A stretch of 64,000 nt of DNA, from assembly GCA_002082585.1 (NCBI GenBank), contig CP020563.1, positions 4,396,001-4,460,000 on the forward strand, written 5' to 3'. Of this stretch, positions 1 to 64,000 are shown piece by piece. The DNA is from Kitasatospora albolonga (GTDB lineage: Bacteria > Actinomycetota > Actinomycetes > Streptomycetales > Streptomycetaceae). The notes under the pieces are model-generated. The model was not told where the DNA came from and searched no databases. It was given only the letters and a program-made list of their open reading frames with translations. The position numbers and the translations under genes are program-made. The number at the start of each line of letters is the position of its first letter. The stretch's first letter is position 1.

Positions 1-129
1 GCGCTCGACGCGGAGGTCGAGGCCGTCCAGGACGCGGGCGGGCGGTTTTCCGTAGGACTTGGTGAGGCCGTACGCCTCGATGGCGTAGCTGTCCCCTGCG
101 GACGGGTTCTGTGCGGATGGGCTGGGCAT
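1..129 (-). CDS. ABC transporter ATP-binding protein, N-terminal fragment
   Basis: Only the first 43 codons lie in the window; the gene runs off the left edge. The reading IEAYGLTKSYG followed by VLDGLDLRVE is the usual N-terminal beta-strand region of an ABC ATPase ahead of Walker A, which lies outside. The N-terminal tail before the aromatic A-loop residue is Ser/Pro rich. Proteins of this layout next to a TetR gene are often DrrA-like drug-export ATPases, but the subfamily cannot be decided from this fragment. It is divergent from the TetR gene at 241 and shares a 111-bp intergenic region containing two palindromes, so it is probably that regulator's target. Confidence 0.8.
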   Translation of the reverse strand, partial: MPSPSAQNPSAGDSYAIEAYGLTKSYGKPPARVLDGLDLRVER

Positions 130-147
130 GGCTGTCGGACCCCCTTC

Positions 148-185
148 TGCGTATGACATACGCGTTATTGCGTAAGCATTACGCA
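148..185. promoter_or_regulatory. Paired TetR-type operators
   Basis: Two perfect inverted repeats of related sequence lie in tandem. GCGTATG-A-CATACGC occupies 149-163 and TGCGTAA-GCA-TTACGCA occupies 169-185. Their centres (156 and 177) are 21 bp apart, two helical turns, so two dimers could bind the same DNA face. They sit between the divergent ABC ATPase and TetR genes. Confidence 0.75.
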
Positions 186-195
186 TCTCTAGGAT
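168..195 (+). promoter_or_regulatory. Candidate promoter of the TetR gene
   Basis: A TTGCGT -35-like hexamer (168-173) and a TAGGAT -10-like hexamer (190-195) are 16 bp apart. The second palindrome (169-185) fills the space between them, which would give direct autorepression. Confidence 0.5.
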
Positions 196-240
196 GGGGT
201 CAAGGCGCACGGGGGCACGGAACGCGGGCAAGGGGATGCG

Positions 241-1014
241 ATGGCAGGGAAGAGCGGTGCGGGCGGCGGCGACCTGCCTGCCTCCATCGAGGCCGCCTGG
301 GGGCTGCGGGAGCGCCCGGCCAAGGGGCCGAAGCCCGGGCTGAGCCTGGAGCGGATCGTGGCGGCGGCGGTGTCCGTGGCGGCGGCCGAGGGGCTCGCCG
401 CCGTGTCGATGGGCCGGGTCGCGAAGGAGGTCGGCGCCTCCACGATGTCGCTCTACCGGTATGTCTCCGCCAAGGACGAGCTTTACGTCCTGATGCAGGA
501 GGCGGTCATCGGCCCGCCGTCCCCGCTGCCCGCGCTGGAGGCCGGGGCGGGCTGGCGTGCGGCGCTCACCGAGTGGGCGGCCGGGCAGCGCGAGCAGTTC
601 CTGGCCAACCTCTGGGTGCTCCGGATTCCGATCGGCGGCCCGCCCGCCACCCCGAACTCGCTCGCCTGGTGGGAGCAGGGGCTCCAGGCGCTGGAGGGCA
701 GCGGGCTCGGCGAGGGCGACAAGATCTCGGTGATTCTGCTCGTCTCCAACTTCGTGCGCAGCGAGGCCCTGTTGATGAGCGACCTGGCCGCCGCCGTCAC
801 CGCGCGAGGGGTCTCCCCCGAGGAGGTGGTCGCGGGCCACGAACGCACCCTGCGGCGGCTGGTCGACCCGGCGCGCCACCCCGCGATCCACCGGCTGCTG
901 GACTCCGGCGTGATGAGCGAACCGGACGACCCCGACTACGAGTTCACCTTCGGTCTGACGGCCCTGCTGGACGGGGTCGAGGCGCTGATCCGGAGAACGG
1001 CCGAAGGCGGGTAG
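241..1014 (+). CDS. TetR family transcriptional regulator
   Basis: The 257-aa protein has a TetR helix-turn-helix at about residues 36-82, with the recognition-helix region VGASTMSLYRYVSAKDEL. The long C-terminal ligand-binding domain resembles the TetR_C_1 (tetracycline-repressor-like) type. The ATG at 241 has AAGGGG five bases upstream. The gene is divergent from an ABC ATPase gene and two perfect palindromes lie between them, so it probably represses itself and that transporter. The ligand cannot be inferred. A second, unrelated TetR gene follows codirectionally. Confidence 0.9.
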   Translation: MAGKSGAGGGDLPASIEAAWGLRERPAKGPKPGLSLERIVAAAVSVAAAEGLAAVSMGRVAKEVGASTMSLYRYVSAKDELYVLMQEAVIGPPSPLPALEAGAGWRAALTEWAAGQREQFLANLWVLRIPIGGPPATPNSLAWWEQGLQALEGSGLGEGDKISVILLVSNFVRSEALLMSDLAAAVTARGVSPEEVVAGHERTLRRLVDPARHPAIHRLLDSGVMSEPDDPDYEFTFGLTALLDGVEALIRRTAEGG

Positions 1015-1074
1015 CCGGGCCCCTCTGTCGTGCCCGCGACAGCAAGTCCGTTCCAGGTCAAGGGCGTACGCTTC

Positions 1075-1812
1075 ATGGTCATGAGCGGAGAGAAGGCCGG
1101 CGGCGGGAACGGAAACGGAAGCGCCGCCGGGGCGGTGGAGGAAGAGGGGCGGGAGCGGTCGGGTGCCCCGGCCCCGGAGCCGGTCCGGGTCAGTCTGCGG
1201 GAGCGGAAGAAGCAGCTGACGTACCGGGCGATCTCCGACGCGGCCATCGCGATGTTCCTGGAGCGCGGCTTCGACAAGGTCTCCGTGGCGGAGGTGGCGG
1301 CCGCGGCGGACATCTCGAAGCCGACGCTGTTCCGGTACTTCCCCGCCAAGGAGGACCTCGCGCTGCACCGGTTCGCCGACCACGAGGACGAGGCGGCCCG
1401 GGTGGTCGGCGGCCGGGACCCCGGCGAGAGCCCGCTGGACGCGCTGCGCCGCCACTTCCTGGCCGGGCTGGACCGCCGCGACCCGGCGACCGGCCTCAGC
1501 GACGCCCCCCAAGTGCTGGCTTTCCACCGCCTGTTGTACGGGACCCCGGCGCTGGTGGCCCGCCTGTACGCGTACCAGGGCCGCTCCGAGGCCGCCCTCG
1601 CCCGCGCCCTGGGCGGCGGGACCGCGGAACGGCTCGCGGCCGGGCAGATCATCGCCGTCCTGCGCATCCTGGCCGAGGAGAACTGGCGCCGGATCGACGC
1701 GGGGGAGAGCGCGGACCAGGTGCACGGGGGCGCGGTACGGGCGGCCGAGCTGGCGTTCGTCCAGCTGAGGACGGGGCTGGAGGGGGCCCGGGGCGTGTCC
1801 GGAGGGCGTTAG
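1075..1812 (+). CDS. TetR family transcriptional regulator
   Basis: This 245-aa TetR-family protein has an unusual Gly/Glu/Pro-rich N-terminal extension of about 40 residues before the DNA-binding domain. The HTH is clear (VAAAADISKPTLFRYFPAKEDL, split here as VAAAADIS and KPTLFRYFPAKEDL). The frame stays open from a GTG at 1030, but the ATG at 1075 has AAGGGCG nine bases upstream; an ATG at 1081 is also possible. It is only 60 bp downstream of the first TetR gene and may be cotranscribed. The C-terminal domain gives no recognisable ligand class, so its regulon is unknown. Confidence 0.85.
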   Translation: MVMSGEKAGGGNGNGSAAGAVEEEGRERSGAPAPEPVRVSLRERKKQLTYRAISDAAIAMFLERGFDKVSVAEVAAAADISKPTLFRYFPAKEDLALHRFADHEDEAARVVGGRDPGESPLDALRRHFLAGLDRRDPATGLSDAPQVLAFHRLLYGTPALVARLYAYQGRSEAALARALGGGTAERLAAGQIIAVLRILAEENWRRIDAGESADQVHGGAVRAAELAFVQLRTGLEGARGVSGGR

Positions 1813-1817
1813 TCAGC

Positions 1818-1847
1818 CCTGTCGGCAAACTGCCTTCTGCCGACAGG
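1818..1847. terminator. Bidirectional hairpin terminator
   Basis: CCTGTCGGCA (1818-1827) and its exact complement (1838-1847) form a 10-bp stem with a 10-nt loop between the convergent TetR gene and kinase operon. There is no U tract, as is common for high-G+C actinobacterial terminators. Confidence 0.7.
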
Positions 1848-1865
1848 ACCTAGGACCGACACGAC

Positions 1866-3476
1866 CTAGGAATCGCCCTCCGGGACCGCCCCCACGGCCG
1901 CCTCGGCGATCTTCATGGCTTCCTCTTCGCAGTCGGCGGCCGGGTGCCGCTCCCCGGCGAGGCCGACGTACACGACGAGGTTCGCCGTACGGACGGAGAG
2001 CGCGCAGCTCCTCCAGTCGTCGGCGGCCAGGGGTTCCCAGAACGCCTCGTCGGCGAAGGCGAGTCCGGTCGCGGGCCGTCCGGCCCGGGCGTCGTCCGCG
2101 AAGGTCTTTTCCTGGAGCCTCGTGGCGTTCCCGGAGTAGCCGCCGGAGCGGCGCAGGTGCCAGCGGACATCGGCGTGGGAGACGGGGTCCCAGCCGCTCG
2201 CCAGGTGCTCGTTCCTCTCGTGCCAGGAGCAGCGGGTCTCGGCCATGGAGGTGTGGTCGCTGGAGTTGTCGCTGCCCTCCCGCCGTTCCGGCAGGGGGAG
2301 CCGGGGCGCCGCCTCGGCGCAGGTCGGCACGGTCGCATAGCGGTCGGGCGGCCCGGAGTCGCCGTCCCCGCCGTCGTTCTGTACGTACCACCAGGCCCCG
2401 ACGCCCAGCAGGCACAGGGCGACCGCGGCCGAGACCGCGGCCGTGACCCGGCCCCTCCGTCGGCGCGGGGCCGGGGTGCTCAGCTCGGTGACGGCGGCGG
2501 TGGCGGGCGCGACGACGGCGGTGACGGGGGCGGTGGCGCCGCCCGGTGGCGGCAGGGCCACGGTCCGCTCGGGGTCGGGGCCCCCGGCCAGGAGCCCGTC
2601 GACGCCCGCCCGCTGTTCGGCGATCGCCGCGTGGACGGCGGGCGGCCACGGCCGGGCGGCGGGCTCCGCCGGTCCCAGGGCGGCGAGGAGCTGCGCGGGG
2701 CTGGGGCGGGCCGCCGGGTCCTTGGCCAGGCAGGCGGCGACCAGGGGGCGCAGTCCGGCCGGTACGGCGTCGAGCGCGGGCTCGGCGTGCACGACGGCGT
2801 AGAGCTCCTGGAGCGTCGAGGGCCCGGCGAACGGGCTCCTCCCCGTAGCGGCCAGGACCAGGACCGAACCGAGCGAGAACACATCGCTCGCCGGGGTGAG
2901 CTGACGGCCCTCCGCCTGTTCGGGCGACATGAACGCGGGGGAGCCGACGACCAGCCCGGTCCCGGTCAGCTCGGTGAGGTTCCCGCTCTCGGCGGCCCGC
3001 GCGATCCCGAAGTCGATGACCCGCACGCCCTCCTCCGACAGCAGGACGTTCTCCGGCTTCAGGTCGCGGTGGATCAGCCCGGCCCGGTGGATCTCGGCCA
3101 GCGCCGTCGCCAGGCCCACGGCGAGCCGCCGCACGGCCCCGGTGGGCAGCGAGCCCGAGCGCCCGACGGCCGCGCCGAGCGAGGGACCGGCGACGAACAC
3201 GGAGGCCAGCCAAGGGGTTTCGGCCTCCGTGTCGGCGTCCAGGACGGCCGCCGTACAGGCCCCGGAGACCCGCCCCGACGCCTCGGCCTCGCGCCGGAAC
3301 CGGGCGCGGAAGCCCTCGTCCGCCGCGAACCGGGCGTGCACCTGCTTCACGGCGGCGAGCCGCCCGTCCGGCGCGACGCCGAGGAACACCCGGCCCATGC
3401 CGCCCCGGCCCAGTTCGGCGAGGAGCCGGTACGGTCCGGCGCGGTGCGGGTCCCCGGGACCGAGCGGGCGGGTCAC
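1866..3476 (-). CDS. Transmembrane serine/threonine protein kinase
   Basis: The 536-aa Hanks-type kinase has a glycine loop GRGGMG near residues 24-29, Lys44 in AAVKQV, the catalytic loop HRDLKPEN (Asp138), DFG at 155-157 and SPAFMSPEQ in the activation segment. Subdomains look complete, so it should be active. A basic stretch (PRRRRGR) precedes one membrane helix at about 344-365. The remaining ~170 residues would be extracytoplasmic; they contain paired cysteines and resemble no PASTA repeat. The start is a GTG overlapping the stop of the upstream paralogous kinase by 4 bp, so the two are translationally coupled. The signal sensed and the substrates are unknown. Confidence 0.9.
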   Translation of the reverse strand: MTRPLGPGDPHRAGPYRLLAELGRGGMGRVFLGVAPDGRLAAVKQVHARFAADEGFRARFRREAEASGRVSGACTAAVLDADTEAETPWLASVFVAGPSLGAAVGRSGSLPTGAVRRLAVGLATALAEIHRAGLIHRDLKPENVLLSEEGVRVIDFGIARAAESGNLTELTGTGLVVGSPAFMSPEQAEGRQLTPASDVFSLGSVLVLAATGRSPFAGPSTLQELYAVVHAEPALDAVPAGLRPLVAACLAKDPAARPSPAQLLAALGPAEPAARPWPPAVHAAIAEQRAGVDGLLAGGPDPERTVALPPPGGATAPVTAVVAPATAAVTELSTPAPRRRRGRVTAAVSAAVALCLLGVGAWWYVQNDGGDGDSGPPDRYATVPTCAEAAPRLPLPERREGSDNSSDHTSMAETRCSWHERNEHLASGWDPVSHADVRWHLRRSGGYSGNATRLQEKTFADDARAGRPATGLAFADEAFWEPLAADDWRSCALSVRTANLVVYVGLAGERHPAADCEEEAMKIAEAAVGAVPEGDS

Positions 3477-5086
3477 CGGGCCTTCACCGCCGCCATGGCC
3501 TGCCGCCCGGTCTCCGTGATGACGCTCTCGCAGCGGCCCACCGGATGGTCGGGGCTCTCCACCTTGAGGAAGAGGGTCAGGTTCACGTCCCGGCCGTACA
3601 GCACGCAGTACTCGCCCTTCGGCTCGGTCCGCAGGGCCTCCTCGACGAAGCCGGGGGCGAGGTCGCGCCGGGTGGTGCCGCGCCGGTAGAACGCTTCGTG
3701 CCGTTCCTTCGCGAGCTCGGCACCGGTCCGCCCCCCGGCGCTGTCGTACCGGTTCCAGGAGACGGTGATGTCACCGCCGGAGCGGGTGGTCCATGTGCAC
3801 TGCGCGGACACGCGTTCCTCGGGGGTCTCCGCGACGGGCCGCGGGACGAACCCGGCGGGCACCTCCACCCGCGTGAACACCTCGGCGCAGGTGGGCAGCG
3901 CTGCGGTGTACCGGTCGGCGACCCGGTCCAGCGGCACGTCCCCCGGTGTCGGTACGGGCTCCGGCACCACCAGGTAGTACGCGTCGGCGGCCCAGCCCGT
4001 CGCCCCGGGCACCGTCGCGGCGACCGCTCCGCCGACCGCGAGGGCCCCGGCGGTGACGATCGCGGCGATCCGCAGGCGGCGCCGGGGGCGGGGACGCCGG
4101 GGAGTCCGTACGGGAGCGGTTACGGGAGCAGGGGTGGCGGCGGGTGCGGACAGGGGTACGGGGGCGGGTGCGGGTACCGGAGCGGGCCCGGCGGGCGGTG
4201 CCGTGCGGACGAGCCGGTCCACCTCCGCCCGCTGCGCCGCGATCCGGGCGTGCACGGCCTCCGGCCAGGGGCGGGCGGCGGCGGCCACCGGCCCGAGGCG
4301 GTCCGACACCTCCTGCGGGGAGGGCCGCAGGGCCGGGTCCTTGGCGAGGCAGGCGCCGATGAGCCCGCGCAGGCCCGGCGGTACGGCGGTGAGGTCGGGC
4401 TCCTCGTGGACGACGGCGTACAGGACCGCGGGGACCGAGCCGCCGTCGAAGGGCGGCCTTCCCGCGCAGGCCACGGCCAGGGTGGCGCCGAGCGCGAACA
4501 CGTCGGCGGCGGGCCCGGGGGCCCGGCCCTCGATCTGCTCGGGGGCCATGAAGGCGGGGGAGCCGATGAGGGCCCCGGTGTGGGTGATCCGGGTCGCGTG
4601 GTCGGCGGCCCGCGCGATGCCGAAGTCGATGACCCGGACGCCGTCCTCGGTGAGGAGGACGTTCGACGGCTTCAGGTCCCGGTGGACGAGCCCGGCCCGG
4701 TGGACGTCGGCCAGCGCCCGGGCGAGCCCGGCGGCGAGCCGCCGCCCCGTCTCCTCGGGCAGGACGCCTGCCTCCTCCAGGGCCTCGCTCAGGGTGGGGC
4801 CCGGCAGGAACAGGGAGGCGAGCCAGGGCGCCGGGGCGTCGGGGTCGGCGTCGACCACCGGGGCCGTGTACGCCCCGGAGACCCGGCGGGAGGCGTCCAC
4901 CTCGCGCCGGAACCGGGCGCGGAAGCCCTCGTCGTCGGCGAGATCGGCGTGTACGCGTTTCACGGCGACGAGCCGCCCGTCCGGGGCCGCCCCCAGCAGG
5001 ACCCGGCCCATACCGCCCTGGCCGAGCACGGCAACGGTCCTGAACGGGCCTATATGTGACGGATCGTCGGACCCCGCTGTCTGCAT
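3473..5086 (-). CDS. Transmembrane serine/threonine protein kinase
   Basis: This is the first gene of a two-kinase operon and encodes 537 aa. It has GQGGMG at about 22-27, Lys43, HRDLKPSN (Asp137), DFG at 154-156 and SPAFMAPEQ. A Pro/Ala-rich juxtamembrane segment and a basic patch (RRPRPRRRLR) precede one membrane helix near residue 345, then an extracytoplasmic domain of about 150 residues with an even number of cysteines. The kinase half is clearly paralogous to the next gene, while the outer domains share only the short motif around VPTCAE/LPTCAE. The ATG has a GGGGGAGGCGG Shine-Dalgarno region. Tandem duplication followed by sensor divergence is the likely origin. Confidence 0.9.
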   Translation of the reverse strand: MQTAGSDDPSHIGPFRTVAVLGQGGMGRVLLGAAPDGRLVAVKRVHADLADDEGFRARFRREVDASRRVSGAYTAPVVDADPDAPAPWLASLFLPGPTLSEALEEAGVLPEETGRRLAAGLARALADVHRAGLVHRDLKPSNVLLTEDGVRVIDFGIARAADHATRITHTGALIGSPAFMAPEQIEGRAPGPAADVFALGATLAVACAGRPPFDGGSVPAVLYAVVHEEPDLTAVPPGLRGLIGACLAKDPALRPSPQEVSDRLGPVAAAARPWPEAVHARIAAQRAEVDRLVRTAPPAGPAPVPAPAPVPLSAPAATPAPVTAPVRTPRRPRPRRRLRIAAIVTAGALAVGGAVAATVPGATGWAADAYYLVVPEPVPTPGDVPLDRVADRYTAALPTCAEVFTRVEVPAGFVPRPVAETPEERVSAQCTWTTRSGGDITVSWNRYDSAGGRTGAELAKERHEAFYRRGTTRRDLAPGFVEEALRTEPKGEYCVLYGRDVNLTLFLKVESPDHPVGRCESVITETGRQAMAAVKAR

Positions 5087-5129
5087 ACCGCCGCCTCCCC
5101 CGAGAAGCTTCGCCGGACGGTACGCGATC

Positions 5130-6641
5130 CTATGCCTCCGCTCCCGTCCGCCCGGTGGCGGCGGCCGGGTGCGGCTGCCGGTGCCCGGCGGCGGCGGTCG
5201 GCTCCCGGCGCAGCGTCAGGAACGCGACGGCGAAGGCCGCGACGAGGAGCGCCGCGCCGACGGTGAACGCCAGCCGGTAGCCGCCGGTCAGCGCCTCGGC
5301 CGACGGGCTGCCGGCCGCGCGGAGCGCCTCGGTCCGTCCGGCGGCCAGGGTGGTCAGGACGGCGACGCCGAGCGCCATGCCGATCTGCTGGGTGGTGTTG
5401 AAGAGTCCTGAGGCGAGACCGGCGTCGTCCTTGCCCGCGCCCGACATGCCGAGCGAGGTCAGCGCCGGGAGCGCGAGCCCGAACCCGGCGGCCAGCAGCA
5501 TCACCGGGAGCAGATCGGTGACGTAGTCCGCCCGTACGGGTATCCGGGCGAGGAGGCCGAGGGCCCCGATCAGCAGCGCGATCCCGGTCAGCAGGACGGT
5601 CCGCTCACCGAAGCGGGTGCAGAGCCGGGCGGAGAGACCGAGCGATACGGCTCCGATGACGACGGCGGCCGGGAGCATCGCGAGACCGGTCGCGGCGGCC
5701 CCGTAACCGAGGACCTTCTGCAGATGGAGGGCCACGATGATCTGGAACGAGAACAGCGCGGCCACCATCAGCATCTGGACCGCGTTGGCGCCGGACACCT
5801 TGCGCGAGCGCAGGACGCGCAGCGGCATCAGCGGGGTCCGGGCGGTGGCCTGGCGGAGGACGAACCCGGCCAGCAGGGCGAGGGCGAGCGCCCCGAGGCC
5901 CAGCGTGCGGGCCGAGGTCCACCCGTACGTCTCCACCTGGACGACGGTGTAGATCCCGAGCATCAGACCGGCGGTGACGAGCAGGGCGCCCGTCACGTCC
6001 GCTCCGGCGGCGAGGCCCCGGCCCCGGTCGGCGGGCAGGACGCGGACGCCGACCAGCAGGACGGCGAGGCCGATCGGCAGGTTGATGAAGAAGATCCAGT
6101 GCCAGCTCAGGGCGTCGGTGAGGACGCCGCCGAGGACCTGCCCGATGGAGGCTCCGGCGGCGCCGGTGAAGGAGAACACCCCGATGGCGCGGGCGCGTTC
6201 GGCCGGTTCGGTGAACAGGGTGACCAGGATGCCGAGCGCCACCGCGGCGCTCATCGCGCTGCCGACGCCCTGGGCGAACCGGGCGGCGACCAGCACGGCG
6301 GGCGAACCGGCCGCTCCGGCCGCCAGCGAGGCCGCGGTGAACAGCCCGATGCCGGAGAGGAACATCGGCCTGCGCCCGATCAGGTCGCCGAGCCGTCCGG
6401 CGAGCAGGAGCAGGCCGCCGAAGGCGATGAGGTAGGCGTTGACCACCCAGCTGAGCCCGGCGGGTGTGAAGCCCAGGTCGTCCTGGACGGCCGGCATCGC
6501 GACGGTCACGATCGAGCCGTCCAGAATGATCATGAGCATGCTCGTGGCGATCACCCCGAGGGCTGTCGTCCGGGTCCGGCGGGTGAGCCGGGGCGGCGAG
6601 GCGGTCGGTGTTGCGGGGGTGTGCGGCGTTGCGGTGGACAT
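5130..6641 (-). CDS. MFS drug exporter, DHA2 (14-TM) type
   Basis: The 503-aa protein has about 14 hydrophobic helices, as in EmrB/QacA-type proton-coupled exporters. The antiporter signature GRLGDLIGRRPMF follows TM2-3, and GAAGASIGQVLGGVL is the TM5 motif C typical of exporters. The ATG has AGGAG upstream. It lies 125 bp downstream of, and codirectional with, a MarR gene, the common arrangement in which a MarR repressor controls an efflux pump. The substrate is unknown, and another DHA2 exporter at 8994 is similar in design. Confidence 0.9.
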   Translation of the reverse strand: MSTATPHTPATPTASPPRLTRRTRTTALGVIATSMLMIILDGSIVTVAMPAVQDDLGFTPAGLSWVVNAYLIAFGGLLLLAGRLGDLIGRRPMFLSGIGLFTAASLAAGAAGSPAVLVAARFAQGVGSAMSAAVALGILVTLFTEPAERARAIGVFSFTGAAGASIGQVLGGVLTDALSWHWIFFINLPIGLAVLLVGVRVLPADRGRGLAAGADVTGALLVTAGLMLGIYTVVQVETYGWTSARTLGLGALALALLAGFVLRQATARTPLMPLRVLRSRKVSGANAVQMLMVAALFSFQIIVALHLQKVLGYGAAATGLAMLPAAVVIGAVSLGLSARLCTRFGERTVLLTGIALLIGALGLLARIPVRADYVTDLLPVMLLAAGFGLALPALTSLGMSGAGKDDAGLASGLFNTTQQIGMALGVAVLTTLAAGRTEALRAAGSPSAEALTGGYRLAFTVGAALLVAAFAVAFLTLRREPTAAAGHRQPHPAAATGRTGAEA

Positions 6642-6766
6642 GGGTCCGCTCCTGTCGGTCGATGCGACAGGAGTGACCGTAGCAGATGGTTTTGTTGCAG
6701 ACTATTTCTTTCGGTTCTTCTTTCTCTGGTGGTGCGGTGCGGTGGCCGTGAGGGCTCCGGGCGGGT

Positions 6767-7255
6767 TCACTTGCTGGCCTGGCGCGCCCGGCGGACCGGT
6801 CCCGGGCTCTCCGCCGGGGTCGCCAGATGCCCCCCGGCCAGGGCGTTCAGCGCCCGGACCAGGGCCTCGCGGTCGCGTGCGGGCAGGGAGCCCAGGGCCT
6901 CCTCGTGGACCCGGTCGACGATCTTCTGGCTCTGCCGGGCGAGCGCCGCGCCCTTCTCGGTGACCGAGATGATCCGGGCCCGCCGGTCCCGGCTGGAGGG
7001 GCGGCGCTCGGCGAGCCCGGCGCTCTCCAGGGCGTCCACCGTCACCACCATCGTGGTCTTGTCCATGCCCCCGATCTCGGCGAGCTGGATCTGGGTGCGC
7101 TCCTCCGCCAGGGCGTTGACCAGGACGCAGTGCATCCGGGGGGTCAGGCCGACCTCGCCGAGCGCTGCCGACATCCGGGTGCGCAGGGCGTGGCTGGTGT
7201 GGTCCAGGAGGAAGGAGAGGTCGGGTGAGGTGCGGGCGGGTGCGGTGGGGGTCAT
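6767..7255 (-). CDS. MarR family transcriptional regulator
   Basis: The 162-aa winged-helix protein reads clearly as MarR: LTPRMHCVLVNALAEE, then the recognition region MDKTTMVVTVDALESAGL and the wing with RRPSSRDRRARIISVT. The ATG at 7255 has no Shine-Dalgarno, but TACGCT lies 7 nt upstream, which fits a leaderless transcript. It precedes the DHA2 exporter gene on the same strand and probably represses both. A short inverted repeat at 7276-7290 upstream is a candidate operator. Confidence 0.9.
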   Translation of the reverse strand: MTPTAPARTSPDLSFLLDHTSHALRTRMSAALGEVGLTPRMHCVLVNALAEERTQIQLAEIGGMDKTTMVVTVDALESAGLAERRPSSRDRRARIISVTEKGAALARQSQKIVDRVHEEALGSLPARDREALVRALNALAGGHLATPAESPGPVRRARQASK

Positions 7256-7275
7256 GGCGGCCAGCGTAATGGTTC

Positions 7276-7290
7276 GATCCGTGATGGATC
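7276..7290. promoter_or_regulatory. Candidate MarR operator
   Basis: GATCC-GTGAT-GGATC is a 5+5+5 inverted repeat just upstream of the TACGCT -10-like hexamer of the MarR gene, in the -35 area. Its position suits autorepression. The repeat is short, so confidence is modest. Confidence 0.4.
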
Positions 7291-7452
7291 ATCTGGAAAG
7301 GGATGGCTGTCGCGTCTGGGGGGGCGTCCTGGATGTCGGGGCGCTCCTCGGGTGCCGGGCGCGCCCTCGGGTCTCGGGTCGCGTCTTGGGTGCCGGGCCG
7401 TGCCAGGTGCCGGGCCGCGTCCTGGGTGTCGGGTCGCCCTTCAGGTGCAGGG

Positions 7453-8136
7453 TCACCCCTCGGTTCGGGCGCCGGGTCGGCGCTCCCCTGCCCCGTACGC
7501 GTACGGGCCCAACGCTCGCCGCAGATCCGCCGGTTCGCGGTACAGGGCGCCCGTCATCCCGAGGGCGACGGCCGCGTCGATGTTCTCCTGCCGGTCGTCC
7601 ACGAACAGGCACCGCTCCGGCGGTACGCCCGCCCGTCCGGCCGCGATGCGGTAGATGGCCGGGTCCGGCTTGGCCACCCCTTCCACCGCGCTGCTCACCA
7701 CCGCGTCGGCCAGGTCGGTGAGACCCAACAGGGCGAGATCCTCGTCCAGTTGGAGGGTCGCGTTGGTGACGAGCACCAGCGGGACATGGGTGCGCGCCCG
7801 GCGCAGCAGCGCGACCACCTCCGCGTCGGCCCGGAACGGCGCCCCGGCGAGCGCGCGCCCGAGCGTGCGGGCCAGGTCCGTGTCCCCGCCGACCCGCCCG
7901 GCGAGCCCGGCGGCGATGGCCTCCACCCAGGCGTCCGGGGTGATCCGGCCGAGGAGGAGCGGGAGGTCGGTCTCGGGGGCGTAGGCGATCTCCGTCGTCA
8001 CGCCCTCGGGCAGGCCCGCCTCCCGCTCCAGGGCGGCGAGGGGCGCGGTGTCGTAGAAGCGGATCACGTTGTCGAGGTCGCAGAGCACGGCGCCGTGGGG
8101 GCGGCCGTCGGGTGCCTTTTCCGGAATGGGGATCAC
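7453..8136 (-). CDS. HAD family hydrolase
   Basis: The 227-aa protein has the HAD motifs in order: CDLDNVI with nucleophile Asp20 and acid Asp22, LVLVTNATLQ (motif II Thr/Asn), a lysine in VEGVAKPDPAIY (motif III) and LFVDDRQENI (motif IV). This is the haloacid-dehalogenase/phosphatase layout with an alpha-helical cap between motifs I and II. The usual third position of motif I (DGT) is Asn here, which occurs in the subfamily. The likely reaction is phosphate-ester hydrolysis of a small substrate that cannot be named. It is preceded by a 197-bp gap of degenerate GTGCCGGG-like repeats and is divergent from the hemerythrin gene. Confidence 0.85.
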   Translation of the reverse strand: MIPIPEKAPDGRPHGAVLCDLDNVIRFYDTAPLAALEREAGLPEGVTTEIAYAPETDLPLLLGRITPDAWVEAIAAGLAGRVGGDTDLARTLGRALAGAPFRADAEVVALLRRARTHVPLVLVTNATLQLDEDLALLGLTDLADAVVSSAVEGVAKPDPAIYRIAAGRAGVPPERCLFVDDRQENIDAAVALGMTGALYREPADLRRALGPYAYGAGERRPGARTEG

Positions 8137-8160
8137 CGATATTCGTTGTAGTTATGACGG

Positions 8161-8195
8161 TTGCTATCTTGATAGATAAGCAAGTTGACGATAGC
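8161..8195. promoter_or_regulatory. Inverted-repeat region before the hemerythrin gene
   Basis: TTGCTATC (8161-8168) and GATAAGCAA (8175-8183) form an imperfect inverted repeat. GCTATC (8163-8168) is also complementary to GATAGC (8190-8195). The A+T content is far above the surroundings. This is MarR-operator-like, and a MarR protein is encoded two genes downstream. Confidence 0.45.
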
Positions 8196-8257
8196 TTCCT
8201 TCTGTACGGCCCGGCCGGGCGTGTGCGGGTGGAAGCGAAGGGCAACGGGGACAGATC

Positions 8258-8920
8258 ATGCGCGACTTCAAGAACCTCGACATGACGATGATGTTCGCCC
8301 TCCACGACGCGCTCCGGCGCGAAGTGGAGCGCATCGCACGAATCACCGCCCGGGCGGACGAGGACCCGCGCCATGTGCTGAGCGCGGCGGTCGGCTGGGA
8401 GCTGTTCAAGAAGTTCCTGACGGCCCACCACACCGCCGAGGACCTCACCCTGTGGCCGGTGATGTACGCGGCGCTGGCCGACCGGGGTTCCGAGACCGCG
8501 CTCCTCGACGCGATGGAGGCCGAACACGCCCTCATCGACCCGCTGTTGACGGATATCGACACCGCGCTGGCCGACCGCGACACGGGGGCCGAACGGCTCG
8601 GCGGTCTCGTCGACGCGCTCCGTACCGGCCTCCGCGCCCACCTGGACCACGAGGAGCGGGAGGCGCTCGCGCTCATGGACCTGACCCTGAGCCAGGAGCA
8701 GTGGGCGGCCTTCGCCGCCGAGCAGCGGAACCGCATCGGGAGCGACGCCAACCGCTACCTCCCGTGGCTCCTCGACGACATGGACGCCGCCCGCGCCGCC
8801 TCCGTCCTCGCCCAGCTGCCCCCGCCCCTGCGCGCCGCGTACGAGACCGAGTGGCGGGCCTCCTACGAGGACCTGCGCATCTGGCCCTCCGGCCCGGTCA
8901 GGGACGCCGCGGACCGCTGA
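8258..8920 (+). CDS. Hemerythrin (HHE) domain protein
   Basis: The 220-aa protein has the spaced histidines of a di-iron hemerythrin four-helix bundle: His16 (FALHDALRRE), His57-His58 (AHHTAED), His90 (AEHALIDP), and His128 and His131 (HLDHEERE) with flanking acidic residues. Such domains bind O2, NO or act in redox/iron sensing; here the role is inferred only. GGGGAC precedes the ATG. It is followed after 73 bp by a DHA2 exporter and then by a tandem MarR gene, all on the same strand, suggesting one stress-response unit. Confidence 0.85.
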   Translation: MRDFKNLDMTMMFALHDALRREVERIARITARADEDPRHVLSAAVGWELFKKFLTAHHTAEDLTLWPVMYAALADRGSETALLDAMEAEHALIDPLLTDIDTALADRDTGAERLGGLVDALRTGLRAHLDHEEREALALMDLTLSQEQWAAFAAEQRNRIGSDANRYLPWLLDDMDAARAASVLAQLPPPLRAAYETEWRASYEDLRIWPSGPVRDAADR

Positions 8921-8993
8921 CCTCACCCGCCCGCCCGGCCCGGTCTCCTTCCGGACCGTCGCAGCCCACCTACGTAAACGTACGGAGACATCC

Positions 8994-10535
8994 ATGCCGA
9001 CGCAGGACAGAACCGAAGCCGCTCCACCGGGCCCCGCGGAGCCGCCGGGCTCCACCGCTCCGCCCGGTCCCGCCGAACCGCCGGGCTCCACCGCACCCGC
9101 TGCCCCGCCCCCCGCCGCTGACCGGCGGCCCGGTCTCGCGCTCGCGGTCATCGCGGCGGCCCAGCTCATGCTGGTCCTCGACAACACCATCGTGGCCGTC
9201 GCCCTGCCGAGCATGCGGAGCGCGCTGGGCCTCTCCGACGCCGGACTCGGCTGGGTCATCACCGCCTACGCCCTGGCCTTCGGCGGACTGCTGCTGGCGG
9301 GCGGCCGGGCAGGCGACCTCTTCGGCCGCCGCCGGGTGTTCCGTACGGGACTCGTCGTCTTCGCCCTCGCCTCGCTCCTCGGCGGCCTCGCGGGCAGCGG
9401 TGAAGTCCTGATCGCCGCCCGGGTCCTGCAAGGCGTGGGCGCCGCCATCGCGGCCCCCACCGCGCTCTCGCTGCTGGCCGCCACCTTCCCGGCGGGACCG
9501 GCGCGCAACAAGGCGCTGGGGGTGTACGGGGCGATGGGCGGGCTCGGCTCGGTCGTCGGGCTGCTCCTCGGCGGCGCGCTGACCGAATTCCTCAGCTGGC
9601 GCTGGGTCATGTACATCAACGTCCCCATCGCCGTCGCCGTACTGATCGGCACGGCGGTCCTGAAGGAAGGCGGGCGCGAACGCGGTTCGGTCGACGTGCC
9701 GGGCGCCCTGACCGCGACCTTCGGGTTCGGCTCCCTCGTGTACGCCGTCACCCGGGCGGGCGAGAAGGGCCTCGGCGACGGCGGCACCCTGATCGGCCTG
9801 GCCGCCGCTGTCGTCCTGATCACCGCCTTCGTCGTCATCCAGCGCACCGGCCGGGCGCCGATGGTGCCGGGCGCCGTTCTGGCGGACCGGGGCAGGGCCG
9901 GAGCCAACGCGGTCATGTTCCTGGTCGGGGCGGGCATGGTCGCCACCTTCTACTTCCTGACCCTCTACATGCAGCTCGTGAAGGGGTACGAGCCGATGGC
10001 CACGGGCCTCGCCTACCTGCCGTTCGCCGTCGGTATCGGCGTCGCGGCCGGTGGTGTCGGCCCGCAGCTGCTGGCCAGGGCGTCCGAGCGCTCGGTCATC
10101 TCCGCCGGGCTGGTCACCGGCAGCGCGGCCATGGTCTGGCTCAGCTTCCTGGCACCCGGTCAGCACGCCCTGGCCGTCCTCCTCCCCGCCCAGCTGGTCT
10201 GCGGGTTCGGTCTCGGGCTGGTCTTCGTCACGGTCACGGTCATCAGCGTGCGGGGCGTCTCCCCGCAGGACACCGGGATCGCGGCGGGTCTGATCAACAC
10301 CGGCCAGCAGATCGGCGGCGCGGTCGGCCTCGCGGTCCTGGCCGCGACCGCCTCGGTCATCACCGGGGCCCGGCTGACCGGCGACGGACCCGGCGACCGG
10401 GCGGAGGCGCTCACTGCCGGTTACTCCGCCGGGCTCCTGATCGGCGCGGGCATCTACCTGGTGGCCCTGGCCGTCACCCTGTCCACCATCAGGGCCACGG
10501 ACACCACGGCTCCTCGGGCCCGGCCGCCGCGCTAG
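8994..10535 (+). CDS. MFS drug exporter, DHA2 (14-TM) type
   Basis: The 513-aa membrane protein has a Pro-rich cytoplasmic N-terminus containing a repeated EPPGSTAP unit, then about 14 helices. GGRAGDLFGRRRVF is the MFS antiporter motif A and GAMGGLGSVVGLLLGG is the exporter motif C. GGAGA lies about 6 nt before the ATG. It sits between the hemerythrin gene and a fused tandem MarR gene, which is the probable repressor. It is a probable proton-driven efflux pump of unknown substrate. Confidence 0.9.
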   Translation: MPTQDRTEAAPPGPAEPPGSTAPPGPAEPPGSTAPAAPPPAADRRPGLALAVIAAAQLMLVLDNTIVAVALPSMRSALGLSDAGLGWVITAYALAFGGLLLAGGRAGDLFGRRRVFRTGLVVFALASLLGGLAGSGEVLIAARVLQGVGAAIAAPTALSLLAATFPAGPARNKALGVYGAMGGLGSVVGLLLGGALTEFLSWRWVMYINVPIAVAVLIGTAVLKEGGRERGSVDVPGALTATFGFGSLVYAVTRAGEKGLGDGGTLIGLAAAVVLITAFVVIQRTGRAPMVPGAVLADRGRAGANAVMFLVGAGMVATFYFLTLYMQLVKGYEPMATGLAYLPFAVGIGVAAGGVGPQLLARASERSVISAGLVTGSAAMVWLSFLAPGQHALAVLLPAQLVCGFGLGLVFVTVTVISVRGVSPQDTGIAAGLINTGQQIGGAVGLAVLAATASVITGARLTGDGPGDRAEALTAGYSAGLLIGAGIYLVALAVTLSTIRATDTTAPRARPPR

Positions 10536-10595
10536 TCGGCCTGGCAGCCTTGACCGCTCCGGTCGCTCCGGCTAACCGGAAACGGCCCCTCCTCG

Positions 10596-10621
10596 CCCCG
10601 CCCGGCCCCCACCGGGCGGGG
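10596..10621 (+). terminator. Terminator after the MFS gene
   Basis: CCCCGCCCGG (10596-10605) pairs exactly with 10612-10621 across a 6-nt loop and is followed by TT. It lies 60 bp past the exporter stop codon, so the next MarR gene probably has its own promoter. Confidence 0.7.
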
Positions 10622-10778
10622 TTCCGGTGTGTGGTGGGCGGGCGGCGGGCCGCTGCGGGTGGAGGCCCGGTCATCGGGGCCCTGGTCCTCCGGGGGCTTT
10701 GGGCCGTGATCGGGGCCCGGTCTGGCCGGGTTGCCCGCCGTATACTCGGTCACCCGGTTCCGAAGGGGAGTGACCAAC

Positions 10779-11735
10779 GTGCGAGTCGAGCCCGACGCGG
10801 CGCGAGGCCCCGTTCCGGAGACGGCTCCGGCGGCCGGGGCGGAGGCCACGGCCGAGGTCTCCGGTGTTCTGCCGGAAGCGCTCACCGGGTTCATCGGCTA
10901 TCTCCTGCGCCGGGTGTTCGCCCGGTTCGCGGCCCGCACCGACGGCCCGGAGGACGGCTCCCGGGAGTTCCTCGTCCTCGACGCCCTCACCGGCGGCGAC
11001 TGGGTCTCCCAGCTCGACCTGGCCGAGCGCCTCGGCATCAACCGGACCATCATGGTGGGCGTCATCGACCGTCTGGAGGGCCGGGGCCAGGTGCTCCGCA
11101 CCCGTAACCCGGACAACCGGCGTCAGTACATCCTCTCCCTGACCGACGAGGGCCGCTCCGCCGTGGAGACGGGCCGCCGCGCGGTCGCCGAGCGGAACGC
11201 GCGGCTCACCGCCGTCCTCAGCGCCGAGCAGGTGACCCGCCTCAACACCCTGCTGGCCCGGCTGCTCCCGCCGGGCACCCAGGACCTCGTGCAGAGCACC
11301 GAGCACCTTGTCGAGCAGGCCCACCACCGGCTGCGCAGGCTGGGCGACGAGAAGCTGGCCGGGACCGGTCTGCGGGTGCGCCACTACGGTCCGCTCTCCG
11401 TCCTGGCCGCCTCCGGCCCCTGCCCGCAGCAGCGGCTCGCCCAGGAACTGGCCATCACCGGGCCCGCGGCCTCGCAGCTGGTGGACGAGCTGGTCGACGG
11501 CGGGCTGGTCCACCGGGGGCGCGATCCGCACGACCGGCGCCGGCACGCCCTGGAGCTCACCGAGCTCGGGCACACCCGGCTGGCGACGGTCGCGGAGGCG
11601 GTCGGCCTGCTGGCGGCGGAGGTGGCGGAGCTGCTGGGCCCCGGCGGCGAGGACGAACTGCGGGCGCTGCTCGTCCAACTCCTCGAACCCGCCCACCCCG
11701 GGGTGAGTGAGGCGGCGGCCGGAAGGCACGGCTGA
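10779..11735 (+). CDS. Tandem double-domain MarR family regulator
   Basis: The 318-aa protein contains two complete MarR-like winged-helix units in one chain. The first (about 25-165) includes LAERLGINRTIMVGVIDRL and the wing NPDNRRQYILSLT. The second (about 185-310) includes LAQELAITGPAASQLVDEL and the wing DPHDRRRHALELT. MarR proteins normally are 140-170 aa and work as homodimers, so this may be a covalent pseudo-dimer. The GTG at 10779 has AAGGGGAG eight bases upstream; a GTG at 10770 lies on the Shine-Dalgarno itself and is less likely. It follows the hemerythrin and exporter genes. Confidence 0.85.
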   Translation: MRVEPDAARGPVPETAPAAGAEATAEVSGVLPEALTGFIGYLLRRVFARFAARTDGPEDGSREFLVLDALTGGDWVSQLDLAERLGINRTIMVGVIDRLEGRGQVLRTRNPDNRRQYILSLTDEGRSAVETGRRAVAERNARLTAVLSAEQVTRLNTLLARLLPPGTQDLVQSTEHLVEQAHHRLRRLGDEKLAGTGLRVRHYGPLSVLAASGPCPQQRLAQELAITGPAASQLVDELVDGGLVHRGRDPHDRRRHALELTELGHTRLATVAEAVGLLAAEVAELLGPGGEDELRALLVQLLEPAHPGVSEAAAGRHG

Positions 11736-11876
11736 GCGAGGAGCGCGGGCCCGCGCCGGGTTCATACGGTACGGGCTTGCGCGCACCGGCTCCCGCACCA
11801 GACCGGGCCGTACGGGTTCACGCGCCGACCCGACCCGGCCCGCACCGCCTCCCGTACCGCCTCACGCCGCACGGCC

Positions 11877-12992
11877 TCACGCCGGAGCGGCCGTGACCCG
11901 TACGCGTCGGCTCTCCCCGTCCGAGAGGAACGCCGCCAGCTCCCGTCCCTCCTCCGCGACGGCGGTCCGGTCGGCGCGGGAGAACGGCCGCAGCGGCGCG
12001 ACCGTCACGGTGCCCGTCCCCGCCTCCACGTCCCAGGTCGCGGCGGTCCGGCCGTCGACCAGGACCACGCGGGCCCCGGCGACCGACAGGCCCCGGTCGG
12101 CGTCGTCGACGATCCGGGTGCGGTCGTCGTAGCCGAGGAGCGCATTATCGAAAGCGGGGAGAAAACGGACGGGGGCGGGGGTGTCCGCGTCCGGGCGCGG
12201 CGCGTCGGGGAGATCCAGCAGCTCCCGGCCGCGCTCGTCGCGGAAGGTCACCAGCTCCCCGCGGAGCGCGGCGACCGCGCCCGGCAGCCCGGCCAGACCC
12301 GACCAGGCCCGTACGTCGGCGGTGGCGGCGGGCCCGAACGCGGCGAGGTACCGCCGTACCAGCGCCTGCCCCACCGGATCGGACCCGTCCGGCGACGGCG
12401 GATCGATCTCCCGCCCCAGCCAGGAGGAGACCAGTGCGTTGCGCACCCCCGCCTTTGTCCGCCACACCCCGCGCGGCGGCAGCTGCACCATTGCCAGGAC
12501 GCCCGCGACCAGCATCTCGCCCAGGGGCCGGGTGCCCGCCTCCGGCCAGCGGTCGGCCACCGCGCGGGCGAGCTCGGCCATCGAACGGGGTTCGCCGTCG
12601 GCCAGCACCGCCCGCCCCGCCGCCGCGAGTTCGTCGAGGTCGACCCCTTCGAGTTCGCGGCGGTAGACCCCGAGGACACGTTGGCGCAGCATGGCGTTGT
12701 GGCGGGCCCGCCAGGCGAGGACGTCCTCGGCGGCGACGAGGTGGACGGTCCGGCGCATGAGATGGGTGCGTACGACATGACGTTCCGTCAGCAGCTCGGA
12801 CAGCTCGCCCGGTTGGAATCCACGCAGCCGTGACCAGAGCCCGGTGAACGGCTCCTGCGGCTCCTGGGCCTGGAGTCCGCAGAGGTGCGCGACCGCGTCG
12901 AGGGCCGGTACGTCGGCCCGGTCGAGCAGCAACTGCCGTGCGAGGGTTGCCCGGTTGAGGGCCCGGGTGCTGAGGACGGGGGTGCGGCTCAT
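11877..12992 (-). CDS. AlkZ-like winged-helix DNA glycosylase family protein
   Basis: The 371-aa protein belongs to the winged-helix family that includes Streptomyces AlkZ and E. coli YcaQ (PF06224). The N-terminal HLCGLQAQEPQEPF contains Gln41-Ala-Gln43, matching the Q-x-Q catalytic motif I recall for AlkZ, whereas YcaQ has Q-x-D. Later landmarks are ERHVVRTHLMRRTVHLV and FLPAFDNALLGYDDR. AlkZ unhooks interstrand crosslinks made by azinomycin B; the lesion repaired here is unknown. The ATG at 12992 overlaps the stop of the upstream DinB-family gene (ATGA), so they are coupled. The open frame upstream to 13727 is a shadow. Confidence 0.8.
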   Translation of the reverse strand: MSRTPVLSTRALNRATLARQLLLDRADVPALDAVAHLCGLQAQEPQEPFTGLWSRLRGFQPGELSELLTERHVVRTHLMRRTVHLVAAEDVLAWRARHNAMLRQRVLGVYRRELEGVDLDELAAAGRAVLADGEPRSMAELARAVADRWPEAGTRPLGEMLVAGVLAMVQLPPRGVWRTKAGVRNALVSSWLGREIDPPSPDGSDPVGQALVRRYLAAFGPAATADVRAWSGLAGLPGAVAALRGELVTFRDERGRELLDLPDAPRPDADTPAPVRFLPAFDNALLGYDDRTRIVDDADRGLSVAGARVVLVDGRTAATWDVEAGTGTVTVAPLRPFSRADRTAVAEEGRELAAFLSDGESRRVRVTAAPA

Positions 12993-13573
12993 GTCGAGGT
13001 CTGCCCGTCGATCGTCTCGCGCAGGATGTCCGCGTGCCCGGCGTGCTGGGCCGTCTCGGCGATGACGTGGAGCAGCACGCGGCGGGCGCTGCGGACGCCT
13101 CCGGGCTCGTGCCAGGGCGCTTCGGGCAGCGGGTGTGTCACGGACAGGTCGGGGAGGGCGGCGACGATCTCCGTGGTGCGGGCGGCGACCTCCTCGTACC
13201 GGGCGAGGATGCCGGCCAGGGTCTCGCCGGGCAGCACCTGGAACTCGGTCTGCCGGTCGATGGCCCACTGCGGGTACGTCTGCGCGGTACCGGCCTTGAA
13301 GTCCTCCCAGGTCACCCCTTCCGGCAGGTCGTAGCGCAGGGCGGAGGGGCCGTCGGCCACGAAGCGCAGCCAGCCCTCCTCGATGGAGGCGACGTGCTTG
13401 ATCAGCCCGCCCAGGCGGAGCCCGCTGACGGTCGGCCGCTCGGCGATCCGCGCGTCGTCGAGCCCGCGCACCGTGGTGGTCAGGGCGGCTCGCGCCTCGG
13501 CCAGCTCGGCGAGGATGTCGGCGCGTTCGCCGTCGACGGCGGGTGACGGGGCGGGGGAGGAGGTCATGGTCAT
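12989..13573 (-). CDS. DinB/DUF664 family protein
   Basis: The 194-aa protein has the helical-bundle pattern of the DinB superfamily in its DUF664 form: a first histidine in GLIKHVASIEEGWLRF, and a C-terminal HVIAETAQHAGHADILRE with the paired histidines that usually bind metal. Family members include mycothiol-dependent isomerases and transferases, which fits an organism with mshA, though no activity is proven. It is the first gene of a two-gene unit with the AlkZ-like glycosylase and is divergent from a WYL regulator, a frequent actinobacterial pairing. Confidence 0.85.
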   Translation of the reverse strand: MTMTSSPAPSPAVDGERADILAELAEARAALTTTVRGLDDARIAERPTVSGLRLGGLIKHVASIEEGWLRFVADGPSALRYDLPEGVTWEDFKAGTAQTYPQWAIDRQTEFQVLPGETLAGILARYEEVAARTTEIVAALPDLSVTHPLPEAPWHEPGGVRSARRVLLHVIAETAQHAGHADILRETIDGQTST

Positions 13574-13725
13574 CGGGCCTTTCCGGTGGTACGCGTTCTC
13601 CGGCTTTCCGGGGCTGCCGCTTTCCGGTGCTCCGGTGCTTCGGTGCTTCGGCTTTCCGGGTGTGGGTCCACCATCCCAAGAGAAGAGGACAGGTTGTGTC
13701 CGCTACTCCGGGCACCATGGATGTC

Positions 13726-14799
13726 ATGCCGAAAACTTCCGCGCGGCTGCTGTCGCTGCTCTCCCTCCTCCAGGCACGCCGGGACTGGCCGGGGGCGCTG
13801 CTGGCCGAACGGCTGGACGTCAGCCCGCGTACCGTACGCCGCGATGTGGACCGGCTGCGGGAGCTCGGCTACCCGGTCGTGGCGGCGAAGGGCCCGGACG
13901 GGGGGTACCGGCTGGAGGCGGGCACGGCGCTGCCGCCGCTCCTCTTCGACGACGAGCAGGCCGTCGCCCTCGCTGTGGCGCTCCAGAGCGCCACAGCCTC
14001 CGGCGCGGGCATCGAGGAGGCGGCGGCCCGCGCGCTGAACACGGTCCGCCAGGTCCTGCCCACCCGGCTGCGTCACCGGGTCGACAGCCTCCGGGTCACC
14101 GCGGTCGACCGCCCGGCGGCCCGCCCGGCACCCCAGGCGGACAGCGGTGTGCTCGTGGCGATCGGCGCGGCCGTCCACGCCCGTGAGGTGCTGCGCTTCG
14201 ACTACAGCCCGGTGTCGGTGTCGGTGCCGGTATCCCCGACTCCGGCCTCACCGCTGACCTCGGCTCCGGCTCCGCCCCCACCGTCAGCTACGCCCCCGGC
14301 CCCGGTTCCGCCCCGCCGGGTGGAGCCGCACCATCTCGTCACCTGGGGCGGGCGCTGGTATCTCGTCGGCTGGGATCTGGACCGCGACGACTGGCGGACC
14401 TTCCGCGCCGACCGGATCACCCCGCGCACCCCCACCGGCCCCCGCTTCACCCCGCGTGAGCTGCCCGGCGGGGGTGTGGCGGCCTTCGTCACCGCCCGGT
14501 TCCGGGGCGGTGACGCCGCCGATACCGGAGGTGGCGTCGGCGGGTGGCCCTGCCGGGGCGAGGTCGTCCTCGGCCTCCCCGCCGCCGACGTGCTGCGCCA
14601 CACCCACGACGGAGTCGTCGAGGAACTTGGCGCGGACCGCTGCCGACTCGTGCTGGGCTCGTGGTCCTGGCCCGGTCTGGCGGCCGCGATCGGCAGGTTC
14701 GACGCCGATATCGAGGTCATCGGACCATCTGAACTCCGGTACGCCTTCGCGCACTTGGCCCGCCGGTACGCCGCCGCCTCGACATCTCCGCTGCCCTGA
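13726..14799 (+). CDS. WYL-domain transcriptional regulator (YafY/DeoR type)
   Basis: The 357-aa protein starts with an HTH_11 winged helix (LAERLDVSPRTVRRDVDRL, then GGYRLEAG) followed by a WYL domain containing GGRWYLVGWDLDRDDWR. A Pro/Ser/Ala/Thr-rich insert of about 30 residues (near residues 165-195) interrupts the WYL region and is not typical. ATG 13726 gives MPKTSARLL; ATG 13717 is in frame three codons earlier. It is divergent from the DinB/AlkZ-like pair and may regulate it in response to nucleic-acid ligands, as some WYL proteins do (inference). Confidence 0.85.
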   Translation: MPKTSARLLSLLSLLQARRDWPGALLAERLDVSPRTVRRDVDRLRELGYPVVAAKGPDGGYRLEAGTALPPLLFDDEQAVALAVALQSATASGAGIEEAAARALNTVRQVLPTRLRHRVDSLRVTAVDRPAARPAPQADSGVLVAIGAAVHAREVLRFDYSPVSVSVPVSPTPASPLTSAPAPPPPSATPPAPVPPRRVEPHHLVTWGGRWYLVGWDLDRDDWRTFRADRITPRTPTGPRFTPRELPGGGVAAFVTARFRGGDAADTGGGVGGWPCRGEVVLGLPAADVLRHTHDGVVEELGADRCRLVLGSWSWPGLAAAIGRFDADIEVIGPSELRYAFAHLARRYAAASTSPLP

Positions 14800-14833
14800 G
14801 GGGCAGTTGTGCTGAGGGCTGGCCCGCCCGAGG

Positions 14834-15757
14834 TCAGCCGGCCAGCTCGCCGAGCAGCGCCCAGGTGCGGCGCCGGTCGGCGTCCCCGGCGACCTCCGTC
14901 CCCGCGAAGACCACTTCCGTGGCGCCCGCGTCCCGGTAGCGCCGCACCTCCGCCGCGACCGCCTTCTCGTCGCCGACCACCGCCACATCGAGGGCCCGTC
15001 GGCCGCCGGAGAGCCCGATGGCGCGGATGTAGGACGGGATCTTCTCGTAGAACGCCAGCCGTTCGGCGACCCGTTCCCGTACGGTCTCGACGTCGTCGGT
15101 CACCACGCCGTTGACCAGCGCGACGATCCGGGGCGCGGGCCGCCCGGCGGCCTCGGCCGCCGCGGTGACGGCCGGGACGATGTGGTCGGCCAGGGCGCGC
15201 GGCCCGGCCAGATAGGGCAGGATGCCGTCCGCCAGCTCCCCGCTGACCCGGAGCGCCTGGGGCCCCATCGCGGCGACGAGCAGCGGCACCCCGCCCTCGG
15301 CGCCCGGGACGCGGGCGGGGATCGGGGTGGTCGCGGTGAGCAGCTCGCCGTGGAAGTCGGCGGTGCCGGTCTCCGTCAACTGCCGCAGGGCGGTGAGGAA
15401 TTCGCGCAGCCGGGCGATGGGCCGCTCGAAGGGAATCCCGAACCCGCCCTCGACGAGGTGCTGGGCGCCGAGCGCCAGCCCGAGGTGGTAGCGGCCGTGG
15501 GTGGCGGCCTGGGCGGTCTGGGCCTGGCTGGACACCAGCAGCGGGTGGCGGCCGAAGATCGGGACGGCGGAGGTGCCCACCTGGAGGCCGGGCACCTCCC
15601 GCCCGACGATTCCGGCGAGCGCGGGCGAGTCCACGCCGAAGCGCTGCCCGAACCACGCGGACCGCAGCCCGGCGTCGGCGGCCTCGCGGGCGAGTGCCAC
15701 GGTGGCGTCGATCTCGTTGTCGGCATCGGATGCGTTGAGTGCTACTCCTATGGCCAT
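14834..15757 (-). CDS. LLM class F420-dependent oxidoreductase
   Basis: The 307-aa TIM-barrel protein fits the bacterial luciferase-like family that uses F420 in actinobacteria. Landmarks are ADAGLRSAWFGQRFGVDS, VPIFGRHPLLVSSQAQTA, GRYHLGLALGAQHL, the MGPQALRVSGELADG segment typical of F420 members, and the C-terminal EVRRYRDAGATEVVF. The ATG at 15757 (MAIGVALN) is preferred because it begins the first barrel strand; an ATG at 15790 adds eleven Pro-rich residues. The substrate is unknown. It is convergent with the WYL regulator. Confidence 0.8.
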   Translation of the reverse strand: MAIGVALNASDADNEIDATVALAREAADAGLRSAWFGQRFGVDSPALAGIVGREVPGLQVGTSAVPIFGRHPLLVSSQAQTAQAATHGRYHLGLALGAQHLVEGGFGIPFERPIARLREFLTALRQLTETGTADFHGELLTATTPIPARVPGAEGGVPLLVAAMGPQALRVSGELADGILPYLAGPRALADHIVPAVTAAAEAAGRPAPRIVALVNGVVTDDVETVRERVAERLAFYEKIPSYIRAIGLSGGRRALDVAVVGDEKAVAAEVRRYRDAGATEVVFAGTEVAGDADRRRTWALLGELAG

Positions 15758-16029
15758 ACCGATGTCAACGGGCGGCGGGCGGAAGCGCATTCCGTACGGG
15801 TGTGACGTCTGCTTGTCAGTCGTGTGAACGGAAGCCTGGCGGGGCGGGCGGCGCTGGGCGGGGCCTGTGCCGTACGGCAGTTGTTGACCGGACCTGGACT
15901 GTCGCCCGGCCGGGTGCGACCGGGTCCGACCGGCTCCGCCCGGCCCCGCGCGCCCGCCCCGGCCGATCAACCCCCGTACCGCGTAAGCTCCTTCCTGCCC
16001 GCTCCCGTACAACGTGTGCTGTATCGCGC

Positions 16030-16929
16030 TCAGTTACGACCCAGCAGCTCCGCGACCCGGTGGAACCCTTCGGCGCCATGGCCGCGCCCGATGGCCCGGC
16101 GGGCGAGGCCCTCGGCCGCGCGCATCACGCTCGCGTCGATGCCGTGGGCCTCGGAGGTGTGGATGACATGGGCCATGGTCGACGCCGTGGAGGTCATCGG
16201 GCTGCCCTCGTCGGAGAAGTCCCCCCGGTCCACCTCCTCCGCGACCCCTTCGAAGACCGCCGGGAGAATGGCGCCGATCCCCGCGGCGAAGGGCGCCAGC
16301 TCCCCGGCGGTGATCCCTTCGGCCCGGGCCACCGCCAGGGCGTGGTTGAAGCCCGCCATCGCGGTCCAGAAGATGTCGAGCAGGGCGATGTCATAGGCCG
16401 CCGCCCGGCAGATCTTCTCGCCGAGGTGGGTATGGGTGCCGCTCAGCGTGTCCAGTACGGGCCGGTGCTCGCGGTAGAGGTCCTCGGGGCCGCTGTAGAT
16501 GAAGACGCCGTTCGGAGTGCCGATGGTCACGGTCGGCGTCATGATCGCCCCGTCGAGGTAACGGACACCGTGCTCGCCCGCCCAGGCGGAGGCGTCCCGG
16601 GCCCGGTCCGGGGTGTCGGCCGTCAGGTTGACGACCGTGCGCCCCTTGAGCGCGCCGGTGACCGCGTCGCGCCGCAGGATGCTGTCCGCCGCGTCGTAGT
16701 TCACCACGCAGACCACGGTCAGCGGGCTCGCGGCCACGGCTTCCTCGGCCGTCGGGGCGCTGATCGCCCCGCGCTCGACCAGTTCCCGGTCCCGCCCCGG
16801 TGTCCGGTTCCAGACCGTGGTGCGCACCCCGGCAGCCAGGAACGCGCCCGCCAGGGCCCGGCCCATCGGTCCCAGCCCGATGACGGTGACGGCGGCGGAC
16901 CGGGTGCTTTTTTCGTTCGGCAGAGACAT
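16030..16929 (-). CDS. NAD(P)-dependent oxidoreductase, imine reductase-like
   Basis: The 299-aa protein is a beta-hydroxyacid-dehydrogenase-fold enzyme. VIGLGPMG (Gly18-x-Gly20-x-x-Gly23) binds the dinucleotide, and WNRTPGR suggests NADPH preference. The sequence AAYDIALLDIFWTAM carries Asp180 in the D-x-A-L-L context seen in bacterial imine reductases, rather than the Lys-Asn pair of hydroxyisobutyrate dehydrogenases. The C-terminal domain is helical, as in dimeric imine reductases. CGGAG precedes the ATG. The gene is divergent from an HxlR regulator across 49 bp, which probably controls it. The native substrate is unknown. Confidence 0.75.
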   Translation of the reverse strand: MSLPNEKSTRSAAVTVIGLGPMGRALAGAFLAAGVRTTVWNRTPGRDRELVERGAISAPTAEEAVAASPLTVVCVVNYDAADSILRRDAVTGALKGRTVVNLTADTPDRARDASAWAGEHGVRYLDGAIMTPTVTIGTPNGVFIYSGPEDLYREHRPVLDTLSGTHTHLGEKICRAAAYDIALLDIFWTAMAGFNHALAVARAEGITAGELAPFAAGIGAILPAVFEGVAEEVDRGDFSDEGSPMTSTASTMAHVIHTSEAHGIDASVMRAAEGLARRAIGRGHGAEGFHRVAELLGRN

Positions 16930-16978
16930 GGCTCAACTCCGTAAAATGATCGGTGGCTTCTCAAGAAATGGGGCGACG

Positions 16979-17329
16979 ATGACGCGCAGCCGGGCCCAGG
17001 ACATGGATGTCTGCGGGGTGACCGCCGCGATCGCGGTGATCGACGGAAAGTGGAAGTCGGCCCTCATCTGGCAGCTGGCATCCGGCCCGTGCCGCCCCGG
17101 CGAGCTGCGCCGGGAGCTGCCGGGCCTCAGCGAGAAGGTGCTGACTCAGGCGCTCCGGGAGATGGAGGCCGACGGGCTGGTGCACCGGCAGGTGCACGAC
17201 GTCCTGCCGCTGAAGACGACGTACTCCCTGACCGAGAACGGCCAGGAGCTCTCCCAGCTGCTGGACGCCCTCTCCGACTGGGGCCACCGCCGTCTGGAAG
17301 GACTGGCGAAGACGAGATCGGCCTCCTGA
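16979..17329 (+). CDS. HxlR family transcriptional regulator
   Basis: The 116-aa protein is a typical HxlR winged helix: MDVCGVTAAIAVIDGKWK at the N-terminus, LRRELPGLSEKVLTQALREME as recognition helix, and a wing with VLPLKTTYSLTENG. The N-terminal cysteine is in the position used for redox or quinone sensing by some family members. The frame remains open upstream, but ATG 16979 gives the family's usual length. The gene is divergent from the imine-reductase-like gene, so an electrophile-responsive switch controlling that enzyme is plausible. Confidence 0.85.
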   Translation: MTRSRAQDMDVCGVTAAIAVIDGKWKSALIWQLASGPCRPGELRRELPGLSEKVLTQALREMEADGLVHRQVHDVLPLKTTYSLTENGQELSQLLDALSDWGHRRLEGLAKTRSAS

Positions 17330-17417
17330 CGCACCTTTCTCCTCTCGCCGCCCTTCTCCTCCCGCCCCTTTTCTTCCTGCCCTTTCTTTCCTGTCACTCA
17401 GGGCCCGAACGCCCTCC

Positions 17418-17573
17418 TCAAGGATCGTTTCGCCGCAGCCCACTGCCAAGTACCCACAAAAAAGTGGGTACGGCCGTACGGGGCTCCGGCCGCCGCGCTG
17501 TGCGGGCGAGCCGGTAGGCGTCCGCTTCGCGGATGAGTTCCCGGGAGCGGAAACGGTGCAGCTCGAAGTGCAT
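17418..17573 (-). CDS. Small basic protein of unknown function, 51 aa
   Basis: This short ORF begins MHFELHRFRSRELIREAD and continues with AYRLARTARR. That amphipathic, Arg-rich pattern resembles small actinobacterial proteins I have seen with the theme LHR-x-R-x-x-ELxREA, but the function is unknown. It starts 11 bp after the stop of the MerR-PP2C gene on the same strand, so it is probably the last gene of that transcript. There is no strong Shine-Dalgarno. The perfect 17450-17471 palindrome lies in its 3' third and encodes part of PTFLWVLG, so the C-terminus might be an accident of that structure. Confidence 0.5.
   Translation of the reverse strand: MHFELHRFRSRELIREADAYRLARTARRPEPRTAVPTFLWVLGSGLRRNDP
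17450..17471. repeat. Perfect palindrome with A6 loop
   Basis: GTACCCAC, six A residues, then GTGGGTAC form an 8-bp perfect inverted repeat; on the minus strand the loop is T6. It overlaps GTACGGCCGTAC (17468-17479), itself a palindrome. It could be an operator or a weak terminator for either converging transcription unit. Confidence 0.55.
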
Positions 17574-17584
17574 ACCGTTCGCTT

Positions 17585-18670
17585 CTATGCCCGGACCTCC
17601 ACGACATCGGCGACCACGCAGCTGACATTGTCGGGGCCGCCGAAGTCGTTGGCGAGGGCGACGAGTTCGCGGACGGCCTGCTCGGGGTCCCCGGCCCCGG
17701 AGAGCACCCGGCGGATCTCCTCGGTGGTCACGACGGCAGGCAGACCGTCGGAGCAGAGCAGGTACCGGTCGCCCGCCCGGGCGTCGTGCAGGTGCAGGTC
17801 GGGGCTGCCGTCGGCTCCCCGGCCCAGGGCGCGCAGCAGCAGCGACCGCTGGGGGTGGGAGGCGGCCTCCTCCGGGGTGAGGCGTCCTTCGTCGACCATC
17901 GACTGCACCAGGGTGTGGTCGTGCGTGATCTGGAACAGCTCTCCGTCGCGCAGGAGGTGTACGCGGGCGTCGCCGATGTGGACGAGGGCCAGCTGGGACC
18001 CGGTCCAGAGCATCGCGGTCAGCGTCGTACCGGCTTCTTCGGGTCCGTCCCCGGCGGGGTCGGCCACGGCCTGCCGGGCCTGTTCGGCGGCGCTTTCGGC
18101 GGCGTCCTGGAGGACATCCAGGAGGCTGCCCGCCGGGATGCCGTCCGTTTCGAGGTGCCTGAGCGCATCGACGGCGGCGGCGCTCGCCAGCGCCCCTCCG
18201 CTGCCGAAACCGTCGGCGACGGCGAGCAGCCGGGGCCCGGCGTGGACGGTGTCCTGATGGTGGCCGCGGACGCGGCCCGGGTCGGAGAGGGCGGCGTAAC
18301 GGATGTCCAGGGGTGCGGTGGCCGGAGACATGCCGGGGTCCTTCCGTGACAGATGGTCGATGAGGAAGGAGGCGAGGTTCCGCCGGGCGGCGGTGTCGGC
18401 TTCGACCTGGGCCCAGAACGTACGGATCTCCTGGGCCGCCGCGGCCGGTTCCAGCGTGCCGATGTGCCGGATACGGGCCAGGGGCATCCCCAGGCGCCGG
18501 AGCCAGGCGACCAGCCGGGCCCGCTCCAGCTGTTCCGGGGCGTACAGGCGGTAGCCGCTCACCGGGTCGACGTGGGCGGGGGTCAGCAGTCCGAGCTCGT
18601 CGTAGAGGCGCAGTGCCTTCGGTGACAGCCGGGACGCCTTCGCGAACGTACCGATCGTCAGCAGTTCCAT
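17585..18670 (-). CDS. MerR-type DNA-binding domain fused to PP2C phosphatase
   Basis: The 361-aa protein combines two domains. Residues 1-110 are a MerR regulator (TIGTFAKASRLSPKALRLYD, then VSGYRLY) with a coiled-coil dimerisation helix. Residues 120-361 are a PP2C-type Ser/Thr phosphatase with metal-ligand aspartates in GHHQDT (Asp140), VADGFG (Asp153), LLCSDGL and PDNVSC, plus GDAR in place of the usual GDSR. The phosphatase therefore looks competent. GAGGAGGGAC precedes the ATG. A MerR protein that carries its own phosphatase is unusual and suggests transcription linked to kinase signalling, perhaps with the STPKs in this window (inference). Confidence 0.85.
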   Translation of the reverse strand: MELLTIGTFAKASRLSPKALRLYDELGLLTPAHVDPVSGYRLYAPEQLERARLVAWLRRLGMPLARIRHIGTLEPAAAAQEIRTFWAQVEADTAARRNLASFLIDHLSRKDPGMSPATAPLDIRYAALSDPGRVRGHHQDTVHAGPRLLAVADGFGSGGALASAAAVDALRHLETDGIPAGSLLDVLQDAAESAAEQARQAVADPAGDGPEEAGTTLTAMLWTGSQLALVHIGDARVHLLRDGELFQITHDHTLVQSMVDEGRLTPEEAASHPQRSLLLRALGRGADGSPDLHLHDARAGDRYLLCSDGLPAVVTTEEIRRVLSGAGDPEQAVRELVALANDFGGPDNVSCVVADVVEVRA

Positions 18671-18740
18671 GCCCCGTCCCTCCTCATGCCGAGCGCGTCG
18701 CCCGGCCCCACCGATGCTGTGGCTTCCCCCAAGGTGAAGG

Positions 18741-18757
18741 TCAACCACCGGGGTTGA
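18741..18757. promoter_or_regulatory. Candidate MerR operator
   Basis: TCAACC-ACCGG-GGTTGA is a perfect 6+5+6 inverted repeat about 70 bp upstream of the MerR-PP2C start. This is the symmetry MerR proteins use within the promoter spacer. Autoregulation is inferred. Confidence 0.5.
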
Positions 18758-18786
18758 AGGCCGGTCACCGGGGTCGGCCCGGGCGA

Positions 18787-18834
18787 GGCGGGTGCCGACT
18801 CCTGGCGTACGGCGGGCGCCGACTCCTGGCGTAC
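18787..18834. repeat. Tandem 24-bp duplication
   Basis: Two adjacent 24-bp units (18787-18810 and 18811-18834) differ at one base; both contain GCCGACTCCTGGCGTAC. They lie in the 217-bp divergent region between the MerR-PP2C gene and the gene at 18888. Confidence 0.8.
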
Positions 18835-18887
18835 GTTCGAGCCCATGACACGCACCCTGAGATCCCGGCCTGTGACCCGGTGACCCC

Positions 18888-19409
18888 GTGAGCGGCTGGT
18901 GGGACTACTTGGAGGAACGGACCCGCCGAGAGGTCGATGCCGACGTGCTGCGGGACCGCCGGCTGTCGGCCCTGCGGTCCGTCTGGAAGGCGCTGCGCCC
19001 GCTGGGGCTGGGCCTGTGGGAAGCCGAGCGGGTGGTCCACGCCCGGTACGAGGCCCTGGGCGACCGCGTACAGCGCACGCCGCCCGATCCGCTGGATCTC
19101 CCCGCGCTCGCGTCCCGCGCCGAGGCTCTCCCGGGCCGGGTGGCGGCGGTGGAGGCGCTCTGGGACGGCGATACGGTGCATGACTGGTTCGTCCTCCTGG
19201 TCGCGGTTCTCGACGCCCCGGAGGGGGAGGGCCGCCTGGCAACGGTCCTCCACCGGTCTGACGGCCCCCCTCCTGGCCCTGCGGCCGCCGAGGCCGGGCG
19301 GGCACTGGCCGACCACCTCGGTGTGCCCTTCCACTTCGCGTCCCCGGACACCCCTGATGACGAGGCGCCGCGCTGGAGGGAGATCCGGCGGCTGACGGAA
19401 GGGCCGTGA
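18888..19409 (+). CDS. Hypothetical protein, 173 aa
   Basis: I do not recognise a family. The protein starts MSGWWDYLEERTRREVDADV, is soluble, rich in Arg, Glu and Leu, and predicted mostly helical. It has a central segment DWFVLLVAVLDAPEGEG and a C-terminal GRALADHLGVPFHFASPDTPDDE. Codon use matches the neighbours. The GTG at 18888 has no clear Shine-Dalgarno. It is divergent from the MerR-PP2C gene and convergent with the DUF5710 gene, with Arg/Pro-type tandem repeats (about 17-18 bp, 19424-19476) just past its stop. Confidence 0.65.
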   Translation: MSGWWDYLEERTRREVDADVLRDRRLSALRSVWKALRPLGLGLWEAERVVHARYEALGDRVQRTPPDPLDLPALASRAEALPGRVAAVEALWDGDTVHDWFVLLVAVLDAPEGEGRLATVLHRSDGPPPGPAAAEAGRALADHLGVPFHFASPDTPDDEAPRWREIRRLTEGP

Positions 19410-19423
19410 CCGGAGGCGCAGAC

Positions 19424-19476
19424 GGAACGCGCCGCCCGCCAGGAACGCGCCGCCCCCAGGAAGGCCCGCCCCCCAA
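19424..19476. repeat. Three 17-18 bp tandem repeats
   Basis: Units at 19424-19441, 19442-19458 and 19459-19476 share GGAACGCGCCGCCC or close variants and fill the convergent intergenic region. There is no obvious hairpin. Confidence 0.6.
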
Positions 19477-19536
19477 GAAGGCCCGACCACAAGGTGCCTT
19501 GGGCAGTTCTCGCTGCCCGCCCCGCGATCAGCGCAG

Positions 19537-20292
19537 TCACGGCCTCCGGCGAATAGCCGGGTCCGGTCCGGATTGCCTGGGTACGGATGGGCCGTCGGCC
19601 GAACGGAGGGTCTCCCCCGCGACACGGGCACGGTCCCTCGCCTCCGGCGGCGGGGCGAGAGCGATTCCGGCGTTCGTGAGGATTCCCAGGTCCAGGGTCC
19701 AGGCGGTCTGTGAGCGCTGCTCCCACAGGGCGAAGGCGGAGCTGATGTGCAGGCGGGCCTGCGACTCGCTCATCCTGGTGACCCGCACCAGATGCGCGAG
19801 GGCCTGCCTCTCGACCCCGCGGACCTGCGCATAGCCGAAGTGCGTGACCGTGTGGCAGTCGGTGCAGAGGCAGATCAGCCGCTTGAGGGTCTGTACGCGT
19901 GCCGTGTCGTCGAAGACCCACCGCTCGTGGGCCTCCAGCCACCGCCCGGTCCCGCGGTCCTCACCGGCCCCGCAGATCTCGCACCGCTGCCCGGCCCGCC
20001 CGGTGATCATGCGGCGGAGGCGTTCCCAGTCCCTCGCGTCCACGCAGGAGCGGACGTTGGTGAACCAGCAGGTGCTGGGCACCAGGTCGACGAAGAGACC
20101 ACTGCCGAGGCTCCGGTCCTCACCGGGAAGCAGGTCGGGGATGTCCGGGGCAGGCGCCCACCGCTGAAGCTCCGCGATCCCGCTGCGGGGCGCGTACCAG
20201 CGCTTGGCAGCAGGGTCCCAGCGTGCCCCGCCCTTCTTCGCCTCGTCCTTCTCGGCGAAGGGAACGTCCAACCAGATCCGTTCACCTGCCAT
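19537..20292 (-). CDS. DUF5710 domain protein with cysteine pairs (HNH-like)
   Basis: The 251-aa protein begins with a DUF5710-like segment (IWLDVPFAEKDEAKKGGARW followed by RWYAP), a short domain often fused to DNA-processing enzymes. After a helical linker comes CEICGAGED, then LEAHERWVFDD, then ICLCTDCHTVTHFGYA, a CxxC...H...CxxC-H arrangement that could bind zinc and resembles HNH nuclease cores. The final DH/N residues of a true HNH are not clear, so nuclease activity is unproven. Its start overlaps the 3' end of the S1-domain gene by 11 bp, implying coupling. Confidence 0.7.
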   Translation of the reverse strand: MAGERIWLDVPFAEKDEAKKGGARWDPAAKRWYAPRSGIAELQRWAPAPDIPDLLPGEDRSLGSGLFVDLVPSTCWFTNVRSCVDARDWERLRRMITGRAGQRCEICGAGEDRGTGRWLEAHERWVFDDTARVQTLKRLICLCTDCHTVTHFGYAQVRGVERQALAHLVRVTRMSESQARLHISSAFALWEQRSQTAWTLDLGILTNAGIALAPPPEARDRARVAGETLRSADGPSVPRQSGPDPAIRRRP

Positions 20293-20914
20293 GGGGCACC
20301 CTTCTGTTCATTTCCGGGATTCTGGTGGCGGGATCGACCCGAATGAGCGGATCATCCTGGAGAGCCTTCAGCGAGAGCGTGACCTGCCCGGTCCGGGTCT
20401 CGGTGATGATCACCTCGGCGGAGATCCGCTGACCTGCTTCGACCACCTCGGACGGGTGGCTGAACCAGCCCCAGGCCAGGTCCGGCACCCGGATGAAGCC
20501 GGTGCGGAGGCCGTCCGGTTCGCCGTCGACGTGAACGAAGACCCCGAAGTCGTGAACCTTCGCGACCGTCCCGGAAACGACCTGCCCCACTTCCAGCGCG
20601 AGGAGGAAGGACCGCAGGGCCGGAATCTCGCACGCCCTGGCGGAGAGGTGAAGCTGACCCTCGCCCCAACGCCAGACCTCTTCGGCGCTGATCTCCTGGC
20701 CGACCTCGAACAGCTCGGACGGATGGTCCGTCCGACGCATCGACGCTTCCTCCTGAGGAATCCGGGCGATCTCGGCTTCCCCGCCCTCGGCGTCCACGAG
20801 CCGTACCAGGACGTCCGCTCCGTCGAACCCGATGACTCTGCCCGTTCTCACGGCCCCCGGCAGGAGCTGGTCGATCAAGGACTGCATACGGGGGTCGCGG
20901 GTCGGATCGGACAC
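20282..20914 (-). CDS. S1 RNA-binding domain protein
   Basis: The 210-aa protein carries a C-terminal S1/OB-fold domain (about 115-190) with GQVVSGTVAKVHDFGVFVHV and ISAEVIITETRTGQVTLSLK. An N-terminal OB-like stretch (about 20-105) includes GAVRTGRVIGFDGADVLVRL and looks like a degenerate second copy. It probably binds RNA or ssDNA. The GTG start is 6 nt after TAGGCT, suggesting a leaderless mRNA. It overlaps the downstream DUF5710/HNH-like gene by 11 bp; an RNA-binding plus nuclease-like pair is worth noting. Confidence 0.8.
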   Translation of the reverse strand: MSDPTRDPRMQSLIDQLLPGAVRTGRVIGFDGADVLVRLVDAEGGEAEIARIPQEEASMRRTDHPSELFEVGQEISAEEVWRWGEGQLHLSARACEIPALRSFLLALEVGQVVSGTVAKVHDFGVFVHVDGEPDGLRTGFIRVPDLAWGWFSHPSEVVEAGQRISAEVIITETRTGQVTLSLKALQDDPLIRVDPATRIPEMNRRVPHGR

Positions 20915-21167
20915 GGGGTGAGCCTAGCCCGTACAGGCTGCACTGGTCCCCGACTTCCGTGACCGGGGTCCCACCGGGCGCGAGAGTTGTCCGTTCCCGA
21001 GAGATCTGAATCGATGAGGTGCCCCTGAACTGCGCCTTGTCATTTCAGCTGGGACCCTCGGGAGCGTGGAGGGCCCAGTGGATCTGAACAGCGGCGAGCC
21101 TGTTCGGGCGTGAGGTGGGGCCGTCCCAGTAGGTCTGTCCGGCCGAAGGGCTCTGGCATGGGGCTTC
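20915..21167. other. Intergenic segment, no gene supported
   Basis: This stretch holds the S1 gene promoter (TAGGCT at 20921-20926 on the minus strand). The rest has lower G+C than the neighbours and no convincing ORF, hairpin terminator or RNA gene. It marks the left edge of a compositionally different patch. Confidence 0.5.
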
Positions 21168-21620
21168 TCAGTTCCACTGGGAATCATCTCGTAGGGCGTT
21201 GTGGTTCTCCGGCGTCATCACCAGCATCAGTGATCTCCCCGATGCGTCGGTCCAGCGGAAGAGGGCGTCGTTGGAGAAGGTGTGGGACTCACGCTTCTCG
21301 CGGAGAGAGGGGACATTGAGCCGGCGCTCGGCTTCTGCGTAGACAGCGTCGATCGTGCGTCGGTGCTGGCTGAGGTTCACCCATTGGCGAGGCGCCCGTC
21401 GTGCTCGCCAAGCAGGGTCGGCCACCATGCCGAGCATGGTGACGAACTCCGGGTAGGTGGCGATGAACTCCCTCTCGTGGGAACGAGAAGAAGGAATGGG
21501 GCCAAATCCCCCATCCGAGTGATCGGCCGAAGATCTCTGACGGCAAGAAGGCCAACACCGCTGGCATGCGGCGAAATTGAGTAGGCGTCCGAGCTCAGCG
21601 GCCCCTACGTTCGGCCGCAT
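21168..21620 (-). CDS. Hypothetical protein, possibly decayed
   Basis: This is an open frame of 150 codons. The C-terminal 100 residues look like genuine protein (REFIATYPEFVTMLGMVAD, RRTIDAVYAEAERRLNVPS, ALFRWTDASGRSLMLVMTPE), while the N-terminal part looks like random translation. An alternative frame continues the N-terminal side (EIFGRSLGWGIWPHSFFSFP), so a frameshifted or truncated gene is possible. An in-frame ATG at 21437 would give a shorter product. Base composition is lower in G+C than its neighbours. No family is recognised. Confidence 0.3.
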   Translation of the reverse strand: MRPNVGAAELGRLLNFAACQRCWPSCRQRSSADHSDGGFGPIPSSRSHEREFIATYPEFVTMLGMVADPAWRARRAPRQWVNLSQHRRTIDAVYAEAERRLNVPSLREKRESHTFSNDALFRWTDASGRSLMLVMTPENHNALRDDSQWN

Positions 21621-22344
21621 GACAGACGAATGCTTTGGACATCCACGGCTCGCCGCGATCTACGACCCACTCGACCCCGATCGCAGCGATCTCGACGCGT
21701 ACGTCCAGATGACGGAAGAGTTCGGGGCACGTCAAGTGCTGGACATCGGCTGTGGAACAGGCGTGTTCGCGCTTCTACTGGCTGAACGCGGGATCGAAGT
21801 CGTGGGTGTCGATCCCGCTCAAGCGTCCATCGACGTGGCCCGAGCCAAACCGGGCAGCGAGCAAGTGCACTGGATCTGTGGCGATGCCGTGGCACTCCCG
21901 CCGATGCAGGTCGACCTGGCAACCATGACGGCGAACGCCGCCCAGGAAATCCTGGTTCCGCAGGCATGGCGCGAGACCCTGCGTGGCGCGTACGAAGCAT
22001 TACGGCCTGGCGGCCGTCTGGTGTTCGAGACCCGGGACCCAGCCAAACGCGCCTGGGAGGAGTGGAACCGCGAAGCCTCATATCGCGTAACGGAGATCCC
22101 GGATGTCGGCCCAGTCGAAAGCTGGGTCCAAGTGATCGAGGTGAGCGAGCCGCTGGTGACGTTCCGCTGGACCTATGTGTTCGCTGCCGACGGGGAGGTA
22201 ATGACGTCGGACTCCACCCTGCGCTTCCGCGAGCGGCAGGAGGTCGAGACGGAGCTGATCGCGCAGGGGTACGTGGTGGAGGACGTATGCGACGCGCCCG
22301 ACAGGCCGGGCAAGGAGTTCGTCTTCGTCGCGCGACGTCCGTAG
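21619..22344 (+). CDS. Class I SAM-dependent methyltransferase
   Basis: The 241-aa protein has motif I VLDIGCGTGVFALLLAERG, an acidic residue ending strand 2 (VVGVDPA), GDAVALPP as motif II-like region, and LRPGGRLVFETRDP as motif III. This is the small-molecule Methyltransf_11/25 layout. The ATG at 21619 follows TACGTT by 7 nt, consistent with leaderless translation. G+C is lower than in flanking genes, suggesting more recent acquisition. The substrate is unknown. Confidence 0.85.
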   Translation: MTDECFGHPRLAAIYDPLDPDRSDLDAYVQMTEEFGARQVLDIGCGTGVFALLLAERGIEVVGVDPAQASIDVARAKPGSEQVHWICGDAVALPPMQVDLATMTANAAQEILVPQAWRETLRGAYEALRPGGRLVFETRDPAKRAWEEWNREASYRVTEIPDVGPVESWVQVIEVSEPLVTFRWTYVFAADGEVMTSDSTLRFRERQEVETELIAQGYVVEDVCDAPDRPGKEFVFVARRP

Positions 22345-22486
22345 CTCAGCCCCCGAGAGACCTCGCCGCGCAGATTGATTGGGACTCGATCACTTCGCCG
22401 AGCAGATCCAGCGGGAAACCTCACAAGCACTGGGAACGGACAAGAGTGATCGCGGAGAGTCACAGCAGTCACACGTGGCGCGCGAC

Positions 22487-22514
22487 ACTTTTGCAAGCAC
22501 GTGCTTGCAAAAGT
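22487..22514. promoter_or_regulatory. 28-bp perfect palindrome, probable operator
   Basis: ACTTTTGCAAGCAC is followed immediately by its exact reverse complement with no spacer. The palindrome ends 26 bp before the XRE regulator start codon, in its core promoter area. Its length and perfection point to a specific binding site, most simply for the XRE protein itself. Confidence 0.8.
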
Positions 22515-22540
22515 TAGCGCAGGTGTTGCAGTATCGAGTC

Positions 22541-23035
22541 ATGGCATCACTCAACGTCGGCAATCTCGGTGAGTACCTCCGCGAGCAGCGCAATGCCGCG
22601 CAGCTCTCGCTGCGGCAGCTCGCCGATGCCGCCGGGGTGTCGAATCCGTATCTCAGCCAGATCGAGCGCGGCCTGCGCAAGCCCAGTGCGGACGTGTTGC
22701 AGCAGGTGGCCAAGGCGCTGCGGATCTCGGCCGAGACCCTCTACGTCCGGGCGGGAATCCTCGACGAGCGGGAGCGGGAGGAGCTCGAGACGCGGGCGGT
22801 CATTCTGGCCGATCCGTCGATCAACGAGCGGCAGAAGAACGTCCTTCTGCAGATTTACGACTCCTTCCGCCGCGAGAACGGGTTCGTCCCCGAGACGGAC
22901 AAGGCGGATGGTACGGACGGGGCTGACAGGACGCCCAGGACGGATGAGACGCCCGAGGCGGGCAAGACGCCCACGGCGGCGGACGAGACGCCCAAGACGG
23001 CGGATGCCAGGAAAGACGACAACCCTCACAGCTAG
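22541..23035 (+). CDS. XRE family regulator upstream of the HbhA-like gene
   Basis: The 164-aa protein has a Cro/CI-type HTH at residues 8-65 (LGEYLREQRNAAQLSLRQLA, then GVSNPYLSQIERGLRKPS) and a helical middle part with INERQKNVLLQIYDSFRREN. The last 45 residues are a Thr/Asp/Pro/Lys-rich tail with repeated DETP units. The gene order XRE, HbhA-like, DUF2516 mirrors M. tuberculosis Rv0474-Rv0475-Rv0476, which supports orthology. ATG 22541 fits the HTH position; the open frame upstream is not coding. A 28-bp perfect palindrome precedes it. Confidence 0.88.
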   Translation: MASLNVGNLGEYLREQRNAAQLSLRQLADAAGVSNPYLSQIERGLRKPSADVLQQVAKALRISAETLYVRAGILDEREREELETRAVILADPSINERQKNVLLQIYDSFRRENGFVPETDKADGTDGADRTPRTDETPEAGKTPTAADETPKTADARKDDNPHS

Positions 23036-23069
23036 CAGCTGGTTCTGATGATCCGGGAGGACCACAGTC

Positions 23070-23759
23070 ATGGCCATCACCGATGACCTGCGCAAGACCC
23101 TCACCGACCGCACCCCCCTCTACTTCGCCGCAGGCACCGCCGACCTGGCCGTGCAGCAGGCGCGTAAGGTCCCGGCGCTGATCGAGCAGCTGCGGGCCGA
23201 GGCGCCCGAGCGGTTCGAGGCCGTACGCAACACGGACCCCAGGGCCGTGCAGGAGAAGGTGACCACGCAGGCCAAGGAGGCCCAGGCCACCGTGCAGGCG
23301 AAGGTCACCGAGGTGTTCGGCTCGTTCGACGCCGCCGACCTGAAGAAACTCGGCGAGAGCGCCCAGGACCTGGCGCTGCGCAGCGTGGGCATCGCCGCCG
23401 AGTACGCGGTGCGGGCCCGGGAGACGTACGAGAAGGTCGCCGAGCACGGCGAGCAGACCGTACGGACCTGGCGCGGCGAGACGGCCGACGAGATCGTCGA
23501 GATCGCCGCCGTCATCGAGGCCGAGCCGAAGGCCGCGCCCGCGTCGAAGCCCGCGCCCACGGCCACGGCGACGACGAAGGCCACGACCAAGAGCGAGCCG
23601 AAGGCCGCCGCCGTGAAGCCTGCTGCCGTGAAGCCCGTGCCCGCTGAGGCCAAGGCCGCCGCGCCCGCTGAAGCCGAGGCCAAGGTCGCGCCCGCCAAGA
23701 AGGCTCCCGCTCCGCGGAAGCCCGCGGCCAAGAAGACCCCGCCGCCCGCCGGCAAGTGA
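23070..23759 (+). CDS. HbhA-like (heparin-binding hemagglutinin homologue) protein
   Basis: The 229-aa protein has an N-terminal helical/coiled-coil region (about 1-145) with VQQARKVPALIEQLRAEAPE and a Lys/Ala/Pro-rich C-terminal tail of PAK-type repeats. This is the architecture of mycobacterial HbhA, whose lysine tail binds heparan sulfate. In a soil actinomycete the role is more likely in envelope organisation or lipid binding (inference). GGGAGGACC precedes the ATG. The synteny with XRE and DUF2516 genes matches mycobacteria. Confidence 0.8.
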   Translation: MAITDDLRKTLTDRTPLYFAAGTADLAVQQARKVPALIEQLRAEAPERFEAVRNTDPRAVQEKVTTQAKEAQATVQAKVTEVFGSFDAADLKKLGESAQDLALRSVGIAAEYAVRARETYEKVAEHGEQTVRTWRGETADEIVEIAAVIEAEPKAAPASKPAPTATATTKATTKSEPKAAAVKPAAVKPVPAEAKAAAPAEAEAKVAPAKKAPAPRKPAAKKTPPPAGK

Positions 23760-23904
23760 CCCGGACCCCGCCGTATCCGTACGGCGGGCCCGAAGAGTGA
23801 CCGGGGCGCGGGGCGGGCACCTTTACCGGTGGCCGGTTCGTTGTCCCGGTACCTTGGCCTTCTCGGCCGCAGGGCGCTCATCCACTCACTAGGCGGTTCA
23901 CACC

Positions 23905-24240
23905 ATGTTGCTCTCCGCATTCGGCTCACTCCTCCAGCTGCTCTACCTGGGCATGCTGGTGCTGGCCGTGGTCGCCTTCGTCTTCGCGGCGACCGCCCGG
24001 GAGGACGCCTACCGTGCCGCCGACAAGAAGAACAAGTCCTTCTGGCTGATCATCCTCGGCGTCGCCATCGCCGTGAACCTGCTGATCCCCTTCCTCTTCC
24101 TCCAGCTCGCGGGCGTGGTCGCGTCGATCGTGTTCATGGTCGACGTACGGCCCGCGCTCAAGGAGGTCTCGGGCGGCGGTGGCCGCCGGGGCGGCTCCAG
24201 CAGTGACGGGCCCTACGGGCCGTACAACGGCGGGCGCTGA
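23905..24240 (+). CDS. DUF2516 family membrane protein
   Basis: The 111-aa protein has three hydrophobic segments (about 5-27, 46-68 and 70-88) and a Gly/Ser-rich tail, matching the small actinobacterial DUF2516 family (M. tuberculosis Rv0476 type). It is downstream of the hbhA-like gene as in mycobacteria. Function is unknown; membrane partnership with the HbhA-like protein is inferred. Its last 28 bp overlap the 3' end of the convergent phosphatase gene. Confidence 0.8.
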   Translation: MLLSAFGSLLQLLYLGMLVLAVVAFVFAATAREDAYRAADKKNKSFWLIILGVAIAVNLLIPFLFLQLAGVVASIVFMVDVRPALKEVSGGGGRRGGSSSDGPYGPYNGGR

Positions 24241-25607
24241 GCGGCAGAAGAAGCGGAAGCAGAAGCAGCGGCGGAAGGTGCGGGGCCGGGGCGCGGGGCG
24301 CTCCGGCCCCGCCGCCGTATCCGCTCCGGGTCGCGGCCCAGCAGCAGCACCGCCACGTCGTCCGTCAGCTCGCCGCCGTTGAGCTCCCGCACCTCGGCGA
24401 CCGCCGCCTCCAGCAGCTCCTCGCCCGCCAGCCCCTGTTCCAGTCGGCTGTTGACCATCGCGACCATGCCGTCCTGGCCGAGCCGCTGACTGCTGCCCGG
24501 CCCGACGCGGCCCTCGATCAGCCCGTCCGTGTACATCATCAGGCTCCACTCCCCGCCCAGCTCGACCTGGCGGCGCGGCCACCGTGCGCGCGGCAGCAGC
24601 CCGAGCGCCGGGCCGCCGTCCTCGTACGGGAGCAGCCGGGCCGGGCGGCCGTGGCGGGCCAGCAGGGGTGCGGGGTGGCCCGCCAGGCAGAGCCCGGCGC
24701 GGCGGCCGTCGGGCGCGATGTCGACCGTGCAGAGCGTCGCGAAGATCTCCTCGCTCTGCCGTTCGTGCTCCAGCACCTGCTGGAGCGTGGAGAGCAGCTG
24801 GTCGCCGCAGAGCCCGGCCAGGGTCAGCGCCCGCCAGGCGATCCGCAGCTCGACCCCGAGCGCCGCCTCGTCCGGGCCATGCCCGCAGACGTCGCCGATC
24901 ATCGCGTGGACCGTGCCGTCCGGGGTGCGCACGGTGTCGTAGAAGTCGCCGCCGAGCAGGGCGCGGCTGCGGCCCGGCCGGTAGCGGGCGGCGAAGCTCA
25001 GGTCGGAGCCCTCCAGCAGCGGGGTCGGCAGGAGGCCGCGTTCCAGGCGGGCGTTCTCCTGGGCGCGCAGCCCGGACTCCGTCAGCTGGTGCTGGGCGAT
25101 GTCGGCGCGCTTCCGCTCGACGGCGTACCGGATGGCGCGGCTCAGCACCCGCGCGTCCAGCTCGCCGCGGAAGAGGTAGTCCTGTGCCCCGACCCGTACC
25201 GCCTCGGCCGCCAGCTCCGTGTCGTCCTGCGCGGTGAGCACGAGGACCGCGTGGAGCGGGGCGATGCGCAGGACGTGGGTGAGGACCGCCAGCTCCTCGG
25301 CCCGCTGCGGGGCGGGCTCCGGGCGGTGGTCCCCGCCGCCGGACGGGGAGGGGGCGCCCGTGCCCGCGGCCGGTACGGGCAGCGCGAGGTCCAGCAGGAT
25401 GCAGTCGACGTCGTCGGTGAGCAGCCGGTCCGCCTCGGTGAGATTCCGGGCGGTACGGATACGGACCCGGGTTCCGGCCGCTGCCGAGAGTTCGGGACCC
25501 GTGATGCTGCCCGCCGGGTCGTCCTCGATCACCAGCACGGTGAGGTCGGCGCCATGGTGGGGCTCCGCAGCGGGAACGTCACGTTGCTGCGGTACGGGTA
25601 CGGGCAT
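24213..25607 (-). CDS. Response-regulator receiver fused to PP2C (SpoIIE-type) phosphatase
   Basis: The 464-aa protein starts with a receiver domain (VLVIEDDPAG, phosphoacceptor in CILLDLALP), interrupted by a Pro/Gly/Ser insert of about 30 residues after the acceptor. The usual receiver lysine appears as Arg in GAQDYLFRG. A coiled-coil linker leads to a SpoIIE/PP2C domain with LLGGDFYDTV, MIGDVCGHGPDEA, AGHPAPLL and MMYTDGLIE. Such proteins dephosphorylate anti-anti-sigma factors or similar phosphoproteins. The ATG at 25607 is preferred over the longer frame because GGGAGGGAAGG lies upstream. The last 28 bp overlap the DUF2516 gene. Confidence 0.85.
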   Translation of the reverse strand: MPVPVPQQRDVPAAEPHHGADLTVLVIEDDPAGSITGPELSAAAGTRVRIRTARNLTEADRLLTDDVDCILLDLALPVPAAGTGAPSPSGGGDHRPEPAPQRAEELAVLTHVLRIAPLHAVLVLTAQDDTELAAEAVRVGAQDYLFRGELDARVLSRAIRYAVERKRADIAQHQLTESGLRAQENARLERGLLPTPLLEGSDLSFAARYRPGRSRALLGGDFYDTVRTPDGTVHAMIGDVCGHGPDEAALGVELRIAWRALTLAGLCGDQLLSTLQQVLEHERQSEEIFATLCTVDIAPDGRRAGLCLAGHPAPLLARHGRPARLLPYEDGGPALGLLPRARWPRRQVELGGEWSLMMYTDGLIEGRVGPGSSQRLGQDGMVAMVNSRLEQGLAGEELLEAAVAEVRELNGGELTDDVAVLLLGRDPERIRRRGRSAPRPGPAPSAAASASASSAAQRPPLYGP

Positions 25608-25897
25608 CGGTTCGGGTTTCCTTCCCTCCCCCCGAGGGCGCGGCGGGACGACGATCGACGCCCTGCCAGTCGGGGACGATAGCGGTCCGCGCCCGGGGAA
25701 CGGAATGGCACAGAGGGACCGGCCCCCGTCATATGCGCCGTCATAAGCCGCGTCCCGGCACGGATCAGGCGGGATGGGGCGCCGAGGGGGCGGGGGAGAG
25801 GCCATGACAAACATCACCCGCGTACGCCCGCGCCCGTACCCGCCGCGTGGCGCCGCTCACGTACGTCCGGTGGCCCTTCCCTCCGGGGGAGGAGGGC

Positions 25898-27034
25898 CTA
25901 CTTGTCGGGCCGGACCACGCCGAGGATCTTCATCGAGCCCGCGCCCGCCAGGGTGACGTTGCGGCCGGGGCGCGGGGAGTGGACGATCGAGCCGTCGCCG
26001 ACGTACATCCCGACGTGGCTGGCGTCGGCGTGGTAGATGATCAGGTCGCCGGGGCGCATGTCCTGGATGTCGATGCGCGGGAGCAGCCGCCACTGCTCCT
26101 GCGAGGTGCGCGGGATCGGGCGCCCCGCCGCCGCCCATGCCTTCGACGTCAGCCCCGAGCAGTCGTACGAACCGGGGCCGGTGGCCCCCCACACATACGG
26201 CTTGCCTATCTGCGCGGTCGCGAAGGCCACGGCGGCTCTGCCTGCCGGGGTCGCCCCGCCGCCGACGTTCTCGATGCCCTGGGCGGGCTGGGGCCGGGTG
26301 GCGAGCCAGGCGGACTGGGCCCGGCTCGCGGCCTCCCGCTCCAGCTGGCGGAGCCGGGCGCGCTCCTTCTTCTCCAGCTGCGATTCCAGCTTCTCCGCCG
26401 CGGCTATCTGCGCGTTGATCTTCTTCTTGGCCTTGGCCTGCTTGACCCGGTTCGTCTCCAGCTTCTGCCAGTGGGAGCTGGCGTCCTGGGTGTACGTCTC
26501 CAGGTCCTCCTGGGTCCGCTTCAGCTCGGCCAGGACCGTCTTGTTCGCCTGCTGGCTCTGCCGGACCTTGTTGATGCCGTCGAGGAAGAGCTGCGGGTCG
26601 TCGCTGAGGACCAGCTGCGCGCCGGGCGGCAGGCCGCCGTTGCGGTATTGCTCGCGCGCCTGGGCGCCGGCCCGGTCCTTCAGCTCGGCGATACGGGCCT
26701 GGCCGTCGACGATCGCCTTGGCCAGCTTCACGATCTCGCCGGACTGCTTCTTGGTCTGCTCCTGGGCGAGGTTGTACGCGTCCGTCGCCGCCCCGGCCTT
26801 CCGGTAGAGCGTCTCGATCTGCTCGCGGACCTTCTCCAGCTTCTGGTCCGACGCGGAGAGGGGCAGCGGCGAGGAGGGCGGCAGCGGGTACGCGGGAGAC
26901 AGCGGGGCCGAGGCGCCGGGAGCGGTCGGCGGCACGTCCGGGAGCGGCGCGGCCATCGCCTGGACCGGGACGGTCAGCAGCCCCAGCGCACAGACCAGCG
27001 TGATGGCGGCAGCGGCACAGCGGCGTCGGTTCAC
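25898..27034 (-). CDS. Secreted NlpC/P60 peptidoglycan hydrolase
   Basis: The 378-aa protein has a signal peptide (RRRCAAAAITLVCALGLL to AMAAP), a long coiled-coil region (about 65-245) with Lys/Glu/Gln heptads, and a C-terminal C40 peptidase domain. The catalytic Cys is in GSYDCSGL, the first His in ASHVGMYVG, and the third residue in IVHSPRPG. The layout matches RipA-like D,L-endopeptidases that cleave stem peptides during growth and septation. The GTG at 27034 follows GGAGGGGGAG; the longer frame would put residues ahead of the signal peptide. No c-di-AMP riboswitch, common on related genes, is seen. Confidence 0.9.
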   Translation of the reverse strand: MNRRRCAAAAITLVCALGLLTVPVQAMAAPLPDVPPTAPGASAPLSPAYPLPPSSPLPLSASDQKLEKVREQIETLYRKAGAATDAYNLAQEQTKKQSGEIVKLAKAIVDGQARIAELKDRAGAQAREQYRNGGLPPGAQLVLSDDPQLFLDGINKVRQSQQANKTVLAELKRTQEDLETYTQDASSHWQKLETNRVKQAKAKKKINAQIAAAEKLESQLEKKERARLRQLEREAASRAQSAWLATRPQPAQGIENVGGGATPAGRAAVAFATAQIGKPYVWGATGPGSYDCSGLTSKAWAAAGRPIPRTSQEQWRLLPRIDIQDMRPGDLIIYHADASHVGMYVGDGSIVHSPRPGRNVTLAGAGSMKILGVVRPDK

Positions 27035-27096
27035 GAGCTCCCCCTCCGGGCTGGTCCCCGGGCCGGTCTCCGGGTCGAAGCGCCAGATAGCGTACG

Positions 27097-27113
27097 ACTG
27101 ACTTACCGTCAGT
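27097..27113. promoter_or_regulatory. Inverted repeat upstream of the NlpC/P60 gene
   Basis: ACTGAC-TTACC-GTCAGT is a 6+5+6 perfect inverted repeat about 65 bp upstream of the GTG start, in the region expected for the promoter. It is a candidate repressor site. Confidence 0.5.
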
Positions 27114-27315
27114 AACATGCGGGCGACGTCGCGATCGTGCCACGTCGTCCCGTAAAGCAACAGAGGTACGCGGCACCTGACGCGTCACATGACGGACCCG
27201 CCGGGCCACTTGCCCCGCCCTCTCCCCACCCCGCAGGACGAACGGCGCACCTGCGGCGTTCCCCCGAAGAGCATACTTTCGCCCGAACGAGAGGCTCCGC
27301 TCGGTAGGTGTCTGC

Positions 27316-28101
27316 TCAGGGGCTGTTGGGCCGCAGGGCGTCCCACCCGACGGTGACCTCGCCCTGCCGCCACCGCCGTACGCCGTCCGCCACCGGCCAG
27401 TCGCCCGCCACCGCCCGCACCGCCGCGATCCACCGCTGCCGGGCGCCGAGCGACGCGTACGGGGAGGCCGCCGCCCAGGCCCGGTCGAAGTCGCGCAGGA
27501 AGGCGTGGACCGGCTCGCCCGGAACGTTGCGGTGGATCAGCGCCTTCGGCAGCCGCTCCGCGAGGTCGGAGGGGCGCTCCAGCGAACCGAGCCGGGTCGC
27601 GAAGGTCACCGTCCGCGGCCCCTCCGGCCCCAGCGCCACCCACACGTGCCGCCGCCCGATCTCGTCGCAGGTCCCCTCCACCAGGAGCCCGTCGGGGGCG
27701 AGCCGGGAACGGAGCCGCGCCCAGACCTCCGCGACCTGGTCCTCGTCGTACTGGCGCAGCACGTTCGCCGCCCGGATGAGCGTGGGCCGCACCGCCAGCG
27801 GGATCTCGAAGCCGCCGTGGACGAAGGTGAGCCCCTCGCGCTCGTACGGCTTCGCCGCCGCGACCCGCTCCGGGTCGATCTCGATGCCCGCCACGGCGGT
27901 GCGGGGCTCGGCGGTCCGCAGCCGGGCCAGCAGCTCGACGGCGGTCCAGGGGGCGGCCCCGTACCCGAGGTCGACGGCCACGGGGGTGTCGGCGCGGCGC
28001 AAGGCTGGGCCGTGCGCGGCGGCGATCCAGCGGTCCATGCGGCGCAGCCGGTTCGGGTTGGTGGTCCCGCGGGTGGCGGTGCCGATGGGGCGCTGACGCA
28101 T
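27316..28101 (-). CDS. Class I SAM-dependent methyltransferase-like protein
   Basis: The 261-aa protein has VAVDLGYGAAPWTAVELLAR as SAM motif I, AGIEIDPERVAAA ending strand 2, a VHGGFEIPL segment and LAPDGLLVEGTCDEIGRRH. The glycine pattern is slightly unusual (DLGYGAAPW instead of DxGxGxG). The N-terminus is Arg-rich (GTTNPNRLRRMDRWI). The ATG at 28101 lies 6 nt after TACGCT, suggesting a leaderless mRNA, and excludes the longer frame. From memory a similar gene sits next to mshA in S. coelicolor. The substrate is unknown. Confidence 0.75.
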   Translation of the reverse strand: MRQRPIGTATRGTTNPNRLRRMDRWIAAAHGPALRRADTPVAVDLGYGAAPWTAVELLARLRTAEPRTAVAGIEIDPERVAAAKPYEREGLTFVHGGFEIPLAVRPTLIRAANVLRQYDEDQVAEVWARLRSRLAPDGLLVEGTCDEIGRRHVWVALGPEGPRTVTFATRLGSLERPSDLAERLPKALIHRNVPGEPVHAFLRDFDRAWAAASPYASLGARQRWIAAVRAVAGDWPVADGVRRWRQGEVTVGWDALRPNSP

Positions 28102-28160
28102 GCGGTGAGCGTATGCGACGGGGGAGGAGCGGGTACGCGGGTGCCCACGGGCGGAAGTCG

Positions 28161-28245
28161 GACGGCAGCAGACAGGAAGCAAGGCGGCAAGCGGACCGGA
28201 AGCAGGACGGCGGCAGGCAGGAAGCCGGACGGCAAGCGGACCGGG
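28161..28245. repeat. Imperfect 40-bp direct repeat
   Basis: Copies at 28161-28200 and 28206-28245 (45-bp period) share GGCAAGCGGACCGG and most other positions. The 305-bp gap 28102-28406 otherwise holds only the divergent promoters of the methyltransferase and mshA genes. Confidence 0.7.
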
Positions 28246-28406
28246 GCCCGGGGCGCCCCCGTGCGCCCGCCTTCGTGCCTCCCCCGCGCCCCCGCCTCCG
28301 TAATGATTTGGCAAAGCGGAAATGAAAGGCGGGATTCCGCTGTTCTCGCCCTTCGGAGGGCCCCGCGCCCTTCCCCGGCATGCCCTGAGTGAGGAGGACC
28401 GACGAC

Positions 28407-29798
28407 GTGAGCCAGTACGTCTCCCGGCTCGGCTCCGCCCGGACCGGCCCGCGCCTCAGGTTCCCCGGCGGCTTCGCCGGAGCCCCCCGCAAGCCGCGGC
28501 GCATCGCGATGCTCTCCGTGCACACCTCCCCGCTGCACCAGCCCGGCACGGGCGACGCGGGCGGGATGAACGTCTACATCGTCGAGCTCGCCAAGCGCCT
28601 CGCCGCGATCGACATCGAGGTCGAGATCTTCACCCGGGCCACCACCGGATCGCTGCCCCCCGAGGTCGAGCTGGCTCCCGGCGTCCTGGTCCGGCACGTC
28701 GACGCCGGGCCGTACGAGGGGCTCGCCAAGGAGGACCTGCCCGCCCAGCTCTGCGCCTTCACCCACGGCGTGATGCAGGTCTGGGCCGGTCGCCGCCCCG
28801 GCTACTACGACCTCGTGCACTCCCACTACTGGCTCTCCGGCCAGGTCGGCTGGCTCGCCGCCCAGCGCTGGGGCGTCCCGCTCGTGCACGCCATGCACAC
28901 CATGGCCAAGGTCAAGAACGCCGCGCTCGCCGAGGGCGACACCCCCGAACCGGCCGCCCGGGTCATCGGCGAGACCCAGATCGTGAACGCCTCCGACCGG
29001 CTGATCGCCAACACCGCCGAGGAGGCCGACGAGCTGGTCCGCTTCTACGACGCCGACCCGGCGACCGTCGCCGTCGTCCACCCGGGCGTCAACCTGGACC
29101 GCTTCCGCCCCTTCCCCAAGGACTCCGACACGCTCCGTCCGGGGGAGGCCCGATCCGCCCGCGCCGCCGCCCGGGCCCGGCTCGGCCTGCCGCAGGACGC
29201 GCTGATCCCCCTCTTCGCGGGCCGCATCCAGCCGCTGAAGGCCCCGGACGTGCTGCTGCGCGCGGTGGCGGTGCTGCTGGACCGGGACCCGTCCCTGCGC
29301 TCCCGGATCGTGGTGCCGGTGGTCGGCGGGCCCAGCGGCAGCGGGCTGGCCAAGCCCGAGGGGCTCCAGAAGCTGGCCGCGCGCCTGGGCATCGCCGACG
29401 TCGTACGGTTCCACCCGCCGGTGGGCCAGGACCGGCTGGCGGACTGGTTCCGGGCCGCGTCGGTGCTGGTCATGCCGTCGTACAGCGAGTCCTTCGGCCT
29501 GGTCGCCATCGAGGCCCAGGCGGCCGGTACGCCGGTGGTCGCGGCGGCGGTGGGCGGGCTGCCGGTGGCGGTGCGGGACGGGGTCAGCGGCTTCCTCATA
29601 CCCGGGCACGAGCCGGAGGCGTACGCCCGCGCGCTGGAGCGGTTCGCGGACGCGCCGGAGCTGGTCGAGCGGATGGGCGCGGCGGCGGCGGCGCACGCGC
29701 AGTCCTTCGGCTGGGACACGGCGGCCTCGGGGACGGCCGACGTGTACACGGCCGCGCTGACCGACCACCGCCGCCGCGCGCTCACGCACCACGGCTGA
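28407..29798 (+). CDS. mshA: D-inositol-3-phosphate glycosyltransferase (mycothiol synthesis)
   Basis: MshA transfers GlcNAc from UDP-GlcNAc to 1L-myo-inositol-1-phosphate, the first step of mycothiol biosynthesis. The 463-aa GT4/GT-B protein shows [57 protein letters not shown] and the GT4 EX7E region [16 protein letters not shown]. The length equals the family norm. The GTG at 28407 (MSQYVSRLG) has GAGGAGG upstream; the in-frame GTG at 28389 overlaps that site. It leads the conserved mshA-ybjN-gpmA order. DinB-fold and detoxification enzymes elsewhere in the window could use mycothiol. Confidence 0.96.
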
Positions 29799-29895
29799 GC
29801 CACGTCCGTACGTACGCACCGTCCGTACGCACCCTGTGCACCACGGCTGCTGAGCCCCTCCTGCCCGCCCGCCCCCGCTGACGTACGCTCGCTGC

Positions 29896-30408
29896 ATGGC
29901 TGACGTACCCGAGGAAACAGCAGCGGCCCAGGTCATCGAGGCGACGCTGAACGATGCCGGGCTCGCCTGGGAGAGTCCCGCGCCCGGCAACTACGTCGTG
30001 ACGCTGCCGGGCACGCGCAAGCTCTCGACGACCTGTTCGCTGATCGTCGGCAAGCACTCCCTCTCCCTCAACGCCTTCGTCGTCCGCCACCCGGACGAGA
30101 ACGACGCCGAGGTCCACCGCTGGCTCCTGGAGCGCAACCTCCGCCTCTTCGGGGTGAGTTACGCGATCGACTCCCTCGGCGACATCTACCTGGTCGGCAA
30201 GCTGCCGCTCTCCGTGGTCACCCCCGAGGAGCTGGACCGGCTGCTCGGCACGGTCCTGGAGGCGGCCGACGACTCGTTCAACACCCTCCTCGAACTGGGC
30301 TTCGCGAGCTCGATCCGCAAGGAGTACGCGTGGCGGGTGTCGCGCGGCGAGTCCACGCGCAACCTCGACGCGTTCAGCCACCTGATCGAGCGCTCGCCCG
30401 GCGGCTGA
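29896..30408 (+). CDS. YbjN domain-containing protein
   Basis: The 170-aa protein has the YbjN/type III secretion chaperone-like fold signature common in actinobacteria: VIEATLNDAGLAWE, YVVTLPGTRKLSTTCSLIVG, LLERNLRLFGVSYAIDSLGD and KLPLSVVTPEELDRLLGTVL. In E. coli YbjN affects motility and stress, but the actinobacterial role is unknown. The ATG follows TACGCT by 6 nt with no Shine-Dalgarno, so it is probably leaderless. Its place right after mshA is conserved. Confidence 0.85.
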   Translation: MADVPEETAAAQVIEATLNDAGLAWESPAPGNYVVTLPGTRKLSTTCSLIVGKHSLSLNAFVVRHPDENDAEVHRWLLERNLRLFGVSYAIDSLGDIYLVGKLPLSVVTPEELDRLLGTVLEAADDSFNTLLELGFASSIRKEYAWRVSRGESTRNLDAFSHLIERSPGG

Positions 30409-30637
30409 CCGGCAGGGCCAAGGAGCGGGCGGGCGGCGGGGGTTGTACGGCGGCTCCGCACAGTGCGTTCACAGGGTGATCACAGCCGAATCACGATCCG
30501 CCGAGAGGGCTCGCCGGGAAGAACATCGCTCAGAGGTTCGATCGTAAGGTGAGGATCACTGCGACGGCCCGTCCCAGACGGCCTCGGAGTGCCGCACGGG
30601 GGGAGGGGCGGTTGCTCCCGAACCGGAGAGAAGAACC

Positions 30638-31468
30638 ATGCGCGCCACTGCCGTACGCCGTACCGCCCTCGCCGCCTGCGCGGTGTCCCTGACCCTGCTC
30701 GTCACCGCCTGCGGCGGCTCGTCCGACACCGGCGCGGGGGCCGGGAAGAACGACAAGGCCGGTGCCGCCGACGCGAGCAGCCAGGCCCCGAAGGGCGATG
30801 CCGGGGCCGAGGCCGGTGGCAAGGCCCTCAGCGCCGCCGAGTTGGAGACCGCGTCGCTCAAGCAGGGTGACGTCGAGGGCCACAAGGTCACCAAGGCGGG
30901 CCCGGACGACGAGGTTCCGGCGGACGGCCTGAAGACCGACAAGGAAGCCTGCGTGCCGGTCGTCCACGCCATGTTCGGTGTGGCGGCGGACGGTTCGAAG
31001 GCCACCGCCAAGCGCAAGGTGGTCACCGAGCCGGTGAAGGGCGCCAAGAAGCCGGTCGAGGACATGTCGGAGGAAGGGGTCGAGGACGCCATGAAAGCGG
31101 CCTTCGACCTGACGTCCACCCTCGTTGCGCTGAACACGTACGACGGGGCGGCGGGCCCGGACGCGTACGCCGCCGTGAAGAAGGCCGCGGCGGAGTGCGC
31201 GGGCGGCTTCACCGTCACGATCGCGGGCGACCGGCAGAAGATCGTCTCGGTCACCGAGGAGAAGATCACCGGCGGCGACGAGGCGGCGGCCTGGACGGTC
31301 GTCCAGGAGCAGGACGGGGCGAAGTTCGCGTACAAGCTGGTGGCGCTCCGCAAGGCAAGCACCGTGGCGACGTTCTTCTCCTTCAACCTGACGGCGGGTG
31401 CGGACGGCGGTGCCAAGTTCACCCTGCCGACGGAGGTCGTGGCGGCGCAGGCGAAGAAGCTCGGCTGA
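30638..31468 (+). CDS. Putative lipoprotein
   Basis: The 276-aa protein has a lipoprotein signal: basic MRATAVRRT, hydrophobic core, and lipobox LVTAC with Cys25 followed by GGSSD. A low-complexity Gly/Ala/Lys/Asp spacer (26-65) precedes a folded domain with LSAAELETASLKQGDVEGHK and repeated alternating beta pattern to the end. No family is recognised. GAGAAGAACC is upstream of the ATG. It would be anchored on the outer face of the membrane. Confidence 0.8.
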   Translation: MRATAVRRTALAACAVSLTLLVTACGGSSDTGAGAGKNDKAGAADASSQAPKGDAGAEAGGKALSAAELETASLKQGDVEGHKVTKAGPDDEVPADGLKTDKEACVPVVHAMFGVAADGSKATAKRKVVTEPVKGAKKPVEDMSEEGVEDAMKAAFDLTSTLVALNTYDGAAGPDAYAAVKKAAAECAGGFTVTIAGDRQKIVSVTEEKITGGDEAAAWTVVQEQDGAKFAYKLVALRKASTVATFFSFNLTAGADGGAKFTLPTEVVAAQAKKLG

Positions 31469-31514
31469 CGGGCCCGACGCTCCGGCGTACGCCCCCTGCC
31501 CCGGCACTTCGGTG

Positions 31515-31757
31515 TCAGGGCAGGGGAACGAGCCGTACGACGGTGACGGTCAGCACGGACCGGGAGACGTAGTAGAGGACGATGGCCCCGGAGACGGTCG
31601 CCTCGCGCCGGTCCCGCTCGCTCTTGACGGCGGTCGAGGCGTGGCCGTACGGCTCCCTGCCCAGGGTGCGGGCCATCGCGTCCCGGAAGACCTGGCCGTC
31701 ACGCATCTTGGCCAGGGTGTCATCGGCGGGCGGCGCGTAGGAGATACGGAAGCTCAA
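31515..31757 (-). CDS. RelE/ParE-type toxin
   Basis: The 80-aa protein reads MSFRISYAPPADDTLAKMRD, with a C-terminal VSGAIVLYYVSRSVLTVTVV typical of the RelE beta-sheet core. The Arg and Lys residues in the middle (TAVKSERDRRE) and Arg75 could serve RNA binding. It overlaps the upstream antitoxin gene by 4 bp (ATGA-type), the standard toxin-antitoxin arrangement with antitoxin first. Endoribonuclease action on ribosome-bound mRNA is inferred from the family. Confidence 0.75.
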   Translation of the reverse strand: MSFRISYAPPADDTLAKMRDGQVFRDAMARTLGREPYGHASTAVKSERDRREATVSGAIVLYYVSRSVLTVTVVRLVPLP

Positions 31758-32002
31758 GCGACGCTCCGCCTCTCGGCCTCGTCCTGGGCCAGCCGGTCCA
31801 GGATCTGTTCGGCCTCCGGATCGGGAACGGCCTCCAGCATCCAGTGCCGCATGACGGCCTGGATCTCGTGGACCCCGGCCTCGTTGATGGCGAGGTCGAA
31901 CTCCTCGCGTCTCTCCTCGGGCAGCGCGGCCCGGATGTCCGGGATGCTGTTGGGCACCTCGACCTCGGTACCGCCGACGAAGGTCTTCAGAGACTCGCCC
32001 AT
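31754..32002 (-). CDS. Antitoxin of RelE-type pair
   Basis: The 82-aa acidic protein (MGESLKTFVGGTEVEVPNSI, then DPEAEQILDRLAQDEAE) precedes and overlaps the toxin gene by 4 bp. No classical RHH or HTH motif is obvious, so the DNA-binding part, if any, is divergent. The C-terminal acidic helix probably wraps the toxin. GGGGAGAG lies 5 nt before the ATG at 32002, which selects this start over the longer frame. Confidence 0.7.
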   Translation of the reverse strand: MGESLKTFVGGTEVEVPNSIPDIRAALPEERREEFDLAINEAGVHEIQAVMRHWMLEAVPDPEAEQILDRLAQDEAERRSVA

Positions 32003-32275
32003 GATCGCTCTCCCCGATCTCCTTGCCCTTGGTGCCGCCACCTCTGGCCGCTGATCCCGGTGCTGCCGGGCTTGCTTGGGGCCACCGTAGTGCGTGGGAC
32101 CCCCAGTTCGGCCCCTGCCCGCACGACCGGTGTACGACAGAAACGTGTTCGGACCGTGCGGTGGTGGGTTTCAGGCCGGGCGGAACGGTGCAGGTGCGGG
32201 CTCGGGCTCGGGTGCAGGCTCGGGCCGGGGTACGGGCTCGGGCCGGGCGAAGGGGAAGACGGGAGCGGGTGCGGG

Positions 32276-32689
32276 GTGGGGAGCCGGAAGCGGAGCGGGG
32301 AACTCACCGGTCCGGAGGCCGAGGCGGTGGAGCGCTACCGGGAGCTGCGGCGGCGCGGCCGTCCGAGCCCGCCGGCCCTGGACGGGCCGAGGATTCGGGC
32401 GAAGGTCGACCAGGGCTGGCAGGGGGCGCGCTTCCGCGCCTTCTTCCTCGGAGCGGGCATTCTGCTCTGTGCCGGGGGCGGGCTGATGATCGCGGCAGCC
32501 GTGGTGCTCACGGACCGGGGCGAATCCGTCCACGCCTCGCTCGGCGTCCGGGGCGCCGTCGTGGCGGGCTTCGGCGTCCTGGTCCTGATCGGCCATCCGG
32601 TCAAGGTCCTGCTGGCCCGGCGACGGTGGAAGCGCCTGCTCGCCACGGAGGGCGAGGGCAAGGGCAAGGACGGGAACGAGGAGAGCTGA
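32276..32689 (+). CDS. Small membrane protein of unknown function
   Basis: This frame encodes 137 aa from a GTG at 32276. GPEAEAVERYRELRRRGRPS at the N-terminus is cytoplasmic, then two membrane helices (FFLGAGILLCAGGGLMIAAA and VVAGFGVLVLIGHPVKVLL) separated by TDRGESVHASLGVRG, and a Lys/Glu-rich tail. GGGAG lies 10 nt before the start. A GTG at 32156 would add 40 Gly/Arg-rich residues across a GGGCTCGG-repeat region and seems less likely. No family is recognised. Confidence 0.6.
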   Translation: MGSRKRSGELTGPEAEAVERYRELRRRGRPSPPALDGPRIRAKVDQGWQGARFRAFFLGAGILLCAGGGLMIAAAVVLTDRGESVHASLGVRGAVVAGFGVLVLIGHPVKVLLARRRWKRLLATEGEGKGKDGNEES

Positions 32690-32694
32690 CGGTG

Positions 32695-32910
32695 TCAGGC
32701 GTCGAGGCCGGCGGCCTCGGTGGCGCGGCGCAGACGCTGCTGCCTGACCCGGTGGAGGAGCATGTTCACCGCGAAGTACGCAGCGGTCGCTCCGGCTGTC
32801 ACCCGGACCCAGAGCAGGGACACGGAGCTTGCCGCCGTCCAGGTACCGGCGACGATGACGATCCAGTCGAAGGCCGTGGGCTTCTCATGGAACATCTGCC
32901 ACTTGGCCAC
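32695..32910 (-). CDS. Small membrane protein, 71 aa
   Basis: The short protein MAKWQMFHEKPTAFDWIVIV has two hydrophobic helices (about 16-30 and 35-53) and an Arg-rich C-terminus (HRVRQQRLRRATEAAG). The GTG start has GGGGGGAC upstream. It is convergent with the preceding membrane-protein gene, 5 bp between stops. Function is unknown. Confidence 0.6.
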   Translation of the reverse strand: MAKWQMFHEKPTAFDWIVIVAGTWTAASSVSLLWVRVTAGATAAYFAVNMLLHRVRQQRLRRATEAAGLDA

Positions 32911-32989
32911 GGCGCGTCCCCCCAGTCATATGATCCGCGCCATTGTTCCATGAGGGCCGGAGCCCGGGAGGCCCGGGAAACCAGGAAGG

Positions 32990-33223
32990 TCAGGCGGGCC
33001 GAGGCACGATGCTCACGGCGCGGTAGCCGTACCCGTCCTGCCGGAAGCCCGGCGCCTCCCAGGTGAGATCGACCCGCTGCCCGGCCGTCAACGTACGGAA
33101 GCCGCTCGACTGGATGGCGGAGTAGTGGCCGAAGCAACCCCCCGGGGTCGCGGCGGAGTCGAGCACACCCCACCCCTCCTCGTCGTCCCACTCACGAACC
33201 GTCGCAGTCACCATGTCGGCCAT
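32990..33223 (-). CDS. Cold-shock-like OB-fold protein
   Basis: The 77-aa protein begins MADMVTATVREWDDEEGWGV, which fits a cold-shock domain: the Glu-Gly-Trp-Gly-Val strand replaces the usual Lys-Gly-Phe-Gly-Phe of RNP1, and CFGHYSAIQSSGFRTLTAGQ matches the RNP2/loop region. VDLTWEAPGFRQDGYGYRAV fits strands 4-5. Aromatic residues for nucleic-acid binding are partly kept. TACGGT lies 6 nt before the ATG at 33223 with no Shine-Dalgarno, so leaderless initiation is likely. Confidence 0.7.
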   Translation of the reverse strand: MADMVTATVREWDDEEGWGVLDSAATPGGCFGHYSAIQSSGFRTLTAGQRVDLTWEAPGFRQDGYGYRAVSIVPRPA

Positions 33224-33293
33224 GCCCGAACCGTACGGGCTCGCCTGCGGCGGAATCGAACAGTTTTCCGCCGCGTGAGCCCCCGGCACGAAC

Positions 33294-33332
33294 AAGCCCC
33301 CCACCAGCGGGCGAACCGCAGGTGAGGGGCTT
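33294..33332 (-). terminator. gpmA terminator
   Basis: AAGCCCC(C)(C)ACC at 33294-33305 pairs with GGTGAGGGGCTT at 33321-33332 with one mismatch. On the minus strand the hairpin starts 24 bp past the gpmA stop and is followed by a T-containing stretch. Confidence 0.65.
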
Positions 33333-33355
33333 CTTCGGATGCGCCGGTGGTGCGG

Positions 33356-34117
33356 CTACTTCTTCTTGCCCTGGTTCTTCACGGCCTCGATGGCCGCCTT
33401 CGCCGCGTCCGGGTCGAGGTACGTGCCGCCCGGGTTCAGCGGCTTGAAGTCGGCGTCGAGCTCGTAGGAGAGCGGGATGCCGGTCGGGATGTTGAGGCCC
33501 GAGATGTCCTCGTCGGAGATGCCGTCCAGGTGCTTCACCAGGCCCCGGAGGCTGTTGCCGTGGGCCGCCACCAGGACCGTGCGGCCGGTGAGGAGGTCCG
33601 GGACGATGCTGTCGAACCAGTACGGGAGCATCCGGACGACGACGTCCTTCAGGCACTCCGTGTCCGGGCGCAGCTCCGGCGGGAGGTCCGCGTAGCGCGC
33701 GTCGTCGAACTGGCTGTACTCGTCGTCGCGGGCCAGCGGCGGCGGCGGGGTGTCGTACGAGCGGCGCCAGAGCATGAACTGCTCCTCGCCGAACTCGGCG
33801 AGCGTCTGGGCCTTGTCCTTGCCCTGGAGGGCGCCGTAGTGGCGCTCGTTCAGACGCCAGGAGCGGCGGACCGGAATCCAGAGGCGGTCGGCGGACTCCA
33901 GGGCCAGCTGCGCGGTGCGGATCGCGCGGCGCTGGAGGGAGGTGTGCAGGACATCGGGGAGCAGACCGGCGTCCTTGAGCAGCTCACCGCCCCGGACTGC
34001 CTCCTTCTCGCCCTTCTCGGTGAGGTTGACGTCCACCCAACCGGTGAACAGGTTCTTCGCGTTCCATTCGCTCTCGCCGTGGCGGAGGAGGATCAGCTTG
34101 TACGGTGCGTCGGCCAT
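33356..34117 (-). CDS. gpmA: 2,3-bisphosphoglycerate-dependent phosphoglycerate mutase
   Basis: GpmA interconverts 3- and 2-phosphoglycerate in glycolysis and gluconeogenesis. The 253-aa protein has the catalytic [20 protein letters not shown] (phospho-His), the [15 protein letters not shown] segment, [20 protein letters not shown] and [19 protein letters not shown] with the second His. Length equals the Streptomyces enzyme. ATG 34117 is 7 nt after TACGCT and has no Shine-Dalgarno, so it is probably leaderless; the frame upstream is not coding. It lies between ybjN and an MFS gene as in other Streptomyces. Confidence 0.95.
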
Positions 34118-34354
34118 GAGTCCGAGCGTAATCGAACCCGCGCGCCCCCCGCGCGACCGCCCGCAACGCGGACAGGGCCGGGGCCGGGACACCCCCGGCG
34201 GTCGGACGATTGACGGTCGGCGTCAATCCGGTGGCGGGCGGGGAAGCGGGGTTCGTAACGTTCGGAAGGTCGTCACGTTTCGGAAGGCCGCCGGGAGCGC
34301 TGCCCGAGGCGAACGTTCCGTCGTCCGTTCCGTACGTCCCGTGGGGGGAACCGC

Positions 34355-35704
34355 ATGTCCGTCGCCGGTCTCAGAACAGCCGTCCGCGAGACCGTCTCCG
34401 GGCTGCCCCGGGAGTTCTGGTGGCTCTGGCTGAGCACACTGGTCAACCGGCTCGGGGGCTTCGTCGCCACCTTCATGGCCCTGTACCTGACCCTGGAGCG
34501 GGGCTACTCCGCCTCGTACGCCGGTCTCGTCGTCGCCCTCCACGGGCTCGGCGGGGTCGTCTCCTCGCTCGGCGCCGGAGTGATGACCGACCGGCTCGGG
34601 CGGCGGCCCACCATGCTGATCGCGCAGCTGTCGATGGCCGTCTCCGTGGCGGTGCTCGGGTTCATGGAGCACCCCGTCGCCATCGCCGCCGTCGCGCTCT
34701 TCGTCGGTATGGCGAGCAACGCCTCGCGCCCCGCCGTCCAGGCGATGATGGCGGACATCGTGCCCCCCAAGGACCGGGTGCGGGCCTTCTCGCTCAACTA
34801 CTGGGCCATCAACCTCGGGTTCGCCGTCTCCGCCGCCGGGGCCGGGTTCATCGCCGAGTACAGCTATCTGGCCGGCTTCCTCGTCGAGGCCGTGATGGTC
34901 CTCGCGTGCGCCGTCGTCGTCTTCCTGAAGGTGCCGGAGTCGCGGCCGGAGCAGGCGCCCGTGAAGCGTGTCGGCGGCAAGCGGGGCAAGGACGAGGTGC
35001 GGCTCACCACCGTCCTGCGCGACGGGCGCTTCATGGGGGTCGTGGGGCTGTCGTTCCTGGTGGCACTGATCTTCCAGCAGGGGTACGTGGGGCTGCCGGT
35101 GGCGATGGGGGCGGACGGGTTCTCCAGCTCCGACTTCGGCACCGCCCTCGCCGTCAACGGCGTGCTGATCGTGGCCCTCCAGATCCCCGTCACCCGTTTC
35201 ATCCAGCACCGCGACCCGCGTCGGCTGCTGATCATCTCCTCGCTGGTCGCCGGGTACGGCTTCGGGCTGACCGCCTTCGCCGGGTCCGTCGCCGTGTACG
35301 CCCTGACGGTGTGCGTCTGGACCCTCGCCGAGATCGTCAACGCGCCCACCCAGACGGGCCTGGTCGTCCAGCTGTCACCGGCTCAGGGCCGGGGCCGCTA
35401 CCAGGGCGTGTACACGATGTCCTGGTCCGTCGCCGCCCTCGTCGCGCCCCTCATGTCCGGTTTCGTGATCGACCGTTACGGCGCCGCCTGGCTCTGGGGC
35501 GCCTGCGCGGTGATCGGTACGGTCGCCGGGCTCGGCTACTGGCTGCTCATGCGCGACCTGCCCCGCGAGGAGGTCCTCGGCGAGGAGCCCGTGATCGAGC
35601 CCGCCCCCGTACCCGCCCAGGCCCGGCCGGACCAGGCCGAGCCCGACCCGGCGGCCGCCATGGAGCGCGCGGCCGACCCCGGCCCCGTGAGGACGACCCC
35701 GTAA
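34355..35704 (+). CDS. MFS transporter (12-TM)
   Basis: The 449-aa protein has about 12 hydrophobic helices, the MFS motif GAGVMTDRLGRRPTM between TM2 and TM3, and FSLNYWAINLGFAVSAAGAG in the TM4-5 region. The C-terminus is a Glu/Pro/Ala-rich cytoplasmic tail. GTGGGGGGAACC precedes the ATG. It is divergent from gpmA. It is a probable exporter of unknown substrate; its position beside gpmA is conserved in Streptomyces. Confidence 0.88.
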   Translation: MSVAGLRTAVRETVSGLPREFWWLWLSTLVNRLGGFVATFMALYLTLERGYSASYAGLVVALHGLGGVVSSLGAGVMTDRLGRRPTMLIAQLSMAVSVAVLGFMEHPVAIAAVALFVGMASNASRPAVQAMMADIVPPKDRVRAFSLNYWAINLGFAVSAAGAGFIAEYSYLAGFLVEAVMVLACAVVVFLKVPESRPEQAPVKRVGGKRGKDEVRLTTVLRDGRFMGVVGLSFLVALIFQQGYVGLPVAMGADGFSSSDFGTALAVNGVLIVALQIPVTRFIQHRDPRRLLIISSLVAGYGFGLTAFAGSVAVYALTVCVWTLAEIVNAPTQTGLVVQLSPAQGRGRYQGVYTMSWSVAALVAPLMSGFVIDRYGAAWLWGACAVIGTVAGLGYWLLMRDLPREEVLGEEPVIEPAPVPAQARPDQAEPDPAAAMERAADPGPVRTTP

Positions 35705-35744
35705 GCCCCCAGGGACCACAAGGCCGTAAGCCCCCGCGCACCAC

Positions 35745-35785
35745 GACGGCGCCCGCCCGGAGAACGAAACCGGGCGGGCGCCGTC
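35745..35785. terminator. Strong bidirectional terminator
   Basis: A perfect 16-bp stem (35745-35760 with 35770-35785) closes a 9-nt AGAACGAAA loop. It lies between the convergent MFS gene and the Cys-rich peptide gene and could serve both. Confidence 0.85.
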
Positions 35786-35813
35786 CGCGTGTGCCGGCCA
35801 TACCGGGCTCCGG

Positions 35814-35963
35814 TCAGCCGCAGCAGCCGCCGCACTGGCACGGGGCCCCGGACTGGCAGCCGCACCCGCAGCCCGAGCCGCAGCCGCAGGCGCCGAGCAC
35901 GGTCAGGTGCACCACTTCGGTCGGGGTCTCCTGCTGGGGTTCGGTCATGGGGGAATCGGCCAT
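35814..35963 (-). CDS. Cysteine-rich metallothionein-like peptide, 49 aa
   Basis: This short gene is easily missed. It starts MADSPMTEPQQETPTEVVHL and ends with a 25-residue tail containing nine cysteines in C-x-C, CC and C-x-C-x-C spacing with Gly, Gln and Ser between. That density resembles metallothioneins or a metal/thiol-buffering peptide; it lacks a signal sequence. GAGGAGGGACC lies directly upstream of the ATG, the best Shine-Dalgarno in this region, and a strong terminator follows. There is no homology-based name I can give. Metal storage, copper or zinc handling, or a modified-peptide precursor are possibilities. Confidence 0.75.
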   Translation of the reverse strand: MADSPMTEPQQETPTEVVHLTVLGACGCGSGCGCGCQSGAPCQCGGCCG

Positions 35964-36178
35964 GGTCCCTCCTCAGGGGCGTACGGCTGGGCGGCGGACG
36001 CCGGTGCGCCGCCGCCGGGGACGTACGGACACGGCACGTACCGCGTACGGCCATGGCGCCGCCCCCGCCCCATTGCATGCCCAGCCCGACCGGCGCATCA
36101 ACGGCGCATGCATGCAGGAACGCATGTGCGACCGGCGTGCGCCGGGAGCGTACGCCCCAGGGACGTACGAAGCGCGCA

Positions 36179-36213
36179 CGTACGTCGTACGCACCGCGTA
36201 CGTACGACGTACG
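36179..36213 (-). terminator. Hairpin downstream of phoU
   Basis: CGTACGTCGTACG (36179-36191) and its exact complement (36201-36213) form a 13-bp stem with a 9-nt loop, 21 bp past the phoU stop. The wider gap 35964-36233 is rich in CGTACG palindromes. A terminator role for phoU is likely. Confidence 0.6.
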
Positions 36214-36233
36214 GCGGCCGGGACGCGTAACGG

Positions 36234-36911
36234 CTACGCGCCCTCCACCGGCGTCGCCGCCTGGATCTCGTCCGCGTGCTCACCCGTCACCAAGTAGACG
36301 ACGCGCTTCGCCACCGACACCGCGTGGTCCGCGAAACGCTCGTAGTAGCGGCCCAGCAGCGTCACGTCGACGGCCGTCTCGATGCCGTGCTTCCAGCGGT
36401 CGTCCATCAGGTGCTGGAAGAGTGTGCGGTGCAGCAGGTCCATCTCGTCGTCGTCCTGCTCCAGCTGGAGCGCCAGGTCGACGTCCTTGGTGATGATGAC
36501 CTCGGCGGCCTTGGCCATCAGCCGCTGGGCGAGCTGGCCCATCTCCAGGATCGTGGCGTGCAGGTCGTTGGGGACCGCCGACTGCGGGAAGCGCAGCCGG
36601 GCCAGCTTCGCCACGTGCTGGGCGAGGTCGCCGGAGCGCTCCAGGTCGGCGCTCATCCGCAGCGAGGTCACCACGATCCGCAGATCGGTCGCCACGGGCT
36701 GCTGACGGGCGAGGAGGGCGATCGCGCGCGCCTCCAGGTCGTGCTGGAGGTCGTCCACCTTCTGGTCGCCGGCGATCACGCTCTCCGCGAGCTTCAGGTC
36801 GGCGTCGAGCATGGACGTGGTCGCCCGGCCGATCGCCGAACCGACCAGCCGGGCCATCTCGACCAGGCCCTCTCCGATCGAGTCGAGTTCCTCGTGGTAA
36901 GCGTCGCGCAT
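36234..36911 (-). CDS. phoU: Phosphate signalling protein PhoU
   Basis: The 225-aa protein consists of two three-helix PhoU repeats: YHEELDSIGEGLVEMARLVG with EARAIALLARQQPVATDLR, then LHATILEMGQLAQRLMAKAA with RYYERFADHAVSVAKRVVYL. The conserved DxxxD/ExxxD metal-contacting acidic residues are present (KVDDLQHDLE and DDDEMDLLHR). PhoU dampens PhoR signalling via the Pst transporter. GGAGAGGGAC precedes the ATG at 36911. It is divergent from phoR-phoP with a PHO box between them, so it belongs to the Pho regulon. Confidence 0.95.
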   Translation of the reverse strand: MRDAYHEELDSIGEGLVEMARLVGSAIGRATTSMLDADLKLAESVIAGDQKVDDLQHDLEARAIALLARQQPVATDLRIVVTSLRMSADLERSGDLAQHVAKLARLRFPQSAVPNDLHATILEMGQLAQRLMAKAAEVIITKDVDLALQLEQDDDEMDLLHRTLFQHLMDDRWKHGIETAVDVTLLGRYYERFADHAVSVAKRVVYLVTGEHADEIQAATPVEGA

Positions 36912-37002
36912 GGAAGTCCCTCTCCAGTTCCAACTGAGGCCGGGGTCTCGGACCGACCCCCACGGTGCCACGGTGGGGGTGCAACGCGTCCGTATCCGGC
37001 CC

Positions 37003-37035
37003 CCTAAGTGAACCGGCACCTACCCCTCGGTGAAC
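37003..37035 (-). promoter_or_regulatory. PHO box (PhoP-binding direct repeats)
   Basis: On the minus strand three 11-bp units run GTTCACCGAGG, GGTAGGTGCCG, GTTCACTTAGG. The two GTTCAC cores are exactly 22 bp apart (37030-37035 and 37008-37013). This matches the 11-nt direct-repeat PHO box of Streptomyces and lies between phoU and phoR. Confidence 0.85.
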
Positions 37036-37108
37036 TCTGGGCGACGAGTGTTCGAGATGGCACTCGGACGGCTGGGAGAGTGTCTCCGCACCCGCATAAC
37101 CTTGAAGC

Positions 37109-38389
37109 ATGGACGTGAACGCGGCGGTCGCCGCAGCTGCGGCGATCGCCGGTCTCTGTACCGGTGTGATCGCCATGCTGGCGTTCCGCTGGAGCGAGCG
37201 CGACCTGAAACGGCCCACGCGTACGTCGCTGCGGCCGGACAGCAACGCCGCCCTGCCGCCCGGAGTGGACACCGTCCTCTCCGTGCTCAGCTCCTCCGCC
37301 GTCGTGCTCGACGAGAGCGACAGCGTGGTCAAGGCCAGCTCCGCCGCGTATGCGCTGGGCCTGGTCAGGGGCGGTCGCCTCGCCGTCGAGCCGATGCTCA
37401 ACATGGCCCGCGACACCCGGCGGGACGGCGAGATACGGCAGGTCGAGCTGGACCTCCCCCGGCGCGGCACCGGCCGGGGAGACGCCCTCGCGGTCTCCGC
37501 CCGGGTCGCCCCGCTGGGCTCGCGGCTGGTGCTGCTGCTGGTCGAGGACCTCACCGAGGCCCGCCGGATAGAGGCGGTGCGGCGTGACTTCGTCGCCAAC
37601 GTGAGCCATGAGCTCAAGACCCCCACGGGAGCGCTCTCACTGCTCTCCGAAGCGGTCATGGACGCCTCCGACGACCCGGAGGCGGTCGAACGGTTCGCCG
37701 GGCGGATGCAGATCGAGGCGACCCGGCTCACCAACCTCGTCCAGGAGCTCATCGACCTCTCCCGGGTGCAGAACGACGACCCCCTGGAGGACGCCGAGCC
37801 GGTCAAGGTGGAGGTGCTCGTCGCCGAGGCGATCGACCGCTGCCGCCAGCAGGCCGGCTCCAAGCAGATCACCATGGCCTCCGGCGGCACCGAGGGCCTC
37901 ACGGTCTGGGGCAACCGGGGCCAGCTCGTCGGCGCGCTCGGCAACCTCGTCGAGAACGCCGTCAACTACAGTCCCGCCCGCACCCGGGTCGGTATCGCGG
38001 CGCGCCGCACCGCCGGACCGGGCGGGGACCTGATCGAGATCGCCGTGACCGACCAGGGCATCGGCATCTCCGAAAAGGACCGCGAACGGGTCTTCGAGCG
38101 GTTCTACCGCGTCGACCCCGCCCGCTCACGGGCCACCGGTGGCACCGGTCTCGGCCTCGCCATCGTCAAACACGTGGCCGCCTCGCACGGCGGGGAGGTC
38201 ACCGTCTGGAGCTCCGAAGGACAGGGCTCCACCTTCACCCTCCGGCTGCCCGAATCGGGCGTCGCGAGGGAGCGCACCACCGGCGGACCGCTTATCGTCA
38301 ACGGCGTCAACGGCGTCACCGACGACGACAGAGCACCGTTCGGGACCGACTCCTATGACCCCTTCCCCGCCCCGGAGGCTCTTCCGTGA
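37109..38389 (+). CDS. phoR: Phosphate sensor histidine kinase PhoR
   Basis: PhoR phosphorylates PhoP under phosphate limitation. The 426-aa protein has one N-terminal membrane helix (about 5-27), a PAS-like region (55-150), a HisKA domain with His167 in FVANVSHELKTPTGALSLLS, and an HATPase domain with NLVENAVNYSP (N box), VTDQGIGISEKD (G1) and GGTGLGLAIVKHV (G2). The single TM and short loop match SenX3/PhoR of actinobacteria. TAACCT lies 6 nt before the ATG, so the mRNA may be leaderless. Its stop overlaps the phoP start by 4 bp. Confidence 0.95.
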   Translation: MDVNAAVAAAAAIAGLCTGVIAMLAFRWSERDLKRPTRTSLRPDSNAALPPGVDTVLSVLSSSAVVLDESDSVVKASSAAYALGLVRGGRLAVEPMLNMARDTRRDGEIRQVELDLPRRGTGRGDALAVSARVAPLGSRLVLLLVEDLTEARRIEAVRRDFVANVSHELKTPTGALSLLSEAVMDASDDPEAVERFAGRMQIEATRLTNLVQELIDLSRVQNDDPLEDAEPVKVEVLVAEAIDRCRQQAGSKQITMASGGTEGLTVWGNRGQLVGALGNLVENAVNYSPARTRVGIAARRTAGPGGDLIEIAVTDQGIGISEKDRERVFERFYRVDPARSRATGGTGLGLAIVKHVAASHGGEVTVWSSEGQGSTFTLRLPESGVARERTTGGPLIVNGVNGVTDDDRAPFGTDSYDPFPAPEALP

Positions 38390-39066
38390 CCCGAGTGCTT
38401 GTCGTCGAGGATGAGGAATCCTTCAGCGACGCCCTGTCCTACATGCTGCGCAAGGAAGGTTTCGAGGTCGCCATCGCGGCGACCGGCCCCGACGGCCTGG
38501 ACGAGTTCGAGCGCAACGGCGCCGACCTGGTCCTGCTCGACCTGATGCTGCCCGGCCTGCCCGGCACCGAGGTGTGCCGCCAGCTCCGCAGCCGCTCCAA
38601 CGTTCCGGTGATCATGGTCACCGCCAAGGACAGCGAGATCGACAAGGTCGTCGGGCTCGAAATAGGAGCCGACGACTACGTCACCAAGCCGTTCTCCTCG
38701 CGGGAGCTCGTCGCCCGCATCCGTGCCGTCCTGCGCCGCCGGGGCGAGCCGGAGGAGGTCACCCCGGCCGCCCTGGAGGCGGGTCCCGTCCGCATGGACG
38801 TGGACCGGCACGTGGTCACGGTCTCCGGCGGCAAGGTCGACCTCCCGCTCAAGGAGTTCGACCTCCTGGAGATGCTCCTGCGCAACGCGGGCCGCGTGCT
38901 GACCCGGATGCAGCTCATCGACCGGGTCTGGGGCGCGGACTACGTGGGCGACACCAAGACCCTCGACGTCCACGTCAAGCGCCTGCGCGCCAAGATCGAG
39001 CCCGACCCGGGCGCGCCGCGCTACCTCGTCACGGTGCGGGGCCTGGGGTACAAGTTCGAGCCGTAG
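38386..39066 (+). CDS. phoP: Response regulator PhoP
   Basis: PhoP controls the phosphate regulon and, in Streptomyces, antibiotic production. The 226-aa OmpR-family protein has the acidic pair in VLVVEDEESF, phosphoacceptor Asp52 in LVLLDLMLPG, Lys in YVTKPFSSRE, and a C-terminal winged helix ending VDVHVKRLRAKIE-like (here LDVHVKRLRAKIE) and VRGLGYKFEP. The GTG start lies in the 4-bp overlap with phoR, so the pair is translationally coupled. A 40-bp palindromic terminator follows. Confidence 0.96.
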   Translation: MTRVLVVEDEESFSDALSYMLRKEGFEVAIAATGPDGLDEFERNGADLVLLDLMLPGLPGTEVCRQLRSRSNVPVIMVTAKDSEIDKVVGLEIGADDYVTKPFSSRELVARIRAVLRRRGEPEEVTPAALEAGPVRMDVDRHVVTVSGGKVDLPLKEFDLLEMLLRNAGRVLTRMQLIDRVWGADYVGDTKTLDVHVKRLRAKIEPDPGAPRYLVTVRGLGYKFEP

Positions 39067-39087
39067 ACCGCGGGGCCGCGGACGGCA

Positions 39088-39127
39088 TGCGAAGGGGCGC
39101 TTCCCGGCCGGGAAGCGCCCCTTCGCA
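39088..39127 (+). terminator. phoRP terminator
   Basis: A perfect 40-bp palindrome (20-bp arms, TGCGAAGGGGCGCTTCCCGG and complement) starts 22 bp after the phoP stop. As RNA it would fold into a long hairpin with a minimal loop. Confidence 0.85.
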
Positions 39128-39218
39128 CGAGCGACCGCCGCTGAGCGTCTGCGCGGTACGGAGGCAGCCGCGCGTTGTGCCGTCGTGCCGCCGTGCGTAC
39201 GTGCACGGGTGCCTCGGC

Positions 39219-39429
39219 GGCCTCTGGGCGTACGCGGGCGCGCGGCCTCTGGGCGTACGCGGGTGTTTGCGGCCCTTGTACGTACGCGGGTGGCGTCAGC
39301 CGGTCGTGCTACGGGCGCGAGGCGTGTCGGCCGACCGTGTTACGGGCCGCGAGGCGTGTCGGCCGGTCGGTCCGTACGCGGGGCGTACCAGCCCGTCGCG
39401 TACGGACGCGGGTGGCGTCAGCCGGTCGT
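39219..39429. repeat. Intergenic cluster of direct repeats
   Basis: The 351-bp gap between phoP and the lipoprotein stop has no gene. It contains a 20-bp repeat (39219-39238, 39244-39263), an 18-bp repeat CGCGAGGCGTGTCGGCCG (39316-39333, 39348-39365) and a 24-bp repeat (39284-39307, 39406-39429). The last copy overlaps the 3' end of the lipoprotein gene, so coding sequence has been copied into the gap or the reverse. Confidence 0.8.
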
Positions 39430-40101
39430 TCCGGCCGTTCCGGTCTCCGGGGCGCCCTCGGTGCCCCCCTGCTGCTCCGTACCGGCCGCCGGGGACTCCT
39501 CGGTGCCCGGGGTCGCCGGGGCCTCCGGGGTCGCGGAGCCGCCCGGGGTGGGCGTGTCGCTCGGCTTCGGCGCGGGGGCCTCGGGCAGGGTGCCGGGGCC
39601 GAAGTCCTTGTAGTAGCCGGTCGCCGGGACGACGGTCGCGCCGAGGCCGACGTCGCCGGTCCGGCTCAGCTTGAAGACGACCTGCTGGATGTTGCCGTCC
39701 TGCGCGGCCTCGCGGCCCTTCTCGATCACGGCGGTGGCGTTGCCCTTGCCGCCGAGGACGATCTGGCCGCCGGCCGGGATCTCGATCGGGCCCTTGCCCC
39801 GCGCGGCCTGGAGCTTCACCTGGGCGTCGGTGCCGGGCAGCGTGATGCTCTCCAGGACCTCAGCCTCGGTGCCGTCGTTGAACAGCGTCGCGGAGACCAC
39901 GGAGGGCCCCTCGTCCTCGGGCTCGGCCTGCGTGATCACGTTCACGTTCTGGACCTTGACGGTGCCCACCGAGGTGGCCGCGTTGTCCGGCCTGACCTGG
40001 AGGCTCTCCGCGTTGTTGCCCGCCGCGCAGGCGGACAGGGAGACGATCGAGAACGCGATGGCAGTGGCGGCGAGAGCGCCGTGTCGAAGGCTGCGGCTCA
40101 C
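39418..40101 (-). CDS. Putative lipoprotein
   Basis: The 227-aa protein has a signal with SLRHGALAATAIAFSIVSLS and lipobox Cys25 (LSAC). A beta-rich folded domain (about 30-170) has VQNVNVITQAEPEDEGPSVV and ATLFNDGTEAEVLESITLPG, resembling copper-chaperone/DUF461-like immunoglobulin folds but without their Met/His ligands. A Pro/Thr/Glu-rich tail follows. The GTG at 40101 has AAGGAG 11 nt upstream. The location between phoP and carD is conserved (SCO4231-like). Function is unknown. Confidence 0.8.
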   Translation of the reverse strand: MSRSLRHGALAATAIAFSIVSLSACAAGNNAESLQVRPDNAATSVGTVKVQNVNVITQAEPEDEGPSVVSATLFNDGTEAEVLESITLPGTDAQVKLQAARGKGPIEIPAGGQIVLGGKGNATAVIEKGREAAQDGNIQQVVFKLSRTGDVGLGATVVPATGYYKDFGPGTLPEAPAPKPSDTPTPGGSATPEAPATPGTEESPAAGTEQQGGTEGAPETGTAGTTG

Positions 40102-40854
40102 GGCGGCGGCAACTCCTTGAACGATCGGACTGCGGACTTCGGACGTCGGGCGTTGGGCTGGGCGCCCCGCGGACGGCCGGGAAGGGGTCACGTAAAGCCG
40201 TCCTAAGGGTGTGTCAGCGGCCTTAGGCTACCGAGCCGCCACTCCCGGCCCGCACCCGACCCGCCCTTGGGCCCTCCGGCTCCTCCCGGGGTGCCCGGTC
40301 CGGGCGCCTCGCCCGGGCGCCTCGCGGTGGGCTCCGGCATCGGCCCGGGCGGGAGCGGCGGGCGGGGCGGGGTGCCGGTTCCCTGGCCGGTCCAGCGGCC
40401 GATTCGACATGCGCCGTTCACATAATCGCCGTGATCTCGCGGTGATCCCGTGGCGATCCGCGCGGTGATCCGCAGTGATCAATTCCTCCGGCCGCCGCGG
40501 ATTAACCCGCGAAAGGCGTCGTGAGGGGCGTGTCTTGATCAATTTCATCGGCCACCGCACTTACCTCCGTACGGGTGATCGAGAGGCGAACGGCGTACGT
40601 AAAGTTCACCATGTGGAACCCGACAAAACGGGACTTTCGCCCTCTTCTGTGGGGCTTCCGGGCCGTGTGACGTGAGTGTTTCCCGCCCGTCGCGCAGCCG
40701 CTCCGACCTGCGAATACCGCCTTCCGGAAGCCTTCCGCAGCACGTTCGTGTCGCTGTTGTCAAGCCCTGAGATATGCCCTGACCTGCGAAAACGCCATTC
40801 AGGAGAGCGGATTCTCGTGTTACTCTGGATAGCCACGGAAGGGGTACCTGTCAC
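40102..40854. other. Long non-coding region upstream of carD
   Basis: This 753-bp gap has no convincing ORF. It holds phased GTGATC repeats (40431-40480), GTTCAC at 40416, a TACTCT -10-like box near 40821 (TGTTACTCT) and a GGAAGGGG Shine-Dalgarno before carD. Such length ahead of an essential regulator suggests complex control or a long 5' UTR or an unannotated RNA. Confidence 0.6.
40431..40480. repeat. Five phased GTGATC direct repeats
   Basis: GTGATC (once GCGATC) begins at 40431, 40442, 40453, 40465 and 40475, spacing 11, 11, 12 and 10 bp. Single-turn phasing of a 6-bp core is the pattern of direct-repeat binding regulators such as OmpR-family proteins. Confidence 0.7.
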
Positions 40855-41337
40855 ATGACGTTCAAGGTTGGCGACACCGTGGTCTATCCCCATCACGGGG
40901 CCGCGCTGATCGAGGCTATCGAAACTCGCCAGATCAAAGGCGTGGACAAGACCTACTTGGTGCTCAAGGTCGCCCAGGGCGACTTGACGGTTCGTGTGCC
41001 GGCGGACAATGCGGAGTTCGTGGGCGTGCGCGACGTGGTCGGGCAGGACGGGCTGGACCGGGTCTTCGAGGTGCTGCGTGCGCCGTATGCAGAAGAGCCG
41101 ACGAACTGGTCCCGGCGTTACAAGGCAAATCTGGAGAAGCTCGCCTCGGGCGATGTCATCAAGGTCGCCGAAGTCGTGCGTGACCTGTGGCGTCGTGAGC
41201 GCGAGCGCGGTCTCTCCGCCGGAGAGAAGCGCATGCTCGCCAAGGCCCGCCAGATCCTGGTGAGCGAGCTCGCTCTCGCGGAGAACACGAACGAGGACAA
41301 GGCCGAGGCCCTGCTCGATGAGGTCCTCGCGTCCTGA
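40855..41337 (+). CDS. carD: CarD-family RNA polymerase-binding transcription factor
   Basis: CarD binds the RNA polymerase beta subunit and stabilises open complexes at rRNA and other promoters. The 160-aa protein has the N-terminal RNAP-interacting domain ([20 protein letters not shown], then [19 protein letters not shown]) and the helical C-terminal domain with [18 protein letters not shown] and [19 protein letters not shown]; the promoter-contacting Trp lies in [14 protein letters not shown]. Length is as in M. tuberculosis CarD. GGAAGGGG precedes the ATG. It sits ahead of ispD-ispF, as in other actinobacteria. Confidence 0.95.
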
Positions 41338-41726
41338 ACCGGATCGCACCGGTCGTAAGAATGTGCCGCGGTGCCCGCTGACCAGCCGTATGACGGTGTG
41401 TCGTCGGGCGCTGCGGCATGTCCGCGTCCGGGCAGCCGTCCGGACGGCATGGCCGTACCCGGAAAATCTCTCGTACCCGGAGAATCCGGAAAAGCGTCCG
41501 GCTGCGGAGCCCGACTCCCTGTATCCCCGTGCTCCGGTGCCCCCACGCCCGCCGCTCCGGAGCGCCCGCTGTTCCGGATACTGATCGCCGACGCGACTCC
41601 GCTCGACCGGGGGTCACGGAAGGGGCCCGGTTCAAGTCAAGGCGTCACGCCCGGCTTGCTGGGCCCCTACCCATGTCGCCCGTGGAAACAAACCTGCCGA
41701 ACCTTCGGACCTTCGGAGTGCACCCG
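41338..41726. other. Intergenic region carD-ispD
   Basis: The 389-bp gap contains no supported gene. It includes two CCTTCGGA repeats just before ispD (about 41700-41717) and repeated CCCGGA(A/G)AAT-like motifs near 41458-41495. The ispD promoter is presumably here. Confidence 0.5.
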
Positions 41727-42494
41727 ATGACCTCGACGCCACCCCCGCCCGACCGGCCGCGCCACCCGCGTACCGCAGCGGTGATCCCCGCTGCCGGACG
41801 GGGCATACGGCTCGGACCGGGCGCCCCCAAGGCCCTCCGGGCGCTCGGCGGCACGCCCATGCTCATCCACGCGGTCCGCGCCATGGCGGCCTCCCGGGCC
41901 GTCTCCCTCGTCGTGGTCGTCGCCCCGCCGGACGGCGCGCCCGAGGTGAAGCACCTCCTGGACGAGCACGCCCTGCCCGAGCGCACCGACTACCTGGTCG
42001 TGCCCGGCGGCGACACCCGGCAGGAGTCGGTGGGCCTCGGCCTCGACGCGCTGCCCGAGGACATCGCCGTCGTCCTGGTCCACGACGCCGCCCGTCCCCT
42101 GGTGCCCGTCGACACGGTGGACGCGGTCGTCGAGGCCGTACGGAACGGGGCACCCGCCGTCGTTCCCGCGCTGCCGCTCGCCGACACCGTCAAGGAGGTC
42201 GAGCCCGCCGGGGCCGCCGGGGAGCCCGAGCCGGTGCTCTCCACCCCCGTACGGGCCAGGCTGCGCGCGGTGCAGACCCCGCAGGGCTTCGACCGGGACA
42301 CCCTCGTACGTGCCCACGCCGAGGTCGCGCTCGACGGCGAGGGCGCCACGGACGACGCGGGCATGGTCGAACGCCTCGGCAAGCCGGTCGTCGTCGTCCC
42401 CGGACACGAAGAGGCGTTCAAGGTCACCCGCCCGCTCGACCTGGTGCTGGCCGAAGCGGTACTCGCCCGCAGGAGGGCCCACGATGGTTTCTGA
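41727..42494 (+). CDS. ispD: 2-C-methyl-D-erythritol 4-phosphate cytidylyltransferase
   Basis: IspD couples CTP to MEP, the third step of the MEP isoprenoid pathway. The 255-aa protein has the nucleotide-binding [19 protein letters not shown], the conserved [27 protein letters not shown] (Asp/Arg), [20 protein letters not shown] and the C-terminal [20 protein letters not shown] with [16 protein letters not shown]. Gaps include a Glu/Pro/Ala insert around 160. The ATG at 41727 has a GGAG about 9 nt upstream. It overlaps ispF by 11 bp. Confidence 0.95.
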
Positions 42495-42999
42495 GCAGCA
42501 CACGACGGCCCCCGCCGCCCCCGTCATCCCGCTCGTCGGGATCGGCACCGACATCCACGCCTTCGAGGAGGGCCGCGAACTCTGGTGCGCGGGCCTGAAG
42601 TGGGAGGGCGAGGGCCCCGGGCTGGCCGGGCACTCCGACGCCGACGTCGTCGCCCACGCCGCCTGCAACGCCCTCTTCTCCGCCGCCGGTCTCGGCGACC
42701 TCGGGCAGCACTTCGGCACCGGCCGCCCCGAGTGGTCCGGCGCCGCAGGCGTCACGCTCCTCACCGAGGCCGCCCGGATCGTCCGCGCCGAGGGGTACGA
42801 GATCGGGAACGTGGCCGTCCAGGTCGTCGGCGTACGCCCGAAGATCGGCAAGCGGCGGGACGAGGCCCAGAAGGTGCTGTCCGCCGCCGTGGGCGCCCCG
42901 GTCTCGCTCTCCGCCGCCACCTCGGACGGCCTCGGCTTCACCGGGCGCGGCGAGGGACTCGCGGGGATCGCGACGGCGCTGGTGTACCGGGCGCGCTGA
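42484..42999 (+). CDS. ispF: 2-C-methyl-D-erythritol 2,4-cyclodiphosphate synthase
   Basis: IspF forms the cyclic diphosphate in the MEP pathway. The 171-aa protein has the zinc-binding GIGTDIHAF (Asp, His), [18 protein letters not shown] (second His and Asp), GDLGQHF and the C-terminal ATTSDGLGF-like [14 protein letters not shown] (here in [16 protein letters not shown]) that contacts the cytidine. AGGAGG lies 8 nt before the ATG, inside the ispD 3' end. Operon with ispD; no fusion as in some bacteria. Confidence 0.95.
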
Positions 43000-43034
43000 C
43001 CCGGGCGGCCTCCGTACGGCGCACGCCGAGCAAG

Positions 43035-43111
43035 CCCCGTACCGCCTCCGCACGCCCCCTCATTCACCCGTTCGGCGGGTAGTGGCGGGAAGGAACGGAG
43101 GCGGTACGGGG
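43035..43111. repeat. 16-bp inverted repeat with 45-nt loop
   Basis: CCCCGTACCGCCTCCG (43035-43050) is perfectly complementary to 43096-43111. It lies between ispF and the F420 oxidoreductase gene and ends 50 bp before that start. It may be the ispF terminator or a leader RNA structure of the next gene. Confidence 0.7.
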
Positions 43112-43161
43112 TTGGGGGGAAGGAGCACCGCACCACCCCGGCCACCAGGAGGACGTACGCC

Positions 43162-43566
43162 ATGACCGCCGCACTCTCCACCGAGCTCAAGAACCTGCTC
43201 GACACCCCGGTCTTCGTCCACATCGCCACCATCCAGCCGGACGGCAGCCCGCAGGTCTCCCCGGTCTGGGTCAAGCGCGACGGCGAGGACCTCCTGATCT
43301 CCACCACGGTCGGCCGCCGCAAGGAGAAGAACCTCCGCCGCGACCCGCGTGTCACGGTCGTCGTCCAGCCCTTCGACGCCCCGTACACCTACGCCGAGAT
43401 CCGCGGCGAGGCGGAGCTGACGGAGGAGGGCGGCCCGGAGCTGATCAACGAGCTGTCGCTGAAGTACACCGGGAAGCCGTACGCGGAGTTCAACCCGGCC
43501 TCCGTCGATGACGACCCCCGGGTCGTGGTCCGGATCACCCCGCGCAAGGTCGTCGGACGCATCTGA
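43162..43566 (+). CDS. PPOX class F420-dependent oxidoreductase
   Basis: The 134-aa split-barrel protein resembles the Rv1155-like F420/FMN family: LLDTPVFVHIATIQPDGSPQ, PVWVKRDGEDLLISTTVGRR, KEKNLRRDPRVTVVVQPF and the YAEIRGEAELTEEGGPELIN segment. In actinobacteria such proteins reduce F420-dependent substrates including quinone-like molecules. CCAGGAGGAC precedes the ATG. It is inserted between ispF and cysS; function unknown. Confidence 0.88.
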   Translation: MTAALSTELKNLLDTPVFVHIATIQPDGSPQVSPVWVKRDGEDLLISTTVGRRKEKNLRRDPRVTVVVQPFDAPYTYAEIRGEAELTEEGGPELINELSLKYTGKPYAEFNPASVDDDPRVVVRITPRKVVGRI

Positions 43567-43796
43567 CGCGTCTGACGCATCTGAGAGCCCTCGCCACAAG
43601 CCCCCGGGAAGCCGCTGGGAAACCCTGGGGACCTCCCCGGCAAGCCCCGGAAGCTTCCGCGAAGCCCCTCGTGAACCCCTGAAGTCCTCGAAAGGAGCCG
43701 CCCGGAGGCGGTCCGGACCAGGCCGGTATCAGAAAGTTGCCCCCGCGATCGCCCAAGGGTCGCGGGGCACTGGTGTCGGCCTACTACCCTTGAGGC
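43567..43796. repeat. Repeat-containing gap before cysS
   Basis: Three 10-bp units of GACGCATCTG/GACGCGTCTG type run directly over and after the stop codon of the F420 oxidoreductase gene (about 43557-43583). The rest is GGAAGCCCC-type degenerate repeat and the cysS promoter (TACCCT at 43785-43790). Confidence 0.6.
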
Positions 43797-45197
43797 GTGA
43801 CTATTCGCCTGCACGACACCAGCGCCCGGCAGATCCGTGACTTCGTCCCGCTCACGCCGGGCTGTGTCTCGATCTACCTCTGTGGCGCTACCGTCCAGGC
43901 GGCACCGCACATCGGGCACATCCGTTCCGGGCTGAACTTCGACATCATGCGCCGCTGGTTCACCTACCGCGGCTACGACGTGACGTTCATCCGGAACGTC
44001 ACGGACATCGACGACAAGATCATCAGGAAGTCCGCCGAGCAGGGCCGCCCCTGGTGGTCGATCGGTTACGAGAACGAGCGCGCGTTCAACGACGGCTACG
44101 ACGCGCTGGGCTGCCTCCCGCCCACCTACGAGCCCCGTGCCACCGGCCACATCACCGAGATGATCGAGATGATGCGCGGCCTGATCGAGCGCGGCCACGC
44201 CTACGAGGCCGACGGCAACGTCTACTTCGACGTGCGGTCCCTCCCCGGCTACCTCTCCCTCTCCAACCAGGATCTGGACGATCTGCGCCAGCCCTCCGGC
44301 GAGGGCGAGACCGGCAAACGCGACCCGCGCGACTTCGCCATGTGGAAGGCGGCCAAGGAGGGCGAGCCCAGCTGGGAGACCCCGTGGGGCCGCGGCCGTC
44401 CCGGCTGGCACCTGGAGTGCTCGGCGATGGCCCACAAGTACCTGGGCTCGGCCTTCGACATCCACGGCGGCGGCATCGACCTGATCTTCCCGCACCACGA
44501 GAACGAGATCGCCCAGGCCAAGGCGTACGGCGACGAGTTCGCCAACTACTGGGTGCACAACGCCTGGGTGACCATCGCGGGCGAGAAGATGGCGAAGTCG
44601 CTCGGCAACTCCGTCCTCGTCAGCGAGATGGTCAAGCACTGGCGGCCCATCGTCCTGCGCTACTACCTGGGCACCCCGCACTACCGCTCGATGATCGAGT
44701 ACAGCGAGGAGTCCCTGCGCGACGCCGAGTCCGCGTTCGCGCGGATCGAGGGCTTCGTCCAGCGCGTCACCGAGAAGGCCGGCGAGACCGTCCCGCCCGC
44801 CGCCGAGGTGCCGCCCGCCTTCGCCGAGGCGATGGACGAGGACCTGGGCGTGCCGCAGGCCCTCGCGATCGTCCACACCACGGTCCGCCAGGGAAACAGC
44901 GCGCTCGCCGCCGATGACAAGGAAGCCGCCGTCGCCCGCCTCGCCGAGGTCCGGGCCATGCTGGGTGTCCTCGGACTCGACCCGCTCGACGAGCACTGGG
45001 CGGGCGAGGGGGACCGGGGCGAGGATCTGCACGGGGTCGTCGACACCCTCGTACGCCTGGTTCTCGACCAGCGGCAGTCGGCCCGCGCCCGCAAGGACTG
45101 GGCCGCCGCCGACGCCATCCGCGACCAGCTCAACCAGTCCGGACTGGTCATCGAGGACAGCGCGAGCGGTCCGCGGTGGACGCTCGGCCCGCGCTGA
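43797..45197 (+). CDS. cysS: Cysteinyl-tRNA synthetase
   Basis: CysS charges tRNA-Cys. The 466-aa class I synthetase has the zinc-ligand Cys in [10 protein letters not shown], the HIGH signature as [17 protein letters not shown], the [14 protein letters not shown] motif with a second Cys ligand, the [18 protein letters not shown] segment and KMSKS as [10 protein letters not shown]. This is the synthetase rather than MshC, which has a different C-terminus. TACCCT lies 6 nt before the GTG, indicating a leaderless mRNA. A hairpin terminator follows at 45220. Confidence 0.96.
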
Positions 45198-45219
45198 GCG
45201 CACCGGAGGAACCACGCGG

Positions 45220-45249
45220 GTGTGCCGCCCGGCGCTCCGGGCGGCACAC
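45220..45249 (+). terminator. cysS terminator
   Basis: GTGTGCCGCCCGG (45220-45232) pairs exactly with 45237-45249 across CGCT, followed by TTT. It lies 22 bp after the cysS stop. Confidence 0.85.
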
Positions 45250-45295
45250 TTTCCCTATACGTACGCACGTCTGAAAGCAACGAAACAGGTAGGTC

Positions 45296-46252
45296 ATGGC
45301 CGGGAACAGCCAGCGCAGGAACCGCCGCACGTCCAACAAGAAGGGCGCGCAGGTCGGCAGCGGTGGCCAGCGACGCCGTGGCCTGGAGGGCAAGGGCCCG
45401 ACCCCGCCCGCCTCCGCCCGCAAGGGACACAAGAAGAACCGGGTGGCCAACGCCCAGGCCAAGCAGGCCGCCGCCCGCCGCCCCGCGCCCCGGCGCGGCG
45501 GGGCGAAGGGCACCTCCGAGATGGTCGTCGGCCGCAACCCGGTCTACGAGGCCCTGCGGGACGGCGTGCCCGCCGTCACCCTGTACGTCCAGCAGTACAT
45601 CGACAACGACGAGCGCGTCCGTGACGTGCTCAAGCTCGCGGGCGACCGCGGCACCATCAACCTGATGGAGGCCCCGCGCCCCGAGCTGGACCGGATGACG
45701 AACGGCCTGAACCACCAGGGCCTCGTCCTCCAGGTCCCGCCGTACGAGTACGCGCACCCGGACGACCTGCTCGTCGCCGCGCAGGACAACCACGAGGACC
45801 CGCTGATCGTCGCCCTGGACGGTGTGACGGACCCGCGCAACCTCGGCGCGATCGTCCGCTCGGTCTCCGCGTTCGGCGGCCACGGCGTCGTCGTCCCCGA
45901 GCGCCGCGCGGCCGGGATGACCGCCGGTGCGTGGAAGTCCTCGGCCGGTACGGCGGCCCGCACCCCGGTCTCCCGGGTCACCAACCTGACCCGCGCCCTG
46001 GAGGGCTACCAGAAGGCGGGCCTCACGGTCGTCGGCCTGGCCGCCGACGGCGAGCACACGGTGGAGGACCTGGAGGAGCTGGCCGGTCCCGTCGTCATCG
46101 TCATCGGCAGCGAGGGCAAGGGCCTCGGCCGTCTCGTCGGCGAGACCTGTGACTACCGGGTGCGGATCTCGATGCCGGGCGGCGCCGAGTCGCTCAACGC
46201 CGGTGTCGCGGCGGGCATCGTGCTGTACGAGGTGGCGCGCCGCCGCGGATAG
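45296..46252 (+). CDS. rlmB: rRNA 2'-O-ribose methyltransferase, RlmB/SpoU family
   Basis: The 318-aa SPOUT enzyme carries a basic, disordered N-terminal extension (NRRTSNKKGAQVGSGGQRRR), a substrate-binding domain starting MVVGRNPVYEALRDGVPAVT, and the SpoU knot with DGVTDPRNLGAIVRSVSAFG (motif 1), VIVIGSEGKGLGRLV (motif 2) and SMPGGAESLNAGVAAGIVLY (motif 3). It probably methylates G2251 of 23S rRNA; a tRNA or antibiotic-resistance role is less likely. The gene follows cysS, a conserved order. Confidence 0.9.
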   Translation: MAGNSQRRNRRTSNKKGAQVGSGGQRRRGLEGKGPTPPASARKGHKKNRVANAQAKQAAARRPAPRRGGAKGTSEMVVGRNPVYEALRDGVPAVTLYVQQYIDNDERVRDVLKLAGDRGTINLMEAPRPELDRMTNGLNHQGLVLQVPPYEYAHPDDLLVAAQDNHEDPLIVALDGVTDPRNLGAIVRSVSAFGGHGVVVPERRAAGMTAGAWKSSAGTAARTPVSRVTNLTRALEGYQKAGLTVVGLAADGEHTVEDLEELAGPVVIVIGSEGKGLGRLVGETCDYRVRISMPGGAESLNAGVAAGIVLYEVARRRG

Positions 46253-46410
46253 CGGAGCGGGATGTCGTACGGCCGGTACGGCCGGTACGGCGTTCGCGCG
46301 GTCATCTCCCCGGCGACGGGTGGTCGTCGCCCCGGCAACGGGGCGGCCCGTTCACCGAGTTGACGCGCGAACGCCGAACAAGGTTCCAGGATGCCCGAGT
46401 TTGGCCGGAT

Positions 46411-46444
46411 CTTGACGGGTCTCGGACACATCGGGCCTGTCAAG
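46411..46444. promoter_or_regulatory. Inverted repeat ahead of the doxX-type gene
   Basis: CTTGAC (46411-46416) and GTCAAG (46439-46444) form an inverted repeat ending 32 bp before the start codon, with CGGG/CCTG continuing it imperfectly. It is a candidate operator. The 223-bp gap also has GGTACGGCC repeated three times near 46268-46290. Confidence 0.4.
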
Positions 46445-46475
46445 GCAGTGTCCTAAAGACCCATCACTCGGTTAG

Positions 46476-48149
46476 ATGAGTGTGGACACCAGAACGCCTC
46501 GGTTCGACGAGCAACCCGCCCTGAGCATGACCAAGGTGGACAGCGACCCCGCGCAGGTCATCGTCAACCACGCCAGCTTCCGGGTGCAGCTCGCCCCGGG
46601 CCAGCGCGCACGGCTGCGCGGCCTCGCGGACACGGCCCGCATCCCCGCCATGAGCGGTGCCGGAGTCGGTGCCGGGGCCGGGGCCGGAGTCGGCCGCAGG
46701 CGGGCACCGGTCGTCTGGAGCGGCAGATCGGCCCCGGGCGACCCCGGCGCCACGGGCCTCCTCCAGGCCGTACGCAACTCCACCGCCGGACACCTCGACA
46801 CCGCGCTCACCGCCGGGGCCGCCGACGGCCTCGCGGGGGGCGCGACCCAGGTCATCCCGCTCCTGGAGGAGACGCAGCCCAACCCCGTACTCACCGCACC
46901 GCACCAGCCCGGCCGCACCGGCCCCCTGCTGCCGCCGATGCGCCAGGCCGTCGGCGCGTACGACTCCGTCGACGACGAGCCGGACGGCCGTCCCGGCACG
47001 TACGACGGCGACGGCGACGGCTACGAGGACGGCACCGAGGCCCGCGCCCGCCGCCACGGCAACGACCCCGTCCGGCACGCCTACTACCCGGGCCACCGGA
47101 TGAACCTGGGCGTCGTCCTGCTCCCGATGCGGGTCCTCCTGGGCTTCATCTCCATCTACGCGGGCATGGGCAAGCTCTGCGACCCCGTCTACTTCGACGG
47201 CGGCGAACGCGGCTCCATGGTCAAGTGGCTGAACTCGCTGCAGCCCTGGGCGGTCGCCGAACCCCTCCGCGACTTCGCCCTCTCCCACCCGGTCGGCGCC
47301 GGACTGACCGTCGCCTTCCTCCAGGTCGTCGTCGGCGTCCTCACCGTCCTCGGCCTCTGGCAGCGCGTCGCGGCCTCCGTCGGGGCCCTGCTCTCCGCGA
47401 TCCTCCTGGTGACCGTCAGCTGGCGCACGGTCCCCGTGTACGAAGCCCCCGACATCATCCTGCTGGCCGCCTGGAGCCCGCTGATCATCGCGGGCGCCCC
47501 CGTCTACTCCGTCGACGGACGGCTCGCCGGGGAAGCCTGGCGCAAGCTCGGCCCCCGCTCCGAGATCTGGGACCTGCGCCGCCGCGTCCTGCGCCGCGGG
47601 ACCGTCGTCGCCAGCGTCGTCATCGGCCTCACCCTCCTCATCGGCTCCGTCCTCGGCGGCGCCGTACGCTCCACCGAGGTCGTCACCGTCCCCGGCCGCA
47701 ATGACTACCCCACCAACCGCCTCCCCGGCATGCCGCTGCCCCAGGAGTCCACCGGCGAACGCCAGGCGTCCCGCACCCCCCAGGAGCAGGAGCGCCGCCC
47801 CGAGCCGACCAGCTCCGGCGAGGCCACCACCCCCGTCACCGGCCAGGCCACCCCCGGCGCGACCCGCGACTCCGGCGGTGGCCAGAGCACCGGGGCTGGC
47901 GCCCAGCCCAGCGAGACCCAGGGCACCGGCCAGGAACCCCCTCAGCAGACCGCCCCGCAGCAGCAGCAACAGCCCCCGCCCGCCACCAGCGCCGGCCCCA
48001 CCTCATCCGGCTCCACGGGCGGCGACGGCTCCACCGGCGGCGGCGCGGAGCCGGAGGCCCCGCCCGCCTCGGGCGGCGGCGAGGGCACGCCTCCCGGCGG
48101 CTCCACCGGCGGCGGTGGCCGCAACCCGATCGGCGGCCTCCTCGGCTGA
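46476..48149 (+). CDS. DoxX family membrane protein with long disordered tail
   Basis: The 557-aa protein has a disordered N-terminal third, then a DoxX-like four-helix membrane domain (about 210-395) with RVLLGFISIYAGMGKLCDPV, VAFLQVVVGVLTVLGLWQRV, LLSAILLVTVSWRTVPVYEA and VVASVVIGLTLLIGSVLGG. After this about 140 residues of Pro/Gln/Ser/Gly/Thr-rich sequence extend outside. DoxX proteins are linked to thiol-redox and oxidoreductase complexes in mycobacteria; the role here is unknown. The order rlmB-doxX is conserved. A 23-bp stem terminator follows. Confidence 0.85.
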   Translation: MSVDTRTPRFDEQPALSMTKVDSDPAQVIVNHASFRVQLAPGQRARLRGLADTARIPAMSGAGVGAGAGAGVGRRRAPVVWSGRSAPGDPGATGLLQAVRNSTAGHLDTALTAGAADGLAGGATQVIPLLEETQPNPVLTAPHQPGRTGPLLPPMRQAVGAYDSVDDEPDGRPGTYDGDGDGYEDGTEARARRHGNDPVRHAYYPGHRMNLGVVLLPMRVLLGFISIYAGMGKLCDPVYFDGGERGSMVKWLNSLQPWAVAEPLRDFALSHPVGAGLTVAFLQVVVGVLTVLGLWQRVAASVGALLSAILLVTVSWRTVPVYEAPDIILLAAWSPLIIAGAPVYSVDGRLAGEAWRKLGPRSEIWDLRRRVLRRGTVVASVVIGLTLLIGSVLGGAVRSTEVVTVPGRNDYPTNRLPGMPLPQESTGERQASRTPQEQERRPEPTSSGEATTPVTGQATPGATRDSGGGQSTGAGAQPSETQGTGQEPPQQTAPQQQQQPPPATSAGPTSSGSTGGDGSTGGGAEPEAPPASGGGEGTPPGGSTGGGGRNPIGGLLG

Positions 48150-48185
48150 GCCGCAGGCCCGCACGAGCGGACCGGCACGAGCGGA

Positions 48186-48236
48186 CAGAAGGGGGCGGCC
48201 CCCACCCGGCACTCGGGTGGGGGCCGCCCCCTTCTG
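48186..48236. terminator. Very strong bidirectional terminator
   Basis: A perfect 23-bp stem (48186-48208 with 48214-48236) has a 5-nt GCACT loop. It lies between the convergent doxX-type and nucleotidyltransferase genes. Confidence 0.88.
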
Positions 48237-48240
48237 CTGC

Positions 48241-48311
48241 CCACCGATTCCACCGATTCCACCGATTCCACCGATTCCACCGGTGGTGCTGTCAGCCGGT
48301 GGTGCTGTCAG
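48241..48311. repeat. Tandem 9-bp and 16-bp repeats
   Basis: CCACCGATT occurs four times in tandem (48241-48276), then CCGGTGGTGCTGTCAG occurs twice (48280-48295 and 48296-48311). The second 16-bp copy covers the stop codon region of the nucleotidyltransferase gene. Confidence 0.85.
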
Positions 48312-49024
48312 CTCGCCTGGGCGCCCAGTTCACGCGCGGCCTCGGTGAGGTCCTTCGCCGTGTCGATCGCCCGCCAGTACGCCCCGTGGGGCAGCGGGAA
48401 CCCGGCCAGGCGGCGCTCCCGGGCCAGCCGGGGGAACGTGGTCCGCTCATGGTCGCCCCGGTCCGGCAGCATCTCCGTGAAGGCGGGGGAGAACACGTAC
48501 ACCCCCGCATTGATCAGATACGGGGAGGGCGGCGACTCGATGAAGTCCGTGATGTGCCCGAACGCGTCTGTCTCCACCGCGCCCCACGGAATCCGGGGCC
48601 GGGCGAGCGCCAGCGTGGCGGTGGCGTCGCGCTCCGCGTGGAACGCGGCCATCTCGCGCAACGAGAAACGGGTCCAGATGTCCCCGTTGGTGGCGTACCA
48701 GGGCTGCTGTGGATCGGGCAGCCGCCCGGCCGCGAACTTCAGCCCGCCGCCCCGGCCCAGCGGCTCCGTCTCCACCACGGTCGTGACCCGCAGCGGCAGC
48801 ACGGCGGACTCCAGCCACTCCTGGAGCACCTCGGCGAGATGGCCGCACGAGACCACGGCGTCGGTGACGCCCTCGGCGGCCAGCCAGGAAAGCTGATGGC
48901 CGATGATCGGGGTCCCGGTACCCGGGATCTCGACCATCGGCTTGGGGCGGTCATCGGTGTACGGCCGCAGCCGCGACCCCTGACCACCGGCGAGGATCAC
49001 GGCCTGCGTCGGATACGTATGCAT
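48308..49024 (-). CDS. NDP-sugar nucleotidyltransferase family protein
   Basis: The 238-aa protein starts with the signature AVILAGGQGSRLRPYTDDRP, followed by KPMVEIPGTGTPIIGHQLSW, the metal-binding GDIW (ATNGDIWTRF) and INAGVYVFSPAF. It joins an NTP to a sugar-1-phosphate, probably a mannose- or glucose-1-phosphate type, for cell-wall or glycan synthesis. It lacks the left-handed beta-helix domain of GlmU/GlgC. ATG 49024 lies 7 nt after TATCGT, a probable leaderless start; the longer frame is not coding. Conserved near msiK in Streptomyces. Confidence 0.88.
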   Translation of the reverse strand: MHTYPTQAVILAGGQGSRLRPYTDDRPKPMVEIPGTGTPIIGHQLSWLAAEGVTDAVVSCGHLAEVLQEWLESAVLPLRVTTVVETEPLGRGGGLKFAAGRLPDPQQPWYATNGDIWTRFSLREMAAFHAERDATATLALARPRIPWGAVETDAFGHITDFIESPPSPYLINAGVYVFSPAFTEMLPDRGDHERTTFPRLARERRLAGFPLPHGAYWRAIDTAKDLTEAARELGAQAS

Positions 49025-49123
49025 GGCAGGCACGATATGCGGTGCCCGCGCACGACAGCCCCTGACGGCCGCCGTCACGCATCGCGCTGCGCTCGGCTGA
49101 TCCTTACGGCCGGACGGCTGCGC

Positions 49124-49537
49124 TCAGCTGAACTGAGCGACCCCCGAGGCGAACGAGGTGTCGCAGACCGGACGGGAGAAGCGCTGCGCGCGGGTCGGAC
49201 CGTACTGCTCGACGGCGGCCTTGCCGAGCGCCTTCGCGATCGACATGCAGTGCCGGGCCAGCGACGGACGCTGCTCCACCGCACGCTGGAGGCCCGTCAG
49301 CGCGGTGCCCGGGTCCTTCTCCTGGAGCTCGACGAGCAGCTTCTCGCGCAGGACGTCCTGCGCGGTGCTGGGCTTCGCGGGCTTGGACACGGTCTCCGAG
49401 GAGGCGGCCAGCAGCGTGGAGTCTTTGTCCGTTGCCGCCCACTGGACGCTGGAGACCGCGAGGGTTCCGGAGAGCACCATGACGACGGGCAGGACGAGGG
49501 CGAGGGATCGGCCGATGCGCCGAGCGGTGTGGGTCAC
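49124..49537 (-). CDS. Secreted protein of unknown function
   Basis: The 137-aa protein has a signal peptide or anchor (RRIGRSLALVLPVVMVLSGT) and a helical Ala/Lys/Glu-rich mature region (TAQDVLREKLLVELQEKDPG, RHCMSIAKALGKAAVEQYGP) with two cysteines that may form a disulphide. TACGCT lies 6 nt before the GTG, so it is probably leaderless. No family is recognised; conserved position between the nucleotidyltransferase gene and msiK in Streptomyces is my recollection. Confidence 0.7.
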   Translation of the reverse strand: MTHTARRIGRSLALVLPVVMVLSGTLAVSSVQWAATDKDSTLLAASSETVSKPAKPSTAQDVLREKLLVELQEKDPGTALTGLQRAVEQRPSLARHCMSIAKALGKAAVEQYGPTRAQRFSRPVCDTSFASGVAQFS

Positions 49538-49709
49538 GCAGCGAGCGTAGCGGCCAGTGATGACTCAGCGACATTTCGTCACTCTCGTGGGTGATGGTTC
49601 GACGCGTCCTTTCGAATGCCCGGTTGACGGACCCAGGGGAAATGCCCTGTGTGCCGGGGTATTTGACGCCGCCCGGCACCGAAACCCAAACCCGCCGCGC
49701 ACCACGCAA

Positions 49710-49746
49710 ACGGCCCCGCGCCCCCTGGAAGGGGACACGGGGCCGT
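49710..49746 (-). terminator. msiK terminator
   Basis: ACGGCCCCG (49710-49718) pairs with CGGGGCCGT (49738-49746), and an inner CCCCT/AGGGG stem lies between them. On the minus strand it starts 27 bp past the msiK stop and is followed by TTT. Confidence 0.75.
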
Positions 49747-49773
49747 ACGGCAGGCAGGAACCCGGGGGCCTCG

Positions 49774-50910
<1,137 letters not shown>

Positions 50911-50961
50911 GCTGAATCTTCTCCTCAACCGGCAGGAACGTGCCGGACGATCCGAGTAGGG

Positions 50962-50977
50962 AGTGGTCTGGTCCACT
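50962..50977. promoter_or_regulatory. dre-like DasR-binding site of msiK
   Basis: AGTGGTCTGGTCCACT is a near-palindrome closely matching the dre consensus ACTGGTCTAGACCAGT as I recall it (12 of 16 positions). It lies 52 bp upstream of msiK. DasR control of msiK in response to N-acetylglucosamine is established in S. coelicolor. Confidence 0.75.
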
Positions 50978-51083
50978 TGAGCGGACCTGCGGTGACGTTA
51001 CCTGCCGTTCATGTGTCCTGTCAGTACCTCTTGGGTCACGAAAAGTGCCTCGTGAAGGCAGAGGAGAGGCCGGAGCAACGTAC

Positions 51084-51253
51084 TTTTGACCCGGCCCCCG
51101 CCGGGGACCTTCCTGCTTCGGTATCCGCCGCCGACCGGACATCGCCCCGAAGGCGACATCCTGCCGGTCTCACAAGGACTCCAGAGGCATCACGGCCGAC
51201 GGCCCGTCGGTCCGGCACGCGCTTCTTACGTCTTTTACGTCGTCCTGAGCCGA
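51084..51253 (-). ncRNA. Putative reRNA (omega RNA) scaffold of TnpB
   Basis: Directly after the tnpB stop the minus strand folds well: GGATGTCGCC with GGCGATGTCC (51137-51161, ten pairs including two G-U) closed by an outer GACC/GGTC stem, then CCCGGC/GCCGGG (51090-51105). The scaffold would end near GGGTCAAAA (51084-51092), with the guide from about 51083 downward. The 5' end probably overlaps tnpB. The position and shape match IS605 right-end guide RNAs. Confidence 0.55.
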
Positions 51254-52537
51254 CTACGCCGTCCGCACTACGTCCGGCACTTCGGAAGCTCTGATCAACG
51301 ACGGCATGGCCCGCCCCGGTGGCAGCGTCGAAGCCACCAGCTCGTACAGCCGCATCCCTTCCACCCGTAGATTCCGTGCCGCGTTCACGTCGCGGTCCTG
51401 CGCCGCACCGCACTCGCCGCACGACCAGCCGCGCACCGCCAGATCCAGCTTCGGTCCCGTCACCCCGCACGCCGAGCACTGCCGCGTCGAGGGGAAGAAG
51501 CGGTTCACGACGACCAGCGTTCGGCCGTACCACGCGCACTTGTACCGCAACTGCCGGAGCAACTCGCCCCACGAGGCATCCAGGATCGCCGGGTTCAACC
51601 CCGCCTTTCGCCGACGGCCCTTCCCTCTTGGTGACCGTACGAGAGAGGCGACGGACAGGTCTTCCACCACGAGCACTTGGTTCTCGCGCACGAGGCGGGT
51701 GGTGAGCCGGTCCAACGCGTCCCCGCGGACATCACTGATCAGGGCATACAGCCGGGCGATCTCCTGTCGTGCCTTCTCCCTGTTTCTCGATCCCCTCTCC
51801 TTGCGGTGCAGGTTCCGCTGAAGACCGGCGAGTCTCGCCCCGTACTTCTTCAGCAGCCGGGGGTGGTCCACCTTCTCCCCGTCGTCCAGCGTGACCAGCG
51901 CCGCCAGCCCAAGATCCAGAGCCGCCGCCTTCGGCGGCCCACCGTCCCGCAGGAACACCGGGGGCAGAGGCTCGATGCGCTCCTCCACCAGTACCGAGAC
52001 GAAGAAGCGGCCTGCCTGATCACGGCTCATGATCAGCTTCACCGGCCGCGTTCCCGCCGGGAGCGGTCGGGACCACCGGATGCGCAGCGACCCGGACTGC
52101 TTGGCCAACGCGATCAGCCCCGTCCCCGGCCGTTCCGAGTCCTCCACCCAGCGAAAGCCCGTACGGACATAGGTCGCGGAGTCACGGGAGCGACTCTTCT
52201 TCTTGCGCCTCGGGTGCTTGGCCGTTCCTTTGAAGAACCGCCCGAAAGCGATGTCGAGATGGCGAAGTGCCTGCTGGAGAACGGTCGAGGACACCTCCTG
52301 CAGCCACCGTGTCCCCTCGGCGTTCCGCCAGCCCGTGAGCGCTCGGCAGGACTCGGCGAATCCGAGGGACACCCGGTGCTCGCGCCAGGCCCTGTCCCGC
52401 AGGGCCAAGCCCTCGTTGTAGGCCCAGCGGCAGGCGCCGAAGGTCTTGATCAGCTGTTCGGCCTGGACGGGGGTGGGGTAGCAGCGGTACCGGTAGACGC
52501 GCTGACGCGTGTCGGCTGCCGGTGTCCGCCGCCGCAT
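51254..52537 (-). CDS. tnpB: TnpB (IS200/IS605-family OrfB), RNA-guided nuclease
   Basis: The 427-aa protein has the OrfB_IS605 N-terminal helix-turn-helix region (YRYRCYPTPVQAEQLIKTFG, ACRWAYNEGL) and a split RuvC core: Asp in AALDLGLAALVTL, Glu in LVVEDLSVASL and Asp in QDRDVNAARNL. A zinc ribbon (CSACGVTGPKLDL, then CGECG) lies between. All catalytic residues are present, so it may be active. No tnpA is present in the window. TnpB proteins cut DNA guided by RNA from the element's right end. ATG 52537 is preferred; a longer frame to 52660 is possible. It lies between msiK and a tRNA gene. Confidence 0.88.
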   Translation of the reverse strand: MRRRTPAADTRQRVYRYRCYPTPVQAEQLIKTFGACRWAYNEGLALRDRAWREHRVSLGFAESCRALTGWRNAEGTRWLQEVSSTVLQQALRHLDIAFGRFFKGTAKHPRRKKKSRSRDSATYVRTGFRWVEDSERPGTGLIALAKQSGSLRIRWSRPLPAGTRPVKLIMSRDQAGRFFVSVLVEERIEPLPPVFLRDGGPPKAAALDLGLAALVTLDDGEKVDHPRLLKKYGARLAGLQRNLHRKERGSRNREKARQEIARLYALISDVRGDALDRLTTRLVRENQVLVVEDLSVASLVRSPRGKGRRRKAGLNPAILDASWGELLRQLRYKCAWYGRTLVVVNRFFPSTRQCSACGVTGPKLDLAVRGWSCGECGAAQDRDVNAARNLRVEGMRLYELVASTLPPGRAMPSLIRASEVPDVVRTA

Positions 52538-52672
52538 CGGCACGGCCACCCGCTGCTGGTGCTTGACGCGGGCGGGAACGCCCAGCGCCTCGCGCTTGAC
52601 ACGCCCGGCCTCCACGCCAGTGACGCGGACCCGGTTGTCTTCCCCCGCGGCCTCGAGCACGACCCCTCCCCT

Positions 52673-52687
52673 GTCCGATATTCGGAC
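52673..52687. repeat. Inverted repeat upstream of tnpB
   Basis: GTCCGA-TAT-TCGGAC is a perfect 6+3+6 inverted repeat; GTCCGATAT recurs at 52734-52742. It may be the left-end hairpin of the element or part of the tRNA promoter region (TAGAGT near 52764). Confidence 0.5.
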
Positions 52688-52812
52688 GACACTCCAGTGC
52701 GTTCAACGAACAGGTGAGCGGGAGGTTGCGTCCGTCCGATATGCCTGCCCGTGGGGGAGCGGGGCTGTGTAGAGTTGTAGCGTCTCGGCGCGTGCCTTGC
52801 GCGTGCGCTGTT

Positions 52813-52888
52813 GCCTCCTTAGCTCAGTCCGGTCTAGAGCGGCTGTCTTGTAAACAGCAGGTCGTCGGTTCGAATCCGACAGGGGGCC
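52813..52888 (+). tRNA. tRNA-Thr (anticodon TGT)
   Basis: A full cloverleaf is visible. The acceptor stem is GCCTCCT with AGGGGGC (one G-U pair), the D arm GCTC/GAGC, the anticodon stem GCTGT/ACAGC with loop CTTGTAA giving anticodon TGT, and the T arm GTCGGTTCGAATCCGAC. The CCA end is not encoded. Confidence 0.95.
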
Positions 52889-53145
52889 CTCTGGGAAGCC
52901 CAGGTCAGATCTCTCTTCTGGCCTGGGCTTCTTCCGTCGGCGGGCTGGGTGCCGGGCCGAGCGGGCGGGAGGGCGTGCCGGGGGCTGAGGGTGAGGGCAG
53001 GGTCAGGGGGTGGTTAAGGCGCCCCTAAAGATCGGCCCGCACCGCTCTCACCAGCGGAAAGCGGATGACCGCAGGGCTAGGTTGAGCTCCGCCCGGGAGT
53101 TCCCCACCGCCGCGCGAGAGAAGCCCGTTTCCAGGGAGTGCCGTC

Positions 53146-55314
53146 GTGAACAACCCGTCCTTGCCAGGTTCCGGCCAGTCCGGTCATTCCGCCGCTGCCG
53201 TTGTCGACGCCCTGCCCGACGGCCTCGTGCTCGTCGACGGCAACGGCACGGTGGTCAGCGCCAACGCCATGGCCCTCGCCCTCTTCGAAGCACCCGGGAC
53301 GGCGCTCGTCGGGCGCGGGCTGCTGGATCTGCTCCCCGACTTCGACTGGCGCGAGGGCGCGGTGCCGGCCGGGGCCCGGCGGATGAACGCCCGGCGTACG
53401 GACGGCGGTGCGTTCGCCGCCGAGGTCGCCGCCGTCAGTCTTCCGGGCACCGACGCCACCGAGCCGTACGGCAGCGGTGCCGCCGATGATCCGTACGGTG
53501 GCGGTGTCGTCGGTGATCCGTACAGCGGTGGTGGTGGCGGTGATCCGTACCGCGGTGGTGCCCGTGGGCAGCTGCTCATGCTCGTCGTACGGGATCTCAC
53601 CGGGGCCCTGGACGCCGAGGCGGAGCTCGCCGACGCGCGGCGGCAGACCGAGGCGGTGTTGCGGGCCGTGGGGGAGGGGGTCGTCGGGACGGACACCGAG
53701 GGGCGGATCGTGCTGGTCAACCCGGCCGCCGCGCAGCTGATGGGGTACCGGGCGAGTGAGCTCGGGGGCCGGGAGCTGCATGCGCTCGTGCTGCACAGCG
53801 GTGGTGACGGCGAGCCGTGTCCGTTCGACGGGTCGCCCCTCGCCGACACCCTCCGCACCGGCCGCAGGCACCGGGTCCGGGGGCAGGTCCTGTGGGCTCA
53901 GGACGGCACCCGGCTCCTGGTGGACATGACCACCGCGCCGGTCCGCGCGGGGGACCGGGTCGTCGGCGCCGTCGTCACGTTCCTCGACCGGGGCCCGGAC
54001 CAGCGGCTCGCACACCGGCACGCGGCCGAACTCACCGCCCGGGCCCAGCGCCACGGAGCCGAGCTGCGCCGCCTCGAACAGCGGTACGAGGGGCTGGCCG
54101 GGCGCCACCGGCAGCTGGCCGAAGCCGTCGGAGGCGCCCGGCGCGGGCACCTGGAGGAGCTGCGCGCCGAACTCATGGCCCTGGCCGCCGACGACGCGTG
54201 CCATCTGTGGCCGGAGGCCGGCCGGTTGCTGGGTCGGCTGGCCACCGGGTACACGCGGATGGCCGCCCTGCTCGACGACGTGCTCGACCACCAGCGGCTC
54301 GCCTCGGGGGAGGAGGAGCTGCGCAGGGAGGTGGTGGATGTCGGCGGGGTCGTACGCGACGGCGTACGCCGGTCCGTGGAGCTCCTCGGCCACGAGCGCA
54401 CGAGGTTCGCCCTGCGCAGTCCCGGGGCGGAGGCGGAGGTCGATCCGGACCGGCTGGCCGTGGCCCTCGCGCACCTTCTCGCCGATGTCGCCACGGCGGG
54501 GGTGGGGGCGGGCGCGTCCGGGGACGTACCGCCAGTGGGTGGGGGCGGGCCTGTGGACATGCCCGTGGACGCTGGTGCGTTGACGACCGTGGTGGTGGGC
54601 GCGGAGGAGGGCGGCAGCGTGCGCATCGAGGTGCGCGGGCCGTACGCCGGTGGTGATCCCGTTCACCAGTCGATCGTGAGCGGCATCGTGGGCGCCCACG
54701 GCGGGGTGGCGCAGCGGTACGAGGCGCCGGGGGTGGGCGGCGGTGGGGTGTACGTGATCGAGCTGCCGGTCCGGTCCGCGACCGGGGTGGCGGAGCGGCT
54801 CCCCTACGCGGAAGCCGGGCCGGGGCCGGGGACGGGCCAGGGGGCGGGGCTGGATGTGGGCACGGGGCAGGGGACGGGGGTGGGGGCTGGCTCTGGGCTG
54901 GGTCTGGAGCCTGGCTCCGGTTCTGGTCCTGGTTCCGGCTCCGGCGCCGGTCCTGGTTCCGGTCCTGGCTCTGGCTCCGGCCCTGGTCCTGGCTCCGGTT
55001 CTGGCCTTGGGTCGGGCTCCGGTCCGGACGCTGTTCCTCCGTCGGGGCGTCGTCGCCGGGGGCGTGCCCGGCATGCTCTGCCGCTTCCCGATGCCGGTCA
55101 GTCCGGTCAGCCTGCCCGGCCCGGCCGTCCCGAACGTTCCGGCCCCGGTGCCGGAGTGCGTACGGAGGCGGGCGCCGGGCCCGGGGCCGGAAGTGGGCCG
55201 GGGGCCGGGCTCGTGCCGGTCTCCGGGGCCGCGTTCCCGCCTGTGCCCTGGCCCGTACCCGCATCCGGCCCCATGCCCAGCTCCGTACCCGGCCCCGGGG
55301 TCAGCTCGATGTGA
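53146..55314 (+). CDS. PAS-domain protein with histidine-kinase-like region and repeats
   Basis: The 722-aa protein has two PAS domains: one at about 15-130 ([20 protein letters not shown]) carrying an internal DPYGGG-type repeat insert (about 105-140), and one at about 160-290 ([20 protein letters not shown]). A coiled coil and a degenerate kinase-like region follow ([32 protein letters not shown]), without a clear H-box or ATP lid, so it may be a pseudokinase sensor. Residues about 560-625 are a GSGPGSGSG repeat tract, and the C-terminus is disordered. It ends 14 bp inside the convergent kinase gene, possibly truncated or frame-shifted within the repeats. Confidence 0.7.
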
Positions 55315-56692
55315 CGCCCGGGCGTCTGCGGCGTCGGGCCGATCTGCGGTCCCGGGGGGCCGGCTGTTCCTCCGGCTGGGCGTTGAGCTGGAGCCATACC
55401 CGTATCTCCGCCCCTCCGTAGATCGAGTGGCCGATCCGGACATCGCCGCCCGTGGTCTCCGCCATCCGCCGCACGATGTCCAGGCCCAGCCCCGTCGAGC
55501 CGTCCCTGTCACCGTCGTTGCCCCGGGCGAGCGCCGCCTCGGGGTCGGGGATTCCCGGACCGGCGTCGGAGACCAGGATGATCACCGCGTCCTGGCTCCG
55601 GTGCAGGTCCAGGGAGAAGGCGGTCCCTTCCGGGGTGTGCTGGAAGACGTTGCCGAGCAGCGCGTCGAGCGCGGCCACCATGTCACCGCGCGGGACGGGG
55701 ACGTGCACCGGGGCGCGGACGCCCGCCACGCTGTTGGGCCGGCCCTCGTCCTCGGCGAGGGCCGCCCAGAAGTTCATGCGTTCGCGGATGACCTCGGACG
55801 CGTCGCAGCCCGCGCCCACGGGCGGTCCGGCCGTCTGCGGTTTGGCGTCGCGGGCCGCGCGGATGATGGTGTCCACCTCGCGTTCCAGGTGGGCGACGGC
55901 GGCCCGGGTCTGTTCGGCGGCGGTCCCCTCGCCGAGCGAGGCGGCGTTGAGCCGCAGCACGGTCAGGGGCGTACGCAGGCGGTGCGAGAGGTCGGCGGCC
56001 AGTTCCCGTTCGTTGGCCAGGAGCTGGACCACCTGGCCGGCCATGGCGTTGAAGGCCACGGCCGCCCGCTGGAGCTCCCTCGGCCCCTCCTCGGGGACCC
56101 GTACGCCCAGGCTTCCCCGGCCGAGCTGCTGGGCGGCTCCGGCCAGGCGCTGGGCGGGCTGGGTCATGCGTACGCCGAGCCGGTCCGCGACCAGCACCGA
56201 ACCGGTGATGAGGGCGATACCGACCCCGGCCAGCACGAGCCAGGCCAGGGCCACGCCCCGGCTGAGCTCGTCCTCCGGTACGAACACCTCGACGATGCAG
56301 ATCCGCCCGGCCCCCAGGGCGAAGGGCTGGAGGAACGCCGAACCGCCGGGCACCGCCGTGATTCCGGCGTGGCCGAGGTCGCGGGTGATTTCCACCGCCT
56401 CGTGGCCCACCCGGACGCGGCCCATCTCCAGCTCCGAGCCGTCCCCGGAGACCGGGAGATGGATCGCCATGCGTCCGGCCGCTCCCGCCTCGGTGGACAG
56501 GACGGCCTGGAGGAGCTGTTCCCGGTCGGTGGTGATGGAGAGCGTCGGGCCGAGTGCGTTGGCCTGCCGTTCGGCCTGGGAGAAGGCCCGGTCCTTGGCC
56601 ATCTCCTTGACGACCAGGGCGAGCGGTACGGCGAAGGCGAGGACGACCATGCCGGTGACCGCGAGGCAGACCTTGATGAGGGCCCATCTCAC
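55301..56692 (-). CDS. Sensor histidine kinase (CseC-like layout)
   Basis: The 463-aa protein has TM1 (about 3-28), an extracytoplasmic domain of about 130 residues, TM2 (AWLVLAGVGIALITGSVLVA), a HAMP segment, a HisKA box LAADLSHRLRTPLTVLRLNA and an HATPase domain (DALLGNVFQHTPEG, VSDAGPGIPD, GSTGLGLDIVRRM). The GTG start overlaps the response-regulator stop (GTGA), showing coupling. The signal is unknown; the layout resembles envelope-stress kinases such as CseC. The last 14 bp overlap the PAS-protein gene. Confidence 0.88.
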   Translation of the reverse strand: MRWALIKVCLAVTGMVVLAFAVPLALVVKEMAKDRAFSQAERQANALGPTLSITTDREQLLQAVLSTEAGAAGRMAIHLPVSGDGSELEMGRVRVGHEAVEITRDLGHAGITAVPGGSAFLQPFALGAGRICIVEVFVPEDELSRGVALAWLVLAGVGIALITGSVLVADRLGVRMTQPAQRLAGAAQQLGRGSLGVRVPEEGPRELQRAAVAFNAMAGQVVQLLANERELAADLSHRLRTPLTVLRLNAASLGEGTAAEQTRAAVAHLEREVDTIIRAARDAKPQTAGPPVGAGCDASEVIRERMNFWAALAEDEGRPNSVAGVRAPVHVPVPRGDMVAALDALLGNVFQHTPEGTAFSLDLHRSQDAVIILVSDAGPGIPDPEAALARGNDGDRDGSTGLGLDIVRRMAETTGGDVRIGHSIYGGAEIRVWLQLNAQPEEQPAPRDRRSARRRRRPGVTSS

Positions 56693-57492
56693 CGCGGTGG
56701 TTCCAGTTTCACGCCGACGCCCCGGTAGGTGTGCAGGTAGCGGGGGCTGGCGGCGGATTCGCCCAGTTTCCGCCGCAGCCAGGACAGATGGACGTCCACG
56801 GTCTTGTCGGCGCCGTAGGGCTGGTTCCACACCCGGGCCAGCAGGTCCTTGCGCGAGACGACCGTGCCCGGGCGTCCGGCGAGGTAGGCCAGCAGGTCGA
56901 ACTCCCGCCGGGTCAGGTCGAGTTCGACCCCGTCCAGGGTGGCGGAGCGGCGCTGGGGGTCGACGGATATCCCGCCGACGCGGATGACATGGGGTATCGG
57001 GGTGCGGGCGGGGCCGTCGGCGCCCAGGGTGCTCATGGTGCCGCTCATGCCGGTGCCCATGCCTGTGCCCGCTCCCATCCCCATCCCCATCCCCATCCCC
57101 ATGCCCGTGTTCGCGCCGGGGCCGGAGCGGGAGCCGGAGCGCCTGAGGACGGCGGCGATACGGGCGATGAGGTGCTCGGCGGAGAACGGCTTGGTCAGGT
57201 AGTCGTCGGCACCGTCGTTGAGCAGGCGGACGATACCGGCCTCGTCGTCCCGGGCCGTGGCGATGATGACGGGGACGTCGGCGATGCCCCGGAGCATCTT
57301 CAGCGCCTTGGTGCCGTCGAGGTCGGGCAGTCCCAGGTCCAATATGACCACGTCGAAATGGAGTTGGGAGATCTCGCGCAACGCCTCCAGTGCCGTGCCC
57401 ACACTCCGCACGCTGTGGGAGGCGTCGGTGAGGTGCCTAATGAGGGCAGCGCGAACGAAGTGGTCGTCCTCGACCAGGAGCACACTAGCCAT
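56689..57492 (-). CDS. OmpR-family response regulator with Gly-Met linker
   Basis: The 267-aa protein has a receiver (LLVEDDHFVR, Asp52 in VVILDLGLPD, Lys101 in YLTKPFSAEH) and a winged-helix effector (LLARVWNQPYGADKTVDVHL, then SWLRRKLGES and YRGVGVKLEPP). Between them is an expanded linker (about 121-165) with five or more Gly-Met units, encoded by a CCCATC repeat. Linkers in this family are normally short. ATG 57492 follows TACGGT by 7 nt, a leaderless start. It forms an operon with the kinase and is divergent from a secreted protein gene. Confidence 0.9.
   Translation of the reverse strand: MASVLLVEDDHFVRAALIRHLTDASHSVRSVGTALEALREISQLHFDVVILDLGLPDLDGTKALKMLRGIADVPVIIATARDDEAGIVRLLNDGADDYLTKPFSAEHLIARIAAVLRRSGSRSGPGANTGMGMGMGMGMGAGTGMGTGMSGTMSTLGADGPARTPIPHVIRVGGISVDPQRRSATLDGVELDLTRREFDLLAYLAGRPGTVVSRKDLLARVWNQPYGADKTVDVHLSWLRRKLGESAASPRYLHTYRGVGVKLEPPR
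57071..57110. repeat. CCCATC hexanucleotide repeat
   Basis: CCCATC-type units repeat in tandem within the response-regulator gene (about 57071-57106) and encode the Gly-Met linker. Slippage here changes length by two residues per unit and keeps the frame. Confidence 0.8.
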
Positions 57493-57536
57493 GAGCGGAA
57501 CCGTACGCTATTCAATGAAACGGTTTGCAGAGACTT

Positions 57537-57555
57537 CGGCGAAGAATCCTCGCCG
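57537..57555. promoter_or_regulatory. Inverted repeat in divergent promoter region
   Basis: CGGCGA, AGAATCC, TCGCCG form a 6+7+6 perfect inverted repeat between the response regulator and the secreted-protein gene. It is a candidate regulatory site for either. Confidence 0.4.
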
Positions 57556-57581
57556 ACCCATGGACCACGATGTGACAGCTG

Positions 57582-58247
57582 ATGCGACGGCTACGGAAAC
57601 GACTACCACTGAAACAGGGAATTGCCTGGACGCTGTCCACGGCGGCGGCGGGCACGTTGTCGTGGTGGGGCGTCCATACGGTGATGGCGGCCACCGCCTA
57701 TCCTCCGCCGGTCGCGGTCGCCCTGACGGAGGAGCGGGTGCAAGCGGAGTCCCGGTCCGCCCCCGTTCCGTCCTACAGCTACCGGCCGAACACCCCGGCG
57801 GCGTCCGCCGATCCGGCTCCGGCTGGTGAGAAGGGGCAGGGGGGTGAAGCCGAGGGGCAGCCGGAGCCGGGGGCGGAGGCGGGAACGGGGCCGGGCCCGG
57901 AGTCTTCGGCGGGCGCCGGAGCCTCCCCGGCGCCCGGCCGCGGCGGGGTCTCCCCGTCGGGCGGGCCGAGCGGCGGCGCGGTGGCCGACGGTACGGCGGC
58001 GGGGGGCGGCTCCGGGAGCGCCGAGGGCGAGGTCAAGGGCTACACCGTCGACGGCGGCCGGGTCACCTTCTCCCTGGGGCGCGACAGCGCGGAGCTGGTC
58101 TCGGCGACCCCGAACGCGGGGTGGCGGATGCAGGTTTGGCGCCACCCGCAGTGGATTCGGGTGACCTTCACCCAGGGCGAGCGCGAGATCAATGTCTTCT
58201 GCAGCTGGCACGAGCATCCGCCCCTCGTGCAGATCGAGGGGCGGTGA
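57582..58247 (+). CDS. Secreted or anchored protein of unknown function
   Basis: The 221-aa protein has an N-terminal membrane helix or signal (LKQGIAWTLSTAAAGTLSWW), a long Gly/Pro/Ala/Ser-rich spacer (about 60-150), and a conserved-looking C-terminal domain (about 152-221): GYTVDGGRVTFSLGRDSAEL, RMQVWRHPQWIRVTFTQGER and FCSWHEHPPLVQIEG. The ending resembles small Streptomyces exported domains of unknown role. It is divergent from the two-component genes and may be their target or a signal partner. An inverted repeat CGGCGA-N7-TCGCCG (57537-57555) lies upstream. Confidence 0.7.
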   Translation: MRRLRKRLPLKQGIAWTLSTAAAGTLSWWGVHTVMAATAYPPPVAVALTEERVQAESRSAPVPSYSYRPNTPAASADPAPAGEKGQGGEAEGQPEPGAEAGTGPGPESSAGAGASPAPGRGGVSPSGGPSGGAVADGTAAGGGSGSAEGEVKGYTVDGGRVTFSLGRDSAELVSATPNAGWRMQVWRHPQWIRVTFTQGEREINVFCSWHEHPPLVQIEGR

Positions 58248-58270
58248 GCGCGGAGGGGCGGTGAGCGCGG
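58236..58270. repeat. 17-bp tandem repeat at a gene end
   Basis: GAGGGGCGGTGAGCGCG is repeated with 17-bp period starting at 58236; the first copy contains the stop codon of the secreted-protein gene. Confidence 0.75.
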
Positions 58271-58667
58271 TGGAGGGCGGTGAGGGGTGGGGGAGCGAGC
58301 GTGCAGTCGCCGTTCAGGGGGGTGGCCGTGGGTGGTCCCGGGTGGGGTGTCTGACCGTCAGGTCCGTAACGATCCGGAATCGGCAGCGTTAACCGGACCT
58401 CGCCGGAGTTAACCGGTCCCCGGGCCCGGCGGAGGCCCCTGGTGCCGTCGCGGCCGTCCCGGTGCATGGCCCGGTGTGCGGTCCGGTCCCTGGCCCGATG
58501 CGTGTCCGGCGCGTGGTCCGACGCCGTCGCGGGAGTGCGTCCCTTTCTCTCTTATCGCTCCCTTAACCGGGCTATGAGATCGCGTTATCAATTCCTTGGA
58601 AAGGGTGCCGGAGTTCAGGTGATCCGGCCCCCTTGTGCGGGGTCTCCCCGCTGCTATGGTCGGCGTC
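58271..58667. other. Intergenic region, promoter of the anchor-A gene
   Basis: The gap 58248-58667 has no supported gene. It contains GTTAACCGG at 58388 and again at 58408 (20 bp apart), related CTTAACCGG near 58563, an A+T-rich stretch around 58545-58605 and the TATGGT -10 box at 58655. Confidence 0.6.
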
Positions 58668-60119
58668 GTGCGCAAGCGAGAAATGACATTCAGAAGAACA
58701 GGTATGGCAGCCGCGTTGGCGCTGTCGGTCGGTCTCATAGGCGGCGGAACAATAGTTTCGGCCGGACCCGCATTTGCTGCCGGTGCGTCGAAATCGTGCC
58801 CCGCGCCGGGGGAAGTTCCGGGCATCGGTCATGCCCCGACTTTCACGGACAACAATATCGCCCTCTTCGCCGGTGGTGATTACACCGTCAAGGGCGGTTC
58901 GGCGGAGGCGGAGGGGCTGCTCGTCGTCGGCGGGGACGCCCGGTTCGCCAAGAACGGCGGGATCTTCAACATCGGCCGGGTCGGGGCCGGTTCGGGGGTC
59001 ATCCCGCAGTCCGGTGCGGTGATGCTCGCCGTCGGGGGCGACCTGTCGATCGCCCAGGGCATGACGGTGGACGTCGGACACGGCCTCACCTCCGGCCCCG
59101 GATACGGCGGTTCGGTCCGGGTGGGCGGTGAGCTGGCGGTCCGGGGCAAGCTGGAGACGAACGGCGGCGGTCAGGCGGACGGACTGGGCCGGGAGGCGGC
59201 GCTGCGGCCGCACGCCGGGTTCGGCGGGACCGTCAAGAAGGAGTCGGCCGCCCTGGGCGCGCTGAAGGCCACGGGGACGACGTCGGCGAAGGGCGGCTCG
59301 GTCACCTTCCGCAGTACGGGCCCGAGCAAGGGCGACCTCCAGGTCTTCGAGATCTCCGCCGCCGACATCAACGGCGCCTCGACCTTCTCGTTCGAGTCCA
59401 TACCGGCCGGATCGTCCGTCGTGGTCAATGTGACCGGTACCCAGGCCGTCCGGATTTCCCCCATGGCGGCCGGACTCAATGGCGACCGGGTCGACGTCTA
59501 CAGTTCGTCGAAATTCGGTGAAGCCGCTTCACGCATTCTTTACAACTTCCAGGACTCCGCCTCGCTGACCCTGGGCGGCGGCGGCAACTTCATGGGCTCG
59601 GTCCTGGCCCCCCGGGCGTCCGCGGACATCACCGCGAGCACCAACGGCCGGCTGTACATCGGCGGGGACCTGACCACCCACGGCACGGGCAACGAGAGCC
59701 ACAACTACCCCTGGAACGGCACCCCGCCCTTCTCCTGCACCCCGGACACCCCGACCGCCCCGCCCCCCGCTCCGCCCAGCGGTCCGGACGAGCCCGGGAC
59801 GCCGGACGAGCCCGCCACCCCGGACGAGCCCGGAGTCCCGGACACCCCCGAGACCCCGGGGACGCCCGGGAACCCGCCCGGGGCGACCCCGCCGGAGCGG
59901 ACCGCCCCGCCGTCGCCCCCGGCCGGGCAGACCCCGCCCGCCGAGCCCCCGGCGTCGGCCGCCCCACCGGTCCCGTCCCCGTCCGCGTCCACCCCGGGCG
60001 GCGGCAACCTCGCCCTCACGGGCGCCGGTTCGACGGTGACCATCGCCGTGGCGGCGGCCCTGGTGATCGCCGTCGGCTCGGCGATCGCCCTCGTGACGCG
60101 CCGCCGTCGCCGCGTGTGA
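58668..60119 (+). CDS. Choice-of-anchor A family cell-surface protein
   Basis: The 483-aa protein has a signal peptide (TGMAAALALSVGLIGGGTIV to AFA), a choice-of-anchor A domain (about 45-350) with NIALFAGGDYTVKGGSAEAE, LLVVGGDARF and FMGSVLAPRASADI, a Pro/Asp/Glu/Thr-rich stalk with PDEPGTPDEPATP repeats, and a sorting tail: LALTG, hydrophobic helix, then RRRRRV. LAxTG motifs are used by class E sortases. It would be wall-anchored. GTG 58668 lies 7 nt after TATGGT (leaderless); ATG 58683 is an alternative. Confidence 0.85.
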   Translation: MRKREMTFRRTGMAAALALSVGLIGGGTIVSAGPAFAAGASKSCPAPGEVPGIGHAPTFTDNNIALFAGGDYTVKGGSAEAEGLLVVGGDARFAKNGGIFNIGRVGAGSGVIPQSGAVMLAVGGDLSIAQGMTVDVGHGLTSGPGYGGSVRVGGELAVRGKLETNGGGQADGLGREAALRPHAGFGGTVKKESAALGALKATGTTSAKGGSVTFRSTGPSKGDLQVFEISAADINGASTFSFESIPAGSSVVVNVTGTQAVRISPMAAGLNGDRVDVYSSSKFGEAASRILYNFQDSASLTLGGGGNFMGSVLAPRASADITASTNGRLYIGGDLTTHGTGNESHNYPWNGTPPFSCTPDTPTAPPPAPPSGPDEPGTPDEPATPDEPGVPDTPETPGTPGNPPGATPPERTAPPSPPAGQTPPAEPPASAAPPVPSPSASTPGGGNLALTGAGSTVTIAVAAALVIAVGSAIALVTRRRRRV

Positions 60120-60245
60120 CGCGCCGGACCAGGTGAACGGCTCGAAGGGCGGGGCGGCGCGCACCGGCGCCGCCCCGCCCTTCCGGGTGCGGCACGTCCG
60201 CCGCCCACCCCGCGAGGCACCCCATGATCGGAGGCACAGCAGCCC

Positions 60246-61312
<1,067 letters not shown>

Positions 61313-61316
<4 letters not shown>

Positions 61317-61756
61317 CCCCCGGCGCGGCGGACCGGGGCGAGGGGCAGCGGCTCGTACGGCGGGTCTGTGAACTCTGCGGCGCGGTGCTCCCCGTGGGGC
61401 CCGCCGACGGAAGGCCCCGGACGTTCTGCGGAGAGACCTGCCGCCAGACCGCCCACCGCCGCCGCCTGTGCGCGCCCCCGACCGCACCCCGGCCCGTCGT
61501 CCCGACGGGCCTCGCGGGCGGGCGGAGGTTCGTGCCGCCGCTCCGGGGGCCGTCCGAGGAGGCCGTCGCTGAGCTGGCCCGGAGCGTACGGGAACACGCC
61601 CACGATCTCGTACGCTGGTTGCCCTCCGCCGACGACGAAGAGGCGCTGCGCCGGGTCGCCCAGCTGCGGGAGCAGCTCGACGGGCTGACGGCGGCGGTCA
61701 TCGGCCGGGCCTGCGGAACCCCCGGCGCGGGGCGTCCGCCCGCCCCGCGCCCGTAG
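61313..61756 (+). CDS. Small zinc-finger protein
   Basis: The 147-aa protein has CELCGAVLPVGPADGRPRTF followed by CGETCRQTAHRRR, a CxxC...CxxxC pattern resembling small actinobacterial zinc ribbons, and an acidic helical C-terminal half (EEAVAELARSVREHAHDLV, LRRVAQLREQLDGL). GGAGG precedes the GTG at 61313, which overlaps the previous stop (GTGA), so it is coupled to the peptidoglycan-binding gene. Nucleic-acid or protein binding is inferred; no name is recognised. Confidence 0.75.
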
Positions 61757-61771
61757 ACGTCCCGCAGGCCG

Positions 61772-63253
61772 TCAGGTGCGCGTGGCGGGCGCCGGTCGCA
61801 GCGGTGCCGTCGTCTCCGCCGGTGCCTCCTCCGTACGTACGGGAATGAGCGCGGCGACCACCGCCGCCGTCAGGCCCACCCCGCAGCCGATCAGCATCGC
61901 GGTGCGGAAGCCGTTCTCGGAGGGCAGCGGGAAGCCGCCGAAGTCGGTCGTCATGCGGGCCAGGACCACGCCGATGACGGCCGCCGCGAACGACGTGCCG
62001 ATGGAGCGCATCAGGGCGTTGAAGCTGTTGGCGGAGGCGGTCTCGGACGGGGGGACCGCGCTCATGACGAGAGCGGGCATCGCCCCGTAGGCGAAGCCCA
62101 CGCCGGAGTTGCAGACCAGGGTGACCAGCAGCAGGCTCCACGGCGAGCCGGAGCCGATCAGCGGGACGGAGAGACCGTAACCGGCGGCGATCAGGAGGCT
62201 GCCGGTGGCCAGGGTGACCTTGGGGCCCTTGGCGGCGGAGAGCTTCGCGCCGAGCGGGGACATCGCCATCATCATCAGCCCGGCCGGGGCCATCCACAGG
62301 CCCATCGCCAGCATCGACCGCCCCAGGCCGTACCCCGTCGCCTCGGGGAGCTGGAGCAGCTGGGGGACGACGAGGGACTGCGCGTACATCGCGAAGCCGA
62401 CCAGGACCGAGGCGGTGTTCGTCATCAGGATCTGGGGGCGGGCGGTCACGCGGAGGTCGACCAGCGGGTCGCGCCGCCGCAGCTCCCACCGGGCCCACAC
62501 GGGGAGGAGGACCAGCGCGGCGGCGAAGAGGGTGAGCGTCGTGGGGCTGGACCAGCCCCAGTCGGCGCCCTTGGAGACGGCGAGCAGCAGGGCGATCAGC
62601 GCGGCCCCGAGGCCGATGGCCCCGACCAGGTCGAAGCGGCCCGCCGGGGCGGTGGCCGGGCGGTCGGCGGGGACCAGGGCGCGGATCAGCGCGCCGACCG
62701 CGAGGGCCAGGGCGGCGACCACCCAGAACAGCACCCGCCAGCTCGTGTTCTCCGCGATGGCGGCGGCGAACGGCAGGCCCAGGGCGCCGCCCACGCCCAT
62801 CGACGCGCTCATGACCGCGATGGACGGGCCGAGCCGCTCCGCCGGGACGACGTCCCGCAGCAGGCTGATGCCGAGCGGCACCACGCCCATGCCGAGGCCC
62901 TGGAGGCCGCGTCCGGCGATCATCGGGATCACGGACGAGGACAGGGCGCAGACCACCGAGCCGAGGACGAGCGGTACGAGGGAGACGAGCAGCATCCGCC
63001 GCTTGCCGTACAGGTCGCCGAGCCGTCCGGCGACGGGGGTGGAGACGGCGGCGGCCAGCAGGGTGGCGGTGATGACCCAGGAGGCGTTGGACGCGGAGGT
63101 GGCGAACATCGCCGGGAGCCGCGCGATCAGCGGCACCACCAGGGTCTGCGTGAGCGCGGCCACGATACCGGCGAAGGCCAGGATGGCGACGATCCCGCCG
63201 GGGCGGGCCGTGGGTGCCCCCGGGGAGGCCGGTGCGGGTGGTGGAGTCTCCAC
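61772..63253 (-). CDS. MFS transporter, 14-TM drug exporter type
   Basis: The 493-aa protein has about 14 helices, VAGRLGDLYGKRRMLLVSLV as antiporter motif A and MGVGGALGLPFAAAI as the TM5 motif. It belongs to the EmrB-like family. It is divergent from the MarR gene at 63461; the 208-bp space holds tandem CTCGGACC repeats and an array of five 18-bp repeats with palindromic cores, so that MarR protein probably represses it. The substrate is unknown. Confidence 0.9.
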   Translation of the reverse strand: METPPPAPASPGAPTARPGGIVAILAFAGIVAALTQTLVVPLIARLPAMFATSASNASWVITATLLAAAVSTPVAGRLGDLYGKRRMLLVSLVPLVLGSVVCALSSSVIPMIAGRGLQGLGMGVVPLGISLLRDVVPAERLGPSIAVMSASMGVGGALGLPFAAAIAENTSWRVLFWVVAALALAVGALIRALVPADRPATAPAGRFDLVGAIGLGAALIALLLAVSKGADWGWSSPTTLTLFAAALVLLPVWARWELRRRDPLVDLRVTARPQILMTNTASVLVGFAMYAQSLVVPQLLQLPEATGYGLGRSMLAMGLWMAPAGLMMMAMSPLGAKLSAAKGPKVTLATGSLLIAAGYGLSVPLIGSGSPWSLLLVTLVCNSGVGFAYGAMPALVMSAVPPSETASANSFNALMRSIGTSFAAAVIGVVLARMTTDFGGFPLPSENGFRTAMLIGCGVGLTAAVVAALIPVRTEEAPAETTAPLRPAPATRT

Positions 63254-63274
63254 GGGGTGTCTCTCCGTTTCTCA

Positions 63275-63332
63275 GCCCTCGGACCTCGGACCTCAGTCCT
63301 TGGCTCTCGGACCTCGGCCCTCGGACCTCGGT
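63275..63332. repeat. CTCGGACCTCGG tandem repeats
   Basis: CTCGGACCTCGG and close variants recur through this stretch, between the MFS start and the 18-bp array. The sequence is G+C rich and unlike the array. Confidence 0.7.
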
Positions 63333-63343
63333 GGGCTGTGTGG

Positions 63344-63433
63344 TGATGCGCGATGCACGGAGTGTGCAAGGTACATGGAGTATGCAAGATACATGGAATG
63401 TGCATCATGCACGGCTTATGCATCATGCATATC
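63344..63433. repeat. Five 18-bp tandem repeats with palindromic cores
   Basis: Units begin at 63344, 63362, 63380, 63398 and 63416. Units 4 and 5 contain GTGCAT-C-ATGCAC (63400-63412) and TATGCAT-C-ATGCATA (63417-63431), both perfect. The other units have TGCGCGATGCA and TGCAAGRTACA cores. The array ends 28 bp before the MarR start and is more A+T-rich than the surroundings. It is a probable multi-site operator. Confidence 0.85.
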
Positions 63434-63460
63434 CAGCGTGATATACCTGGATGCGTGGAC

Positions 63461-63901
63461 ATGCCCCTCGACCGGATCGAACGCGAGACCATGCTGCTCG
63501 GCCGGTACATGCATCTGCTCACCCCGCGCGAGGAGTGGCGGCTCGACCGCAGCGCCTACATCCTCCTCAGCCGGATCGAGGTGGAGGGCCCCATGTCCAT
63601 CAGCCAGCTCAGCGACGCCTTCGGGCTGGACGCCTCCACGCTCAACCGGCAGACCGCCGCGATGCTGCGCGCCGGGGTCGTCGAGCGCATCCCGGACCCC
63701 GACGGGGGCATCGCCCGCAAGTTCGCCATCACCGACGAGGGCGTACGCCGGCTCGACGGCGACCGCAGCCGGAACGTGGCGGGCCTGGCGAAGGTCATGG
63801 CCGACTGGACGCCCGAGGAGGCGGAGCAGCTCGCCGTCTCGCTCAGCCGTCTGAACCTCTCCATCGAGCGCCTCGACGGGCGGCCCTGGCCCCGCGACTG
63901 A
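63461..63901 (+). CDS. MarR family transcriptional regulator
   Basis: The 146-aa winged-helix protein has LLGRYMHLLTPREEWRLDRS, SISQLSDAFGLDASTLNRQ as HTH and DPDGGIARKFAITDEGVRRL as wing. ATG 63461 gives the normal family length; a GTG two codons earlier is possible. The frame stays open through the upstream 18-bp repeats, where it would read as Cys/His-rich HGVCK-type units, so a longer metal-binding form starting at 63353 cannot be excluded. It is divergent from the MFS gene and probably represses it. Confidence 0.88.
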   Translation: MPLDRIERETMLLGRYMHLLTPREEWRLDRSAYILLSRIEVEGPMSISQLSDAFGLDASTLNRQTAAMLRAGVVERIPDPDGGIARKFAITDEGVRRLDGDRSRNVAGLAKVMADWTPEEAEQLAVSLSRLNLSIERLDGRPWPRD

Positions 63902-63980
63902 CACCCGGCGGCCCCGACTGGGTCCTGGTGTACTGGTGTACGGAGAGGCAGTTCCCCGGACCGGGAGGGGGATGGAGCTC

Positions 63981-64000
63981 ATGAGCCGCCGTCGCCGCCG
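63981..64000 (+). CDS. Start of a gene running off the right edge
   Basis: GGGAGGGGG precedes ATG codons at 63972 and 63981 (reading MELMSRRRRR). Only the first residues are present, so no function can be assigned. Confidence 0.3.

Follow-up and report, generated by a model that had tools for sequence, protein, structure and literature searches.

Multi-site operators of MarR-family regulators are known already, and the OhrR protein of Streptomyces coelicolor is said to have a central-plus-adjacent-site layout. SAV4189, a MarR-family protein of Streptomyces avermitilis, represses its own gene and an efflux gene, and in the parts of the report drawn on here its own promoter is overlaid by three 13-bp palindromes, with 5-nt arms and a 3-nt gap, that give several retarded bands (PMC6036246). 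OhrR of S. avermitilis is described, in the sections of the paper used, with two similar 13-nt sites next to each other at a divergent promoter, within a single protected region of 28 nt, where they cover the -35 region of both genes (PMC6034001). At the CtcS-ctcR locus of Streptomyces aureofaciens the MarR gene lies beside a divergent efflux gene, and the available portion of that study has the protein binding the promoter region and tetracyclines weakening the binding (PMC6905112). For SCO3205, a MarR-family protein of S. coelicolor, two operators in the upstream intergenic region were predicted from orthologous intergenic regions, according to the part of the article considered (PMC3737563).

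Here we describe a putative operator array of five 18-bp units in the window, by which we mean the whole 64-kb stretch of DNA analyzed; it comes from an 8.03-Mb genome whose closest named relatives are Streptomyces (Table 1). The array resembles the SAV4189 operator, whose palindromes overlap putative -35 and -10 elements, in its several palindromes with a 3-nt gap. However, the three palindromes of SAV4189 fall in two protected sites 17 nt apart for which the excerpted text describes no strict periodicity, their consensus is TTGCCYKHRSCAA and not TGCA, and the efflux gene is cotranscribed rather than divergent (PMC6036246). OhrR of S. avermitilis shares the side-by-side sites at a divergent promoter, whereas it has two sites, an ACAATTNAATTGT box and peroxide sensing via cysteine, with no larger array described in the sections used (PMC6034001). 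CtcS, although comparable in gene arrangement, has two protected regions with CTTGTC half-sites, and a periodic array is not described in the available portion (PMC6905112). SCO3205 differs in its consensus TTnAAnnnTCAA and in having two separate sites, without a fixed-pitch array in the part of the article considered (PMC3737563). What distinguishes the array from these nearest published cases is its 18-bp pitch and a variable unit number, up to five-fold. In the open-licence literature, judged by title and abstract opening, we recognized no description of this motif, of periodic MarR arrays or of this gene pair. A periodic array with a fixed pitch and a unit number that varies across a well-sampled genus offers a natural series for measuring operator copy number against repression and cooperativity.

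Table 1. Positions in the window of the array, its dyads, the neighboring genes and the probable marR promoter element
Feature	Position	Strand	Remarks
Operator array (putative)	63344..63433	.	five 18-bp units, each with a TGCA-N3-TGCA dyad; kept in relatives
Dyad 1	63347..63357	.	TGCGCGATGCA, 7/8
Dyad 2	63365..63375	.	TGCAAGGTACA, 7/8
Dyad 3	63383..63393	.	TGCAAGATACA, 7/8; close relatives have a counterpart
Dyad 4	63401..63411	.	TGCATCATGCA, perfect
Dyad 5	63419..63429	.	TGCATCATGCA, perfect; at the expected place of the marR -35 hexamer
marR gene	63455..63901	+	conserved start GTG (VDMPLDRIE...); 148 codons plus stop
Divergent MFS transporter gene	61772..63253	-	start GTG at 63253; DHA2-like by its best match, which is below the cut-off
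Probable -10 box of marR	63442..63447	+	TATACC in GTGATATACCTG; assigned by conservation

Results

A periodic array between divergent genes

The first-pass annotation of this DNA had reported five 18-bp units with TGCA-N3-TGCA-like dyads, two of them perfect, between divergent MFS and MarR genes. A script run on the sequence returned the same coordinates and unit count; the dyads follow one another at a step of exactly 18 bp, those starting at 63401 and 63419 both score 8/8, and Pfam matches of the flanking genes agree with the description. The longest dyad chain comprises five dyads; dinucleotide shuffling of the 160 bp that precede marR, repeated 5000 times, gave at most two, and that once. 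The array holds every chain of two or more dyads (7/8 or better, 18 bp apart) that the 64-kb window contains, and also all four matches, at one mismatch or fewer and with 0.01 expected, to a 17-base unit pattern that was derived from the array itself. The array also stands out in GC content, at 0.48 against 0.72 for the window.

A search of Rfam gave no match up to E 0.1 in 63000-63700, ruling out a known RNA element at the array. In the MFS leader beside it, about eight copies of a CCTCGGA-type 7-bp repeat occupy 63271-63331. The printed leaders of two close relatives, L006 and L007, do not show this repeat, and L011 and L012 have other short repeats in the MFS leader position.

The product of the MFS gene belongs to Pfam MFS_1 (E 4.6e-47) and does not qualify for the EmrB/DHA2 drug efflux family, its 164.7 bits against TIGR00711 being below the curated cut-off of 230.2. 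The MarR protein is a MarR winged-helix protein by PF01047 (E 1.9e-8; 34.5 bits against a cut-off of 24.6) and also exceeds the cut-off for MarR_2 (32.5 against 27); PcaV (4fht) is the sole solved structure that its sequence matched (E 7e-4). Elsewhere in the window, about 24 GCCGAC copies at 60543-60684 encode an (Ala-Asp/His) run in an ORF (60246-61316) whose translation gives the impression of a membrane-anchored protein with C-terminal peptidoglycan-binding-like sequence.

Conservation of dyads and spacing in relatives

The dyads and their spacing are conserved before this marR family. Our named set comprised the best 80 of 205 confirmed named loci, in which we counted dyads within 350 bp, with at least one dyad of 7/8 and neighbors of at least 6/8 at 18-bp steps. 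At least two dyads in 18-bp register precede marR in 66 of the 80 (three dyads in 40, two in 19 and four in 7), with one dyad in 8 and none in 6; here and below, the loci are related by descent and dyad counts across relatives are not independent. Printed flanks reveal that the "one-dyad" loci mostly have a second dyad 36 bp off, the unit between being degenerate. In 64 of 81 regions (the 80 plus the window), a pair of dyads of at least 7/8 lies exactly 18 bp apart, compared with a mean of 0.005 and a maximum of 1 in 200 shuffled sets.

A survey of 199 genomes of the genus found a marR match at E 1e-40 or better in 86, at 106 places, and at least two dyads at 82 of these. The best 30 places, which include the window and share many genomes with the named set, divide into 24 with at least two dyads, four with one and two with none; the corresponding figures for the other 76, at 52-69 percent identity, are 58, 12 and 6. 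A pair of at least 7/8 at 18 bp is present at 38 of the 76, against a shuffle mean of 0.01 and a maximum of 1 in 100, whereas single dyads are weak evidence, as shuffled sequence has one scoring 7/8 or better in 12.4 of 76 regions. The recurrence of the same dyad, the same 18-bp step and the same place strongly supports the earlier suggestion of a multi-site operator. Palindromic sites before the regulator gene, here five dyads between marR and the MFS gene, and their conservation with that gene across species are what a MarR autoregulatory operator calls for. Two homologues of this marR are carried by 20 of the 86 genus genomes with a match, and many of the lower-identity copies have 18-bp dyad arrays of their own.

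The six of the 80 named loci without dyads are the clade of L102, L110, L113 and L114, together with L084 and L115. In their HTH helix they do not differ from the array-bearing rows printed, and the helix STLNRQTAA, taken as the recognition helix, is identical in 21 printed rows. A second MarR-domain gene, in divergent orientation, lies upstream in L102, L110 and L114, so their promoters may have been taken over by another regulator. The four-locus clade keeps an GTGGTATAT-type box; TAGGTA-N9-TACCTA, guessed for this clade, had zero matches in 137 loci.

Association of the array with marR

Across the genus, 16 of the 199 genomes contain the strict pattern TGCAYNRTGCA-N7-TGCAYNRTGCA, each of them once, although 86 have a marR match; reversed-pattern controls gave 0. 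Fifteen of these places, all in relatives, adjoin a marR homologue with 49-95 percent identity, and the sixteenth is the window. The association holds even where the divergent gene encodes a P450. The array's own genome contains RTGCAYNRTGCAY at three places, of which the array accounts for two, and its reversed control at five. A two-dyad pattern allowing up to two mismatches returned eight rows there, seven in the array, with four control hits and no sign of a wider regulon, and the other register, searched as RTGCAY halves with N5 between them, had one place in the array, one elsewhere and one in the control. Because the array stays with marR, and because RTGCAYNRTGCAY is rare in its own genome outside the array, it looks like a local, dedicated putative operator and not a regulon-wide box.

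The gene on the other side of the array is exchanged among relatives. An orthologue of the divergent MFS gene is present at 54 of the 80 named loci, a count that leaves out two 30-percent hits (L110, L114) nearly 1 kb away. At 13 named loci (L051, L056-L063, L065-L067, L069) the divergent gene is of the Sua5/YciO type, as seen for the one scanned (L057; PF01300, E 4.4e-46), and both array and marR remain. The array likewise stays at L129 and L130, whose MarR homologues are about 50 percent identical and whose divergent gene encodes a P450 (PF00067, E 3.3e-26 and 1.4e-7). At L052, one of the 54, the divergent MFS match begins at residue 314, which suggests a truncated gene, and a four-dyad array adjoins it.

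Shape of the site

Aligning 191 units from 67 loci gives the consensus TRTGCATSATGCAYA, a palindrome of 15 bp. Units were selected by TGCA, which inflates the TGCA positions of the logo; positions -7, -6, -1, +1, +6 and +7 were outside the selection and are also dyad-symmetric. Inside any periodic array of this kind a second dyad centre, 9 bp away, arises automatically. We favor the N3 centre because the bases around it are more conserved (0.4-0.9 bits, against 0.06-0.16 around the other centre) and because the arrays stop at complete N3 dyads: at the next position an additional half-site occurs on the left in 7 of 67 loci and on the right in 0 of 67, with a background of 4.7 percent. Spacings of 18, 36, 54 or 72 account for 177 of the 298 pairs of dyads that score at least 7/8 and lie within 80 bp; another 107 fit the overlapping half-site register (7, 11, 25, 29, 43, 47, 61) and 14 fit neither.

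Start codon and probable promoter of marR

The first-pass annotation had extended the marR frame upstream to an ATG at 63353, whereas the start conserved among relatives corresponds to the GTG at 63455 in the window. This start consists of a GTG or ATG with GAC or GAA-type codons after it. We could assign it in 79 of 81 loci (47 GTG, 32 ATG), and in 60 of the 79 a Shine-Dalgarno core lies within the 15 bases examined before it; the window is among those without one. In L079, L081, L087 and L093 the 12-bp marR start region (GTGGACAAGCCC) is duplicated, giving MDKPVDKPV-type N-termini.

A TATA-containing GTGRTATA-type sequence lies 9-12 nt past the last dyad in 25 of the 67 loci that have at least two dyads. 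A search of the 45 bp following the last dyad gave no TATA in 41 others, and L106, where TATA is at offset 0, was left out of the 25. The last dyad sits at the -35 position of this -10-like box, which has no sigma-70 consensus match. In the window, a 17-nt spacer would put the marR -35 hexamer at 63419-63424, the first half of dyad 5. A sigma-70 consensus scan gave no full promoter match at the marR/MFS locus, and for this reason the probable marR -10 box is assigned by conservation. In the window, L037, L082 and L007, the start codon follows about 7 nt after the -10 box without a Shine-Dalgarno sequence, which points to a marR transcript that is probably leaderless, and L038 and others have a leader with an AAGGA-type sequence between box and start. 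On the MFS side, no conserved promoter was seen by eye in the reversed left flanks of relatives.

Discussion

In regard to function, we interpret the array as a multi-site operator for the adjacent MarR-family protein, a reading to which we assign a probability of about 0.9 on the strength of sequence comparison. One MarR dimer would bind each palindromic site, with one site per 18-bp unit, such that up to five dimers could lie side by side at an 18-bp pitch and wind round the DNA. At 10.5 bp per turn, 18 bp corresponds to 1.71 turns and would leave neighboring dimers turned by about 103 degrees, while 54 bp corresponds to 5.14 turns and would bring the fourth dimer round almost to the face occupied by the first. 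We infer packing side by side, and the fixed pitch hints at cooperativity between the dimers; the pitch could also be partly inherited through tandem duplication, and not selected. The dyad nearest marR would cover the -35 region, where bound MarR may block RNA polymerase and thereby impose negative autoregulation. The divergent MFS gene would probably be co-repressed until a ligand releases MarR, both the ligand and a substrate of the transporter being postulated here.

Alternatively, the array could be the site of a regulator other than the adjacent MarR protein, for example a global one. Such an assignment would accommodate the dyad-less loci, which keep the same recognition helix, but we consider it very unlikely: the strict two-dyad pattern stands beside this marR family alone, at 16 of 16 places in the 199 genomes, and a global regulator would be expected to have many sites in the genome, where RTGCAYNRTGCAY is outnumbered by its control. 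We regard as close to negligible the chance that an intergenic region prone to repeats has produced the array as a neutral 18-bp tandem repeat. Identity at 15 of 18 positions between units 2 and 3, a 7-bp repeat beside the array in the MFS leader and a labile unit number would all fit a neutral repeat; decay or slippage would then be expected, however, and the sequence between dyads diverges while the dyads and the 18-bp pitch persist down to 52 percent MarR identity.

A further proposal, raised in the first-pass annotation, is that MarR begins with a Cys/His-rich, metal-binding extension encoded by the array, which might or might not also serve as operator. As that annotation noted, the array is open in the marR frame, and it reads MHGVCKVHGVCKIHGMCIMHGLCIMHIQRDIPGC; the frame is open from the ATG at 63353, in 39 of 67 loci an open frame of the array runs on into marR, several close relatives (e.g., L045, L046, L047, L078, L082) share the window's array frame, and four database proteins (P0001, P0005, P0010, P0023) start inside an array or just past it. 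We nevertheless judge translation to be extremely improbable. The phase of the array relative to marR is 21/23/23 over the 67 loci, as by chance, and the array peptides of relatives fall in all three frames, unrelated and differing by frame. Even among the 18 rows of the window's clade, the start codon follows the last dyad at distances of 25-76 nt, with remainders of 0, 1 and 2 mod 3. GC3 is 19/34 in the extension, compared with 144/148 in marR and a lowest 34-codon value of 28/34 in the two flanking genes. The conserved start lies downstream of the array, with its Shine-Dalgarno core in most loci, though not in the window. Among the 120 database homologues listed of 1347 found, 115 match just 75-82 percent of the 182-aa extended query; a conserved ExExM motif close to the N-terminus, identified in 114 of the 120, is 16 residues or fewer from the start in 100 and later in 14. 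The four proteins named above are among these 14, and their extra N-terminal residues, which are translated array or leader, are taken as gene-caller mis-starts. No in-frame translation conserved as protein is found, and the idea of a metal-binding N-terminus falls to the conserved GTG/ATG start, to array-gene distances that do not run in threes and to non-coding codon use. Thus, random frame among relatives, non-coding GC3 and the conserved downstream start lead us to reject a coding array; the open frame most likely follows from 18-mers without stop codons. Stop-free operator arrays deserve attention in annotation more broadly, as gene callers can absorb such DNA into predicted proteins.

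Returning to the array as a multi-site MarR operator, its pitch is constant among relatives and its dyad number is not, with 19 parsimony changes on a 148-column marR tree in which many forks are unresolved. The five dyads of the window are the most found in the named and genus sets, and the other 17 rows of its clade have three in exact register. Units 3-5 of the window correspond to the relatives' three, and dyads 1 and 2 have no place in the register of three seen in the closest relatives. No other pair in the array is as alike as units 2 and 3, a likeness that fits tandem duplication. We offer tentatively, as an idea that is possible and on balance doubtful, that this MarR subfamily assembles as a cooperative, helically wound string of dimers on an 18-bp lattice. 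Site number, from one to five, would then act as an evolutionary dial, with units gained and lost by tandem duplication and deletion, tuning the strength of repression or the sharpness of the switch without change to the protein. One relative, L037, has an extra dyad 14 bp from its first, outside the 18-bp chain.
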